From Bacillota bacterium (GTDB taxonomy: Bacteria > Bacillota > GCA-003054495 > Carboxydocellales > JAJZSN01): DNA of 50,122 nt. Position numbers and translations under genes: made by a program. Location: the NCBI GenBank assembly GCA_021849745.1, contig JAJZSN010000010.1, positions 1 to 50,122 of the forward strand, written 5' to 3'. Numbering within the stretch: the stretch's first letter is position 1; every line of letters starts with the position of its first letter. Below the pieces are notes generated by a model. The model saw nothing but the letters and a program-made list of their open reading frames with translations. It did not search any database and was not told the DNA's origin. Shown one piece after another: positions 1 to 50,122 of the stretch.

Positions 1-198
1 GTTAAAGCCAAGAGAGTGGTCCAAATGCTCTACGAATACTATGCTCAGCACCCCGAAGAATTGCCTGCTGAAGTTATTTGTCGCCATGACCAACTTGATG
101 TTAACCGTACGGTAGTGGACTATATTGCGGGAATGACCGACAGGTATGCCTTGAAGGTATTTCAGCAGCTTTTTTTGCCTATACCCTGGATACCGTAA
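1..198 (+). CDS. dgt: dGTPase-like HD phosphohydrolase, C-terminal end (partial)
   Basis: Only the last 65 codons are in the window; the frame is open from base 1. The tail contains DYIAGMTDRYAL, which is typical of the C-terminus of the Firmicutes deoxyguanosinetriphosphate triphosphohydrolase-like HD family. These enzymes remove the whole triphosphate from dNTPs. The HD catalytic core lies upstream of the window and cannot be checked. The position directly before yqxD-dnaG-rpoD is the usual one in Clostridia, which supports the assignment. Confidence 0.75.
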   Translation, partial: VKAKRVVQMLYEYYAQHPEELPAEVICRHDQLDVNRTVVDYIAGMTDRYALKVFQQLFLPIPWIP

Positions 199-281
199 TC
201 GGGTTACAAAGGAATAAATTGGTTTTAATTGGTCTATAATATATAAGTCATAACAAAATTTTGTCGAGCTAAGAAGGAAAA

Positions 282-770
282 ATGTTACTTATAGAGAATA
301 CTAATAAAGCAATATGCAGAATACTGGTAGATGCTGACTCCTGTCCTGTAAAGGACATCATTATTGACCTTGCCGCCAATTATGGAATCGAGGTTATTTT
401 TATCGCCAGTATGAGCCATTATAGTCAGCACAGTCAGGGGTTTCAATGGATTTATGTTGATTCTTTGCCCCAGGCGGTGGATATGGCAATCAGCAATTTA
501 GTTCAACCGGGGAATGTGGTTGTTACTCAGGATTATGGTTTAGCTGCAATTATTCTGGGTAAAGGGGGTAAGGTCGTCTCCCCTAGGGGTAAAGTATTTA
601 CCTGCGAGAATATAGACCTGCTTTTAGAACAACGGAACCTGGAAGCACGGATTAGAAAAGGCGGAGGCCGTACCAAAGGCCCAAAAGCCCTGACTAAGGG
701 AGACAGACAACGGTTTGCGGACAATTTAATAAAGATAATTACGGCCATAAACCAAGAGCTCCCATCTTAG
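282..770 (+). CDS. yqxD: UPF0178/DUF188 family protein (YaiI/YqxD)
   Basis: A 162-residue protein of the YaiI/YqxD family (PIN-like fold, biochemical role not established). The N-terminal signature VDADSCPVK (about residues 16-24) and the later TQDYGLA and RKGGGRTKGPKAL stretches are family landmarks. The ATG at 282 follows AAGAAGGAAAA. The first nine residues before the conserved ICRILVDAD core are not conserved, so translation could begin slightly later. yqxD immediately upstream of dnaG and sigA is the classic Bacillus/Clostridia order. A TATAAT at 235-240 may be its -10 box, but no good -35 is seen. Confidence 0.85.
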   Translation: MLLIENTNKAICRILVDADSCPVKDIIIDLAANYGIEVIFIASMSHYSQHSQGFQWIYVDSLPQAVDMAISNLVQPGNVVVTQDYGLAAIILGKGGKVVSPRGKVFTCENIDLLLEQRNLEARIRKGGGRTKGPKALTKGDRQRFADNLIKIITAINQELPS

Positions 771-842
771 AACTCTTTTCAGCAGGAAAATATTAATTTA
801 CGGCGAAACATTGTTATACATGGTAGTTGGAAGGTGAGTAAG

Positions 843-2657
843 GTGAGCAGGATTCCCGATCATGTGGTGGAAGATGTACGCACCGCTGCTGATATAGTTC
901 AGATTATCTCAGATTATGTAGCCCTAAAGAAAAAAGGTAGGTATTATACCGGATTATGTCCTTTTCATCACGAAGATACTCCTTCTTTTACCGTTACACC
1001 CGATAAACAGATATTTTATTGTTTTGGATGTAACGTCGGGGGTAATGTTTTTAAGTTTATTATGCTTAAAGAAAACCTTACTTTTCCTGAAGCTGTACGT
1101 TTTCTGGCCGAACGAATCGGGATTGCTCTTCCCAGTCCGGAAGAGAAGACTCCCTCACGGGCCCAGCAAGCCAGGGATAAAGCTTATGTTGTGAATAAAT
1201 TGGCCACCGATTACTGGCACAAACTTCTATTAAAAGGTTCAGCGGGGGCTGAAGCCAGGGATTACTTAAATGAGAGAAGCCTGGATGAAACCGTAATCGA
1301 AAAGTTTCAACTAGGTTTTTCCGCCCCTCAATGGGATGGATTGCTTAACTACCTGGGCAAGCAAGGGGTATCCCACTCCGAGGCGGAAAAAATGGGGTTG
1401 GCTTTAGCTAAGGAGAAGGGCAATGGATACTATGACCGTTTCCGCAATAGGGTGATGTTTCCTATCTGGAACCATCACGGCAAAGTTGTTGGTTTCGGCG
1501 GTCGGGTCATGGATGGTTCGGTACCCAAGTACCTTAATTCCCCAGAAACCGAACTCTTTAGCAAGGGCAACACTTTATATGGACTTAATTTTGCAGCCAA
1601 GAGCATCAGGGAGCAGGAACAGGCTATCGTGGTGGAAGGTTACTTGGATGTAATCAGGGCCCACCAATATGGGTTTACTAATGTGGTTGCCTCTTTGGGC
1701 ACCGCCATGACCCCTGAACATGGTAAGTTATTGATGCGTTATACCAGGGATGTTGTTATTGCCTTCGATGCCGATGCGGCTGGAATCCGGGCCGCTGTCC
1801 GAGGGCTGGAGATTCTACAGGAAGTGGGCTGCCGGGTTAAGGTTTTGGCCATACCTGATGGCAAAGATCCCGATGAATTTATCGCCAAATACGGGGCGGA
1901 GGCTTTTAAGCAATTGCTGCAAACCCATTCCAAATCCTTGATAATCTTTAAAATGAATCAAGCCATGGCCAGTCGGGATACCTCAACTGTTAAAGGGAAA
2001 CTGGCAGTTTTCGAGGAAGTTTTGCCTAATCTGGCCCGGGTGCGTAATCAAGTAGAACAGGAAGAATACCTGTCTGTCATCGGACGAGAGCTCAATCTTA
2101 GCTGGGAAACTATAAAGGGTGAACTTAATAAATACCGTGCCGAAACAGGAAAAAAGCCTTTCGCTGGGGATAAATTTGACAAAAATAGGCATAATACTTA
2201 TATATCGGCCTCTCCTGGCGAACATAGGAATTTAGGGTTAACCGAAACTGCTCTGGAACGGGCGGAGTTAACCTTGGTACGGCTGATGGTGGAAAACCCT
2301 GGCCTGGTATCCCAAGTGAAACAAAGGTTAGGGTTAGATTTTTTTCGTGATATCCAGTTAAACCGGTTGGTACAGTTAATAGATCAGGTCTATCTGGAAA
2401 AAGGTTCTTGTAAACCTGATCAATTATATAATTATATTGATGACTCGGTATTAACGGCAGTTCTTGGTCGGCTCTTAACCAGGGAAATGCCTACCGACCA
2501 TTGGGAACAGCAATTTAATGATTGCTTGGCCATGATCGAAAAGGCTGGCGTCACAGACCGGAAAACCATCCTATTAAAAGAGATTGCTGAAGCAGAAAAA
2601 GCAGGAGATTTTCAACGGGTTATCGAATTAACTACAGAGTATAAAAATCTGTTATAA
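843..2657 (+). CDS. dnaG: DNA primase
   Basis: A 604-residue DnaG, which makes RNA primers at the replication fork in association with DnaB. The N-terminal CHC2 zinc finger shows LCPFHHEDTPSF then YCFGCNVGGN (about residues 37-65). The catalytic TOPRIM domain follows, with VVEGYLDVI and AFDADAAG. The C-terminal third is the less conserved DnaB-binding region. The GTG at 843 is chosen because AAGGTGAG (831-838) sits at proper spacing; an in-frame GTG at 834 would overlap that site. It lies 30 bp before rpoD, so co-transcription is likely. Confidence 0.95.
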   Translation: MSRIPDHVVEDVRTAADIVQIISDYVALKKKGRYYTGLCPFHHEDTPSFTVTPDKQIFYCFGCNVGGNVFKFIMLKENLTFPEAVRFLAERIGIALPSPEEKTPSRAQQARDKAYVVNKLATDYWHKLLLKGSAGAEARDYLNERSLDETVIEKFQLGFSAPQWDGLLNYLGKQGVSHSEAEKMGLALAKEKGNGYYDRFRNRVMFPIWNHHGKVVGFGGRVMDGSVPKYLNSPETELFSKGNTLYGLNFAAKSIREQEQAIVVEGYLDVIRAHQYGFTNVVASLGTAMTPEHGKLLMRYTRDVVIAFDADAAGIRAAVRGLEILQEVGCRVKVLAIPDGKDPDEFIAKYGAEAFKQLLQTHSKSLIIFKMNQAMASRDTSTVKGKLAVFEEVLPNLARVRNQVEQEEYLSVIGRELNLSWETIKGELNKYRAETGKKPFAGDKFDKNRHNTYISASPGEHRNLGLTETALERAELTLVRLMVENPGLVSQVKQRLGLDFFRDIQLNRLVQLIDQVYLEKGSCKPDQLYNYIDDSVLTAVLGRLLTREMPTDHWEQQFNDCLAMIEKAGVTDRKTILLKEIAEAEKAGDFQRVIELTTEYKNLL

Positions 2658-2687
2658 AATGTCTACCCGTTGAAGGGGGGGAAAACA

Positions 2688-3827
2688 ATGTCCAAAGAGC
2701 AAGAGCAAGAGCAAGAACAGGAAAAAGCCAAGGAAAAGAACGAATTAAAATTTAAAGAACTTATTGAAAAAGGGAAAAAACGGGGCCTTTTAACTTATAG
2801 TGAAGTCATGGACGTGTTACAGGGTGTAGAATTGAGTCCCGAGCAGATAGATGACATCTACGAACAGTTAAGTGGAATGGGCATTGATGTGATTCCCGAG
2901 ACCGGGGATCTGGAACCTCTGGAAACCGAAGAAATTGAGCCTGCTGATGTTGATGTAGATGAAGAAGTAGAGTTAGATTTATCCGTTCCTGAAGGAATTG
3001 GCATAGATGACCCAGTTCGTATGTATCTAAAGGAAATCGGAAGAGTTCCCTTGCTAAGTGCAGACGAGGAAATTCAATTGGCCAAGGGTATGGAAGAAGG
3101 AGACGAAGAAGCCAAGCGCCGTTTAGCCGAGGCTAACCTACGGTTAGTAGTTAGTATTGCCAAGCGTTATGTGGGCCGGGGGATGTTGTTCCTGGATTTA
3201 ATTCAGGAAGGGAATCTTGGTTTGATTAAAGCGGTGGAGAAATTTGATTTCCGTAAAGGATTTAAATTCAGTACCTATGCTACCTGGTGGATTCGCCAGG
3301 CCATTACCAGGGCCATCGCCGATCAGGCTAGAACCATCAGGATTCCAGTCCATATGGTGGAAACTATCAATAAATTGATTCGGGTTTCTCGTCAGCTTTT
3401 GCAGGAATTAGGCCGTGAGCCTCTGCCAGAAGAGATTGCCAGGGAGATGGATATTCCCGTGGAAAGGGTGCGGGAGATTCAGAAAATTGCCCAGGAACCT
3501 GTTTCCCTGGAGACCCCCATCGGTGAAGAAGAAGATTCCCATCTAGGGGATTTCATAGAGGACCAGGATGCCCCTGCTCCCGCTGAAGCGGCTTCTTTTA
3601 TGTTGTTAAAGGAACAACTGGAGGAAGTTTTGGAAACATTGACCCCAAGGGAAGAAAAAGTATTACGCCTGCGTTTCGGTTTGGATGACGGCCGTTCCAG
3701 AACCCTGGAGGAAGTAGGTCAGGAGTTCGGAGTTACCCGGGAACGGATTCGTCAGATCGAAGCCAAGGCCTTACGAAAGTTAAGGCACCCCAGTAGAAGT
3801 AAGAAATTGAAGGATTATTTGGATTAA
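2688..3827 (+). CDS. rpoD: RNA polymerase primary sigma factor (SigA/RpoD)
   Basis: A 379-residue housekeeping sigma-70 factor. Region 1.1-like sequence spans about residues 20-75. Region 1.2 has [16 protein letters not shown], region 2 has [18 protein letters not shown] and [17 protein letters not shown], and the region 4 helix-turn-helix has [18 protein letters not shown] near the end. The ATG at 2688 follows GAAGGGGGGG at 6-bp spacing; an upstream TTG at 2670 lies before that site and is rejected. The N-terminus has a short low-complexity EQEQEQEQE tract from a tandem GAGCAA-like hexamer. It forms an operon with dnaG. Confidence 0.96.
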
Positions 3828-3847
3828 TTTTTTGTAGGAACATGAAG

Positions 3848-3894
3848 AAAACCTGCCCCCTTGTTTAACTAGAGAGAGCAGGGTTTTTTTACTT
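3848..3894 (+). terminator. Rho-independent terminator after rpoD
   Basis: AAAACCTGC and GCAGGGTTTT form a stem with one bulged base, followed by a run of seven T residues. It closes the yqxD-dnaG-rpoD unit just before the convergent minus-strand ferredoxin gene. Confidence 0.6.
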
Positions 3895-3913
3895 ATATCA
3901 AACTGTTGTGTTT

Positions 3914-4604
3914 TTAGTCGGTTAACACTTGACCGCCGGTGTCTATGGTAACTACGTTAACCATCATGCTTTTACCACTTTTCGCCACAGCCTCCTTGAC
4001 CATAGTTACCAAAGCGCCACAGCAGGGGACGGACATTCTGACCAGTGTTACACTTTTGATTTCATTAAGCCTAAACATTTCCGTGAGTTTTTCCCCATAG
4101 TTCACATTATCTAGTTTGGGGCAGCCAATAAGGGTAATACGGCCTTTTATGAAATCCTGATGGAAATTGGCATAGGCATAAGCGGAACAGTCAGCAGCGA
4201 TTAAGAGGTCAGCATTATTAAGAAAAGAGGCGTTTACGGGGATTAGCTTGATCTGACAAGGCCACTGGCGAAGCTGTGATTCTGCCGTAGTCCCGGAGTG
4301 GCACGAACAGTTCCGGGATTTTTCCAGAACCCTGACTGAACTGCCTGGGCAGCCGCAGGGTAAGGTTTTGGTTTGGAGTTCTTTCGCCTCCACGTGTTTT
4401 TTCATGGCTTCCTCATCAAAGGCTGCAGCTTCTCTTTCGATAATGGTGATTGCATCGGCAGGGCACTCGGGGAGCACAGTAGGCTTCTGATACAAGCCGG
4501 GCTTTGCCGTTAACCAACTCCAGAGCTCCTTCATGGCAGGCAGTGATGCATAAGCCACACCCATTGCATTTTTCTTCATTTATTTCTACAATTTTTCTAA
4601 GCAT
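3914..4604 (-). pseudogene. 4Fe-4S ferredoxin-domain protein with a small disabling deletion
   Basis: Two overlapping minus-strand frames make one gene. The N-terminal frame starts at ATG 4604 after GTGAGG and encodes the first cluster motif CNGCGLCITACHEGAL. The frame then jumps near 4468-4480, where the second cluster motif should be: YC runs straight towards PECPADAITI, so two of its four cysteines are absent. The missing piece is roughly 17 bp by comparison with the usual spacing, which is an inference. The rest (PCGCPGS, a cysteine-rich stretch, then LIAADCSAYAYANFH and RMSVPCCGAL) is intact and resembles a conserved ferredoxin-plus-CoA-like domain protein of anaerobic Firmicutes. It could also be an assembly error. 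Confidence 0.65.
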
Positions 4605-4668
4605 TTTCTTCAACCTCACTTTATGTGATTAGTATATTCACATTATAAACCAAAGTTAATAAAAAAAC

Positions 4669-4684
4669 AGTGAGGTATATCACA
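4669..4684. promoter_or_regulatory. Possible Crp/Fnr-family operator
   Basis: AGTGA-N6-TCACA matches the dyad geometry of Crp/Fnr family sites at all positions but one. A second dyad, ATGTGA-N9-TCACAT, lies at 4623-4643. Both are in the leader of the divergent minus-strand ferredoxin gene. No regulator gene is nearby, so the assignment is tentative. Confidence 0.3.
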
Positions 4685-4740
4685 TATATAGGGCTTTTGA
4701 TAATAAAATCAATATGGTGTATTAGAATGTTGTAAAAAAC

Positions 4741-4769
4741 TTGACTAACTATGTTAAAATCGCTATAAT
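4741..4769 (+). promoter_or_regulatory. Sigma-A promoter upstream of tRNA cluster (distal)
   Basis: TTGACT and TATAAT are separated by exactly 17 bp. It lies about 100 bp upstream of the tRNA-Asn gene and points at it. Confidence 0.55.
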
Positions 4770-4817
4770 AATTTATGCAAAAGCCAATAGTTCTATTTTT
4801 TTAGCAAAATTATACTC

Positions 4818-4846
4818 TTGACCAACTCATTATTTTATCGTATAAT
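4818..4846 (+). promoter_or_regulatory. Sigma-A promoter of the tRNA cluster (proximal)
   Basis: TTGACC and TATAAT are separated by 17 bp, 20 bp before the mature 5' end of tRNA-Asn. It is a near-consensus promoter, as expected for stable RNA genes. Confidence 0.75.
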
Positions 4847-4865
4847 GAGTTTTGTCACCAAACGT

Positions 4866-4940
4866 TCCTCGGTAGCTCAATGGTGGAGCACCCGGCTGTT
4901 AACCGGTAGGTTGCAGGTTCGAGTCCTGCCCGGGGAGCCA
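4866..4940 (+). tRNA. tRNA-Asn (GTT)
   Basis: A full cloverleaf. The acceptor TCCTCGG pairs with CCGGGGA using one T-G wobble; the anticodon loop is CTGTTAA, the T-arm is GGTTCGAGTCC, and CCA is encoded. It is the first of four tRNAs behind two sigma-A promoters. Confidence 0.95.
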
Positions 4941-4953
4941 TTTTATGTCTTGA

Positions 4954-5028
4954 GGGCCTATAGCTCAGCGGTAGAGCAACCGGCTCATAACCGGTCGGTC
5001 CCTGGTTCGATCCCAGGTGGGCCCACCA
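4954..5028 (+). tRNA. tRNA-Met (CAT)
   Basis: The acceptor GGGCCTA pairs with TGGGCCC, the anticodon loop is CTCATAA and CCA is encoded. The anticodon stem lacks the three G-C pairs of initiator tRNA, so it is elongator Met, or Ile2 if C34 is modified to lysidine. Confidence 0.93.
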
Positions 5029-5127
5029 TTGCTTAAGAGCAAGGCCTAACAGGTCAGGTTTAAGGGGTTAGGGTTCAGCTAAATAGCTGACGACTGATGA
5101 CTGACAATAAAGGAATCCATGCAAGAT

Positions 5128-5203
5128 GGCCCCTTGGTCAAGCGGCCTAAGACACCGCCCTTTCACGGCGGTAACACGGGTTCGAATCCCGTAGGGGTCA
5201 CCA
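5128..5203 (+). tRNA. tRNA-Glu (TTC)
   Basis: The acceptor GGCCCCT pairs with AGGGGTC, the anticodon TTC lies in loop CTTTCAC, the T-arm is GGGTTCGAATCCC and CCA is encoded. About 100 bp containing a CTGACGACTGA-type repeat separate it from tRNA-Met. Confidence 0.95.
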
Positions 5204-5211
5204 TATTTTTC

Positions 5212-5287
<76 letters not shown>

Positions 5288-5355
5288 AAAAGCATTTAAA
5301 ACTACAATTTAGGCGATTTACATAAGGGCATTTTATAAACCGTGGATATAGGATG

Positions 5356-5388
5356 AGGCAGACAGCAGATTAAGCTGTCTGCCTTTGC
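5356..5388 (+). terminator. Terminator-like hairpin after the tRNA cluster
   Basis: AGGCAGACAGC and GCTGTCTGCCTT form an 11-12 bp stem with a 7-nt loop. The T-run is short and interrupted (TTTGCTG). The rest of 5288-5568 shows no gene. Confidence 0.55.
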
Positions 5389-5568
5389 TGTTGTTCCGCA
5401 AATTTCTCGGCTTCTTCGGCAAAGGCACCGACGCTAATTATCGAATAAATATAAACCGAATTTTTCAAAAGCGTAAAATATCTGGTAAAACTGATGCGGA
5501 TTTTGGTATAATAAGTTGAAACTTATAAAATAGGTAGCGAAATATTACAACCATTAAAGGAGCGTAGT

Positions 5569-5700
5569 ATGGAGATATTCGACAATATAACAAAAACTGT
5601 GAAAGATGACTTAGCGGTCACCATCGAAAAGGGTAGCCGCCTTTCCATTGCTGCTGCTTGTTTTATACGCATACCAGATTTTGAAGAAGCAATTTGACCA
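5569..5700 (+). pseudogene. 5' fragment of a PLD-domain DEAD/DEAH helicase
   Basis: ATG at 5569 after AAAGGAG encodes MEIFDNITKTVKDDLAV, then RLSIAAACF. This resembles the N-terminus of large helicases with a phospholipase-D-like N-terminal domain found in restriction/defence islands. The frame breaks at about 5664: the expected continuation (YAYQILKKQF) is in another frame, consistent with loss of about 4 nt. The gene then stops being helicase and joins RhuM-like sequence near 5700. Only about 45 of many hundreds of residues remain. The identification rests on pattern memory and needs a database search. Confidence 0.5.
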
Positions 5701-6406
5701 TAGCTTTGAAATGCGGTATGAGGACGAAAATATCTGGCTGACATAAAAAATGATGGCGACGCTGTATGATGTGTCGGTTTCCGCTGTCAACCAGCATATC
5801 AAAAAAGTTTTTGATGACGGTGAATTGGAAGCGGATTCAGTTATTAAGAAATACTTAATAACTGAATCCGATGGAAAAACCTATAATACCAAGCATTATG
5901 CCTTGCAGATGGTTATTGCCGTAGGCTTTAAGGTCAACTCCGAAAAAGCTGTACAGTTCCGCAAATGGGTTAACCAAATCGCCAAAGATTATACGATTAA
6001 AGGTTGGGTTATGGATGATGAGCGAATAAAAAGAGGTTCATACTTAACCGATATATATTTCGAGGAACAGCTTGCAAGGATAAGGGAAATCCGTGCGAGT
6101 GAGCGAAAGTTCTATCAAAAAGTAACTGACTTATACGCAACGGCAATTGATTATGACAAAAACGCAAAATCAACAAAGCGGTTTTACGCAACAGTGCAGA
6201 ACAAAATGCACTATGACGTCCACGGCCACACCGCAGCGGAACTTATCGTTGACAGGGCGAACAGTGAAAAAGAGCATATGGGTCTTACCACTTGGCAAGA
6301 TGCCCCCGATGGCAAAATCAAAATAATAGATGTGTCAATTGCTAAAAACTATTTGTCCGAATTTGAGTTGAATCAATTAAACCGTATTGGTATGAGGGTG
6401 ATCTGA
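5701..6406 (+). pseudogene. RhuM/virulence-associated family protein, copy 1 (broken at both ends)
   Basis: The RhuM-family sequence begins in mid-gene (FEMRYEDENIWLT), directly after the helicase fragment. It meets TAA at 5744 where the family has Gln (WLTQK; CAA to TAA), and then runs open from ATG 5750 to 6406. Recognisable stretches are NQHIKKVFDDGEL, LARIREIRASERKFYQK and HGHTAAELIVDRA. The 3' end is also lost: after LNQLNRI the family normally continues with VTMYLDYAEL, but here it ends within five codons. RhuM genes often sit beside type III restriction genes, and their function is unclear. An internal translation start at 5750 could still make 218 residues. Confidence 0.65.
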
Positions 6407-6407
6407 T

Positions 6408-7248
6408 ATGAAGCAGGAAGATAAAATTATTTTATATACGACTGACAGCGGCAATGTGACCGTCTCGGTACGATTTGAGGACGAAAACTTTTGGATGACC
6501 CAAAAAGCCATTGCGGAACTGTTTGATGTAAAAGTGCCGGCGATAACAAAGCACTTGAAGAACATCTACGACGAGGATGAATTGACCCGTAAAGCAACTG
6601 TTTCCAAAAAGGAAATAGTTCAAATAGAAGGAAACCGTGAAGTTACTCGGATGGTGGATTTCTACAGTCTAGATGCCATAATTGCCATAGGATACCGCGT
6701 TAATTCAAAAAAAGCTACTCGCTTTCGCCAATGGGCGACCATAACGCTACATGAATACATCCAAAAGGGCTTTGTCTTAAATGACGAACTGCTGAAAAAC
6801 GGTAAGCCTTTTGGCAAGGATTACTTTGACGAGTTGCTGGCGCGCATCCGTGAGATACGCGCCAGTGAGCGACGTGCTTACCAGAAGATTGCTGATGTAT
6901 TTGAGCAGTGCAGTTACGACTGTGGGGGTAGCGAAAAACTACCTGAGCGAAAAGGAGCTATCGCGTCTGAACCGCATCGTGACCATGTTTATTGATTACG
7001 CTGAGTTAATGGCAGAGGACGAAATACCGATGAGCATGGCGGACTGGTTGCGTGAGACGGATAATTTCCTGAAGAATAATCGCCGGAAAGTCCTTGCAGG
7101 TAAAGGCACGGTTTCCCATGATGAAGCTATAAAAAAAGCGGAAGATATCTACGAGCAGTTCCGTATAAAGCAGGATAGGGACTATATTTCGCAATTCGAT
7201 AGAGATACGGCAAAATACTTAAAGGGCGAAGGAAGTAAGGACAAATGA
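6408..7248 (+). pseudogene. RhuM/virulence-associated family protein, copy 2 (internal deletion, frameshift)
   Basis: Starts at ATG 6408 with a GAGGGTGATCTGAT leader. VSVRFEDENFWMTQK, YSLDAIIAIGYRVNSKKATRFRQW and LARIREIRASERRAYQK are in one frame. At about 6905 that frame jumps, and the 3' part (VAKNYLSEKELSRLNRI, DYAELMAEDEIPMSMADW) is in another. Compared with copy 1, about 70-80 residues of the middle are missing. It is a diverged paralogue of copy 1, not a recent duplicate. It overlaps the start of the Res gene by 4 bp, so the original order was rhuM-res. Confidence 0.7.
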
Positions 7249-9966
7249 AACTGCAATTTAAGCACCAAAAATTCCAAGCAGATGCGGCCAAGGCAGTGCC
7301 CAGCAGCGTTGCCATACGGGAGGGTGTATATAAGTCGTTTCAGATTACGGAGGAACACTTTGCAGAGGAGTACGGAAAGAAAATTCGGTATTTCATCTAT
7401 AATTCCGCCCAGCTTACCGAGATTGACCGCTTCGCTTCCGACAGCGCCATCAATGTGATGATCATCAACTCCCAGGCCTTTAATGCCCGAGGCAAGGATG
7501 CCCGGCGCATCTATATGAAATTGGACGAGTTCAGAAGCCGCAAGCCCATTGATATCCTTGCGAAAACCAACCCTATTCTGATTATTGACGAGCCTCAGTC
7601 GGTAGAAGGTGCGGCTACAAAGGAGCGCTTAAAAGAATTCAATCCCCTGGTCACCCTGCGCTATTCAGCAACCCACAAGAAGGACAACGTCTATAATATG
7701 ATCTACCGCCTGGATGCCATGGAAGCCTACAACAAGAAGTTGGTCAAAAAAATTGCCGTCAAGGGCATTTCCGTTACCGGCAGTACGGCAACGGAAGGAT
7801 ATGTGTATCTGGAAAGCATCAATCTATTCTAAGGGCAACCCCACCGCTACCATTGAATTTGATATGAAAGGTGCCAGCGGTGTCCGCAAGGCAACGCGTA
7901 TTGTCGGAGAAGGTTATAACCTGTTCCCTAATTCCGGGGAGCTTGCCGAATATAAGAACGGATATACCGTGTTGCGGATTGACGGCAGAGACAGTTCCAT
8001 TGAGTTTACAAACGGTATTAAGCTATTTGCCGGAGATGTTATGGGAGCGGTCAGCGAGGATCAGCTTAGGCGGATCCAAATCCGCGAGTCCATCCTCTCT
8101 CACCTCGAGCGGGAACGGCAGTTATTCTATAAAGGCATTAAGGTGCTGTCACTTTTCTTTATTGATGAGGTTGCAAAGTACAAGCAGTATGACAATGCAG
8201 GACAAGCCTTTAATGGTCTATATGCAGATATGTTTGAGGAAGAATACAAACAGGTTGTCAATAATCTTCAGCTTGAAATCGGCGATAGCGATGAGTATTT
8301 GAAATATCTTGACGGCATAACCGCCGCAGAAACCCATGCCGGGTATTTTTCCATCGACAAAAAGAGCCATCGTGTGATAGATAGCAAATTAGGCGACAGG
8401 CGGGAGCGCACCTCCGACGATGCTGATGCTTATGACCTGATTATGAGAAATAAAGAGCGATTACTGGACCGCCGTGAGCCGGTGAGGTTTATTTTCTCTC
8501 ACTCTGCTCTCAGAGAAGGCTGGGACAATCCAAATGTGTTTCAAATCTGTACCCTCAAGCAGAGCGGCAGTGATGTCCGTAAACGTCAGGAAGTAGGACG
8601 GGGCTTAAGATTGTCTGTAAATCAGAATGGAGAACGCATGGATGCGAATCTGTTGGGTGAGGACGTCCATAATGTGAATGTCCTTACCGTTGTTGCCAAC
8701 GAAAGCTATGACAGCTTTGCCAAAGGACTGCAAGCAGAGCTTGCTGAGGCAGTTGCTGACCGGCCTCGCCTGGTAACGGTAGATCTCTTTAAGAATAAAG
8801 TTATTAAAGACGCTAGTGGCGCTGAACAGGTTGTTGATATCGACCTTGCTCAAAGCATTTATGAGGGGCTTATCACCAGCGGATATGTAAAGAAAGGTGT
8901 TCTCACCGACAAATATTATGAGGACAAGAAAAACGGTAATGTCGAGATTGCTGAGGAGGTTGCAGATTGCACTGAGTCTGTCATAGCGATTCTCGACTCC
9001 ATCTACGACAGCCGTGCCATGCAGCCGGAAAACGCACGGAAATACAATGTCGAATTGAAGCTGGACAAGTCCAAGCTGGGCTTGCCGGAATTTCAGAAGC
9101 TTTGGGCTAATATAAACGCCAAGTCTGTATATGTGGTGGAATTCCATCAGGAAGAATTGATTCAAAAAGCAATATCGGCACTAAACCGTGAACTACGTGT
9201 ATCTAAAATATTTTTTAAGGTTGAAACCGGGGCGATGACCGATATCCAATCACGGGAACAATTGCAGCAGGGAGCCGCTTTTGCGAAAGAGGAAAACGAG
9301 GTTTATAAAGCCGAAATTTCTTCCAGTTCAGCGGTGAAATATGACCTCGTCGGGAAAGTAGTCGCTGAAACAGGGCTTGCCAGAAAAGCGGTTGTGAGCA
9401 TCCTGCGTGGAATTGAAAAGACTGTCTTTGACCAGTTTGCCAACAATCCGGAGGAATTCATTATTAAGGCGGCACAGATAATTAACGAACAAAAAGCGAC
9501 GACCATCATCCAGCACATCACTTACAATAAGCTGGATGCAGTTTATGATACTGCCATTTTCACCGAACCGACTCTAAAAGGACAGCTTGGTGTAAATGCA
9601 ATGACGGCGAATAAGCATTTATATGACCACATTCTATACGATTCCTCAAATGAGAGAGCTTTCGCAGAAAGTGTTGATACAAGCAATGATGTGGCTGTTT
9701 ATGTGAAGCTACCGAAGGGCTTTTTTATCAGTACGCCGGTGGGAAAATATAATCCCGACTGGGCGATAGCTTTTCACGAGGGCAAGGTGAAGCACATATA
9801 CTTTGTTGCTGAAACTAAAGGCTCTATGTCCACCATGCAGCTGCGTATGGTAGAGGAAGCAAAAATCCACTGCGCCCGGGAACATTTTAAGGCTATTAGT
9901 ACGGATTCGGTTGTGTATGAAGTGGTGGACAGTTATACGACGTTATTGAATGAGGTGCTGAAGTAA
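7245..9966 (+). pseudogene. res: Type III restriction enzyme Res subunit, lacking Walker A region and frameshifted
   Basis: Res subunits are SF2 translocases/endonucleases acting with a Mod methyltransferase. The family N-terminus MKLQFKHQKFQADAAKAV is present, but the sequence then jumps to about the DEAD-box half, so motif I is missing. Motif II (LIIDEPQ), the DExx-helicase C-terminal motifs (SALREGWDNPNVFQI, QEVGRGLRL) and the C-terminal nuclease (NPDWAIAF then AETKG, a D-ExK arrangement) are intact. The frame breaks near 7830, where one extra T separates the two reading frames; without it they read ESINLSKGNP. No mod gene is in the window. It cannot be a functional ATP-driven restriction enzyme as it stands. 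Confidence 0.8.
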
Positions 9967-10121
9967 CCCAGCTTACTACCTTGATTATTTTAAAACTGTC
10001 AAGAGGTTTTTATGTAAGGTCATTCTTAGGGTATAATTATCCACCAAACCAGGCTACACTACATAGAGGATTTTCTTCCAGTCATGGAGAATACATAATA
10101 AAACGAACCAAGGAGCTGCGG

Positions 10122-10814
10122 ATGAAACTTTCCAAAAGACTGGCGGCCCTGGCGGGGTATGTACCCCAAGGGGTTGTGGTTGCTGATATCGGTACCGATC
10201 ACGGTTATTTACCTATATATTTGATTGAAGAAGGAATCTCCCCTACGGTTATTGCCGGGGATGTCAAAGAAGGCCCCTTGGGTTCGGCCCGCAAGGCGGT
10301 GGCCGAAGCCGGTATGGAAGACAAGATACACCTGCGGCTGGGTGACGGACTGGCGGTTCTTCGCCCAGGGGAGGCTGAGGTTATTATCATCGCCGGGATG
10401 GGCGGCGGTACTATCCGGGAGATTTTGGAGCAGGGCCGCCAGGTTCTGACGGAAGTAAAGCGGCTGATCTTACAGCCCATGGTGGCCGCCGGCCAGCTTA
10501 GATTGTGGCTGATTGATCACGGCTGGAACATCGTGGATGAGACATTAATTGAGGAAGATGGCCGGATATATGAAGTCATCGCAGCCGAGGCAGGCCGCCT
10601 GGAGACCCAATGGGACCCGGTAGAGGTCGAACTGGGGCCCAGATTGCTGGCTAAGAGGCATCCTTTGCTGGAAACTCATGTGGCCAGATTAATTGAGAGT
10701 GAAGAACAGGTACTCAAAGGCTTGGCCAAAAGTGACAGCGACGAGGCCCGGGCCAAGGCCAGGGAGATTTCCTGGCGGCTGGAGAAGATAAAGAAGGTGA
10801 TGGCATGGCGGTAA
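10122..10814 (+). CDS. trmK: tRNA (adenine22-N1)-methyltransferase TrmK
   Basis: A 230-residue class I SAM-dependent methyltransferase of the TrmK (YqfN) family, which makes m1A22 in some tRNAs. The SAM site is VVADIGTDHGYLPIYL (about residues 17-32); the family motif IIIAGMGGGTI and LILQPM follow. The ATG at 10122 has AGGAG at 6-bp spacing; a longer frame from 9981 is an upstream extension with no conserved residues. It overlaps the Nif3 gene by 10 bp, the standard trmK-nif3 pair. A TATAAT at 10032-10037 may be the -10 element of its promoter. Confidence 0.93.
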   Translation: MKLSKRLAALAGYVPQGVVVADIGTDHGYLPIYLIEEGISPTVIAGDVKEGPLGSARKAVAEAGMEDKIHLRLGDGLAVLRPGEAEVIIIAGMGGGTIREILEQGRQVLTEVKRLILQPMVAAGQLRLWLIDHGWNIVDETLIEEDGRIYEVIAAEAGRLETQWDPVEVELGPRLLAKRHPLLETHVARLIESEEQVLKGLAKSDSDEARAKAREISWRLEKIKKVMAWR

Positions 10815-11923
10815 AGTGTCAAACTATCATAAACATAGTGGAACAGTTAGCCCCCCGGTATCTGGCCGAGGAGTGGGATAATGTAGGCTTACAGGTGGGG
10901 AATCCGGCCGGGGAAGTGGACAAGGTGCTGGTCTGCCTGGACGTTAACCAGGAGGTGGCCCGCGAGGCCATAGCCGTGGGTGCGGGTTTGATTGTAAGCC
11001 ATCATCCTTTGATTTTCAAGCCTCTGAAAAACTTGCGCCGGAATAACCCTCAAGGGGAACTTCTCTATACCTTGATTCAAAATGACATCAGCGTTTACTC
11101 TGCCCATACCAATCTGGACAGCGCAGCCGGTGGGGTTAACCAGGTGCTGGCTGAAAAGCTGGGGTTACAGGATATAGAAGTCCTCAGTTCCAGTTACAAC
11201 GAAACCTATTGTAAGATGGTGGTTTTTGTTCCAGTGGGCCATGAGGATGCGGTGCGCAACGCCATGGCGGAAGCGGGGGCGGGCTGGATTGGCAATTACT
11301 CTCATTGCACTTTTCAGCTTCACGGGACAGGAACCTTCAAGCCTTTGGAGGGAGCCAACCCTTTTATTGGTTCGGTCGGCGACTTGGAAAAAGTGGCAGA
11401 ATACCGCCTGGAGACCATTGTACCCCAACGGGCGGCGGGTAAGGTTGTTAAGGCCATGTTGAAGGCACATCCTTACGAAGAGGTGGCCTATGACCTCTAT
11501 CCATTGCTCAACGAAGGGGCGGCCCAGGGTCTAGGCCGTATTGGCAGATTCCTTGAGGCAATTCCCTTTGGTGAATTGGTTAAAAAAGTTAAGGACAGCT
11601 TAGAGGTTGATAAGCTAATTGTTGGCGGGGATCTGAACCGCTCTGTACAAAAAATTGCCGTCTGCGGTGGAAGTGGGGCGAGTTTACTTCATAAAGCCCT
11701 TTTTATGGGCGCTCAGGTTTTATTAACAGGTGACGTAAAGTACCATGAGGGGCAGGAAATGCTAGCCCAGGGGCTTAATTTTATTGACGGGGGGCACCAT
11801 GCCACCGAGAGACCCGTGGTTTCTGTTTTGGCGGATTTTCTCCGGGAAAAGGCCCAGGCTAACAAGTTTTCTGTAGATATTGTAGTTAGTGAAGTGAATA
11901 CAAATCCCTTTGTGTCGGTTTAA
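10805..11923 (+). CDS. Nif3-like dinuclear metal center protein (YqfO family, GTP cyclohydrolase I type 2-like)
   Basis: A 372-residue Nif3/DUF34 protein in the long form with a central PII-like/CutA-type insert (about residues 125-230, FVPVGHEDAVRNAMAEAG to AHPYEEVAYDLYPL). Metal-ligand motifs are VSHHPLIF and SAHTNLD in the N-terminal half and TGDVKYHEG and DGGHHATE in the C-terminal half. The molecular function is unsettled. The ATG at 10805 overlaps the trmK stop, implying translational coupling. It ends before a clear terminator. Confidence 0.93.
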   Translation: MAVKCQTIINIVEQLAPRYLAEEWDNVGLQVGNPAGEVDKVLVCLDVNQEVAREAIAVGAGLIVSHHPLIFKPLKNLRRNNPQGELLYTLIQNDISVYSAHTNLDSAAGGVNQVLAEKLGLQDIEVLSSSYNETYCKMVVFVPVGHEDAVRNAMAEAGAGWIGNYSHCTFQLHGTGTFKPLEGANPFIGSVGDLEKVAEYRLETIVPQRAAGKVVKAMLKAHPYEEVAYDLYPLLNEGAAQGLGRIGRFLEAIPFGELVKKVKDSLEVDKLIVGGDLNRSVQKIAVCGGSGASLLHKALFMGAQVLLTGDVKYHEGQEMLAQGLNFIDGGHHATERPVVSVLADFLREKAQANKFSVDIVVSEVNTNPFVSV

Positions 11924-11925
11924 GC

Positions 11926-11956
11926 AGCAGTAACCATTACTGCTGTTTTTATTTTT
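11926..11956 (+). terminator. Rho-independent terminator after the Nif3 gene
   Basis: AGCAGTAA and TTACTGCT form an 8-bp stem with a 3-nt loop, followed by GTTTTTATTTTT. Confidence 0.85.
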
Positions 11957-12009
11957 AATATTCAGGATATTATTTTAAGACCAGTGGCAAATAGGGAGGA
12001 GGGTTTTCT

Positions 12010-12726
12010 ATGGAACAAGTTAAGAAGCTATTGGCTCTGCAGTCTTTGGAAAAAAGGCAAAGGGAATTAAAAACCGCCCTGCGGCAGATGCCCATGGTCA
12101 GGGAACTGCGCAGGCTCAAGGAGGCCATCGAAGGTGGTCAGGATGAGATGCGCACCGGTAAAGAGCGGTATAATAATCTTGGCCAAGCCATCATTAAAGG
12201 GGAAAATATTTGTTACCAGTTGCGGCAAAAAATCGAGGAACTTCAGGAACAGTTATACAGCGGGATGATCAACAACCCCAAAGAACTTGAGAACCTGGAA
12301 GGGCAGCTGGTACTTCATAAAGAACAATTGGAGGCCAAAGAGGAGCGGGTTTTTCAATTAATGGAGGAGAAAGAAAACCTTTATAGAGCGCTACTTAATT
12401 CTCGGGCAGAGGTGGAAAGACTTAAAGAGGAGTTCCGTTCCCTGCGTATCCAGTACCAAGTTAGACAAGAGGAGATGAACCACGAACTGGAGGATATTCC
12501 GGGGGCTTTGACCAGGATTACCTCGGAAATTGACCCGGACAGCCTAGGCCATTATAATAAGTTAAAGAGTCGGCATCGCAATTCCATGGTGGCCATGGCG
12601 GTGAACAATATCTGTGCGGGATGTCATTTTACCTTGGCCTTTGACACTATTAAGAAGCTTAAAGAGATTAATGAATTGGTTTTTTGTGATAATTGTGGGC
12701 GGATTCTTTACCCCAGTGGCTCATGA
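12010..12726 (+). CDS. Coiled-coil zinc-ribbon protein (COG1579/CdsZ-like)
   Basis: A 238-residue protein, mostly a long antiparallel coiled coil (about residues 1-175, heptad-rich with many Glu, Lys and Leu). It ends in a C4 zinc ribbon, CAGCHF then CDNCGRILY. Members of COG1579 are widespread, and a nucleic-acid or partner-binding role has been proposed. GGGAGGAGGG precedes the ATG with good spacing. The gene sits between the Nif3 and RNase HI genes, as often seen in Clostridia. Confidence 0.88.
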   Translation: MEQVKKLLALQSLEKRQRELKTALRQMPMVRELRRLKEAIEGGQDEMRTGKERYNNLGQAIIKGENICYQLRQKIEELQEQLYSGMINNPKELENLEGQLVLHKEQLEAKEERVFQLMEEKENLYRALLNSRAEVERLKEEFRSLRIQYQVRQEEMNHELEDIPGALTRITSEIDPDSLGHYNKLKSRHRNSMVAMAVNNICAGCHFTLAFDTIKKLKEINELVFCDNCGRILYPSGS

Positions 12727-12750
12727 TTTAGTTGGAAAGGGAGGATGAAA

Positions 12751-13593
12751 TTGTTGGTAGTGAGGATTTATACGGATGGAGCCTCCCGGGGTAACCCTGG
12801 GGAAGCGGGTATCGGTGTGGCTATCTACGGCCAGGATAACGAAACATTGGTAGAGTTAGGGGAATACATAGGGGTTGCCACCAATAACGTGGCTGAATAT
12901 ACCGCCCTGATTAGGGGCCTCCAAGCAGCCAAAAAGCTGGGGGCTAACAAGGTGGAAGTGTATGCCGACAGTGAGTTGATGATCAAACAGATGAAGGGTC
13001 AGTATAAGGTGAAAAATGAGGGCTTGCAGCCCCTTTACCAGCAGGCCCGGGCCTTGTTCCTGGAGTTTGCCAGCTGCACTTTTACCCATGTGCCCAGGGA
13101 GAAGAATAAGCGGGCTGATGCCCTGGCCAACCAGGGGATTGATAACAAAGGAAAAAAGGGTATCGGTCAACCGGTTTCCCATGGTGAAGGTCAGGGCCTC
13201 TTTGCCAATGTTTTCCCTGAAACTAAAGGGACCACGGGGCGCAGGGATGACAAGCTTTCCACAGCCTGGGTGGAGGAGACGGAAACCGAGGTGCGCAATT
13301 GGGTGCGGGTAGCGCCGGGAATTTCCAGGGAAACCTTAGCGGTAGGCGAAAAAATGATGCTGGTTAAGTTTCATTTTAAGAAAGGGGCTTTGGTGCCGCG
13401 CCACAGCCATCCCCATGAGCAGTCCAGTTATATTGTCCAAGGTAAGTTGCTTTACAAGATAGGGGATGAGGAAATGGTGCTGGAAAAGGGCGAGAGCCTG
13501 ATCATCCCCGGCGGGGTGGAGCATGAGGCGGTGGCCCTGGAAGATACAGTGGATGTGAACACCTTTGTCCCTATCCGGGAAGATTATTTATAG
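12751..13593 (+). CDS. RNase HI domain fused to a cupin domain
   Basis: A protein of about 280 residues. Residues 1-140 are RNase HI-type: YTDGASRGNPGEAG, NNVAEYTALI, VYADSELMIKQM and NKRADALANQ carry the D-E-D-D catalytic set. A roughly 45-residue linker leads to a cupin (about residues 195-278) with PRHSHPHEQSSYIVQGK and IIPGGVEHEA, giving His, His, Gln/Glu and His metal ligands. RNase HI alone is about 140-150 residues, so the cupin is an addition. AAGGGAGG (12737-12744) directly abuts ATG 12745, so TTG 12751 with 6-bp spacing is preferred. The cupin function is unknown. Confidence 0.85.
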   Translation: MLVVRIYTDGASRGNPGEAGIGVAIYGQDNETLVELGEYIGVATNNVAEYTALIRGLQAAKKLGANKVEVYADSELMIKQMKGQYKVKNEGLQPLYQQARALFLEFASCTFTHVPREKNKRADALANQGIDNKGKKGIGQPVSHGEGQGLFANVFPETKGTTGRRDDKLSTAWVEETETEVRNWVRVAPGISRETLAVGEKMMLVKFHFKKGALVPRHSHPHEQSSYIVQGKLLYKIGDEEMVLEKGESLIIPGGVEHEAVALEDTVDVNTFVPIREDYL

Positions 13594-13604
13594 TTTTTAA
13601 AATG

Positions 13605-13632
13605 CCCCGGGATTTCTCCCGGGGTTTAATTT
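13605..13632. terminator. Bidirectional terminator between RNase HI-cupin and cooS
   Basis: CCCCGGGA and TCCCGGGG form a perfect 8-bp stem with a TTTC loop. It is flanked by TTTAATTTTA on the plus strand and by A-rich sequence upstream, so it can serve both convergent genes. Confidence 0.8.
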
Positions 13633-15545
13633 TATTGCAAGCCTAATTTCTTACGTTTCTCCATGATATGCTGCTCGATGCCGTCAGCAGCCTTGACGGG
13701 GTCATCCCCGATGGCCACCTTGCCCCCGGTAATGCCGGGGAGGTCTTCGGTCAGCAGTTTCACTAACTGGGGACCGCCGGTCACTGGCGGCGTGGGGGAT
13801 AGGTGGGTATATAACCCGTAAGCCAGGGCGAACATGCCGTCAATGGTGGCCTTTTGCTCCAGGTACTGGGGAGCGGTGACCGCAATGGGCAGGGCCGAGG
13901 GATCCACCTTGAGGTAATTGGCTAAATCGGTGGTCAGCAGCTGAATCCGGCCGGTATCGGTACAGGTACCGAAGCTTAACACCGGTGGAATCTTAAGGCT
14001 GCCGCACACTTCTTTCAGACCGGGACCGGCCATTTGAAGGGCATCCAGGTTACACAGGCCGGCTACTTCCAGGGCATGGTTGCCACAGCCGCCGCTAATG
14101 ATGAGGATATCCCTTTTGATTAACTCCTTGGTCAGGTTGACGGTCATATAGTCCTGGGGCCCGGTGGACAGGGTGGTACAGTTGACCAGGGCCACCACAC
14201 CCTTAATTTTACCGGCTCCGATGACGTCGACCAAGGGTTTTAAGTCGCCGCCCAGCGCCTGCAGAATGGCTTCGGGTGAGAACCCGGCGATGGCTTTGGT
14301 AACCTTCTGGGGTACTTTGGGGATGATTTTGCCGTGGCGTTTTTTAAAGTTCTCGATACCCCAGTTAATGAGCTGCTGGGCCATATGGGCCACTTCAGTA
14401 GGTTTGTAATCCAGGTTTTTATCCACTCCAGGGATGCGCACCAGGTCGTTAACAGAAACCAGGGTAACTTGGTACTTATCTTCATAAGGTTTCAGGTTAG
14501 GGGGTGAACAGTTTTCATCCATGGCGAAAACATCAATGGCCCCGGTGGCCAGAGCCGGCTCGATGGCCAGCCAGTTACCCAGCAGGCCCCGGAAGACGTC
14601 ATCTATCTGGAACCGTTGCAGTACTTCCTGGCCGCTTTCAATACAGCCGATGACCCGAAGACCTTTGGCTCCGGCGTCTTTAGCCCGCTGTTGAACCTGG
14701 GGATCGCGGGCGGCCTGGATGGTGGCGATGCCCACCCAGGGTTCATGGCCATTGAACACGATATTGACATAATTAGGATCTAGGATACCAAGGTCTACGT
14801 CCACCTCATGGGGCATGGGGGTGCCGAAGAGGATATCTTGTACCATTTCCAGGCCTAACTGGGCTCCGTAGATACAGGAGATGCCTAGCCGCAGGGCTTT
14901 CTTAGCCATAGAGACGTGGTCGCCGTCTACGTTGGTTAAGCAGCTGGCGGTGGCGTCTTTAATTTCGTGCATAACCCCGGCAGGATAGATGGCCAGGTCC
15001 TTCCATAGTTTTCGCCTGGATTCAGGGGCAAAGGTTTCAATCATTTTACTGGGTTCGTCATAATCACGGTATAGTTCCCAGATTAGGAAATCAGCCAGCC
15101 ATTGGGCCACCTGTTCCGGTGAGGCAGAGGTATTGACTCCGCACTTGCCGGCGAACCACATAAGTTTATTTTGATCAGTAATCTTAAATGGTGTCTTTCC
15201 CTGAACGGTAGACTTAAGTGTCCGGTAAGCGTTATAAGCATGATGGGTATATGTAGAGATACCCATTACATTTCTCAACAGCATATCCCGCATGGCCATA
15301 GCGTTGGGGTCGATACCGCAAACCCCTAAGGTGGCTCCTGCTTTTTCCGAGATACGGCACGGGCCGTTGGTGCAGAGTTGGCAGCTTACCCCGGCTGAGC
15401 AGAAGCCGCAGCGTATGCTCTCCTGGGGATCGAAGCGGTCAAAGGTGTTGCTGATGCCGTCGGCTTTGAGCCTTTCGTACATTTCCTGCACGGAGTCATG
15501 GACACTGATTCTGGTTCCCATCTTGTGCCTGATTTTTTCTGCCAT
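13632..15545 (-). CDS. cooS: Anaerobic Ni-Fe carbon monoxide dehydrogenase catalytic subunit
   Basis: A 637-residue CooS, the enzyme for CO + H2O to CO2 + 2e- + 2H+. The N-terminal cluster region RCGFCSAGVSCQLCTNGPCR (residues 45-64) holds the B and D cluster cysteines. C-cluster elements are NGHEPW, GCIESGQEV, DENCSPPN, NCTTLSTG, SGGCGNHALE and FGTCTDTGR. The D-cluster Cys spacing is CX2C (C46, C49), the pattern described for the [2Fe-2S] D-cluster of Desulfovibrio vulgaris CooS, not the CX7C of 4Fe-4S types. The ATG at 15545 has AGGAGG upstream. No cooC, cooF, acs or hydrogenase gene is adjacent, so its redox partner is encoded elsewhere. Confidence 0.95.
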   Translation of the reverse strand: MAEKIRHKMGTRISVHDSVQEMYERLKADGISNTFDRFDPQESIRCGFCSAGVSCQLCTNGPCRISEKAGATLGVCGIDPNAMAMRDMLLRNVMGISTYTHHAYNAYRTLKSTVQGKTPFKITDQNKLMWFAGKCGVNTSASPEQVAQWLADFLIWELYRDYDEPSKMIETFAPESRRKLWKDLAIYPAGVMHEIKDATASCLTNVDGDHVSMAKKALRLGISCIYGAQLGLEMVQDILFGTPMPHEVDVDLGILDPNYVNIVFNGHEPWVGIATIQAARDPQVQQRAKDAGAKGLRVIGCIESGQEVLQRFQIDDVFRGLLGNWLAIEPALATGAIDVFAMDENCSPPNLKPYEDKYQVTLVSVNDLVRIPGVDKNLDYKPTEVAHMAQQLINWGIENFKKRHGKIIPKVPQKVTKAIAGFSPEAILQALGGDLKPLVDVIGAGKIKGVVALVNCTTLSTGPQDYMTVNLTKELIKRDILIISGGCGNHALEVAGLCNLDALQMAGPGLKEVCGSLKIPPVLSFGTCTDTGRIQLLTTDLANYLKVDPSALPIAVTAPQYLEQKATIDGMFALAYGLYTHLSPTPPVTGGPQLVKLLTEDLPGITGGKVAIGDDPVKAADGIEQHIMEKRKKLGLQ

Positions 15546-15650
15546 TATCGTTCCTCCTTGTGGATTTTGTGCAATAACTGGAGATAGTTTTTCCATGGAA
15601 GGAGGATTTATACGGTTTTGTACAGCAACATCACCAAATCTTAAATCAGT

Positions 15651-16274
15651 TTATCGTTGCAAAACAAAAAGTTTAGTTGCATATCGAAATCTACCTTGTT
15701 CTATTTCGATAACTTCTTTTTCCCATTTCCACCCTTCTGATATTAGTTTTTGTATAAATTGAAGGGCGTCTGTCCGTCCATATTCACCAATAATCAGCCG
15801 TCCTCCGGTTTTTAAGTTGTTCTCAAAAATATTCTTCAAGTATGGATGTAACAAGGGTTGGTAAAGAAAATCAGAACCGGTGATGATATCGAATTTTTCA
15901 GTAATGGTAAAATTACGCCAATCAGCTATCATGTGGCTTATTCTATCGGCCACACCGTTTTGCCTGGCGTTCAATTGGGCCAGGTCGACGGCTTCCGGGA
16001 TATAATCGGTCTGGGTCAATTGGGCCCCTTTTAAGGCCGCAGCCAGGCCCGGCAGGCCCAGACCTGCCCCCAATTCCAAGACGGTGAGGCCGGACAAGTC
16101 AGGGCCTTGCCAGTACCAGCGGGCCAGGGCTATGGCCGAGGGCCATAGTTCCACCCAGACAGGGGTTTCACCGTCCTCCAGGGTGTTGACCAGGATTTCT
16201 TCGGTATCTTTCACGATGGTCAGGTTGACGGTGTGTCCGCCTAAGTCGATAGGAATATTTTGAGTTTTAATCAT
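15651..16274 (-). CDS. SAM-dependent methyltransferase, lysine methyltransferase family-16 type
   Basis: A 207-residue class I methyltransferase. WVELWPSAIALARWYW followed by VLELGAGLGLPGLAAA (SAM motif I), TDYIPEAV and GSDFLYQP (post-I and the D/N-F-L motif) resembles the Methyltransf_16 group (METTL21/ETFB-KMT-like protein lysine methyltransferases). The ATG at 16274 is preceded by TGGAGG; a longer in-frame extension upstream lacks conservation. The substrate is unknown. It is 105 bp upstream of cooS on the same strand and may be co-transcribed. Confidence 0.75.
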   Translation of the reverse strand: MIKTQNIPIDLGGHTVNLTIVKDTEEILVNTLEDGETPVWVELWPSAIALARWYWQGPDLSGLTVLELGAGLGLPGLAAALKGAQLTQTDYIPEAVDLAQLNARQNGVADRISHMIADWRNFTITEKFDIITGSDFLYQPLLHPYLKNIFENNLKTGGRLIIGEYGRTDALQFIQKLISEGWKWEKEVIEIEQGRFRYATKLFVLQR

Positions 16275-16469
16275 ATGTTCCTCCATTCGGGATATGTAAT
16301 AAAGACCCGTGAGCAACGAAGGGTTACTGCCTCTCCCGAAGTCGACCCTAGCCCACCATTCTTTCATATTTTTTTCGACATGGCCCAAACAAATCCTTTA
16401 TACCAAATAAAAAGGAAATATATTACCATTGTCGAAGTTTACCAATTAATCGGAAAATGGAGGTTGGAA

Positions 16470-16610
16470 ATGGAAAAAGGTTATCTTATCCTGATGGTTG
16501 ATGATGAGCAGGAGATTGTGGAGTTGGTAAAAGATTATCTGGTGAGGGAAGGGTTCCGAGTGGTTACTGCCGGGGACGGGCAGGGGGCCCTGGAAGCCGC
16601 CCGAACTACG
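16470..16610 (+). pseudogene. Response regulator, receiver-domain fragment
   Basis: ATG 16470, with GGAGG at 6-bp spacing, starts a clean receiver domain: LILMVDDEQEIVELVKDYL and FRVVTAGDGQGALEAA. After about 45 residues homology ends abruptly at ARTTNRP, where the DNA becomes intergenic repeat-like sequence (ACTACGAAC, CCCCTAACCCCTGACCC). The frame continues only in proline-rich nonsense to 16685. The phosphoacceptor Asp strand and the DNA-binding domain are missing. The nonsense part is antisense to the DUF2892 gene. Confidence 0.75.
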
Positions 16611-16658
16611 AACCGACCCACAAGAACCTCCCCACCCCTAACCCCTGACCCTAGAGCA

Positions 16659-16871
16659 CTACCCCTTAGATTCACGATAGGTTGACCAACCTACCAGGTG
16701 GGCAAGGGGTCAGTATCTGGTGGCTACGGTGGCTGTTTCCACCAAGCCGAGGAAAAGGGCCGCCCACCACCAGTTATAACCGGCATTTTGGCCCCAGTAT
16801 GCAGCCAGCAGCAGGGTTAGAGACACAAAGAGCCGTAGATACCACTCAGTACCTCCCACGTTTTTGCGCAC
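16659..16871 (-). CDS. DUF2892 (YgaP-like) small membrane protein with in-frame TGA at the conserved Cys; candidate selenoprotein
   Basis: GTG 16871 follows GAGGAGG and encodes MRKNVGGTEWYLRLFVSLTL, which matches the DUF2892 N-terminal signature (K-N-V-G-x-x-D/E, then two membrane helices). After 53 codons TGA (16712-16710) appears, then PLAHLVGWST and a TAG at 16661-16659. The family normally ends CPLYxLLGxxT, so TGA sits exactly where the conserved Cys is expected. A hairpin (16673-16700) starts 9 nt downstream, with an 8-bp upper stem and GGUC loop about 22 nt from the UGA, as in bacterial SECIS elements. If TGA is a plain stop, the product is 53 residues (16710-16871). Sec insertion is inference; selABCD are not in the window. 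Confidence 0.6.
16673..16700 (-). promoter_or_regulatory. Putative bacterial SECIS hairpin
   Basis: Read on the minus strand: lower stem CAC/GTG, a CT bulge, upper stem GGTAGGTT/AACCTATC (8 bp with one G-T wobble) and apical loop GGTC. The E. coli fdhF SECIS also has a GGUC apical loop. The loop is 22 nt after the TGA. No bulged U is seen in the upper stem, a departure from the E. coli form. Confidence 0.45.
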
Positions 16872-16927
16872 GTTATTGACCTCCTCAGGGTAAATATTAA
16901 AAAAAGATTAACTATCCAGCCAGTCCA

Positions 16928-16957
16928 TTGACTTTTATAATTACCGGGTGATAGAAT
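16928..16957 (+). promoter_or_regulatory. Promoter of the RND efflux gene
   Basis: TTGACT, an 18-bp spacer and TAGAAT. The predicted start site falls at the edge of the palindromic operator that follows. Confidence 0.55.
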
Positions 16958-16967
16958 TATTATACGA

Positions 16968-16991
16968 ATGACCGACTGGCCAGTCGGTCAT
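16968..16991. promoter_or_regulatory. 24-bp perfect palindromic operator, TetR-family-like
   Basis: ATGACCGACTGG is followed immediately by its exact reverse complement. It lies between the promoter and the ribosome site of the RND gene, a position where a bound repressor would block transcription. The GACCGACTGG-type core resembles sites of TetR/AcrR-family regulators of efflux genes. No tetR gene is in this window. Confidence 0.7.
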
Positions 16992-17011
16992 ATTTTATTG
17001 GGGAGGTTTAT

Positions 17012-20000
17012 ATGCAGTTAACTGAACTTGCTATCAAAAGACCTGCTATGATGAGTATGGTCATCATGACTTTTATTGTTTTGGGACTTTATACATATTC
17101 AAAGATTGGTGTGGAATTATTCCCCAATGCCAATATACCGGTGGTAACTGTATCGGTGGGATACTCCGGGGCGGGGGCCCAGGAAATTGAGACCCAGGTG
17201 ATTAAACCCTTGGAATCGGCCCTTTCTTCCGTCAGCAAGGTGAATACCATGGTCTCTTCAGCTAGAGAAGGTATGGGTTCCATCATGATTGAATTCGACC
17301 TTTCCGCAGACCCGGATATGTCCTTACTGGATGTGCAAAAAAAGGTTGATGCTTACCGCGGCATGCTGCCAAAAGAAGTAGATAATCCGGTAGTAATGAA
17401 ATGGGATATGAACGCCCAACCGGTGATGTTTCTCCAGCTAACCAGCGCCAAACCTCTTTATGAAAGTTATGAAATGGCCAAGGATCTGATTAAGGAACGG
17501 TTGCAAAGGGTTCCCGGTGTGGCTGATGTCTCTGTAGTGGGCGGCCAAAAGAGGGAAATTCAGATTAACCTGGATAAAGCAAAACTGGACGGCTACGGAA
17601 TCTCCATCAGTCAGATTATTAGCCGATTACGGGCGGAAAACCTTAACCAACCCAGCGGGCGCCTTGATCGTCCCGAAAAAGAGTATAATGTCCGGGTGCT
17701 GGGCGAATTTAGCGACGTAGAAGAAATCAGGAACTTGGATATTCCTTTGGCAGATGGCAGCACGGTAGCCTTACGGGATGTGGCTACCATTATCGATGGT
17801 TATGAGGAAATTCGTAACTACAGCCGGTTAAATGGTGAAACCGGTGTGGGGATTATGGTTTTCAAGCAAAGTGACGCCAGTGTAGTGGATGTGGCGGAAG
17901 AGGTTCGCAAGGAAATCGATGGTCTCAGTCGGCAAATGCCGGGTGATTATAAGTTGACTATTTCCACCGATACTTCAGAGTTTATTAACAGCGCTTTGAA
18001 CGGAACAACCAACAATATTATAGAAGGAATTATCACGGTGGCCATAGCTTTATACCTGTTCCTGCGGGAATGGCGATCCATGCTTATTGTTATCTTAGCC
18101 ATACCAACTTCGTTGATCGCTACCATTATGGTTATCTATTTCGCCGGGTTTACCTTTAACTTTCTGTCCATGATGGGCTTGGCCATGTGTATCGGGATTC
18201 TGGTGGATGATTCCATCGTGGTGCTGGAGAACATTCATCGTCATCTCAAAATGGGAAAAAGCCCTATTCAGGCCGCTTTGGACGGACGAAAGGAAATTGG
18301 CATGGCTGCCATCGCCATTACTCTCTCCGACGTGGTGGTGTTTGCTCCCATCGCTTTTATGGACGGGATGATTGGGCAGTTTTTCCGGCAGTTTGGCTTA
18401 ACGGTAGTTTTTGCTACTTTATTCTCTCTCTTCATTTCATTTACCTTGACCCCCATGATGGCTTCCCGGTTGTATAAACAGGAGAAAGAGCTGATGGGAG
18501 GCCAAAGGCCGGATACCGGGCGGATATCCATTGCGGGTTGGTTAAAGAAGAGGTTTGAGCCTATGGGTAAGAGGATTGCCCAATGGTATGAGGACACCAT
18601 CATCTGGGCTTTAGATCATCGGAAAACGGTGCTTGGGGCAGCTTTTGCGGCTTTCGTAGCTGCTGTGGCCCTGATTCCTATGGGGGCTGTAGGAGCAGAA
18701 TTTATGACCAGGGCCGACCAGAATGTGTTGAATGTGACTCTTGAAATGCCCACCGGAACCCCTATTCAAAATACCGATGAGGGTTTAAGAGAGATTGAGA
18801 AATACATCAAAACTATTCCCGAAATTAAATATTATCATACCACTCTGGGTTCTTCCGGTGGCATGGGAGGGGCTTCCGGTTCCCATATCGGTCGTATTGG
18901 GGTACAGTTGATTTCAAAAAATGATCGAGAGAGGACTGTTTGGCAGATTGGTGATGATATTCGGAAGTGGAGTAAAAGTTTCCCTTACGGAAAAGTCAGT
19001 GTAAGTGAACAGGACAGCATGGGAGGACCAGGGGGATCTGCTATCCAGATTCAGGTTAAAGGTACTGAACCCAAACAACTTGTACAGGTTTCTGAAAAGG
19101 TACAAGAAATTCTTGCCAACACACCGGGGGCTATTGATGTGGATACCGACTGGCGTTTGGGTCAGCCTGAACTTCAGGTGAAAATTGACCGGATGCGGAC
19201 AGTTAAACTTGGACTTTCTGTAGATCAGGTAGCTCGTACTGTACGATCCAGCATCAGCGGTGAAAGGGCGGGTTATCTCCGTACCGGTGATGAAGAAATA
19301 GATATGGTTGTCCGTATGGATCAGTTAAATAAAGATGATGTTGAGGCTATTAAAAGAATTACTATCCCTACCGGTGCAGGTAATCTCGTACAACTCCAGG
19401 AAGTGGCTGAAATTACAGTGGGCAGCGGTCCTACTGAAATCCGGCGTCTGGACCGACTGCGTGCCATAACTGTTACGGCGGGAATTAGGGATAGAGCGCT
19501 AAATGATATATCCACCGAAATCCAAGGAAAAATTGATAAACTTAAGCTGCCCGCCGGTTTTGAGGTAAAACTTGCCGGGCAGACCCAAGAAATGCAGGAT
19601 ACTTTCCAGGATTTAATTGCCGCTCTGGTTCTTTCAATTACCCTGGTATACATGGTTTTAGTTATGCTTTATGAGTCCTTCTTAACTCCCTTTATCCGGA
19701 TGTTCTCCCTTCCTTTGGGGGTAGTGGGGGCATTGGTGGCCCTGGCTGTCACGGGTAATTCCCTCAACGTCTTCTCCATGATCGGAGTAATTATGATGGA
19801 TGGTCTAGTGGCCAAAAACGGTACACTATTACTGGATTATACCAATACTTTATTAGAGCGGGGGTATAATCTGCGGGAAGCTTTGATTGAGGCCTGCAAA
19901 ATCAGATTGCGGCCTATCATGATGACCACTATTACCATGGTTTTCGGCATGATGCCTGTAGCCGCAGGTTTGACCGAAGGGGCTGAAACCAGGGCCGGGA

Positions 20001-20149
20001 TGGCCGTGGTATTGATTGGCGGTCTGATTACCTCCACCGCCTTTACTCTAGTGGTAATCCCGGTGATTTACACTATTATGGATGACCTGAAGAAATGGCT
20101 GCGCCGGAAGTGGGAGGCCCGCAGGCAAGCTGTGGCCTCGGTTAGATAG
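17012..20149 (+). CDS. RND-family efflux transporter (AcrB/HAE-like)
   Basis: A 1045-residue inner-membrane RND pump. It has an N-terminal helix (IKRPAMMSMVIMTFIVLGLY), two large periplasmic/extracellular loops, and the TM4 proton-relay motif GILVDDSIVVLENI with the paired Asp. The second half repeats the fold, ending LVVIPVIYTIMDDL. Such proton-driven pumps export hydrophobic compounds or metals, and the substrate here is unknown. GGGGAGG precedes the ATG. No membrane-fusion protein or outer-membrane partner gene is adjacent, as in some monoderm RND loci. The upstream palindrome suggests repression relieved by the substrate. Confidence 0.93.
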   Translation: MQLTELAIKRPAMMSMVIMTFIVLGLYTYSKIGVELFPNANIPVVTVSVGYSGAGAQEIETQVIKPLESALSSVSKVNTMVSSAREGMGSIMIEFDLSADPDMSLLDVQKKVDAYRGMLPKEVDNPVVMKWDMNAQPVMFLQLTSAKPLYESYEMAKDLIKERLQRVPGVADVSVVGGQKREIQINLDKAKLDGYGISISQIISRLRAENLNQPSGRLDRPEKEYNVRVLGEFSDVEEIRNLDIPLADGSTVALRDVATIIDGYEEIRNYSRLNGETGVGIMVFKQSDASVVDVAEEVRKEIDGLSRQMPGDYKLTISTDTSEFINSALNGTTNNIIEGIITVAIALYLFLREWRSMLIVILAIPTSLIATIMVIYFAGFTFNFLSMMGLAMCIGILVDDSIVVLENIHRHLKMGKSPIQAALDGRKEIGMAAIAITLSDVVVFAPIAFMDGMIGQFFRQFGLTVVFATLFSLFISFTLTPMMASRLYKQEKELMGGQRPDTGRISIAGWLKKRFEPMGKRIAQWYEDTIIWALDHRKTVLGAAFAAFVAAVALIPMGAVGAEFMTRADQNVLNVTLEMPTGTPIQNTDEGLREIEKYIKTIPEIKYYHTTLGSSGGMGGASGSHIGRIGVQLISKNDRERTVWQIGDDIRKWSKSFPYGKVSVSEQDSMGGPGGSAIQIQVKGTEPKQLVQVSEKVQEILANTPGAIDVDTDWRLGQPELQVKIDRMRTVKLGLSVDQVARTVRSSISGERAGYLRTGDEEIDMVVRMDQLNKDDVEAIKRITIPTGAGNLVQLQEVAEITVGSGPTEIRRLDRLRAITVTAGIRDRALNDISTEIQGKIDKLKLPAGFEVKLAGQTQEMQDTFQDLIAALVLSITLVYMVLVMLYESFLTPFIRMFSLPLGVVGALVALAVTGNSLNVFSMIGVIMMDGLVAKNGTLLLDYTNTLLERGYNLREALIEACKIRLRPIMMTTITMVFGMMPVAAGLTEGAETRAGMAVVLIGGLITSTAFTLVVIPVIYTIMDDLKKWLRRKWEARRQAVASVR

Positions 20150-20180
20150 TGAGGCGGTTCGGTAATAGAATATATAGAGC

Positions 20181-20228
20181 AAAAAACATCCCATTCCACT
20201 TTTTTAGTGGTTTGGGATGTTTTTTTTA
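20181..20228 (+). terminator. Rho-independent terminator after the RND gene
   Basis: AAAAAACATCCCA pairs with TGGGATGTTTTTT, with an inner CCAC/GTGG stem, ending in eight T residues. Confidence 0.9.
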
Positions 20229-20285
20229 TAAGGAAAGCCACCTGCTATGCAGATGGTTCCAAAGAGCTTTCGGATGGCAATTTGC

Positions 20286-20927
20286 TTAACTTACGGAATC
20301 CTCCAACTCCGTAACGCTACCTGATTGTTTTTGCTGCTGATTACGGCGGGATTGCACTATATACCAGACCACCAGACTTACGGGTAGTAAGATAATCAGA
20401 GCATAGATGCCGTAACTGTAAACGGTCTTGCCAATCTCTTCGATGTTCAACCCGAAGAAGTAACCAATCACAAAAAAGATGAGGGTCCAAAAGAACCCAG
20501 TAGTATATGAGATTAAAGCATATCTCCGAAAAGGCATTTTACTGATTCCTACGATGTAAGGAACCACATGGCGGACGATGGGGAAACCGTAACTTATACA
20601 CAGGGCATAGGAACCATAACGGTCTATGAGATCATAAGACTTCTTTAAGTATTTACCCATGTTTTTCTTGGCAACCAGGTAATCAAGCACCGGGGCTCCG
20701 ATGATTCTCCCTAGCAGGTAGCCGATGGTTAACCCGGATACAACACCAAGATAGGTTACGAAAAAGGCCGGTACTGGTTTCAAAAGGTTGAGGGAGGCAA
20801 CCAGACCGCCGGTCATTACAATAACTTCATCGGGGATAGGCATGCCTACAATGCCCAGCCATAAGAAAAAGAAAAGCGCCCAATACCCATATTCTTTAAT
20901 AAACATCATTAAAGTATCTACATCCAT
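20286..20927 (-). CDS. DedA-family membrane protein
   Basis: A 213-residue multi-pass membrane protein of the DedA/VTT family, whose members include undecaprenyl-phosphate and phospholipid translocases. Family landmarks are GMPIPDEVIVMTGG, the conserved G-R stretch GYLLGRIIG, and FPIVRHVVPYIVGISKMPFRRY with the functional Arg residues. About five membrane segments are visible; the C-terminal tail is hydrophilic. The ATG at 20927 has AGGAGAT upstream. It is transcribed convergently to the RND gene, and the exact lipid substrate is unknown. Confidence 0.9.
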   Translation of the reverse strand: MDVDTLMMFIKEYGYWALFFFLWLGIVGMPIPDEVIVMTGGLVASLNLLKPVPAFFVTYLGVVSGLTIGYLLGRIIGAPVLDYLVAKKNMGKYLKKSYDLIDRYGSYALCISYGFPIVRHVVPYIVGISKMPFRRYALISYTTGFFWTLIFFVIGYFFGLNIEEIGKTVYSYGIYALIILLPVSLVVWYIVQSRRNQQQKQSGSVTELEDSVS

Positions 20928-21224
20928 ACTATATCTCCTAAAAACATAGACTTTTACTATCTTAATTTATTTTACCAAGGACAAGGGGATTTTTCATCCT
21001 TTTATTTTGAATTATGGCAAGAAATTTTTACTAAAGGTTAAACAACCGAAATACTTAATATTTTAAATTCTTAATAGCAGCGAATAATGGCTTTTACAAT
21101 TACTTGAAAATTTAATTAAATTCCTTCCTTAGTTACCATTATATTTGCAATGAAAACTTATTTAGCCGGCTTTATAATAGAAGTTGGTAACAAGTAAGTT
21201 TAAATACATGGGGGAGGAACGCCG
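20928..21224. other. AT-rich intergenic region between divergent dedA and GH18 genes
   Basis: About 300 bp with no convincing ORF. A TATAAT at 21173-21178 may be the -10 of the GH18 gene, but no -35 at 16-18 bp is evident. No clear inverted repeat is seen. Confidence 0.5.
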
Positions 21225-22979
21225 GTGAAGCGATATCTAGTTGGTATTCTCATCATCATTATAGTGTCTTTTTCAATAACCGGTTATACCACCAGTGCCG
21301 AAGCTTTAACATTGGGGCAACGGACTCTCTATCAGGGCCTCAGAGGATCTGATGTCTCTCAATTGCAAAAAGACTTGACGGCCTTGAAATATCTCACCGG
21401 CAAAATTGACGGGGTATTCGGTAAAGGTACTAAACAGGCGGTAATCAATTTTCAGAAAAATAATGGGCTTGCTGCCGATGGAGTGGTGGGAAAAGCCACT
21501 TTCGCCAAGCTCAGTGAAAAATTAAGGTACAATCGCCAGTCGACTGTGAGCCGGAGCACGAATGTGACCAAACCTTCGACGGGGAAAGTAAATGTTGGGG
21601 CGGCAAACATAAGGAGCGGCCCGGGCACTTGGAATAAGGTGGTTTCTACTGTAAAAAAAGGAACCCTGCTTAATATTTTAGCTAAGCAAGGTAACTGGCT
21701 TAAGGCTAAACTGGTCAACAATACCACCGGTTGGATAGCCGCTAAGCTGGTAACCCTGGACAAGCCTCAAACGGTTAGTCGCGGCCAGGATCCGGTGAAA
21801 AAGCCATCGACCCCAGGACCTGTTCTTCAACCTCCGTCAACAGGGCAACCCCAACCCGGTCAGCAACCTCCAACCTACCAACCGGGGCAGCCAAGTCAGC
21901 CTCAGGATCAAACATCGCAGCCACAGCAACCCAATCAACCACAGCAGCCGGGTCAAGCTCTTCCTATTACTAAGAAAACCCGCAATATCATGGGTTTTTA
22001 TACTAACCCTGAAGGCCCTATTCCCGGATCCCTTGCCGTAGCTCAAACCCAGTCCGGGTCTTTGTCGGCTATTGCCCCCTTCTGGTTCAGACTTGACAGA
22101 AGCGGGGACAGTAAGATTTCTTCTTTTGACAACTTAGGCTTTACACCTGCTCAAGCCAGGGAAGTAATCCAAGATATGAAAAGTCGTAATGTTAAAGTGC
22201 TGGCCCTGGTTCACAACATGCTTTACGGAAGTAGTAAAGTAAGCAAGGAACTGGCGGCTGAGATGCTGGCCACTCCGGAAAGTCGCAAGATTTTCATCGA
22301 TGAAACGGTGGCGGTTATCCAGCAGTATGGATTTGATGGTGTTAATGTGGATATTGAGGATATTAACATATCGGATCGGGACAGGTTTTCCTCTCTAATT
22401 GCCGAAATGAGCGCCCGGTTGAAACCGGCGGGTTATATCCTAACCGTTTCCGTCCCGGCCAAAGTGAAAGAAGATAAGTTCAATACTTGGTCTGCCCCCT
22501 TTGATTATGCCGCCATTGGCCGTGCCGCCGACCAAGTGATGATTATGGCCTATGATGAACATGGTTATTCCAGCGGCCCAGGGCCCATTGCTTCAGTGGG
22601 ATGGGTGGAAGCGGTAATCAAATACGCCCTTACCACCATGGCTGCTAATAAAATCATGCTTGGTGTACCGGCTTATGGCTTTGACTGGACAGTAGGGTTG
22701 AAAGGCCCCAAGTACCTATCCTATGATATGGCCATCAACCTGGCTAAGCAGACTAAGCAAACTGTCCTCTGGGATGCTGCGGCAAAAGCTCCTTACTTTA
22801 AATATACCGGAGCAGATGGTAAGAACCATGAAGTTTGGTTTGAGAACGGACAAAGTACTGCCGCTAAACTGGACTTAGTTGATAAATACGACTTAAGGGG
22901 GATAGCCGTCTGGCGCTTGGGTATGGAAGATCCGGCAGCCTGGCAGATTATTCGGGACAAGATTCAGGCGGAAAAGTAA
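21225..22979 (+). CDS. Exported GH18 glycoside hydrolase with PG-binding and SH3 domains
   Basis: A 584-residue secreted protein. It starts at GTG 21225 after GGGGGAGG, with a signal peptide (MKRYLVGILIIIIVSFSITG, cleavage near SAEA). A peptidoglycan-binding-1 domain follows (about residues 35-95, GSDVSQLQKDLTAL and KIDGVFGKGTKQAV), then a bacterial SH3 (about 118-180, VGAANIRSGPGTW), a Pro/Gln-rich linker (about 190-250) and a GH18 catalytic domain. The catalytic motif is FDGVNVDIEDI. Domain order resembles the YaaH/YdhD group of spore cortex or cell-wall glucosaminidases, though those usually carry LysM. A role in wall or spore peptidoglycan turnover is inferred. Confidence 0.9.
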   Translation: MKRYLVGILIIIIVSFSITGYTTSAEALTLGQRTLYQGLRGSDVSQLQKDLTALKYLTGKIDGVFGKGTKQAVINFQKNNGLAADGVVGKATFAKLSEKLRYNRQSTVSRSTNVTKPSTGKVNVGAANIRSGPGTWNKVVSTVKKGTLLNILAKQGNWLKAKLVNNTTGWIAAKLVTLDKPQTVSRGQDPVKKPSTPGPVLQPPSTGQPQPGQQPPTYQPGQPSQPQDQTSQPQQPNQPQQPGQALPITKKTRNIMGFYTNPEGPIPGSLAVAQTQSGSLSAIAPFWFRLDRSGDSKISSFDNLGFTPAQAREVIQDMKSRNVKVLALVHNMLYGSSKVSKELAAEMLATPESRKIFIDETVAVIQQYGFDGVNVDIEDINISDRDRFSSLIAEMSARLKPAGYILTVSVPAKVKEDKFNTWSAPFDYAAIGRAADQVMIMAYDEHGYSSGPGPIASVGWVEAVIKYALTTMAANKIMLGVPAYGFDWTVGLKGPKYLSYDMAINLAKQTKQTVLWDAAAKAPYFKYTGADGKNHEVWFENGQSTAAKLDLVDKYDLRGIAVWRLGMEDPAAWQIIRDKIQAEK

Positions 22980-22983
22980 AATT

Positions 22984-23039
22984 CAAGGGATTTGGTTAAT
23001 AAGTTAATAACTTTTGACCAAATCCCTTGTATATTTTTA
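22984..23039 (+). terminator. Hairpin terminator after the GH18 gene
   Basis: CAAGGGATTTGGT pairs perfectly with ACCAAATCCCTTG over 13 bp, followed by TATATTTTTAG. Confidence 0.65.
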
Positions 23040-23143
23040 GGTAGGAATTTTGTTTATCTATTAGGAAAAAAGAAGGATAACTGTGAAAAACCGTCGAAAA
23101 GATTACATAAGCTGGATTATTACGATGGGGTGAATTGCAGGGA

Positions 23144-23647
23144 ATGGATATTGTAGATATTCTCCAGGCTTTTGTTAATGGAGTCATTGCCCTTTGGCCG
23201 ATATATGGTTTTGTTTTGTTATGGGGTGGTTTCCGTTTGTTGTTTAAACGCCTGGATGAAGATAGGATTACCGGTTCTGGAATAAACCAAATTGATAGAA
23301 TGAACCAAGAGAGTTTTACTAACTTTATCCATGGTTTTTTTTATGATAAAGGGATTGACGTGACCACTGTTCATGAAGAAATAGGGTACTATGGAGCTGA
23401 GCTTATTCTCACGAAAGATCAATGCAGAGTAGCTGTGCGTTTGGTGATTGATAACAAACCTTTATCCGTTATAGCCCTTCAAGAGGTTTATAGCGCAAAG
23501 GGATACTATCATTGTGAAAATGCCCTTATCATCACTAACCAGGAGTTTACTTCTGCGGCCCAGGATTATGCCCTTGCCCATGGTATTATCCTGTGGGGAC
23601 GGGAACGTTTAATTAAGGAACTCCTTGCTTATAGATTTAAATTATAA
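23144..23647 (+). CDS. Membrane-anchored Mrr-like nuclease-fold protein, probably catalytically altered
   Basis: A 167-residue protein. An N-terminal hydrophobic segment (FVNGVIALWPIYGFVLLWGG) is followed by a restriction-endonuclease-like Mrr_cat fold: FTNFIHGFFYDKGIDV, GYYGAELILTKD, then ENALIITNQEFTSAAQDYA and LWGRERLIKELL. In active members the core is GxD plus QxK. Here the positions read AEL and AVRLVID, so the catalytic Lys seems absent. ATG 23144 is used; TTG 23135 is the alternative. It could be a membrane-attached DNA-binding or scaffold protein. It is monocistronic, ahead of the SAM riboswitch. Confidence 0.6.
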   Translation: MDIVDILQAFVNGVIALWPIYGFVLLWGGFRLLFKRLDEDRITGSGINQIDRMNQESFTNFIHGFFYDKGIDVTTVHEEIGYYGAELILTKDQCRVAVRLVIDNKPLSVIALQEVYSAKGYYHCENALIITNQEFTSAAQDYALAHGIILWGRERLIKELLAYRFKL

Positions 23648-23655
23648 AAAACCTA

Positions 23656-23687
23656 TTGACTTAGTATGTTTTACATGCTAATATAAT
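23656..23687 (+). promoter_or_regulatory. Promoter of the SAM riboswitch transcript
   Basis: TTGACT at 23656 with TAATAT 17 bp downstream (23679-23684), or an overlapping TATAAT at 23682 with a 20-bp spacer. The start site would fall shortly before the riboswitch. Confidence 0.5.
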
Positions 23688-23715
23688 ACCAATAATTAAA
23701 AACGAGTTTATTTTA

Positions 23716-23836
23716 CTCTTATCTAGAGAGGTGGAGGGACTGGCCCGATGAAACCCGGCAACAACTGGTAAGTAGACATCTACAGCCGGAAATGTGCCAA
23801 TTCCTGCAGGAGAGATTCCTGAAAGATGAGAGAGGA
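23716..23836 (+). ncRNA. SAM-I (S-box) riboswitch
   Basis: The consensus S-box blocks appear in order: CTCTTATCTAGAGAGGTGGA, GGGACTGGCCCGATGAAACC, CGGCAACAACTGG, a variable arm, TGTGCCAATTCCTGC, AGATTCCTGAAAGATGAGAG. The 5' and 3' ends pair to close P1. It binds S-adenosylmethionine and, with the terminator at 23861, turns transcription off when SAM is abundant. This places yezD, and by read-through possibly the sulfur cluster, under methionine/SAM status. Confidence 0.96.
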
Positions 23837-23860
23837 TGCAAAGTTTTATTGAACTTGTGG

Positions 23861-23887
23861 CCTCTTCCGTCGGAAGAGGTTTTTTAT
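23861..23887 (+). terminator. SAM riboswitch expression-platform terminator
   Basis: CCTCTTCC and GGAAGAGG form an 8-bp stem with a 3-nt GTC loop, followed by seven T residues. It is 25 nt downstream of the aptamer and just before yezD. Confidence 0.92.
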
Positions 23888-23909
23888 TAGATTAAAGGAG
23901 AGATGTAAG

Positions 23910-24095
23910 ATGGCAGTGGAAAAAAAGAAGGTTGTCGCCAACGACGAGCAAAGCGAGTCCAAGGAGTGCGATTTAGATGATATTGAGCATGTCATTGAGG
24001 CAATCAAATCTATGAAATATGGTAATATCACCATCGTGGTACAGGATTCGAAAATAGTACAGATCGATAAAACGGAAAAGATTAGATTGAGATAG
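23910..24095 (+). CDS. yezD: YezD-family small protein (DUF2292)
   Basis: A 61-residue protein whose C-terminal 40 residues (IEHVIEAIKSMKYGNITIVVQDSKIVQIDKTEKIR) match DUF2292/YezD. Function is unknown; family members recur in SAM- or cysteine-regulated sulfur loci. The N-terminus is charged. AAGGAGAGATGTAAG gives the ribosome site. It is the first gene behind the S-box riboswitch and has its own terminator downstream at 24224, so it may be the main target of the switch. Confidence 0.85.
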   Translation: MAVEKKKVVANDEQSESKECDLDDIEHVIEAIKSMKYGNITIVVQDSKIVQIDKTEKIRLR

Positions 24096-24114
24096 GGGTA
24101 GGCTTAATGAGTAG

Positions 24115-24197
24115 GGTTCGTAGTTCGTAGTTCATAGTTAAAGACCCTAAAGAAATACCAAAATAAACTACTAACTATGAACTACGAACTATGAACC
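24115..24197. repeat. Long imperfect inverted repeat of GTAGTTC units
   Basis: The left arm 24115-24140 and right arm 24172-24197 are reverse complements at 25 of 26 positions, around a 31-nt spacer. The arms are built from repeated CGTAGTT heptads also found near 27497 and, in variant form, 40749. There is no T-run, so a simple terminator is unlikely. Confidence 0.85.
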
Positions 24198-24223
24198 AAT
24201 ATATCCGCTGACCAGATAACTTG

Positions 24224-24268
24224 AGGCCAAAGGAGTATAAAGGGCTTCTTTGGCCTTTTGATTTTTTT
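24224..24268 (+). terminator. Terminator between yezD and the thrC-like gene
   Basis: AGGCCAAAG pairs with CTTTGGCCT around a 15-nt loop and is followed by TTTGATTTTTTT. It would end most riboswitch-controlled transcripts before the sulfur cluster, leaving read-through or an unseen promoter for the genes downstream. Confidence 0.75.
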
Positions 24269-24291
24269 ACATAGCCTAAGGAGGGTGCTAA

Positions 24292-25554
24292 ATGTGTGCA
24301 TTAGCTGATGAAAAGATTCAAGCGGAGTCCCATGTCCGGGGCCTTAAATGCCGGGAATGTGGGAATATCTACCCCATTGAAGCGGTTCATGTGTGTGAAT
24401 TCTGCTTCGGTCCTTTGGAGGTGGATTATAACTATGATTATATTGCCGAGTTGGTGAGCCGTGAAAAGATTGCCCGGGGGCCTTTGAATATCTGGAGGTA
24501 CAGGGACTTCCTGCCGGTGGAAGGAGATGTTCAGGACTTTGCGGTAGGTCTGACCCCTTTGGTTAAGGCGGAAAACCTGGGCCGCCAACTGGGGTTGCCT
24601 AATTTGTATATCAAAAACGACTCCGTAAATCCCACCTGGTCTTTCAAAGACAGGGTGGTAGCGGTGGCTTTGTCCAAGGCCATTGAGTTAGGGTTTGACA
24701 CCATCGCTTGCGCTTCCACCGGTAACCTGGCTTGTTCGGTGGCGGCCCAGGGAGCCAAAGCAGGTCTAAAGACCTTGGTCTTTATCCCGGCGGATTTGGA
24801 AAAGGGCAAGGTTAACAATGCGGCCATCTACGGCCCTCATGTGGTGGCGATTGAAGGTAATTATGATGATGTTAATCGCTTGTGCAGTGAGATTGCCGAT
24901 AATTATCCATGGGCGTTTGTTAATATTAATATCCGGCCTTACTATGCCGAAGGGTCCAAGACTTTAGGTTTTGAAACGGTAGAGCAGTTGGGCTGGCGTA
25001 CTCCTGATCATGTGGTGGTGCCTATTGCATCCGGTTCCTTGTTGACCAAGATTCATAAAGGGTTTCAGGAGTTTAAGAAGACAGGGTTAATCAACGAGGT
25101 CAAGACCAGGGTTTCTGGGGCCCAGGCCCAGGGCTGCGGGCCGGTGGCTACTGCCTTTGCCGAAGACACCTTCGATATTAGGCCGGTTAAACCTAATACC
25201 ATTGCCAAATCCCTGGCTATTGGCAACCCCGCAGATGGTTATTATGCCCTAAAGGTAGTTAAGGAAACCGGGGGCTATGTCGAGGCTGTAACTGATGAGG
25301 AGATTGTGGAGGGCATTAGGCTGCTGGCCCGCACTGAAGGGATCTTTACCGAAACCGCCGGCGGGGTGACCATTGCCACCCTGGCCAAGCTGGCCCGGAC
25401 CGGTAAGATAAAACCTGATGAGTTAACCGTGGCTTATATCACCGGTAACGGCCTGAAGACCCAAGAGGCTATCGAAGAGGCCCTGGCCGCTCCCAGCAAG
25501 ATTCAACCAACCCTGGAGGCTTTTGAAGCAGTAATTAAAGGAGGATCCAAATAA
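24292..25554 (+). CDS. thrC: Threonine synthase-like PLP enzyme (candidate thiocarboxylate-dependent sulfhydrylase)
   Basis: A 420-residue fold-type II PLP enzyme. An N-terminal zinc-ribbon-like CRECGN and CEFCFG pair precedes the catalytic domain; PLP Lys is in WSFKDR (about residue 119), the phosphate loop is PIASGSLLT, and STGNLA precedes it. By sequence it is annotated threonine synthase (O-phosphohomoserine to threonine). Context argues for another or additional reaction: the next four genes encode a sulfur carrier, its activating enzyme, a sulfite reductase and TusA, and a SAM riboswitch is upstream. Sulfur transfer to O-phosphohomoserine (homocysteine) or O-phosphoserine (cysteine) is inferred. 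Its stop lies 1 bp before the next start. Confidence 0.8.
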   Translation: MCALADEKIQAESHVRGLKCRECGNIYPIEAVHVCEFCFGPLEVDYNYDYIAELVSREKIARGPLNIWRYRDFLPVEGDVQDFAVGLTPLVKAENLGRQLGLPNLYIKNDSVNPTWSFKDRVVAVALSKAIELGFDTIACASTGNLACSVAAQGAKAGLKTLVFIPADLEKGKVNNAAIYGPHVVAIEGNYDDVNRLCSEIADNYPWAFVNINIRPYYAEGSKTLGFETVEQLGWRTPDHVVVPIASGSLLTKIHKGFQEFKKTGLINEVKTRVSGAQAQGCGPVATAFAEDTFDIRPVKPNTIAKSLAIGNPADGYYALKVVKETGGYVEAVTDEEIVEGIRLLARTEGIFTETAGGVTIATLAKLARTGKIKPDELTVAYITGNGLKTQEAIEEALAAPSKIQPTLEAFEAVIKGGSK

Positions 25555-25555
25555 C

Positions 25556-25831
25556 ATGAGTATCCAAGTCCGTATTCCAACCCCATTGCGTAAATTAACC
25601 GGTAACCAGGCCGTGGTTTCAGCTTCCGGGGGCAATATCAAAACCCTTCTTGAGAGCTTGGAAAGCAGCTACCCTGGCATCAAAGAACGCCTGAGTGATG
25701 AAGAAGGTAACCTGCGCCGGTTTATCAACATTTATGTTAATGAAGAAGATATCCGTTTTCAGCAAGGAATTCAGACCCAAGTAAAACCGGGGGACGATGT
25801 ATCCATCGTGCCTGCTATTGCCGGAGGTTGA
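25556..25831 (+). CDS. MoaD/ThiS-like sulfur carrier protein
   Basis: A 91-residue beta-grasp protein ending in VPAIAGG. The terminal Gly-Gly is already exposed, so no protease is needed to mature it, unlike HcyS-Ala of Wolinella or CysO-type carriers with extra residues. The C-terminal Gly would be adenylated and converted to a thiocarboxylate by the adjacent ThiF-like enzyme. The ATG at 25556 lies just after AAAGGAGG of the preceding gene's end. It could serve molybdopterin or thiamine synthesis, but the PLP enzyme and sulfite reductase beside it favour amino-acid sulfur assimilation. Confidence 0.85.
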   Translation: MSIQVRIPTPLRKLTGNQAVVSASGGNIKTLLESLESSYPGIKERLSDEEGNLRRFINIYVNEEDIRFQQGIQTQVKPGDDVSIVPAIAGG

Positions 25832-25835
25832 TAAA

Positions 25836-26636
25836 GTGTTTGACTTCACCGAAGAACAGATTAAGCGTTACAGCAGGCATATCCTTCTCCCTGAGGTGGG
25901 CGGCCAGGGCCAGAAAAAGCTCAACCAGGCTAAGGTACTGTTGGTAGGCACCGGCGGTCTTGGTTCACCGGCGGCTTTCTACCTGGCGGCTGCCGGTGTG
26001 GGTACCATTGGGTTAATTGATGCCGATGTGGTTGATTTTTCCAATCTGCAAAGGCAGATTCTCCACAGTACCCCAGATGTAGGGCGGCCAAAGGTTATTT
26101 CTGCAAAAGAAAAGATGCAGGCCCTTAATCCTGATGTGGAAGTAGTAACCTACCAGGCCCTGATTAATTCAGCCAATGCCCTAGACATTATTAAGGATTA
26201 TGATATAGTATTGGATGGGAGTGATAACTTCCCAACCCGTTATCTGGTTAATGATGCTTGTGTTTTCCAGGGTAAGCCCTTGGTTCACGGCAGTATCTTC
26301 CGCTTTGACGGTCAGGCTACCACCTTCCTCCCGGAAGACGGCCCCTGTTACCGCTGTTTGTACCCTGATCCCCCGCCCCCCGGCCTGGTGCCCAGTTGTC
26401 AGGAAGCTGGTGTAATTGGGGTTTTGGCTGGGGTCATTGGGGTGGTACAGGCTACTGAAGCGGTGAAACTTATCCTGGGTATTGGGCAGCCCCTTAAGGA
26501 AAGGCTTCTTATCTACGATGCCCTCGACCTGGCTTTCCGAACCGTCAAGACCCGCCGCGATCCCCAATGTCCAGTCTGTGGAGAGAATCCTACTATCAAG
26601 GAACTAATTGATTATGAGCAGTTTTGCTCAATTTAA
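25836..26636 (+). CDS. ThiF/MoeB/HesA-family sulfur-carrier adenylyltransferase
   Basis: A 266-residue E1-like enzyme that adenylates the C-terminal Gly of ThiS/MoaD-type carriers. The ATP-binding loop is LLVGTGGLGSP (about residues 33-43); DADVVDFSNLQRQILH supplies the Asp and Arg of the active site. Zinc is held by CYRCLYP and CPVCGE. The loop PSCQEAGVIG occurs after the first zinc pair. GTG 25836 follows GGAGG at 8 bp; the frame open from 25797 lies inside the carrier gene. The start is 4 bp after the carrier stop, and the pair is surely co-translated. Confidence 0.9.
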   Translation: MFDFTEEQIKRYSRHILLPEVGGQGQKKLNQAKVLLVGTGGLGSPAAFYLAAAGVGTIGLIDADVVDFSNLQRQILHSTPDVGRPKVISAKEKMQALNPDVEVVTYQALINSANALDIIKDYDIVLDGSDNFPTRYLVNDACVFQGKPLVHGSIFRFDGQATTFLPEDGPCYRCLYPDPPPPGLVPSCQEAGVIGVLAGVIGVVQATEAVKLILGIGQPLKERLLIYDALDLAFRTVKTRRDPQCPVCGENPTIKELIDYEQFCSI

Positions 26637-26650
26637 TTGAGGTGTAATAT

Positions 26651-27499
26651 ATGACAATTGATTATAATGAACTAAAAAAAGGCGGATTCCTCCGTCAAAA
26701 ACAAAAAGATCAGTTTGTATTACGGCTTCGTACTCTTGGTGGCAACCTCACCGGTGAACAGCTCCGGCAGATTGCTGATTTGGCCGAACGCTACGGTAAG
26801 GGCTATGTCCACTTGACTACCCGCATGGGGGCAGAAATCCCCTGGATTGATATTAAGGACTATGATGCCATTAGGAAGGAAGTTAAGGAACTGGGTCTTC
26901 GCACCGGAACCTGCGGCCCACGGATTAGAACGGTGGTGGCCTGTCCCGGTAATGAAATCTGCCAACATGGAATTATGAACTCCCGGGTCAACGCTACCCA
27001 CCTGGACGAGAATTTCTTTGGGCGGGAAGTGCCCATGAAGACCAAACTTGCGGTCAGCGGATGCCCTAATTCATGTGCCAAGCCCCAGGAGAATGACATC
27101 GGTTTTGTAGGCGTGGTAGAGCCCGTACTCAGGGAGGATAAGTGCATTAGCTGCGGCCTCTGTGAGAAAACCTGTAAGGTAGGAGCTATTACCATTGTGG
27201 ATCAGAAGCCTCAGATAGATGAGAATAAATGCCTCTATGACGGTAATTGTATCGCTTCTTGCCCTGTAGATGCCTGGGAAGCCGGTCGGAAAGGCTTTGA
27301 CGCTTATGCCGGCGGCAAAATCGGCCGCCTGCCCCAGTTGGGAGTAAAGGTGGCCCGGTTTGTCCCTGAAGAAGAAGTGGTAGTTACCGTTGAGAAAATC
27401 CTCAAGGCTTTTACCAACCTTGGCGACAAAGGCGAACGCATAGCCAATACCATCAACCGGGTGGGAGTGGAGGCATTCATTGCCGGGATGGGAGAGTAG
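26651..27499 (+). CDS. Small siroheme sulfite reductase-like protein with ferredoxin domain
   Basis: A 282-residue nitrite/sulfite-reductase family protein. After an N-terminal ferredoxin-like half-domain (GYVHLTTRMGAEIPWI) comes the siroheme/4Fe-4S site: ACPGNEICQHG and SGCPNSCAKP supply four cysteines. A 2x[4Fe-4S] insert follows, with CISCGLCEKTCKVGAI and CLYDGNCIASCPVDAW. This size and layout match low-molecular-weight assimilatory or AsrC/Fsr-like proteins that reduce sulfite to sulfide by six electrons. In this cluster it would supply sulfide to the carrier, as Sir does in the Wolinella methionine cluster. It is 14 bp after the ThiF-like gene. Confidence 0.85.
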   Translation: MTIDYNELKKGGFLRQKQKDQFVLRLRTLGGNLTGEQLRQIADLAERYGKGYVHLTTRMGAEIPWIDIKDYDAIRKEVKELGLRTGTCGPRIRTVVACPGNEICQHGIMNSRVNATHLDENFFGREVPMKTKLAVSGCPNSCAKPQENDIGFVGVVEPVLREDKCISCGLCEKTCKVGAITIVDQKPQIDENKCLYDGNCIASCPVDAWEAGRKGFDAYAGGKIGRLPQLGVKVARFVPEEEVVVTVEKILKAFTNLGDKGERIANTINRVGVEAFIAGMGE

Positions 27500-27532
27500 T
27501 TCGTAGTTCGTAGTTGGTAGTTGCTGGGGTAT
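27497..27532 (+). repeat. GTAGTTC tandem heptad repeat
   Basis: AGTAGTTCGTAGTTCGTAGT then TGGTAGTTGC: about four degenerate copies of CGTAGTT, starting within the sulfite reductase stop codon. The same unit builds the inverted repeat at 24115-24197. Confidence 0.8.
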
Positions 27533-27599
27533 GGCTTAGGGATGTGGTAATTGATGTTAGCGAGAGAGATAAATAGTTTCAATCCGAAGGAGTGGTTCT

Positions 27600-27836
27600 A
27601 TGACCATAGCTGTTAAGACATCCCTGGACGTCACCGGTGATGTTTGCCCCATAACCTTTGTTAAGACTAAACTCAAGCTGGAAGAACTCCAGGCCGGGGA
27701 GGTGCTGGAGGTTTTCCTCAACGGAGGGGAGCCCATCCAGAATGTCCCCCGCAGCGTAAAAGGGGAAGGCCACAAGATCCTGGAGGTCACCGAAGTGGAA
27801 GCAGGCAAGTTTCGATTGCTGATTGAGAGAGCTTAA
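27600..27836 (+). CDS. tusA: TusA/SirA-family sulfur-transfer protein
   Basis: A 78-residue TusA-like protein. The persulfide Cys is in the N-terminal motif DVCPITFVKTKLKL (CPxxxVK), followed by LEVFLNGGEPIQNVPRS. It accepts or passes sulfane sulfur as a Cys persulfide. AGGAGTGGTTCT precedes the ATG. It follows the sulfite reductase by 100 bp containing a GTAGTTC repeat and closes the cluster before a terminator. It may hand sulfur to the carrier, or a redox partner may use it. Confidence 0.9.
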   Translation: MTIAVKTSLDVTGDVCPITFVKTKLKLEELQAGEVLEVFLNGGEPIQNVPRSVKGEGHKILEVTEVEAGKFRLLIERA

Positions 27837-27848
27837 CTATTAATTAAC

Positions 27849-27877
27849 CACCCTCGAGTTAATCTCGGGGTTTTTTC
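27849..27877 (+). terminator. Terminator after tusA
   Basis: ACCC-T-CGAG pairs with CTCGGGGT with one bulged T, followed by TTTTTTCTT. Confidence 0.75.
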
Positions 27878-27937
27878 TTGCGCAATTTACTTGTAGGATT
27901 TGAAATGTAAAATTTTAAAAAAAATCCCAAACATATG

Positions 27938-27966
27938 TTTACTTTTGTTTGGAAAAAATATATAAT
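27938..27966 (+). promoter_or_regulatory. Promoter of the YwgA-like/HD pair
   Basis: TTTACT and TATAAT at 17-bp spacing. The start site near 27973 excludes a translation start at 27949 and supports ATG 27988. Confidence 0.65.
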
Positions 27967-27987
27967 ATTTATTGGGGGTGGGGTAAG

Positions 27988-28509
27988 ATGGTTAGGAATT
28001 TGGAAGCTATTTATAAACTAGTCGAATCGGTGTTAGATGACACTGTTATAATTAATTATGAGTCCGATTATGCTAAGCGGCTGGAACTTCAAAAATTAAT
28101 ATACCTTTTTCAGGAAATTAGTAATCGAAGTTTAGGTTTCGATTTTAGCTGGTATTTGGCAGGGCCTTATTCCAAGGTTCTTACTCACACTGTATTTAAT
28201 AATATTCTCAAGAATTTATCAGATATTAAGCAGCGTGCAGGGGAAAAAAGCTTTCGTGATGACGTAATAGATATAATTGATAAGATGAAAAAATTACTGC
28301 TAGAGGAGAACTATGAGCAACTAGGTTTGTCTCGGCCACAATGGTTTGAATTGTTGGCTTCGATTGTCTACTTAAATAAAAACAGTAAATACATTAATAT
28401 AGAAAATTTACCTGAAGAACTAGCATCGGCTAAATCGCATTTTAAGCAGGAGCAGGTTAAATACGGTATTAGTATTCTTGAAAAATATGTTCCTGAGGTA
28501 ATTGTTTAA
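27988..28509 (+). CDS. YwgA-like small protein (distant Panacea/DUF4065 resemblance)
   Basis: A 173-residue protein not assigned with certainty. RLELQKLIYLFQEI followed by FDFSWYLAGPYSKVLTH is the LQK-x-x-YL...Y-GP-YS pattern of YwgA-like proteins and, more distantly, of Panacea domains in some antitoxins. The middle is acidic/basic helical (DIIDKMKKLLLEENYEQLG). The ATG at 27988 has GGGGTGGGG upstream. Its TAA shares a base with the ATG of the HD gene (TAATG), so the two products are made together. In Bacillus subtilis ywgA also neighbours an HD gene, ywfO. Confidence 0.55.
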   Translation: MVRNLEAIYKLVESVLDDTVIINYESDYAKRLELQKLIYLFQEISNRSLGFDFSWYLAGPYSKVLTHTVFNNILKNLSDIKQRAGEKSFRDDVIDIIDKMKKLLLEENYEQLGLSRPQWFELLASIVYLNKNSKYINIENLPEELASAKSHFKQEQVKYGISILEKYVPEVIV

Positions 28510-30044
28510 TGGAAAACGCACAAGGAAATGCATTAGGAGAAAAAAACCAAGGCTCTCTTATAAAAAGAATCTATGATAATGTTTATGGCTATATCTCCGT
28601 AGAGCGAAACGAATATCAAAAGATTATCAAGAATCCTTTTTTTCAACGATTGCATAATATAAGACAAATGGGTTTGACTAACCTGGTTTTTCCAGGAGCA
28701 GAACATACCCGGTTTGCCCATTCTTTAGGTGTAATGCATATTGTTGAAAAGATGATGGCCGCCCAAGAGCCTTATGAAGTAAAGTTTAACGATGATGACA
28801 AAACGTTAATTAGGTTAAGTGCTCTATTACACGATATAGGGCACTTTCCATTATCCCATACAATTGAACAGGTTTTATTGGAGGATAAAGCTCGGATTGA
28901 TAAGGAAAGGAATAAGTCCGCAAAAATTTTTAATGATTCAGAAGGAGATGCTGAAAAAGAAGAACAAAGTATAAATACCTTACCCACAGATGAAATTGCC
29001 CCTGGGACCAAGTTGCATGAAAAAATGGGTGAACATGTTCTCGAAAACACTGGTTTGGTTGGAATTTTAAAGAAGGAATTTGGTGTTGACGCTAGAGAGC
29101 TGGCTGGAATATTTAAAGGAGATTTAGCTGATCGTGGTGATACATCAAATAAAATGTATCTATTAGCAATAAATTTCATGCATTCCCAACTGGATGCTGA
29201 CCGTATTGATTATCTAATGCGGGATTCCAGCTTTACAGGGGTTAAATCCGGCGCTATTGATTTTGATAAGCTACTACATGAAATTTATTACCAAATGGAC
29301 GATGGAAAATATGGTATTGATCGGTCAGGCATCCGTGTTTTAGAGCAATTTTTTATGGCCAGATTTGCTGCATATTGTCAGGTGCCTTTTAACAAAAAGG
29401 TTCAGGGATTTAACCACATGGCAGCTGAAGTATATCGTTATATGTTAAATAGCGGAAATGCTTATGGGTATTATAAATTAGTAGATATGTTAAAAGAAAC
29501 GCCAGAAGAGTTTTTAAAGTATAATGATCACTATTTTTACAGCCTAGTATATAAAATTCTTGATGCTCCAACTACTGGGATAGGAGAGTTTGTAATACCT
29601 AGAGGAGATGTAGTTAGGAAATATGCCCAATGTATTCTTAAAGGGCAAGCTTTAAAACTTGTTATTTCCGAGGAACGTTTCTGTACCAAGGAGGAGTGGA
29701 TATACTTTATTGAGAATGAATCCCAAATTGAACGTTTGAAACTATCCAAAAAGGAATATGCTATAGAGTTAGGAATGGCTGAGGATGATATTATTATCAT
29801 TGAATCCGAGAAAAAACCCCTTAAGGTTATAAATGGTGATAAAAATAATGAACCGCTTTATATCTACGATAGGTTTAGACCAGAGGGGGAAAGGGTTGTG
29901 AATATCCTGGATCTGCCAGATACTTTCTTGAGTTCTTTTATAGGGACTGATGGAAAGGAGCTAGAAAAAAAGCTTTATATTAGACGGGTTTTTACCTTTG
30001 AAAAGAGTAAACGTGACCAATTAAAGGACAGGTTATATAGATAA
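28509..30044 (+). CDS. HD-domain phosphohydrolase (YwfO/SAMHD1-like)
   Basis: A 511-residue HD protein. The metal-binding set is visible: HTRFAHSLGV (first His), ALLHDIGHFPLSH (HD pair) and QLDADRIDYLMRDS (final Asp). VYGYISVERNEYQKII at the start and RLHNIRQMGLTNLVFPGA are typical of the SAMHD1/YwfO group, which hydrolyses dNTPs or related nucleotides. A charged insert of about 45 residues lies between HD and the next helix. It is translationally coupled to the small YwgA-like gene before it. Nucleotide hydrolysis is inferred from the family; a role in defence is speculative. Confidence 0.85.
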   Translation: MENAQGNALGEKNQGSLIKRIYDNVYGYISVERNEYQKIIKNPFFQRLHNIRQMGLTNLVFPGAEHTRFAHSLGVMHIVEKMMAAQEPYEVKFNDDDKTLIRLSALLHDIGHFPLSHTIEQVLLEDKARIDKERNKSAKIFNDSEGDAEKEEQSINTLPTDEIAPGTKLHEKMGEHVLENTGLVGILKKEFGVDARELAGIFKGDLADRGDTSNKMYLLAINFMHSQLDADRIDYLMRDSSFTGVKSGAIDFDKLLHEIYYQMDDGKYGIDRSGIRVLEQFFMARFAAYCQVPFNKKVQGFNHMAAEVYRYMLNSGNAYGYYKLVDMLKETPEEFLKYNDHYFYSLVYKILDAPTTGIGEFVIPRGDVVRKYAQCILKGQALKLVISEERFCTKEEWIYFIENESQIERLKLSKKEYAIELGMAEDDIIIIESEKKPLKVINGDKNNEPLYIYDRFRPEGERVVNILDLPDTFLSSFIGTDGKELEKKLYIRRVFTFEKSKRDQLKDRLYR

Positions 30045-30092
30045 ATTTGTATTCTTTATTTAATTATTGTATTAGCATATATAATTAACAAA

Positions 30093-30143
30093 ATAGGGAA
30101 TTGGGTTACTCAAGGGTTCAAGTTGAGTCACCCAATTCCCTAT
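30093..30143. terminator. Bidirectional hairpin between HD and PduL-GNAT genes
   Basis: A 21-nt arm (30093-30113) pairs with 30123-30143 with a single T-C mismatch. On the minus strand it is followed by ATTTTGTTAATT, so it best fits the PduL-GNAT gene; it may also stop the HD transcript. Confidence 0.7.
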
Positions 30144-30149
30144 ATGATT

Positions 30150-31388
30150 TTACATAGTATTCAACATTACCTCCGCCAGATTATCCAGGGTTTTGGCCAG
30201 GGTGGGCCAGTTGAGGTTGGCATCTTCCCTGAGGGGCTGGAACATGAACATCAGACCGGAATCGGCGATGTTCTTGCTGACCGGGTAGAAAGAAATATCA
30301 ATGGGGATAGCCCCTAGGTTGAGGAAAAATTCCTTGCGGTAGGCCAGGTCTTTTTCAGTACTACGCACCTCCAGCACCATTCCGGTCAGGTCCGGGTAAT
30401 CATCCTCTAGGATGGAGATAATTTTATGGTACAAGTGACTGCCGAGGCCCAGCTTTTGAAAGTCTGGTTTAATCAAAATATATTCTACGTAACCGAATTT
30501 AACGTCGGACAAGTAATAAAAAGCAGCGGCCCCGGCGGTCTTATCATCCTTTAAAATAGACAAAAGATAAAACTTGTTGGGGAATAGAACTCCGGGCATT
30601 AGCAAGTGTTTGACCAGTTTGCGGAATTCTTCATTGTCCAGGGTGAAGTGATAGCGTAATAAAGCCAGGGCCTCAGAGCCCAGGGTAGAATGGGGGACGG
30701 CTACCTGGTGGAAAGTGATGTTTGTCGATTGGTTTAAAGTCACCGGTTGGCCGGTTTTATCAAAAATCACTGTGTTTTTGCTTTTAATCACCGCAAAATC
30801 GCCGTTTTTTACTAAAGCTGCATTGGCTTCATCTGTATCAAGGTGGAATTCCAGTTTGGCATTGGGGTCAACCCGGATTTTAACGTTGCGATAGCTTATT
30901 TCCCGCTGACCTCGGGCCAGCAATTCCACCCGGTTGCTATTAACATAACCGTACCTAGCGGCTTCTTCTGTCCCCATATGAATATGGCTGGCGGCCATGA
31001 TGACCCCATTGCTAATCATGATGGGGCCATTTGGCCCTACCAGCACTGCTCCGGGGGTTCCTGTCAAATCCCCGGAATCCCGGATGGGGGCCTCAATCCC
31101 CAGTTGATAAGCATCGGTGCGGGATATTTCTACTTGGGTTTCTTTTCTCACTGGACCTAGAATACGGACTTCTTCTAGCACTCCTTTTGGCCCCACCACC
31201 GAGACCACTTCTTTCGCAGCAAAGTGGCCGGGTTGATAAAGGTTATTGAGGGGTGTGAGTTGGTGGCCCGGGCCGAAGAGTTTTTCCATATCTTCCTGAC
31301 ATAGGTGGATATGACGGGCAGATATACCGATGGGAACGGAAATTAATTGGTTGGTAGTATGATCTGTAAACTTGTCGTGGGGTGACAT
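30150..31388 (-). CDS. PduL-type phosphotransacylase fused to a GNAT acetyltransferase
   Basis: A 412-residue fusion. Residues about 13-215 are PduL (acyl-CoA + Pi to acyl-phosphate + CoA), with zinc-ligand motifs SARHIHL (H26, H28) and ASHIHMG (H135, H137) and the second-barrel VEISRTDAYQLGI. Residues about 230-375 are a GNAT fold with YVEYILIKPDFQKLGLGSHL, the acetyl-CoA loop. PduL normally stands alone at about 200 residues. No microcompartment genes are present, so it probably acts in the cytosol in acetate or propionate metabolism. The GNAT domain could acylate a protein or metabolite using the same CoA pool. GGGAGG precedes the ATG. Confidence 0.88.
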   Translation of the reverse strand: MSPHDKFTDHTTNQLISVPIGISARHIHLCQEDMEKLFGPGHQLTPLNNLYQPGHFAAKEVVSVVGPKGVLEEVRILGPVRKETQVEISRTDAYQLGIEAPIRDSGDLTGTPGAVLVGPNGPIMISNGVIMAASHIHMGTEEAARYGYVNSNRVELLARGQREISYRNVKIRVDPNAKLEFHLDTDEANAALVKNGDFAVIKSKNTVIFDKTGQPVTLNQSTNITFHQVAVPHSTLGSEALALLRYHFTLDNEEFRKLVKHLLMPGVLFPNKFYLLSILKDDKTAGAAAFYYLSDVKFGYVEYILIKPDFQKLGLGSHLYHKIISILEDDYPDLTGMVLEVRSTEKDLAYRKEFFLNLGAIPIDISFYPVSKNIADSGLMFMFQPLREDANLNWPTLAKTLDNLAEVMLNTM

Positions 31389-31503
31389 TTTTCCGAACCT
31401 CCCTATATCTTAACGGATGTAATCATTTCAGGTTAATTCTAGCTTAGAATCAAGCTTATGGTCAACGAATATTACGTAAAATATTACATAAAAAAAGATT
31501 AAT

Positions 31504-31532
31504 TTTAGATTATAACTAAGGTATGGTAAAAT
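31504..31532 (+). promoter_or_regulatory. Possible promoter of the ABC transporter operon
   Basis: TTTAGA, a 17-bp spacer and TAAAAT with an extended TG motif (TGGTAAAAT), about 38 bp upstream of the ATG. Confidence 0.4.
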
Positions 31533-31569
31533 ATTTCATGAGCAACAGACTAAGATTATGAGGGGTATT

Positions 31570-32514
31570 ATGGATAACGTTATTGAGGCCAGAGGTTTGG
31601 TCAAGAGATTTGGTGATTTCACTGCGGTAAATGGGATTAACTTTATTGTCCGGCCAAGGGAGTGCTTTGGTTTTCTGGGTCCTAACGGGGCCGGCAAAAC
31701 CTCTACAGTAAAAATGATTTATTGCCATTCTCCAGTCACTGACGGGAGCCTGAAGGTGCTTGGGATGGATGTTACCAAAGAGGCAAGGGCCATCAAAAGG
31801 CGCTTGGGGGTAGTGGCCCAGGAGGATAATCTGGACCCTGACCTAACGGTAGAGCAAAACCTTTTGGTCTTCAGTACCTATTTCGGAATACCCAAGTCCG
31901 AAGCCGGGGAGCGGACTAAAGAGTTACTAGATTTCTTCGGTCTAAAGGAAAAAGCCCATACCCAGGTGGATAAACTGTCCGGGGGGATGAAAAGAAGGTT
32001 AGCTATCGCCAGAGCCTTAATTAACAAGCCGGATTTGCTTATCCTGGACGAACCTACCACCGGTCTGGATCCCCAGGCCCGGCACTTGGTTTGGCAGAGA
32101 CTTCGTAAACTGAAGGAACAGGGGGTGACCTTAATCCTCACCACCCATTATCTGGATGAGGCCAGCCAGCTCTGTGACCGCCTGGTGATTATGGATCGAG
32201 GGCAGATTCTGGAACAGGGGGAGCCGAAGGAACTGGTGGCCCGCCATATCGGTAAAGAGGTATTAGAATTGGGCAGCGCTGTTTGCCACGACCTGATTCC
32301 CCAGTTAGCCGGTTTAACCTCCGGTCATCAAGTGGTAGGGGAGGCCCTATTTCTTTATACCAATGACGGGCAGGCCTTACTGCGTAAAGTTCAGGAATTG
32401 CGGGAGACCAACCGCCAATACCTCCGACCGGCCAGTCTAGAGGATGTTTTCTTGAAACTTACCGGTCGGGGTCTTCATCACGAAGGAGAAAACGAGGTGG
32501 AGCATGCAGATTAA
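31570..32514 (+). CDS. ABC transporter ATP-binding protein (NodI/DrrA-like)
   Basis: A 314-residue ABC ATPase. Walker A is GPNGAGKTST, the signature is LSGGMKRRLAIARAL, Walker B is LLILDEP, and the switch His is in TTHYLDEA. The C-terminal extension of about 90 residues is typical of drug or lipo-oligosaccharide exporters (DrrA, NodI). The ATG at 31570 has GAGGGG upstream; an ATG at 31558 overlaps that site. It overlaps the permease gene by 11 bp, so the two form one exporter. The substrate is unknown. Confidence 0.92.
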   Translation: MDNVIEARGLVKRFGDFTAVNGINFIVRPRECFGFLGPNGAGKTSTVKMIYCHSPVTDGSLKVLGMDVTKEARAIKRRLGVVAQEDNLDPDLTVEQNLLVFSTYFGIPKSEAGERTKELLDFFGLKEKAHTQVDKLSGGMKRRLAIARALINKPDLLILDEPTTGLDPQARHLVWQRLRKLKEQGVTLILTTHYLDEASQLCDRLVIMDRGQILEQGEPKELVARHIGKEVLELGSAVCHDLIPQLAGLTSGHQVVGEALFLYTNDGQALLRKVQELRETNRQYLRPASLEDVFLKLTGRGLHHEGENEVEHAD

Positions 32515-33292
32515 AGACTTTTTTCGTCGGCCGGATATTTCCTGGGGTATGTTCAGGGTTTTTGCCCGTAATCTCAAGGTTTATCAGAAAACCTGGAAGG
32601 CCAGTATCATGTTTAATTTTCTTGAGCCTTTGTTATATCTTTCGGCTATGGGCTTTGGCCTGGGGGCATATGTTTCCGATATCAAGGGCCTCTCTTACCT
32701 GAACTATATAGCCCCCGGCTTCGTGGCCTCTTCGGCTATGTGGGCAGTGTCTTATGAGAGCACCTACGGCAGTTTCCTGCGCATGGATTACCAGAAAACC
32801 TACCAAGCTATTATTGCTACCCCTTTGAGCATCGAGGATGTGGTGCTGGGGGATATGCTTTACGGTGCTTTCAAGAGTGTTCTTTATGGCAGTGTGATTT
32901 TACTGGTTATTTTCACTTTGGGTTTGGTAGCCTCACCGTGGGCATTGTTGCTACCTGTGGTTTTATTCTTCTCCGGCCTCCTTTTTGCCATTATGGGCCT
33001 GACTTGGTCCGGATTAGCCAAGACTTTTGACCATTTCAATTATTATTTTACCCTCCTCCTAACCCCCATGTTTGTTTATTCCGGGGTTTTTTATCCCCTG
33101 GAAGGGATGCCCGATTTTGTCAAGGAGATTATCTGGTTTACACCTTTGGTTCATGTGGTTAACTTAGCCCGTGGTTTGGTGTTAGGTCAGGTGGGAAGTT
33201 ATCTATTGGTGGATTTAGCATGGATTATTGGTTTTATCATCATTTTTATAAATCTCCCGATTGCTTTAATCCGTCATCGTCTAGCTAGATAA
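32504..33292 (+). CDS. ABC-2 type transporter permease (NodJ-like)
   Basis: A 262-residue membrane protein with six predicted helices. The family stretch FLEPLLYLSAMGFGLGAYV and the cluster YNYIAPGFVASSAM-like region (LNYIAPGFVASSAMWAVSYE) are characteristic, as is FYPLEGMPDFVKEIIWFTPLVH near the end. It pairs with the preceding ATPase as an exporter, starting inside its last codons. Confidence 0.9.
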   Translation: MQIKDFFRRPDISWGMFRVFARNLKVYQKTWKASIMFNFLEPLLYLSAMGFGLGAYVSDIKGLSYLNYIAPGFVASSAMWAVSYESTYGSFLRMDYQKTYQAIIATPLSIEDVVLGDMLYGAFKSVLYGSVILLVIFTLGLVASPWALLLPVVLFFSGLLFAIMGLTWSGLAKTFDHFNYYFTLLLTPMFVYSGVFYPLEGMPDFVKEIIWFTPLVHVVNLARGLVLGQVGSYLLVDLAWIIGFIIIFINLPIALIRHRLAR

Positions 33293-33331
33293 AAGATTAA
33301 AGCACTGCGGTAATCAGTGCTTTAATCTTTT
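33291..33331. terminator. Bidirectional terminator after the ABC-2 operon
   Basis: A perfect 17-bp stem (33291-33307 with 33315-33331) has a 7-nt loop, A-rich on one flank and T-rich on the other. It serves both the permease gene and the convergent PG-binding-like gene. Confidence 0.9.
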
Positions 33332-33352
33332 ATCATTCCTCGGCTGTTTTCT

Positions 33353-34252
33353 TTAAGAATTACCTTGGAAAGCCTGGGCCCTTTGTAAACCATAAACATT
33401 TAATATGGTGCTTAATGTAGTTATATCAATTTCTCCGGTGGGATTCATTTTCTGGTCCTTTTGAAAAGCATAGACGGCTTTCTTTACTTGTTCAGTTGTA
33501 ATAGGCGTTGAATCAGATAAGTAGTTAAGGGACGCCAACATTCGAATCAGTTCCCTGGTTTCAACGTTATCCACGGTATAATCAATGTTTGGTTCAATTA
33601 ATTCCTCAGTCATTACCGGTACATCATCAGTTTCTGATGGTTCCTGGGTTTTAGCATGTGCTTCTTTTTTGGGTGGTTGTTTCTTATTCTCCGGTTTAAC
33701 CGCAGCCTGTTTTTCCTCTTTGGCAATGGAGGGCGCAACCTTGTTGGGTATAGGGGGTGGTTCAGGGGTAAAAAGTCGGGGCAGGCCAAAGATGGCAATC
33801 CCCGCTATCAAGCCTAGGGCCATTCCCCCCACAGCTAGTTTCCCAATATAGATAACTAGAGCCTTGCGGTCAATGGCGGCGCTCTCGGCCATGGATTTGA
33901 GATGGTTAACGGGCTTGGCGAGGTGAGGGTTTTCTTGATGCAAGGTTTGATCCAGCCGGTCCTTCAGGGCCAGGAGGCGATTGCGCCATTGGGATTGACC
34001 GGTCTCTGTCGGCTGTTCCGGGGGAATTTCATTAAGGGCTTGATTAATCAAATCCTCTGTTAACTCTCCTTCTGCAGTTGCGGCTACTTCGTCGGAAGAG
34101 TCCGGTTCCGGGAGTGGGGAATTGCTGGTTGGCTGGGCAGTATCATAACCGGGAGGTACATTTTCAGGTTCAATATAGCCTATGTTAATGGCTTCTTTGG
34201 TGATTTCCTCCAATAGATCTTCGGTTGAGGATTTGGCGTTTTGTTCTTCCAT
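33353..34252 (-). CDS. Single-pass membrane protein with C-terminal PG-binding-like domain
   Basis: A 299-residue protein. An acidic, Pro-rich cytoplasmic N-terminus (about residues 1-130) is followed by one membrane helix (about 133-160, LAVGGMALGLIAGIAIFGL). A Lys/Pro-rich external linker then leads to a C-terminal helical domain (about 235-290, RELIRMLASLNYLSD and VYAFQKDQKMNPTGEID) resembling peptidoglycan-binding-1 repeats. GGAGGG precedes ATG 34252. No catalytic domain is seen, and a wall-anchoring or sensing role is a guess. Confidence 0.7.
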   Translation of the reverse strand: MEEQNAKSSTEDLLEEITKEAINIGYIEPENVPPGYDTAQPTSNSPLPEPDSSDEVAATAEGELTEDLINQALNEIPPEQPTETGQSQWRNRLLALKDRLDQTLHQENPHLAKPVNHLKSMAESAAIDRKALVIYIGKLAVGGMALGLIAGIAIFGLPRLFTPEPPPIPNKVAPSIAKEEKQAAVKPENKKQPPKKEAHAKTQEPSETDDVPVMTEELIEPNIDYTVDNVETRELIRMLASLNYLSDSTPITTEQVKKAVYAFQKDQKMNPTGEIDITTLSTILNVYGLQRAQAFQGNS

Positions 34253-34369
34253 GGTGTAACCCTCCGGGAGAAATATTTTTACTTATTATTTATCGTGAAA
34301 ATTTAAAAAAAACTTTAGGAGTAGTAGAATAACTATGTCTTGCAAATAGTGTCGAAAGGAATATTCACC

Positions 34370-34527
34370 ATGGGAGCAAGAGTATTTAAAACAGGCCTGG
34401 CAGTAACCCTGGCTTCAGCCATCTGCCTGTCGGTCACGCCCTTATCGAGGTAGGGGCCGTTATTGGGGAGATTAGGTGGGCCGCTACCAAGGCCCGAGAG
34501 TTGTATAGTTTCGTAGAAAAAGAGTAG
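34370..34527 (+). pseudogene. Ghost of an aromatic acid exporter (ArAE/FUSC-like): ends kept, middle deleted
   Basis: ATG 34370, with AAAGGA upstream, encodes MGARVFKTGLAVTLASAICL, like the N-terminus of ArAE_1/DUF939 exporters (GARVIKTGLA). After about 24 codons the frame ends, and a second frame resumes at once with IEVGAVIGEIRWAATKAREL then LYSFVEKE and TAG, which looks like a C-terminal helix and tail of the same kind of protein. Some 300 residues would be missing. The start keeps its ribosome site, and a terminator still follows at 34568. The family assignment rests on the short N-terminus. Confidence 0.5.
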
Positions 34528-34567
34528 AATTTGAACTTAAATAACCAGCTGATGGTAAAAAACTCAG

Positions 34568-34598
34568 CCCGGCGTGGAATTTGACGCCGGGTTTTTTT
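34568..34598 (+). terminator. Terminator downstream of the exporter ghost
   Basis: CCCGGCGT and ACGCCGGG form a perfect 8-bp stem with an 8-nt loop, followed by seven T residues. It now follows only a broken gene. Confidence 0.88.
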
Positions 34599-34659
34599 AT
34601 GCCGGTAGCTATTGGGACAAGTTTTTCAGGAATTTTTTGGTAAAATAGCCTTGGGAGGG

Positions 34660-35181
34660 ATGAACCTGAAGAAGTTATTGATACCTTTGCTGATAATTAT
34701 GGTGTTGTTGGTTGGTTGTTCATGGGGAAAGGGGGCGGCCTCGACTACCAGAGAACTTTTAATGGAGCCAAGGGTCTCTGATGATGTGTTGATAACAACA
34801 GCTAAAAGGGTTTTTATAGCGGTGATGGAGGCAGAAGATAAGGCCCTTTCTACCCCCGGTAATTCCGAAACAAAGAAAAATATCTTGTTTAGTGCTTTGG
34901 GTCGGGTAGCGGCCCAGCCCCTAATTAAGGCCTATGAAGAGGCCTGGGCCGCCCAGCAGCTTGGCATAACCCTTACCGTGAAAAAAATCTCCAGGGCCAA
35001 GGTAGTGGAAAAGACCACTACTCAGGGAGTAGTGGTCTTTCAGGTAGACGGTACAGTCAATGATGAAAGTGGTTCCCAGCCGGTTTCGGATTATTATAGC
35101 ATAACCTTGGAGAAACATGGCGATAAGTGGTTATTGGCCAACATGGAAATTGTTCGTTCTAACTCAATTTTGCCAAGCTAA
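34660..35181 (+). CDS. Predicted lipoprotein of unknown function
   Basis: A 173-residue protein with a lipoprotein signal (MNLKKLLIPLLIIMVLLVGC, lipobox LVGC) and a globular C-terminus of about 145 residues (VFIAVMEAEDKAL, VVVFQVDGTVNDESG, DYYSITLEKHGDKWLLANME). The final part resembles small NTF2-like or DUF4829-type lipoprotein folds, but I do not recognise a specific family. The GGGAGGG site nearly touches ATG 34660, yet the charged signal-peptide start requires it. No operon partner. Confidence 0.7.
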   Translation: MNLKKLLIPLLIIMVLLVGCSWGKGAASTTRELLMEPRVSDDVLITTAKRVFIAVMEAEDKALSTPGNSETKKNILFSALGRVAAQPLIKAYEEAWAAQQLGITLTVKKISRAKVVEKTTTQGVVVFQVDGTVNDESGSQPVSDYYSITLEKHGDKWLLANMEIVRSNSILPS

Positions 35182-35200
35182 CCAAAAACAATTAAAAAGA

Positions 35201-35290
35201 TTAACCACAGAGAAACACAGAGCTGCACAGAAAAAAAAATTAAAAACTTAAAAATTCTCCGTCCTCTGTGTCCTCCGTGCTCCGTGGTTG
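35201..35290. repeat. Imperfect inverted repeat with CACAGAG / CTCTGTG arms
   Basis: TTAACCACAGAGAAACACAG (35201-35220) faces CCTCTGTGTCCTCCGTGCTC then CGTGGTT (to 35289) around an A-rich centre. Repeats of this AACCACAGAGAACACAGAG type are scattered between genes in many bacterial genomes and look like mobile or palindromic intergenic elements. Confidence 0.65.
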
Positions 35291-35325
35291 CCTTTTATTT
35301 CCTTGCCCCGAAACCAAAAAGCATT

Positions 35326-36987
35326 TTACTCCGGTAAGGTCAGGCTCCAACTGCGGAAGCCTCCGCTGATATGGCGCAGGTCGCCAAAGCCCCGGTCTTT
35401 TAAAATCTTATAAGCCAGGTAAGAACGGTAGCCGATGCCGCAATAGAGGATGGTTTTCTTATGGGAATCCAGTTCGCCGAATTTGTCCCGCAGGTCATCC
35501 AGGGGTAGGTTAATGGCCCCCGGCACATGGCCGTTCTTGTATTCAACAGGTGTCCGCACATCCACTAACTGGATTTCTTCTTCATTATCCAGGGCTGCCC
35601 GTAAATCATCGGTACTCCAGGTCAACACTTCGCCCCGTAGGATGTTGGCGGCTGTCATACCAGCCATAATCACCGGATCTTTGGCCGAAGAATAGGGAGG
35701 GGCATAGGCCAGATCAAGGTTTTCCAGGTCGTATACAGTGAGCTTGCTGTAAATGGCGGTAGCCAGGATGTCAATCCGTTTATCCACCCCTTTGGGCCCC
35801 ACGATTTGTCCTCCGAGGAGGTGGCCGGTATCTTTATCAAAGAGGATTTTCACCATCATGGTATCGGCTCCAGGATAATACCCGGCATGGTCGGGGGAAT
35901 GGGTATAGGAGACCTGGAAATCAAAGCCCTCTGCCCAGGCCTCCGCTTCGTTAAGGCCGGTCTTGGCGGCGGTCAGTTTGGCCACCTTAACAATGCTGGT
36001 GCCATAAGCTCCGGGAAACTCCAAACTGCCCCCGGCGGCGTTGGCTCCCGCCACCCGGCCCTGCTTGTTAGCCGGACCGGCCAGAGGAATCCTAACTTTC
36101 TTGCCGCTGACCAGGTGGTAGATTTCTACAGCATCCCCGGCTGCATAGATATGGGGGTTGCTGGTGAGCATCCTTTTATCCACGGCGATACCGCCTTTTT
36201 CCCCGATGGTCAGCCCTGCCGCCTTGGCCAACTGGATGTTGGGTTTGACCCCTACGGCCAAAACCACCAGGGGGGTTTCGATGACCTGTCCGCCGGCAAG
36301 CTGAACCCCGCTGACTTCATCGTTACCCAGAAATTTGGCTACCCCATCCTGAAGATGGATTTCTACCCCTAATTGTTTCAAGTGCTTGACCAGGGGCATG
36401 GTCATTTCTGGATCAAAGGGAGGCATGACCTGGTGCAGCATTTCCACCAGATGAACCTTAACTCCTTGGTCTACAAGGTTTTCCGCTGCTTCCAAACCGA
36501 TGAAGCCACCCCCCACCACCACTGCCTGGCGGGGTTTTTTTTCCGTAACAAAGGCCTTGACGGCATCGGCATCGGGTACCGTCCAAAGATTGAAAATGTT
36601 TTTCAGGTCGATCCCATCCAGGGGCGGTCTAATGGGGCTGCCCCCGGTGGCAATGACCAGTTTGTCATAAGTTTCCTTAAAGGACCGCCCGGTGGCATGG
36701 TCAACTACTTCCACCGATTTTTCCCCGGAGTTAATAGCAGTTACTTCATGATTTACATGTACATCAATGTTAAAACGCTGGCGGAACCGCTCGGGGGTTA
36801 CCAGAAAGAGTTCGTCCCGTTTTTTGATATGATCCCCCACGTAATAAGGAAGGCCGCAATTGGCAAAGGACACATAAGCCCCTTTCTCAAAGATAATAAT
36901 TTCAGCCTGCTCGTCAATGCGCCGGGCTTTAGCGGCTGCCCCCGCCCCAGCCGCCACTCCACCAACAACCACAATTTTCTTAGACAT
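35326..36987 (-). CDS. CoA-disulfide reductase-rhodanese fusion (FAD-dependent)
   Basis: A 553-residue flavoprotein. An N-terminal FAD loop VVVGGVAAGAGAAAKARR is followed by the redox Cys in SFANCGLPYYVG (about residue 43), an NAD loop VVVGGGFIGLEAAE and the AAGDAVE motif. The C-terminal 95 residues are a rhodanese domain with LVDVRTPVEYKNGHVPGA and the active Cys in YCGIGYRS. CoADR-Rhd enzymes reduce CoA disulfides or per/polysulfides using NAD(P)H. ATG 36987 is favoured over 36993 because AGGAGG is 7 bp away. It is a monocistronic sulfur or redox-stress gene. Confidence 0.93.
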   Translation of the reverse strand: MSKKIVVVGGVAAGAGAAAKARRIDEQAEIIIFEKGAYVSFANCGLPYYVGDHIKKRDELFLVTPERFRQRFNIDVHVNHEVTAINSGEKSVEVVDHATGRSFKETYDKLVIATGGSPIRPPLDGIDLKNIFNLWTVPDADAVKAFVTEKKPRQAVVVGGGFIGLEAAENLVDQGVKVHLVEMLHQVMPPFDPEMTMPLVKHLKQLGVEIHLQDGVAKFLGNDEVSGVQLAGGQVIETPLVVLAVGVKPNIQLAKAAGLTIGEKGGIAVDKRMLTSNPHIYAAGDAVEIYHLVSGKKVRIPLAGPANKQGRVAGANAAGGSLEFPGAYGTSIVKVAKLTAAKTGLNEAEAWAEGFDFQVSYTHSPDHAGYYPGADTMMVKILFDKDTGHLLGGQIVGPKGVDKRIDILATAIYSKLTVYDLENLDLAYAPPYSSAKDPVIMAGMTAANILRGEVLTWSTDDLRAALDNEEEIQLVDVRTPVEYKNGHVPGAINLPLDDLRDKFGELDSHKKTILYCGIGYRSYLAYKILKDRGFGDLRHISGGFRSWSLTLPE

Positions 36988-37070
36988 AAACATACCTCCT
37001 TGGGGTATAATTATTTTTTTTTAATAATACTACATTTCGCTACCAATAAGCAAGTTTAACTGCCCAAAAA

Positions 37071-37094
37071 CTGACGACTGAAGACTGACGACTA
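37071..37094 (+). repeat. CTGACGACTGA-type intergenic repeat
   Basis: CTGACGACTGAAGACTGACG then ACTA. Same octad/heptad unit as near 5089-5104 and 40853-40880. Confidence 0.6.
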
Positions 37095-37178
37095 ACACAA
37101 CAAGAATACTTCCAAGTCCTCGCGCATAAAATCTTTTAGTTATAAAAATGTTTGTCTATTTCAAGGAGGTATGCACCA

Positions 37179-38366
37179 ATGAGGATTGCCAAGCTCCACT
37201 GGGCTTTTCCCCCCTTGATCGGCGGGGTGGAGACCCATCTCACTATTCTTGGCCCCGAACTAATCAAAGAAGGTTGTGAAATCCACCTGCTTACCAATTC
37301 TTTAAGCGGGGAGCGGGAAGAACGGACTTATGACGATATGCTCATCACCGGAACCCCCTTAATGGACCTAAACACCCTTTCGCCGGAGAGAATTCAGCGG
37401 TTGGCAGGGGAGATTGAAGATGAATTGACTGCCTTTGTTGAAAAAAGCCGCCCGGACGTCATTCATGCCCATAACATGCACTATTTTAGTCCCGTCCATG
37501 CCCGGGTACTGGCCAAACTTAAGAGAAAACTGGGTGTTCCTTTGGTGCTTACCGCCCATAACGTTTGGGAAGATGAACTCTGGGAGGCCATGAACCTGCT
37601 GGCCGGGGAATGGGATGAAGTCATAGCTGTCAGTCATTACATCAAGAAGGAATTGATTGCCGTGGGTTACCCGGCGGACAGGATTACCGTGGTCCATCAC
37701 GGGATTGATGTCAACCACTACCATCCTCCCACCGAGGAGAGTATGGAAGAAGCTTACCATCGTTATCCAAACTTCGCAGGCCGCAGGGTGATTTTCCACC
37801 CGGCCCGGATGAGCCTGGATAAAGGCTGCCATGTCAGCGTTAAAGCCGTAAGGCGGATAGTGGAAGAATTCCCCGATGTACTTCTGGTCATGGCGGGCAC
37901 CGAGAAAACCGTTGATTGGGGCAATCATCAGCAGAAACACGTCAACAAAATCAGTCAGATGGTAAAGGATTTTGGCCTTGAGGAGCATGTTTTTGCCAAG
38001 TTTTTTCCCTTTGAGGATATGCCTTATGTTTATCAGGCAGCGGAAGTTTGCGTTTATCCCTCCTGTTTTGAAGAACCGTTTGGCTTGGTGATGCTGGAAG
38101 CCCAGGCAACAGCCAAGCCCATCGTGGTCAGCCGGGCAGGCGGTATGCCGGAGGTAATTAAAAACGGAGAAAATGGGTATATTGTTGAAATGGAAAATGA
38201 TGATGCCCTGGCCGACAGGTGTGCCCACCTGTTGCGCAACCCCGATCTGACCCGCACCATGGGACAAAGTGGCCGCAGGTATGTGGAGGAGGGCTTTACC
38301 AAAGAAATTATGACCGCCCATACCCTGGAAGTTTACCGTCGGGCCAGGCAGAAACTTGGCAGGTGA
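37179..38366 (+). CDS. Glycosyltransferase family 4 (glycogen/starch-synthase-like)
   Basis: A 395-residue GT-B fold enzyme. The N-terminal Rossmann half has FPPLIGGVETHLT and HAHNMHYFSP; the C-terminal half has VIFHPARMSLDKGCHV and the E-x7-E donor site PSCFEEPFGLVMLEAQA. AAGGAGG precedes ATG 37179. It opens a run of glucan and trehalose genes on the same strand, so a nucleotide-sugar glucosyl transfer is likely, but the acceptor cannot be told from sequence. Confidence 0.88.
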   Translation: MRIAKLHWAFPPLIGGVETHLTILGPELIKEGCEIHLLTNSLSGEREERTYDDMLITGTPLMDLNTLSPERIQRLAGEIEDELTAFVEKSRPDVIHAHNMHYFSPVHARVLAKLKRKLGVPLVLTAHNVWEDELWEAMNLLAGEWDEVIAVSHYIKKELIAVGYPADRITVVHHGIDVNHYHPPTEESMEEAYHRYPNFAGRRVIFHPARMSLDKGCHVSVKAVRRIVEEFPDVLLVMAGTEKTVDWGNHQQKHVNKISQMVKDFGLEEHVFAKFFPFEDMPYVYQAAEVCVYPSCFEEPFGLVMLEAQATAKPIVVSRAGGMPEVIKNGENGYIVEMENDDALADRCAHLLRNPDLTRTMGQSGRRYVEEGFTKEIMTAHTLEVYRRARQKLGR

Positions 38367-38471
38367 GTCCTTCTGACGGATAGCAAATTTCGCCGCAACA
38401 GCCAGGGCCGCAACTCTTTGCGATTTACCCGGACTTTCCGGGGATGGGCCGGAAATAAAGGAGGGAAATCC

Positions 38472-40748
38472 TTGGCTGTTTGCTACAGTCCGGCCAATGA
38501 ATGGCCAATTACTCCCGGCGAGGTTCAAGACGCCACCGAGGTTTTGAAAGAGGGGGAGGTCTTCGTCACCTCATTGCCCAACGGCAACATTCTCCCCCAG
38601 GAAAAAGGGGAATTGGGCCTTTACTACCGTGACACCCGTTTCCTTAACCAGTTTGAAATCTTCATCGACGATCAAGAGCCGTTGTTTCTTTCAGCCGAAA
38701 CCCGGGGCAGTCACTTTGCCCAGGTAGAAATGACCAACAAAGAGATGGTCTCCGGGGGTGAAACCATCCCCGGTCATACCCTGCATATCCGCCTGCTGCG
38801 CCTGCTCAAGGATAGCTTGTTTCAAAGGCTGCGGATTATTAACTTTTATTCCAAAACTGTCACCCTGAACTTGAGGGTTAAAATGGGCGCCGACTTTGTT
38901 GATGTTTTCGAGGTCCGGGGCTTTGACCGGCCCCGGCGGGGCCAACTGTTACCCAGTGTTAAACTAAGTAACGGTTTTGTTTTCAACTATCAGGGACTGG
39001 ATGGGGTTAAGCGTTCTACCGAGGTGGTTTTCTCTCCCAAACCGGTTAAAACTGAGTTCCGGGATGGGGAAGGGGAAGCTGTGTTTAAGCTGGTTTTACC
39101 TCCCCAGAAAAAAGTTCATTTCTATCTGCGGATAACCCCGGCCCTGGAAGGGGAAAAACAGGAGGGGGCCGCCGAACGACAGCAGCGCTTAGGGGCCGCT
39201 TTCGCCAAGGCAGCCGGGGACCAGGCCAACAATTACGATCGTTGGAAAAGGCAATGTACCTGTTTTATCAGTGATAATGCCATCTTTAACCAGATGGCGG
39301 ACCGGGCTGTTACCGACCTGCGCTCCCTGAGTACCCATTATCCCGGCTGGGGCACCATCATTGAAGCGGGGATTCCCTGGTATACCTCCCCCTTCGGAAG
39401 GGATGCCCTGATTACCGCCTGGCAGTCCCTGATTGTTAACCCCGAACTGGCCAAACACACCCTGCGGTTTTTGGCCCGCTTTCAGGGCAAGAACCACGAC
39501 CCTTGGCGGGATGAAACCCCGGGCAAAATTCTCCACGAAATTCGCCGCGGGGAGATGGCCACCTGTGGGGAAATCCCTCATACACCCTATTACGGGTCAG
39601 TGGATTCCACCCCTTTATTTATCTTTCTCCTGGCCGAAACCTATCGTTGGACCGGGGACCGGGAGCTTCTTAAGGAAATGACCGAACCCTTGCGGGGTTG
39701 CCTGGAATGGTGCACCAAGTACGGGGATGTGGACGGGGACGGATACCTGGAGTATCTGCGGGAGTCGGAACGGGGCCTGGCCAATCAGGGCTGGAAGGAT
39801 TCCTGGGATGGGGTAATTCATACCGATGGCCGGTTGCCTAAGGGTCCCATTGCCCTGATTGAAGTTCAGGCCTACCTGTATATGGCCTACCGTCGGGCCG
39901 CCGAATTGCTGGAGGAACTTGATGCCGTCCACCGCTTTGAAGAAGAGGATCATGATTCCGAGGATTGTCCCATTATCGAAAAAGGAAGTTGTCCTGCCCA
40001 TAATCCATCAGATTTGCTACTTGAGGCCAGGGCCTTGCGACGTAAAGCTAAAGATCTGCAAGAGAAATTCCTAAGGGATTTCTGGATGCCCGATAAGGAT
40101 TACCTGGCCTATGGCCTGGACGGGGATAAAAATCTGATTAGCACCATCGTCTCCAATCCCGGACACTGCCTCATGGCAGGGATGCTGCCCGATGACATAG
40201 CGGCCAAAGTGGCTCACCGGTTGCTGGAACCCGATATGTTCTCCGGCTGGGGCATCCGCACCATGAGCAAACTGGAAAATCCATACAATCCCATGAGTTA
40301 CCATAACGGCTCCATCTGGCCCCATGACAACACCATGATAGCCTGGGGCCTGCGGAAATACAGCCAATTTTCCCTGCTTGATAAACTGGCCACCGGCCTG
40401 TATGAAGCATCCCTGGCTTTTCCCTACTACCGGCTCCCGGAACTCTTCTGCGGCTTCACCCGCCGTGGCAACTCCGGCCCGGTCCACTACCCCATCGCCT
40501 GCGACCCCCAGGCCTGGGCCGTGGGCAGCACCTTTTTGTTACTCCACTCATTATTGGGTATCACCTGCAAAGGCACAGAAGTGACCATCCACCAACCCAT
40601 GCTCCCCATGTGGGTTAATGAATTGTTCGTGGAAAACATGTCCGTAGGTGAAGGCAGCGTTGACTTAGAATTCACCCGTAAACGGGGTAAGACCTATTGC
40701 AATGTCATGAAAAGCACAGGTAATGTAAGGGTTATTTTTGAGCCGTAA
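38472..40748 (+). CDS. Glycogen debranching enzyme-like amylo-alpha-1,6-glucosidase
   Basis: A 758-residue protein. An N-terminal debranching-enzyme beta-sandwich (about residues 30-240; LPNGNILPQEKGELGLYYRD, TRFLNQFEI) precedes an (alpha/alpha)6 barrel. Barrel motifs include GIPWYTSPFGRDALI, NQGWKDSWDG, and YHNGSIWPHDNTMIAWGL with the acid/base region. It should trim alpha-1,6 branches or act on related glucans. TTG 38472 is chosen because AGGAGGG is 6 bp upstream; ATG 38418 has no ribosome site. It lies about 105 bp after the GT4 gene and before otsA. Confidence 0.9.
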   Translation: MAVCYSPANEWPITPGEVQDATEVLKEGEVFVTSLPNGNILPQEKGELGLYYRDTRFLNQFEIFIDDQEPLFLSAETRGSHFAQVEMTNKEMVSGGETIPGHTLHIRLLRLLKDSLFQRLRIINFYSKTVTLNLRVKMGADFVDVFEVRGFDRPRRGQLLPSVKLSNGFVFNYQGLDGVKRSTEVVFSPKPVKTEFRDGEGEAVFKLVLPPQKKVHFYLRITPALEGEKQEGAAERQQRLGAAFAKAAGDQANNYDRWKRQCTCFISDNAIFNQMADRAVTDLRSLSTHYPGWGTIIEAGIPWYTSPFGRDALITAWQSLIVNPELAKHTLRFLARFQGKNHDPWRDETPGKILHEIRRGEMATCGEIPHTPYYGSVDSTPLFIFLLAETYRWTGDRELLKEMTEPLRGCLEWCTKYGDVDGDGYLEYLRESERGLANQGWKDSWDGVIHTDGRLPKGPIALIEVQAYLYMAYRRAAELLEELDAVHRFEEEDHDSEDCPIIEKGSCPAHNPSDLLLEARALRRKAKDLQEKFLRDFWMPDKDYLAYGLDGDKNLISTIVSNPGHCLMAGMLPDDIAAKVAHRLLEPDMFSGWGIRTMSKLENPYNPMSYHNGSIWPHDNTMIAWGLRKYSQFSLLDKLATGLYEASLAFPYYRLPELFCGFTRRGNSGPVHYPIACDPQAWAVGSTFLLLHSLLGITCKGTEVTIHQPMLPMWVNELFVENMSVGEGSVDLEFTRKRGKTYCNVMKSTGNVRVIFEP

Positions 40749-40888
40749 TTAGCTGGTAGCTTGTAGTTGGTAGCTTATAGCTTATAGCTGGTAGCTTATA
40801 GTTTATTGCAGTAATCTACGAGCCGATAATTGCTAATAAGCCATGACCAAAAGCTGACGACTGACGACTGACAGCTGATCGCTGACCG
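40749..40888 (+). repeat. Cluster of degenerate TAGCTTATAG / CTGACGACTGA repeats
   Basis: TAGCTGGTAGCTTGTAGTTG, then TAGCTTATAGCTTATAGCTG (to 40802); GCTGACGACTGACGACTGAC and GCTGATCGCTGACCG follow (40853-40888). The units relate to the repeats at 5085, 24115, 27497 and 37071. No ORF is seen here. Confidence 0.75.
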
Positions 40889-40900
40889 CTCTCATGCATA

Positions 40901-41078
40901 GGTTAGGGGGTATTTCCGGAGTAACTTTTCACCAGCGTGCGATAGACAGCCCGTCGGATGCCGAGATACTACCCTAAAAGGGCGTAAAGGTGCAGTCACC
41001 TCTCTGTAAAGACGGAAAAGAACAATGATGGTAGCTCGCTTGAAGCCTGAAAAGTTACGGAGGAAATACCCCCTAACC
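40901..41078 (+). other. 178-nt element closed by long inverted repeats (structured RNA or MITE)
   Basis: Arms 40901-40917 and 41062-41078 pair perfectly (17 bp); after a symmetric 3-nt internal loop (GGA/GGA), 40921-40931 and 41048-41058 pair perfectly (11 bp). Inside, AGCGTGC (40934-40940) can pair with GCTCGCT (41034-41040) with one T-T mismatch, and AGGTG/CACCT (40988-41001) forms a tetraloop hairpin. CCCTAAAAGGG (40972-40982) is a small hairpin, and CCGTC/GACGG (40951-40955/41011-41015) pair across them. It ends 49 nt before the otsA start. I could not match it to a known riboswitch, ribozyme or sRNA. Any role in otsA expression is inference. Confidence 0.6.
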
Positions 41079-41126
41079 TCCCACCATAAATCTTTAGTTG
41101 ACGACTGCTTTTCGGAGGTGATCTAT

Positions 41127-42689
41127 TTGCCCACTCATCATGACGCCACCAGCCGCCTTATCCTGGTTTCCAACCGGGCCTCTTATGTGCTGGAAGAAAC
41201 CATGGAAGGTATCAGCGGCCGCCGGGCCGTAAGCGGCCTGGTTTCGGCCCTGGAACCCCTGATTATGGAAGAGGGAGGGGTTTGGGTAGCCTGGGGTGGC
41301 CGCCTGGCCGAGGAAACGGCCGGGGAGGGCCGGGAATCCCGGCCCGGTCTGCTGGTAACCAACGGTTGTCAGGAACCGGTGGATGGTTTAAGGCTGGAGG
41401 TGCCTTTTGACAATCCCCATTATACCCTGAGGGAAGTTTTCCTCACCGGCGGGGAAGTGGATGGCTATTACCACGGCCTGGCCAACGGGTGCCTGTGGCC
41501 CCTTTGTCATAGTTTTTTGGAGAAATGCAGCTATAACCCTGATGAATGGGTGAAATACGTGGAAGTCAACCGGAAATTCGCCAGGATTGTAGTGGAAGAA
41601 GCCAAAGAAGGGGATCTCATCTGGGTTCATGACTACCACCTGGCCCTGGCGCCCCAATGGATCCGCCGCTGGCAGCCCAAAGCCCGCATCGCTCTGTTTT
41701 GGCATATCCCCTTTCCACCATATGAAATTTTTTCTACCTTGCCCTGGGCTAGGCAAATCCTCCTTGGCCTGATGAGTTGCGATTTGGTGACTTTTCACCT
41801 GGAAAGCTATAAAGAAAACTTCCTCAAATGTCTCCGCAAGTACTTCGGCCTGGAGGCCCAGGAAGGGTACCTCCACTGGGGTAACCATACCCTTTCGGTA
41901 CAGGGTCTGCCCATTGGTATAGATTATCGTAAATTTCAGGAAGCTGCCGCTACCCCTGAAATCCAGCAGCGGGCCAATGAAATCAGGAAAACATTGGATA
42001 CTGATTATGTGCTTTTTGGCATCGATCGACTGGATTATACCAAGGGGATTCTGGAAAGACTAAGGGCGCTGGAAATATTCCTGGACCGTTATCCTTCTTA
42101 CCAGGGCCGTATCACCCTGATTCAGGTGGCGGTACCCAGCCGGGAAGATGTCCCTGCCTATCAAACCCTAAAAAGACAGGTAGAAGAGGCTGTAGGCCGC
42201 ATCAACGGCCGGTTTGCTCGCAACTGGCAAGTGCCTGTCCGTTACCTTTACGGTTCCCTCAGTCAGGAAGACCTGGTGGCCCATTATCTGGCCTGCGACC
42301 TGGCCCTGGTCACTCCCTTGCGGGACGGCCTAAACCTGGTGGCCAAGGAATTCGTGGCCAGCCGGGTGGATAAACGGGGCATGCTTTTGTTAAGCCCCTT
42401 TGCCGGGGCCGCGGCCGAATTCACCGAAGCCCTGCTGGTCAACCCTTACGCCCCAGGGGAAGTGGCTACAGCCATCAAGCAAGGTCTGACCATGCCCGTG
42501 GGGGAATTGGAAAAAAGATTAACCAAGATGCAAAGTAAAATCAAACAAAAAGACGCCAAATGGTGGTGGCAGCAGATGAAAACACATTTTCCCCTGCCGA
42601 CGCGCAGGAGTGGTATTCGTTCAGAAACACCGAAACTGTTGGAACTGGAACAGACCAAAGAGAGAAAAAGCGGTTCAAATACCAGATAG
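41127..42689 (+). CDS. otsA: Alpha,alpha-trehalose-phosphate synthase (OtsA)
   Basis: A 520-residue GT20 enzyme: NDP-glucose + glucose-6-phosphate to trehalose-6-phosphate. Landmarks are [11 protein letters not shown] at the N-terminus, [37 protein letters not shown] and [18 protein letters not shown] 41127 follows GGAGGTGATC at 6 bp; an open frame back to 41025 runs through the inverted-repeat element and is not coding. The C-terminal 50 residues are a basic tail. otsB starts 11 bp downstream, so the two steps are co-expressed. Confidence 0.95.
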
Positions 42690-42700
42690 GGGGTACGGCG

Positions 42701-43534
42701 GTGAAACAATGGAAAAAAACTACTTGCAACGACCGTATCCGCCAACTGCTGGACCGGTTGCAAGGTTCCGGCAGGATTTTTTTGTTCCTGGACTATGACG
42801 GTACCTTAGTCCCCATTGCCCCGACCCCCGACCAAGCTGTACCCTCGATGAAAACCTTAAGGCTATTGGAAAATCTGTGCTTACAGGAAAATCTCCGGGT
42901 AGCGGTAGTCAGCGGTCGTCCTCTGGGGGAACTGGAGGCCTTGTTACCCGTTCCGGGCCTAATCCTGGTTGGTGTTCACGGTGCGGAAGTTAAAATTCCC
43001 ACCAGTCATGGATTTTGCTTGCGCGGGGCTTTAATGACCTCCCAACATGGAGAATTCCCCCAAAACAAAGAAATCTGCTTCCGGGGGCTGGCTCTATTGG
43101 CTCAAGGGGCCAAAGAATTATTATCTGGGCGAAGGGGTTTTCTCCTGGAAGAAAAGGGTCACGCCCTGGCTTTGCATTACCGCTTGGCTTCACCGCCGGA
43201 AGCGATAGAGGTTCTCAACGGATTTCAGGATCTTTGGCAAGAAGTTATCCAAGACCATCACCTGGAAGTTATTTTCGGCAAAAAAGTGGTGGAAATCCGT
43301 CCCCAAGGAATCAACAAAAAACTGGCTGTAGAAGCCCTGTGGCCCTCCTGGCCCGGATCAGTGGCAGTGTATATCGGAGATGATACCACCGACGAGGACG
43401 GGTTTCAGGCGGTGGTCGGCAGGGGAATGGGGGTGCTGGTGGCGGAGGAAGAGCGGCCTACAGCAGCCCGTTTCAGGTTAAAGGATCCCGCAGACGTGAT
43501 AGAATTGTTACAGGAAATGGAGGCGATAACCTGA
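42701..43534 (+). CDS. otsB: Trehalose-6-phosphate phosphatase (OtsB)
   Basis: A 277-residue HAD phosphatase that releases trehalose from trehalose-6-phosphate. HAD motif I is FLDYDGTLVPIAP, motif II is VVSGRPLGEL and motif IV is YIGDDTTDEDGF. GTG 42701 has AGGGGG upstream; the frame open from 42560 lies inside otsA. Its TGA overlaps the ATG of the DUF5752 gene by one base. Confidence 0.95.
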   Translation: MKQWKKTTCNDRIRQLLDRLQGSGRIFLFLDYDGTLVPIAPTPDQAVPSMKTLRLLENLCLQENLRVAVVSGRPLGELEALLPVPGLILVGVHGAEVKIPTSHGFCLRGALMTSQHGEFPQNKEICFRGLALLAQGAKELLSGRRGFLLEEKGHALALHYRLASPPEAIEVLNGFQDLWQEVIQDHHLEVIFGKKVVEIRPQGINKKLAVEALWPSWPGSVAVYIGDDTTDEDGFQAVVGRGMGVLVAEEERPTAARFRLKDPADVIELLQEMEAIT

Positions 43535-44235
43535 TGACAAAGGAGTTTTCTTTTGCCCGACCGATACGGTTGGTGCGCAACGGGGCTTTCAGGGCAGGTA
43601 GCCTGTCCGGTCTGATTAAGGGCCTTTCCGCAGCTCGACCGGAGGCTCTTTTTTACCACCTTTACCGACATTACTGGGAAATTGAACAGGCCCCTGAAGG
43701 GGGCTATAATGATTTTGCCCTTTGGGCCGGTGAGAGGCTGGGGGAGAAGGTGTTGGCAGAAAAACTGGCCTCGGTTCAGCTAGCCGCTATCATGCAGATA
43801 GAACCGGCCCGGGAAACCATGGTTCGCTACTGCGAAGAATATCTGGGCGGCATGACCGGGATTTACCGGGTCCCGGAAGGTCAGGAACTGTATTTTCAAG
43901 AGGTAACCACCGTAGCCATACCTACCGGTAAGAAAGCTGCCAACCTCAAAGAACTCTTAGAAATTTGGCGGGTACTGGAGCCTGCATCCGTCTTTCTCCA
44001 CCTGGTGGAGGCCCGGATGAAACCGGTGGCCGGTGTCCAGGAACTGGCCGGCTGGCTGTTTACCGCAGGGGAAGAAGAACTGGCCAAAGAGGTGGCCCAG
44101 GTTAGCATGTATCCGTATCCACTAAGTATCATGCAAGCATATATAGCAGCCCTGTTGGAAAGGAGGTTGGGTGAAGATGGCAACGGTAAACCTGGCGGAT
44201 TATGCCCCCTTAGTGGGCCAGTCAATGCTGGATGA
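43534..44235 (+). CDS. DUF5752 family protein
   Basis: A 233-residue protein with ALFYHLYRHYWEIEQAPEG and YNDFALWAGERLGE near the start, matching DUF5752, a family that recurs in trehalose and glucan gene clusters. Function is unknown. It starts on the otsB stop codon (TGATG) and its 3' end overlaps the trehalose synthase start by about 59 bp, so all three are translationally coupled. It could be a regulator or chaperone of the pathway. Confidence 0.75.
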   Translation: MTKEFSFARPIRLVRNGAFRAGSLSGLIKGLSAARPEALFYHLYRHYWEIEQAPEGGYNDFALWAGERLGEKVLAEKLASVQLAAIMQIEPARETMVRYCEEYLGGMTGIYRVPEGQELYFQEVTTVAIPTGKKAANLKELLEIWRVLEPASVFLHLVEARMKPVAGVQELAGWLFTAGEEELAKEVAQVSMYPYPLSIMQAYIAALLERRLGEDGNGKPGGLCPLSGPVNAG

Positions 44236-45400
44236 AATCAAGGCCCTAGGTGAAAAACTAGGTGGAGCCAGCATTCAGCATATCAACTCCACAGCTGTTG
44301 GAGGCGGAGTAGCGGAAATTCTGGCCCGTCTTGTTCCCCTGATGGGGGAAGCGGGACTTAAATCAGAATGGACGGTGATGGAAGGAACCCCGCCCTTTTT
44401 CCAGGTTACCAAAACCTTTCATAACGCTTTTCACGGGGTAAAAGTAGACGTAACCCCCGATATGCTGGAAACATACCGGGAGGCCAACCGGCAGAATTAT
44501 AACAAAGTAGACACCGGGGCTAACTTTGTGGTGGTCCATGACCAGCAGCCCTTGGGCCTCACCGAAGTGATGAACCAACAACAGAAGTGGATTTGGTATT
44601 GCCACATCGATCCGGTGGATGTGGATCACCGGGTCTGGCGGTTCCTAGGCTCCTTCGCAGGCAAATGCCATGCCGCCATCTACCACCTGCCCGAATACGC
44701 CAAGGGCCTTGGGCTGCCGGAGTATCTCCTGCCCCCGGCCATCGACCCCTTGAGTGAAAAGAACCGGGAAGTGACGGCGGAAGAAAAGGCCCAGGTACTG
44801 GAACGGCTGGGTATCCTGTTGGACAAACCCATCGTCCTTCAGGTTTCACGCTTTGACCGCCTCAAAGATCCGGTAGGGGTTATCCAGGCCTACAAAATGG
44901 TGAAAAAAATAACCCCCTGCCAGTTGATTCTGGCCGGGGGCGGCGCCGCAGACGACCCTGAGGGGGCCCAGGTACTGGCCGAAGTCAGGGAGGCTTCGGA
45001 AGGCGACCCCGACATTCATATCCTGGATCTCCCTCCCACCGCCAACCTGGAGATTAATGTCCTCCAGCGGGTGGCGGCAGTGGTGGTGCAGAAGTCCTTA
45101 CGGGAAGGTTTCGGCCTCACGGTGACTGAAGCCATGTGGAAAGCCCGCCCCGTGGTTGCCGCCGCCGTGGGCGGAATCAAGAAGCAGGTACTCCATGAAC
45201 AGACCGGCCTCCTGGCCCATTCGGTGGAAGGGGCGGCCTGGAGTATCTACCGGATTTTGAATAACCCCGCATATGGCGAGGTTTTGGCTAAGGCTGGAAG
45301 GGAGCATGTACGGAAGAACTTTATCCTGCCTGTGTACTTGCGTACTTGGTTAGGTTTGTTAAATGCTATGGGCCAGTCTGAGGGTTATTCAGGCTGTTGA
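44177..45400 (+). CDS. treT: Trehalose glycosyltransferring synthase-like GT4 (TreT)
   Basis: A 407-residue GT4 enzyme. HINSTAVGGGVAEILARLVP (N-terminal) and the WIWYCHIDPVDVD region, then VLQVSRFDRLKDPVG and the donor site SLREGFGLTVTEAMW, match the TreT group, which couples NDP-glucose and glucose to trehalose directly. AGGAGG lies 10 bp before ATG 44177 and 4 bp before GTG 44171, so either start is possible. With OtsA/OtsB the cluster encodes two independent trehalose routes. Confidence 0.85.
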   Translation: MATVNLADYAPLVGQSMLDEIKALGEKLGGASIQHINSTAVGGGVAEILARLVPLMGEAGLKSEWTVMEGTPPFFQVTKTFHNAFHGVKVDVTPDMLETYREANRQNYNKVDTGANFVVVHDQQPLGLTEVMNQQQKWIWYCHIDPVDVDHRVWRFLGSFAGKCHAAIYHLPEYAKGLGLPEYLLPPAIDPLSEKNREVTAEEKAQVLERLGILLDKPIVLQVSRFDRLKDPVGVIQAYKMVKKITPCQLILAGGGAADDPEGAQVLAEVREASEGDPDIHILDLPPTANLEINVLQRVAAVVVQKSLREGFGLTVTEAMWKARPVVAAAVGGIKKQVLHEQTGLLAHSVEGAAWSIYRILNNPAYGEVLAKAGREHVRKNFILPVYLRTWLGLLNAMGQSEGYSGC

Positions 45401-45415
45401 TACGGAGGTAGATTT

Positions 45416-45559
45416 ATGGGTAAAGATAAAAGGCAACTTTCCAATGAGGAAAGGATTAAGCTCATTGAGGAAACCTACGGGGTGGAAGTCCTACATGATA
45501 TGGATCCGGTAAAAGAGCAGAAATGCCTGCACCGTTCCGAAGAAAAGGGTGGGAAGTAG
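45416..45559 (+). CDS. 47-residue protein of unknown function
   Basis: ATG 45416 has CGGAGG at 8-bp spacing and encodes a charged peptide with NEERIKLIEETYGVEVLHDM and KEQKCLHRSEEKGGK. It has one Cys and no membrane segment. A degenerate copy of its C-terminal 26 codons lies at 46498-46577, on the far side of the NRDE gene; conservation of codon phase there suggests it is, or was, a real gene. It follows treT by 15 bp and may be the last gene of that operon. Confidence 0.6.
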   Translation: MGKDKRQLSNEERIKLIEETYGVEVLHDMDPVKEQKCLHRSEEKGGK

Positions 45560-45632
45560 AGGGAAGGTCAGTTCCCTCTACCCTCGAACATGGAGCACTT
45601 ACTTTGGCGGGTGGGTGCTCTTTTCCTTTGCC

Positions 45633-45661
45633 TTGATTTAGTAACTCGATTATACTATTAT
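45633..45661 (+). promoter_or_regulatory. Possible promoter of the NRDE gene
   Basis: TTGATT, 17 bp, TATTAT, about 43 bp before the chosen ATG. Confidence 0.45.
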
Positions 45662-45703
45662 TGGAGTGATTTAGACTTATGTAATAAGGAAGCAGGAATT
45701 GAA

Positions 45704-46477
45704 ATGTGTATTATCCTATTTGCCTATAAGGTTCATCCTCAATACCCACTGATTTTGCTTGCTAATAGAGATGAATATTATCAGCGGCCGACCCTTCGAG
45801 CCCAATTTTGGCCTGATCATCCTCATATCCTTGGGGGGCGTGACGGTGAAAAAAACGGAACTTGGTTAGGAATAACTACAACCGGCCGTTTTGCAGCTAT
45901 TACCAATTATCGGGATCCATCCTTACTACGTGAGAATCCCAGATCACGCGGGGAATTAGTTAGTAATTACCTTATCGGCTCTGAAAACCCTAAGGCTTAT
46001 CTCAACCATGTTAAAGCAAATAGAGAATCCTACAACGGCTTTAATCTGCTAGTTGGCGATTCAACTGCTCTATATTATTACTCTCAAATAACCAATTCAG
46101 TTCAAGAGGTTAGCCCTGGAATTCATGGGCTAAGTAATCGTTTTCTGGATACACCGTGGCCCAAAGTGGTAAAGGGAAAATCCCAGCTAACCAATTATCT
46201 GGAAAGTTCAAAGGTGATAGATATAGAACTCAAAAAAATTCTTCTTGATACCGAAGTAGCTAAGGACAATGAATTACCTAATACCGGGGTAGGGCTAGAA
46301 TTTGAACGTATCCTATCTCCGATCTTTATTAAAAGTCCCGATTATGGAACCCGTTCTTCAACAATCTTATTGGTCAATCATCTAGCTCAAGTCCAATTAA
46401 TCGAAGGAAGTTATCTTCCTGAGCAAGACCAATGGAATGAGGTTTCGTATCAATTTTATATTTGCGATGGCTTTTAG
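45704..46477 (+). CDS. NRDE-family protein (TANGO2-like)
   Basis: A 257-residue protein beginning MCIILFAYKVHPQYPLILLA and then the diagnostic NRDE (LANRDEYYQRP). Later ILGGRDGEKNGTWLGIT, TNYRDP and SRGELVSNYL follow the family order, ending with TRSSTILLV. The initiator is followed by Cys2, as in N-terminal nucleophile-like members; the biochemical role of TANGO2/NRDE proteins is unsettled (haem or lipid handling has been proposed). ATG 45704 has AGGA upstream; the longer frame from 45590 lacks conservation. Confidence 0.88.
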   Translation: MCIILFAYKVHPQYPLILLANRDEYYQRPTLRAQFWPDHPHILGGRDGEKNGTWLGITTTGRFAAITNYRDPSLLRENPRSRGELVSNYLIGSENPKAYLNHVKANRESYNGFNLLVGDSTALYYYSQITNSVQEVSPGIHGLSNRFLDTPWPKVVKGKSQLTNYLESSKVIDIELKKILLDTEVAKDNELPNTGVGLEFERILSPIFIKSPDYGTRSSTILLVNHLAQVQLIEGSYLPEQDQWNEVSYQFYICDGF

Positions 46478-46497
46478 GAATAACAAAGGAACCCTAA

Positions 46498-46577
46498 GGG
46501 TGGAAGTATTGCACGACTTTGATTCGATAAAAGAACAAAAATGTCTGCGCCGTTCTGAAGAAAAGGGTGGAAGCTAA
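46498..46577 (+). pseudogene. Degenerate second copy of the 47-residue ORF (3' part)
   Basis: GGGTGGAAGTATTGCACGAC and onward encodes VEVLHDFDSIKEQKCLRRSE then EKGGS and stop, parallel to VEVLHDMDPVKEQKCLHRSE in the 45416 ORF. DNA identity is roughly 80 percent, with many third-position changes. The first 20 codons of the gene are missing. An ATG at 46467 would place it in a short frame overlapping the NRDE stop. Confidence 0.6.
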
Positions 46578-46683
46578 GGCTTTGCGTGATTATAATAGCT
46601 CTACAAAACCAAAAAAGCGTGGCCCAATTGAACACAGGAATCAGACCTTAGTAGCATAATTTTTAGTTTTTCACCTGTTTACT

Positions 46684-49278
46684 TTACAGGGGGCGGTTCA
46701 CTTCTAGTAATCCATTTTCAATTGTTTTCTTTACTGCCTCAACCCGGGAACTTACACCTAATTTGGTGTATATCTTTGAAGTAATCACCCTGACGTTGAT
46801 AGGCGTGACATAAAGCCTTTTGGCGATTTCCTCACCCGAAAAGCCTTCCACAATAAGTCTGAGAATCTCCGTTTCACGCTTAGTAAGCCTGACTTTACCT
46901 TTTCCACCGGTTATTCTTTCATAATTCACAGCATTAAACCCTGCCCTGAACCTGGAAATGGCATTTTGATACTTCTTCATCTTCTTGATTATATCTTCAA
47001 GCCATTTTCCGGAGAAAGCAACATCAAGGTTGTCGTGATTTTTTTCAAATGCCTTAAATACCGGAAGCAAATATTCTCCATACTCCAAATAAGGCATGGT
47101 GAGCCTGTCGGCCTCGGTGATGGCGAAGGCTACATTAAGAGACGCAACTGCTTTCTCCGGTCCGTACAGATGAAAGTCGGCCAGGGCTGTAATAAGATGG
47201 GTTCTGATGATTCCGTACTGGTTGTTAAACATGCTGTAGATATCAAACATTTTCGGGATAATGCTCTCTATTTTTATATACTCCTGCTTATTAAGCAGTA
47301 TCTGGGCATAGATTAGGAACTCAATGCCGAAACCCGCCCTGTTCGCCGCACTAGCGGTAAGTTCTCCGTCCAACAGCCATCCCGGCATATTCCCATTATC
47401 ACCGGCGAGTAGATTGAAAACCGCTGTACACATATCCATAGTCGAGAGATAGATTAACGCCTTGCGATAGTTCATGAGCTCCCGCATATCCCTCATTAAA
47501 ATTACAGCGTTACTGTATTTCCCTCTGGTCGCACATATTTTTATAATCAGCAGCTTTGCCGCGATGACGATGGAATTCTGTTGCTTTTCCTCGGCCCGAA
47601 ATATCGCACGATAGGCGTCCTGTTCGGCATTTTCATAATCGCACCGTTCGAAGGCAACCTCTGCTCTTAAGAGATAATTTGCACCGCAACCGCAGCTCGA
47701 AAGCCTTTCCCAGTACGGAAACCCCTGCATAAATTCGTCCAGCATCCCGTCAAGGCCGCCGACCCGGTTGTAATACAGGTACAGCACGGACGGACTGCCA
47801 AAGGTGTAGGACCAGTTTGCACCCACAAGCTCAGTGCCTCCGGGAAGTAGAGTGCAGGCTTCCTTGAAATAAAGAAGCATTTTGGTAGTGTCGTTGAAGG
47901 ACATCAGCGCCTTTATTACAGCAGCCTCGCCGAGGAGCTTTTTTTTCACCTCTGCCGGCATTTCCGAGTCGGCGCAGAGCTGCTCGACCTCCGCAAGCAG
48001 CTCAAGGCTTTTTGACGCATGCTTCGTTCTGGTCAGAGACATCGCAGAAATGAGCAATAGCATAGGATGCTTAAGGTAGTACTCCTTCGGGATATTATGC
48101 ATGTAATGCAAAATGCTCACCAGTTCCTGAGTGGAAAAGGTGGTAGTGCATTTGTTCTTGATAATCAGATTTGCCATTTTCTCATATTCCCTGGCGTGGT
48201 CAAGATGCATTAGCGCCATTAAAATATCACTCTTATAGTCATAATACTCCCCGGCTCTAATGTGTAGAGTATTCTTATCTATAGAGCTGTGGCTGGCAAG
48301 CCTTTTCTGCAAAAAGTCCCTGAACAGACGGTGCATTTCAAAAAATTGCCTATCCTCACTGATTTTTATCAGTGAGTTTTCATTCAAAACCCGTGACAAA
48401 AGCTCATAGGCGTTTTTGTTGCCGGTCAGGTAACTGCATATTTCCGTGTCAAACCGGTCTAGAATTGAAAGCTTTAATAAAAATTCCCTGACTTCCCGGT
48501 CATATCCCTTATAAATCGTGTTTTCTATCAGCCTATCTATGTCGAATATTGCAATATTGAACAGGTTATCGGGGTTTTGACGAAAATATAGACTAGATAA
48601 ATAAACTGCACTGGCCCACCCTTCTGTGAAGCTACCGATTTTTTCAACAGCAGGGGCCGTAATTTCTATGTCGTAGAATTTGTAATACCCTAGAATTTCT
48701 TCCGAATCGAAACGCAAATGCTCCTTTGTTATCTCAAAGAGCAGTCCCTTAACCTTCAAATCCACACTGCACAGCTTTGGCGATGTCCTCGAAAGTATTA
48801 GAATATGTATGTCCTTAAGCCTAAGCCCGGATATTTTGACAAGCAGTTCCTCAAGCTCGGCGCATTCTGCAACATGAAAATCATCAATAATTAAAATGTG
48901 CTTTTCATTGAGAGAGACTTCTTTAAACAAGTCGGCAAATTGCAAAAACAGTCCGCTCGTAGACGGGAAGCCCATCTGCGCCATTTTTGCGCCAGTCTGT
49001 GAGGATATTTGTGTGTACAACGTGGATAAATGTTCCCAGAAGTACTGTAGATTTTTATCCAGCTCATTTAGAACCATATACACAATCTGGCCCTTTACTC
49101 CTTTGGCAAATTGTAGGGCGGCGGTTGTTTTGCCATAGCCCGCCGGGGCATGCACAATTGTGAGCGGATAAGTTAGCCCATTGAGCATGAGTTGATTGAT
49201 GCGCGGTCGTTCTAGCATCTTCTCTAAGTCAATGTTAAAATCAAAAATCCTATTTGGGGAAATCTGATTAGCCACCAT
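46684..49278 (-). CDS. MalT/LAL-type LuxR-family transcriptional regulator
   Basis: An 864-residue signal-transduction ATPase. The Walker A IVHAPAGYGKTTAAL lies at residues 41-55, and a STAND NTPase region follows with ILIIDDFHVAE. A long helical TPR-like midsection spans about residues 330-780. A C-terminal LuxR helix-turn-helix (LTKRETEILRLIVEGFSGEE, then AKRLYVTPINVRVITSKIY) completes it. Such regulators bind an inducer and activate a nearby operon. GAGGTAGAAT precedes the ATG. The upstream minus-strand gene at 49393 ends at a terminator, so this is a separate unit; its target is unknown. Confidence 0.92.
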   Translation of the reverse strand: MVANQISPNRIFDFNIDLEKMLERPRINQLMLNGLTYPLTIVHAPAGYGKTTAALQFAKGVKGQIVYMVLNELDKNLQYFWEHLSTLYTQISSQTGAKMAQMGFPSTSGLFLQFADLFKEVSLNEKHILIIDDFHVAECAELEELLVKISGLRLKDIHILILSRTSPKLCSVDLKVKGLLFEITKEHLRFDSEEILGYYKFYDIEITAPAVEKIGSFTEGWASAVYLSSLYFRQNPDNLFNIAIFDIDRLIENTIYKGYDREVREFLLKLSILDRFDTEICSYLTGNKNAYELLSRVLNENSLIKISEDRQFFEMHRLFRDFLQKRLASHSSIDKNTLHIRAGEYYDYKSDILMALMHLDHAREYEKMANLIIKNKCTTTFSTQELVSILHYMHNIPKEYYLKHPMLLLISAMSLTRTKHASKSLELLAEVEQLCADSEMPAEVKKKLLGEAAVIKALMSFNDTTKMLLYFKEACTLLPGGTELVGANWSYTFGSPSVLYLYYNRVGGLDGMLDEFMQGFPYWERLSSCGCGANYLLRAEVAFERCDYENAEQDAYRAIFRAEEKQQNSIVIAAKLLIIKICATRGKYSNAVILMRDMRELMNYRKALIYLSTMDMCTAVFNLLAGDNGNMPGWLLDGELTASAANRAGFGIEFLIYAQILLNKQEYIKIESIIPKMFDIYSMFNNQYGIIRTHLITALADFHLYGPEKAVASLNVAFAITEADRLTMPYLEYGEYLLPVFKAFEKNHDNLDVAFSGKWLEDIIKKMKKYQNAISRFRAGFNAVNYERITGGKGKVRLTKRETEILRLIVEGFSGEEIAKRLYVTPINVRVITSKIYTKLGVSSRVEAVKKTIENGLLEVNRPL

Positions 49279-49324
49279 ATTCTACCTCTTTTCTAATGTT
49301 TGTATTTCTTTTCTACACAAAAAG

Positions 49325-49354
49325 AAAAAACCCTTGCAAAAGCAAGGGTTTTTT
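49325..49354. terminator. Terminator between the partial repeat protein and the LAL regulator
   Basis: AAAAAACCCTTGC and GCAAGGGTTTTTT pair perfectly over 13 bp with an AAAA loop. It ends the minus-strand gene at 49393. Confidence 0.88.
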
Positions 49355-49392
49355 CAATTGCCTTGACAAACCATAGCACCGTCAGCTTCAGG

Positions 49393-50122
49393 TTAAAACA
49401 AATTCTTCCCGTTTTCAGTCTCTGATTTATGTCCGTGCCTGATTTCGATCCTAGCCGCCTTGGAAAGAATATCGGTAGGAGCGGTTTCACTCCAGCTATC
49501 CTCCCGGGAGGATTTCGAAAAAATATTTAGTGGTGAATCAACACCAAAGGTATGCACCCCGGAAGTCCAGAGCAGGTTCCCGCCGGAATCCCAGACGCCA
49601 ACCTGTACCGCACCTGTGAAACCTGTTATTGGATCATCATTCCAGGTTTTCGTTTTAACATCCAGCTTGCCGCTGGCCAAGTAGAAGGTCGCATCTGATT
49701 CCATGTGGCGGTTGCTGTTATTACGTATATTATCTTTTCTGTCATGGGCTGTAAGAGGTTCGGTCGGAGCCAGGCCAAGGGCAGGGGGATTCGGATTCGC
49801 TTCCTCTTTCTGAAAGCTGAGAATTGTGTGTACTAGGGTAACAGAAGCAACCTTTGGCATTATTTCAGTGGGCACATTAGTGCTCCATTTATCGAGAGGC
49901 ATGTTATCCCTGAGTTTGTAGACCTTACTTTCCTTCCAGAGGGCATTTCCTTTCACGTCATTAGCGTAGATTTCTACGGTCATTTTCAGTACACCTTTAT
50001 CTGAGTAATTGATAGTGGTATTGGCATCAAAAAGGCCCGATTCCCAAAGGGTTGAATTAGTAACGGCACGTGCCTTGACAGGTGATGTAAAGTTATCCCC
50101 CTTACTCGGACCCATGGGGAAT
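49393..50122 (-). CDS. Unrecognised protein with two related beta-rich repeats (5' end outside window)
   Basis: At least 240 residues; the frame is open past ATG 50115 to the window edge, so the true start may lie outside. Two segments of about 75 residues resemble each other. The first has VLKMTVEIYANDVKGNALWK, then VPTEIMPKVASVTLVH; the second has GFTGAVQVGVWDSGGNLLWT, then APTDILSKAARIEIRH. A Gly/Trp beta-strand pattern suggests an immunoglobulin-like or jelly-roll repeat, possibly surface exposed, but no signal peptide is in view. I do not recognise the family. It lies upstream of the LAL regulator. Confidence 0.55.
   Translation of the reverse strand, partial: FPMGPSKGDNFTSPVKARAVTNSTLWESGLFDANTTINYSDKGVLKMTVEIYANDVKGNALWKESKVYKLRDNMPLDKWSTNVPTEIMPKVASVTLVHTILSFQKEEANPNPPALGLAPTEPLTAHDRKDNIRNNSNRHMESDATFYLASGKLDVKTKTWNDDPITGFTGAVQVGVWDSGGNLLWTSGVHTFGVDSPLNIFSKSSREDSWSETAPTDILSKAARIEIRHGHKSETENGKNLF

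Follow-up and report, generated by a model that had tools for sequence, protein, structure and literature searches.

A very likely selenocysteine form of the YgaP-like transmembrane family PF11127 in anaerobic Bacillota

A small gene on the minus strand of the window, that is, the whole stretch of 50,122 nucleotides of Bacillota DNA that was analysed, is very likely a genuine selenoprotein gene, encoding a selenocysteine (Sec) variant of PF11127, the YgaP-like transmembrane family. The evidence for this assignment is comparative, and no biochemical or mass-spectrometric evidence is available. In the proposed explanation, tRNA-Sec and SelB would decode the UGA at codon 54 as Sec under the direction of a SECIS hairpin, the loop and inner stem of which are formed by the codons of a G-W-S-T motif. 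The protein would consist of two transmembrane helices followed by the Sec residue at a membrane surface, which is cytosolic as judged by charge. The lone selenol would have to react with a partner or a second subunit, and may relay redox equivalents or sulfane sulfur/selenium at the membrane surface. Viewed across genomes, the gene likely represents an undescribed and widespread family of anaerobic Bacillota, comprising tiny two-helix membrane proteins that lack Cys, carry a single Sec at the cytosolic surface and have a GWST tail that is fixed by their own SECIS.

The locus and its host genome

The gene (16659..16871, minus strand) starts with GTG at 16871 and runs for 53 codons to a TGA at 16712-16710, followed by 16 more codons and a TAG at 16661-16659, yielding a frame of 70 codons. 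The start codon is preceded at a distance of 8 nt by a Shine-Dalgarno-like GAGGAGG (16880..16886, minus strand). With the TGA taken as Cys, the 70-residue product matches the PF11127 profile YgaP-like_TM with an E-value of 4e-15 (56.1-59.4 bits versus a cut-off of 25.3), and the TGA (16710..16712) aligns with the conserved Cys column of the family. PF11127 is the family formerly called DUF2892. It is the only domain in the 70-residue protein; the rhodanese domain with its catalytic Cys, which marks YgaP as a sulfurtransferase, is absent. Furthermore, a profile search found no PF11127 gene other than the selenoprotein gene in the host genome, which is a draft assembly of 85.8% completeness.

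An earlier note, made without database searches, had claimed the GTG-started frame with its GAGGAGG, the TGA at codon 54 and the in-frame continuation to a TAG on the minus strand, all of which held on inspection of the sequence. Its assignment of a DUF2892-type protein in which TGA replaces the conserved Cys also held, on the basis of the PF11127 profile and the alignment. The note had further proposed searching the genome for the Sec machinery, and all components were found: a tRNA-Sec with anticodon TCA (C150:19309, 70 bits), selB (C150:38161, 392 bits), selA (C57:20717, 633 bits) and two selD genes. Each selD gene carries an in-frame TGA at the active site, CAG(U)AAK, and Sec decoding is therefore already required elsewhere in this genome. 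The two selD loci are L156 (G000:C17:5262-6185) and L157 (G000:C110:14057-14980), the second of which sits in an open frame of 774 codons, suggesting a fusion.

Two further features flank the gene. A truncated response-regulator receiver fragment (16467-16685, plus strand) is convergent with the selenoprotein gene and overlaps its end. The earlier note had described this neighbour as decayed; the fragment is real, but it has no bearing on the Sec reading. On the other side, a perfect 22-nt palindrome, TGACCGACTGGCCAGTCGGTCA (16969..16990), lies between the selenoprotein gene and a divergent gene for an RND transporter (17012-20149, plus strand). The palindrome occurs only once in the window and could be a regulator site or operator common to the selenoprotein gene and the RND efflux transporter gene, a possibility that is inferred from the sequence alone.

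Recurrence of the TGA and of the SECIS hairpin

A sample of 399 genomes of the phylum was searched with the PF11127 profile, reading through stop codons and counting them. Exactly one TGA is present in 38 of the listed matches (window included), while a single match carries TAA and none carries TAG; the lone TAA member is divergent and lacks the Cys altogether. Extraction of the frames showed that 34 genes from 33 of the 399 genomes have the TGA exactly at the conserved Cys column, and that it is followed by a tail of the form x-x-Y-D-L-L-G-W-S-T. In addition, the DNA pattern TAYTGA-N13-TNNTN-GGTTGGTCAACC was scanned across the collection of named species, which comprises about 85,000 genomes. 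All 59 loci that were returned are in frame with a PF11127 Sec-type tail, and the N-terminal half of the family is likewise present wherever the upstream sequence is long enough. An earlier protein-based contig scan with the window protein as query had returned no relatives, which were then found by the DNA-pattern scan. The hosts include Clostridium ljungdahlii, three Sporomusa species, Desulfosporosinus, Desulfotruncus, Desulfallas, Natroniella, Anaerosolibacter and many Syntrophomonas. Two loci lie on contigs of metagenome-assembled genomes (MAGs) labelled Desulfovibrio and Actinobacteria, and the tree places both among Bacillota sequences, so that mis-binning or transfer is possible. Some genomes are common to both searches. 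The TGA with the conserved downstream sequence and hairpin is present in about 90 genomes. The alternation of Cys and TGA at one column among homologues, which the earlier note had proposed as a check, is thus met.

The region downstream of the TGA behaves as coding sequence. Among 72 non-redundant members, codons +1 to +6 keep their residues with free third positions, the YDLLG motif being conserved with wobble, and the first ten codons after the TGA are free of stops in every member. A PF11127 match was obtained for all 65 aligned Sec members. In some short members of 48-50 residues (L102, L103, L115 and L119, from Anaerosolibacter, a Marinisporobacter MAG and Clostridium ljungdahlii), much of the two-helix region seems to be missing, yet the Sec, the SECIS and the G-W-S-T tail are retained.

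A second PF11127 group, from one bacterial family (L088, L089 and L090, the same genes as L186 and L187), has TGA at the same Cys column, and further TGA matches exist in the family of genomes holding these loci. In place of G-W-S-T, its tail has a conserved PACR....PRDG and a possible GCCG-CGTGA-CGGC hairpin. This group may represent an independent gain of Sec (UxxC), or its TGA may be a true stop; either is possible.

In the window, the predicted RNA fold contains an 8-bp upper stem (16676..16695, minus strand; arms 16695-16688 and 16683-16676) capped by the apical loop GGUC (GGTC, 16687-16684), which lies 22 nt after the UGA. The whole extended structure (16662..16709, minus strand) includes an outer CCCCUU/AAGGGG stem and has an energy of -19.5 to -21.7 kcal/mol; this outer stem is predicted from the window sequence only. 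The hairpin with its 8-bp upper stem and apical GGTC had been claimed by the earlier note and held. Its placement at 9 nt after the TGA held only in part, as that distance leads to a short lower helix; the upper stem of 8 bp starts 14 nt after the TGA. The bacterial SECIS check proposed there was also passed, with the window hairpin meeting all four constraints of the bSECIS model, namely loop, G position, spacing and energy, the limits of which were taken from PMC13188914. An Rfam search of 16500-17050 found no family.

The near-invariant protein motif G-W-S-T is encoded by GGT TGG TCA ACC (16680..16691, minus strand), which is at the same time the SECIS core. This core, GGTTGGTCAACC (16691-16680), is kept in 27 of the 34 members from the unbiased phylum search. 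When expected counts are computed from the codon usage of each locus itself, GGT is found in 28 of 32 cases (9.2 expected), TCA in 31 of 34 (5.5) and ACC in 32 of 34 (11.5). The four codons occur together, 18 nt after the TGA, in 27/34 members versus 0.44 expected, out of 96 possible synonymous spellings. Furthermore, the inner pair that varies most, +20/+33, is G-C in some members and A-T or G-T in others, and none of 2000 shuffles pairs as well. Three members instead read GGG TGG TCT AC(C/T), i.e. GGGTGGTCTAC(C/T), and in these the hairpin is re-formed one base over with the loop still within GGUCU.

Energy-based tests gave weaker support. Under a strict minimum-energy bSECIS test, 16 of the 34 members pass (39/72 overall), versus 2 of 32 Cys homologues; the low pass rate arises because many members keep a stem of only 4-6 bp. 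The plain minimum free energy differs only weakly from that of synonymous shuffles (mean z -0.71), the hairpin being present in 21/34 natural sequences versus 16% of shuffles. The RNA-level case therefore rests on codon choice and covariation.

The presence of selA follows the TGA form: all 33 TGA genomes have the gene, against 64 of the 94 in which every PF11127 gene is of the non-TGA type (Fisher p 3e-5, without correction for relatedness; tallied by hand from the phylum search results). A tree built with the Sec column masked, from few columns and with weak deep support, requires two changes, of which one separates Sec from Cys forms and the other is a reversion to Cys. The latter concerns L095 (G303), which reads TGC ... 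GGT TAT TCT AGC, shares its genome with a Sec copy and is likely a Sec to Cys reversion with a decayed SECIS. Three Cys forms of another family (L161, L173 and L169) come from genomes without selA, and two of them keep W-S-T with other codons (TCG ACG, TCG ACT). Their appearance is what might be expected after loss of Sec use, or of a state ancestral to it, though this is no more than a possibility. W-S-T had been considered exclusive to the Sec form, an idea that was dropped, as these two Cys members of a single selA-less family keep it.

Inferred function and rival explanations

In the structure model (m4665d739d597), helices are predicted at residues 7-29 and 32-51 with a pLDDT of about 90, and Sec54 is placed just after helix 2, immediately before a short helix at 55-59. 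The N- and C-terminal ends are net positive, which suggests that both face the cytosol. Since no other Cys is present in 63 of 65 members, an internal CxxU-type bond is excluded for those, which need a thiol on a partner, or a dimer. Neither a PDB sequence search, which gave only a chance match, nor a fold search, which gave none, provided a link to the solved YgaP structure. Neighbourhood clustering revealed no universal partner gene and most members stand alone, so that the function remains poorly constrained. We tentatively favor the view that, in anaerobes, the selenol is anchored to the membrane and passes on electrons or sulfane sulfur/selenium on its cytosolic side; this function is inferred, and we consider it slightly more likely to be wrong than right. 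The role in sulfur/redox metabolism suggested by the earlier note is likewise still inference only.

The rival that survives best accepts the selenoprotein and assigns it a role in selenium handling or homeostasis, for example as a membrane partner of YedE/YedF/DUF3343, instead of a general redox or sulfur relay. This remains possible. Four of the 72 non-redundant loci (L068, L069, L091 and L150) have yedE 1-2.5 kb upstream of the Sec gene, where we estimate about 0.1 loci by chance, assuming one yedE per 3 Mb genome. These clusters include a TusA/YedF-like gene and/or DUF3343, and some also have LysR and a cysteine-desulfurase-like gene, the names having been read from the sequence and not assigned by profiles. 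YedE, YedF, DUF3343 and LysR_Se are predicted selenium-metabolism genes (PMC9312934). However, the other 68 loci, including that of the window, show no yedE linkage.

It is very unlikely that the TGA is a true stop and the downstream hairpin a conserved regulatory or termination element. Conservation of the hairpin at the nucleotide level would agree with this, but the YDLLG coding signature with its third-position wobble, the lack of early stops in 72 members, the homology to Cys proteins that runs through the TGA and the presence of selA in every case speak against it. Reading of the TGA as another amino acid, such as Trp, or near-cognate readthrough is equally very unlikely: no evidence was found in its support, the aligned residue in relatives is Cys and not Trp, selA is present in every such genome and the SECIS fits the bSECIS model. 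A nonsense mutation or decaying pseudogene, in which a Cys codon became TGA in this strain alone, was the main rival in the earlier note and could draw on the truncated response-regulator fragment next door and the incomplete draft assembly, but it is all but excluded by the recurrence of a same-column TGA with conserved coding sequence and hairpin in 33 of the 399 genomes of the phylum sample and at 59 loci in named species, where TAG is never seen at this position and TAA only in the one divergent Cys-less member. The reading of UGA as Sec is thus very strongly supported by the comparative evidence.

Novelty and relation to known systems

The PF11127 Sec family is likely new to the literature. 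PF11127, DUF2892 and YgaP are absent from the 119 prokaryotic selenoprotein families in Table 1 of PMC13188914 (May 2026). YgaP is not mentioned in PMC9312934 or PMC12013277, nor DUF2892 in PMC9312934. Full-text literature searches, which did not cover preprints and most subscription papers, found no paper linking YgaP, DUF2892 or PF11127 to selenoproteins, and NCBIfam (June 2026) contains no model matching more than a stray member or two, individual RefSeq records being outside the scope. The statement in the earlier note that no DUF2892 selenoprotein was known to it therefore held in the literature and tables searched.

The Sec reading would add to the prokaryotic selenoproteome a widespread family of acetogens, sulfate reducers and syntrophs, among them the cultured model C. 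ljungdahlii; in standard annotation the protein would be truncated at the UGA. An integral membrane protein in which a lone Sec occurs without any Cys is unusual. The amino-acid sequence is apparently constrained by the embedded SECIS. Moreover, the Sec form suggests that the reactive residue of the large and poorly understood DUF2892/YgaP-like family is its conserved Cys.

The general features of known bacterial selenoproteins (PMC13188914) are shared by the PF11127 Sec form, including UGA as the Sec codon, a SECIS just downstream, a GG opening the apical loop and homologues with Cys in the same column. However, most characterised selenoprotein families combine a redox motif with a thioredoxin-like fold (PMC13188914), whereas the form described here is an integral protein of the membrane and has a single Sec without any Cys. 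The SECIS resembles that of E. coli fdhF in its apical GGUC(U) loop and similar spacing, but the stem sequence and host protein are unrelated, and many PF11127 Sec members have a shorter stem. The two-helix domain and the conserved residue after helix 2 are common to the Sec form and the PF11127 family at large, to which the membrane domain of E. coli YgaP belongs. In YgaP this residue is Cys159, located where helix 2 (L142-G160) ends, in a membrane domain that forms a dimer packed via its helices and in which SCN- binding tightens helix 2 (PMC4730233). In contrast to YgaP, members of the window type have Sec in place of this Cys and stand alone at 48-83 residues without a rhodanese domain, and they have a G-W-S-T tail that carries the SECIS.
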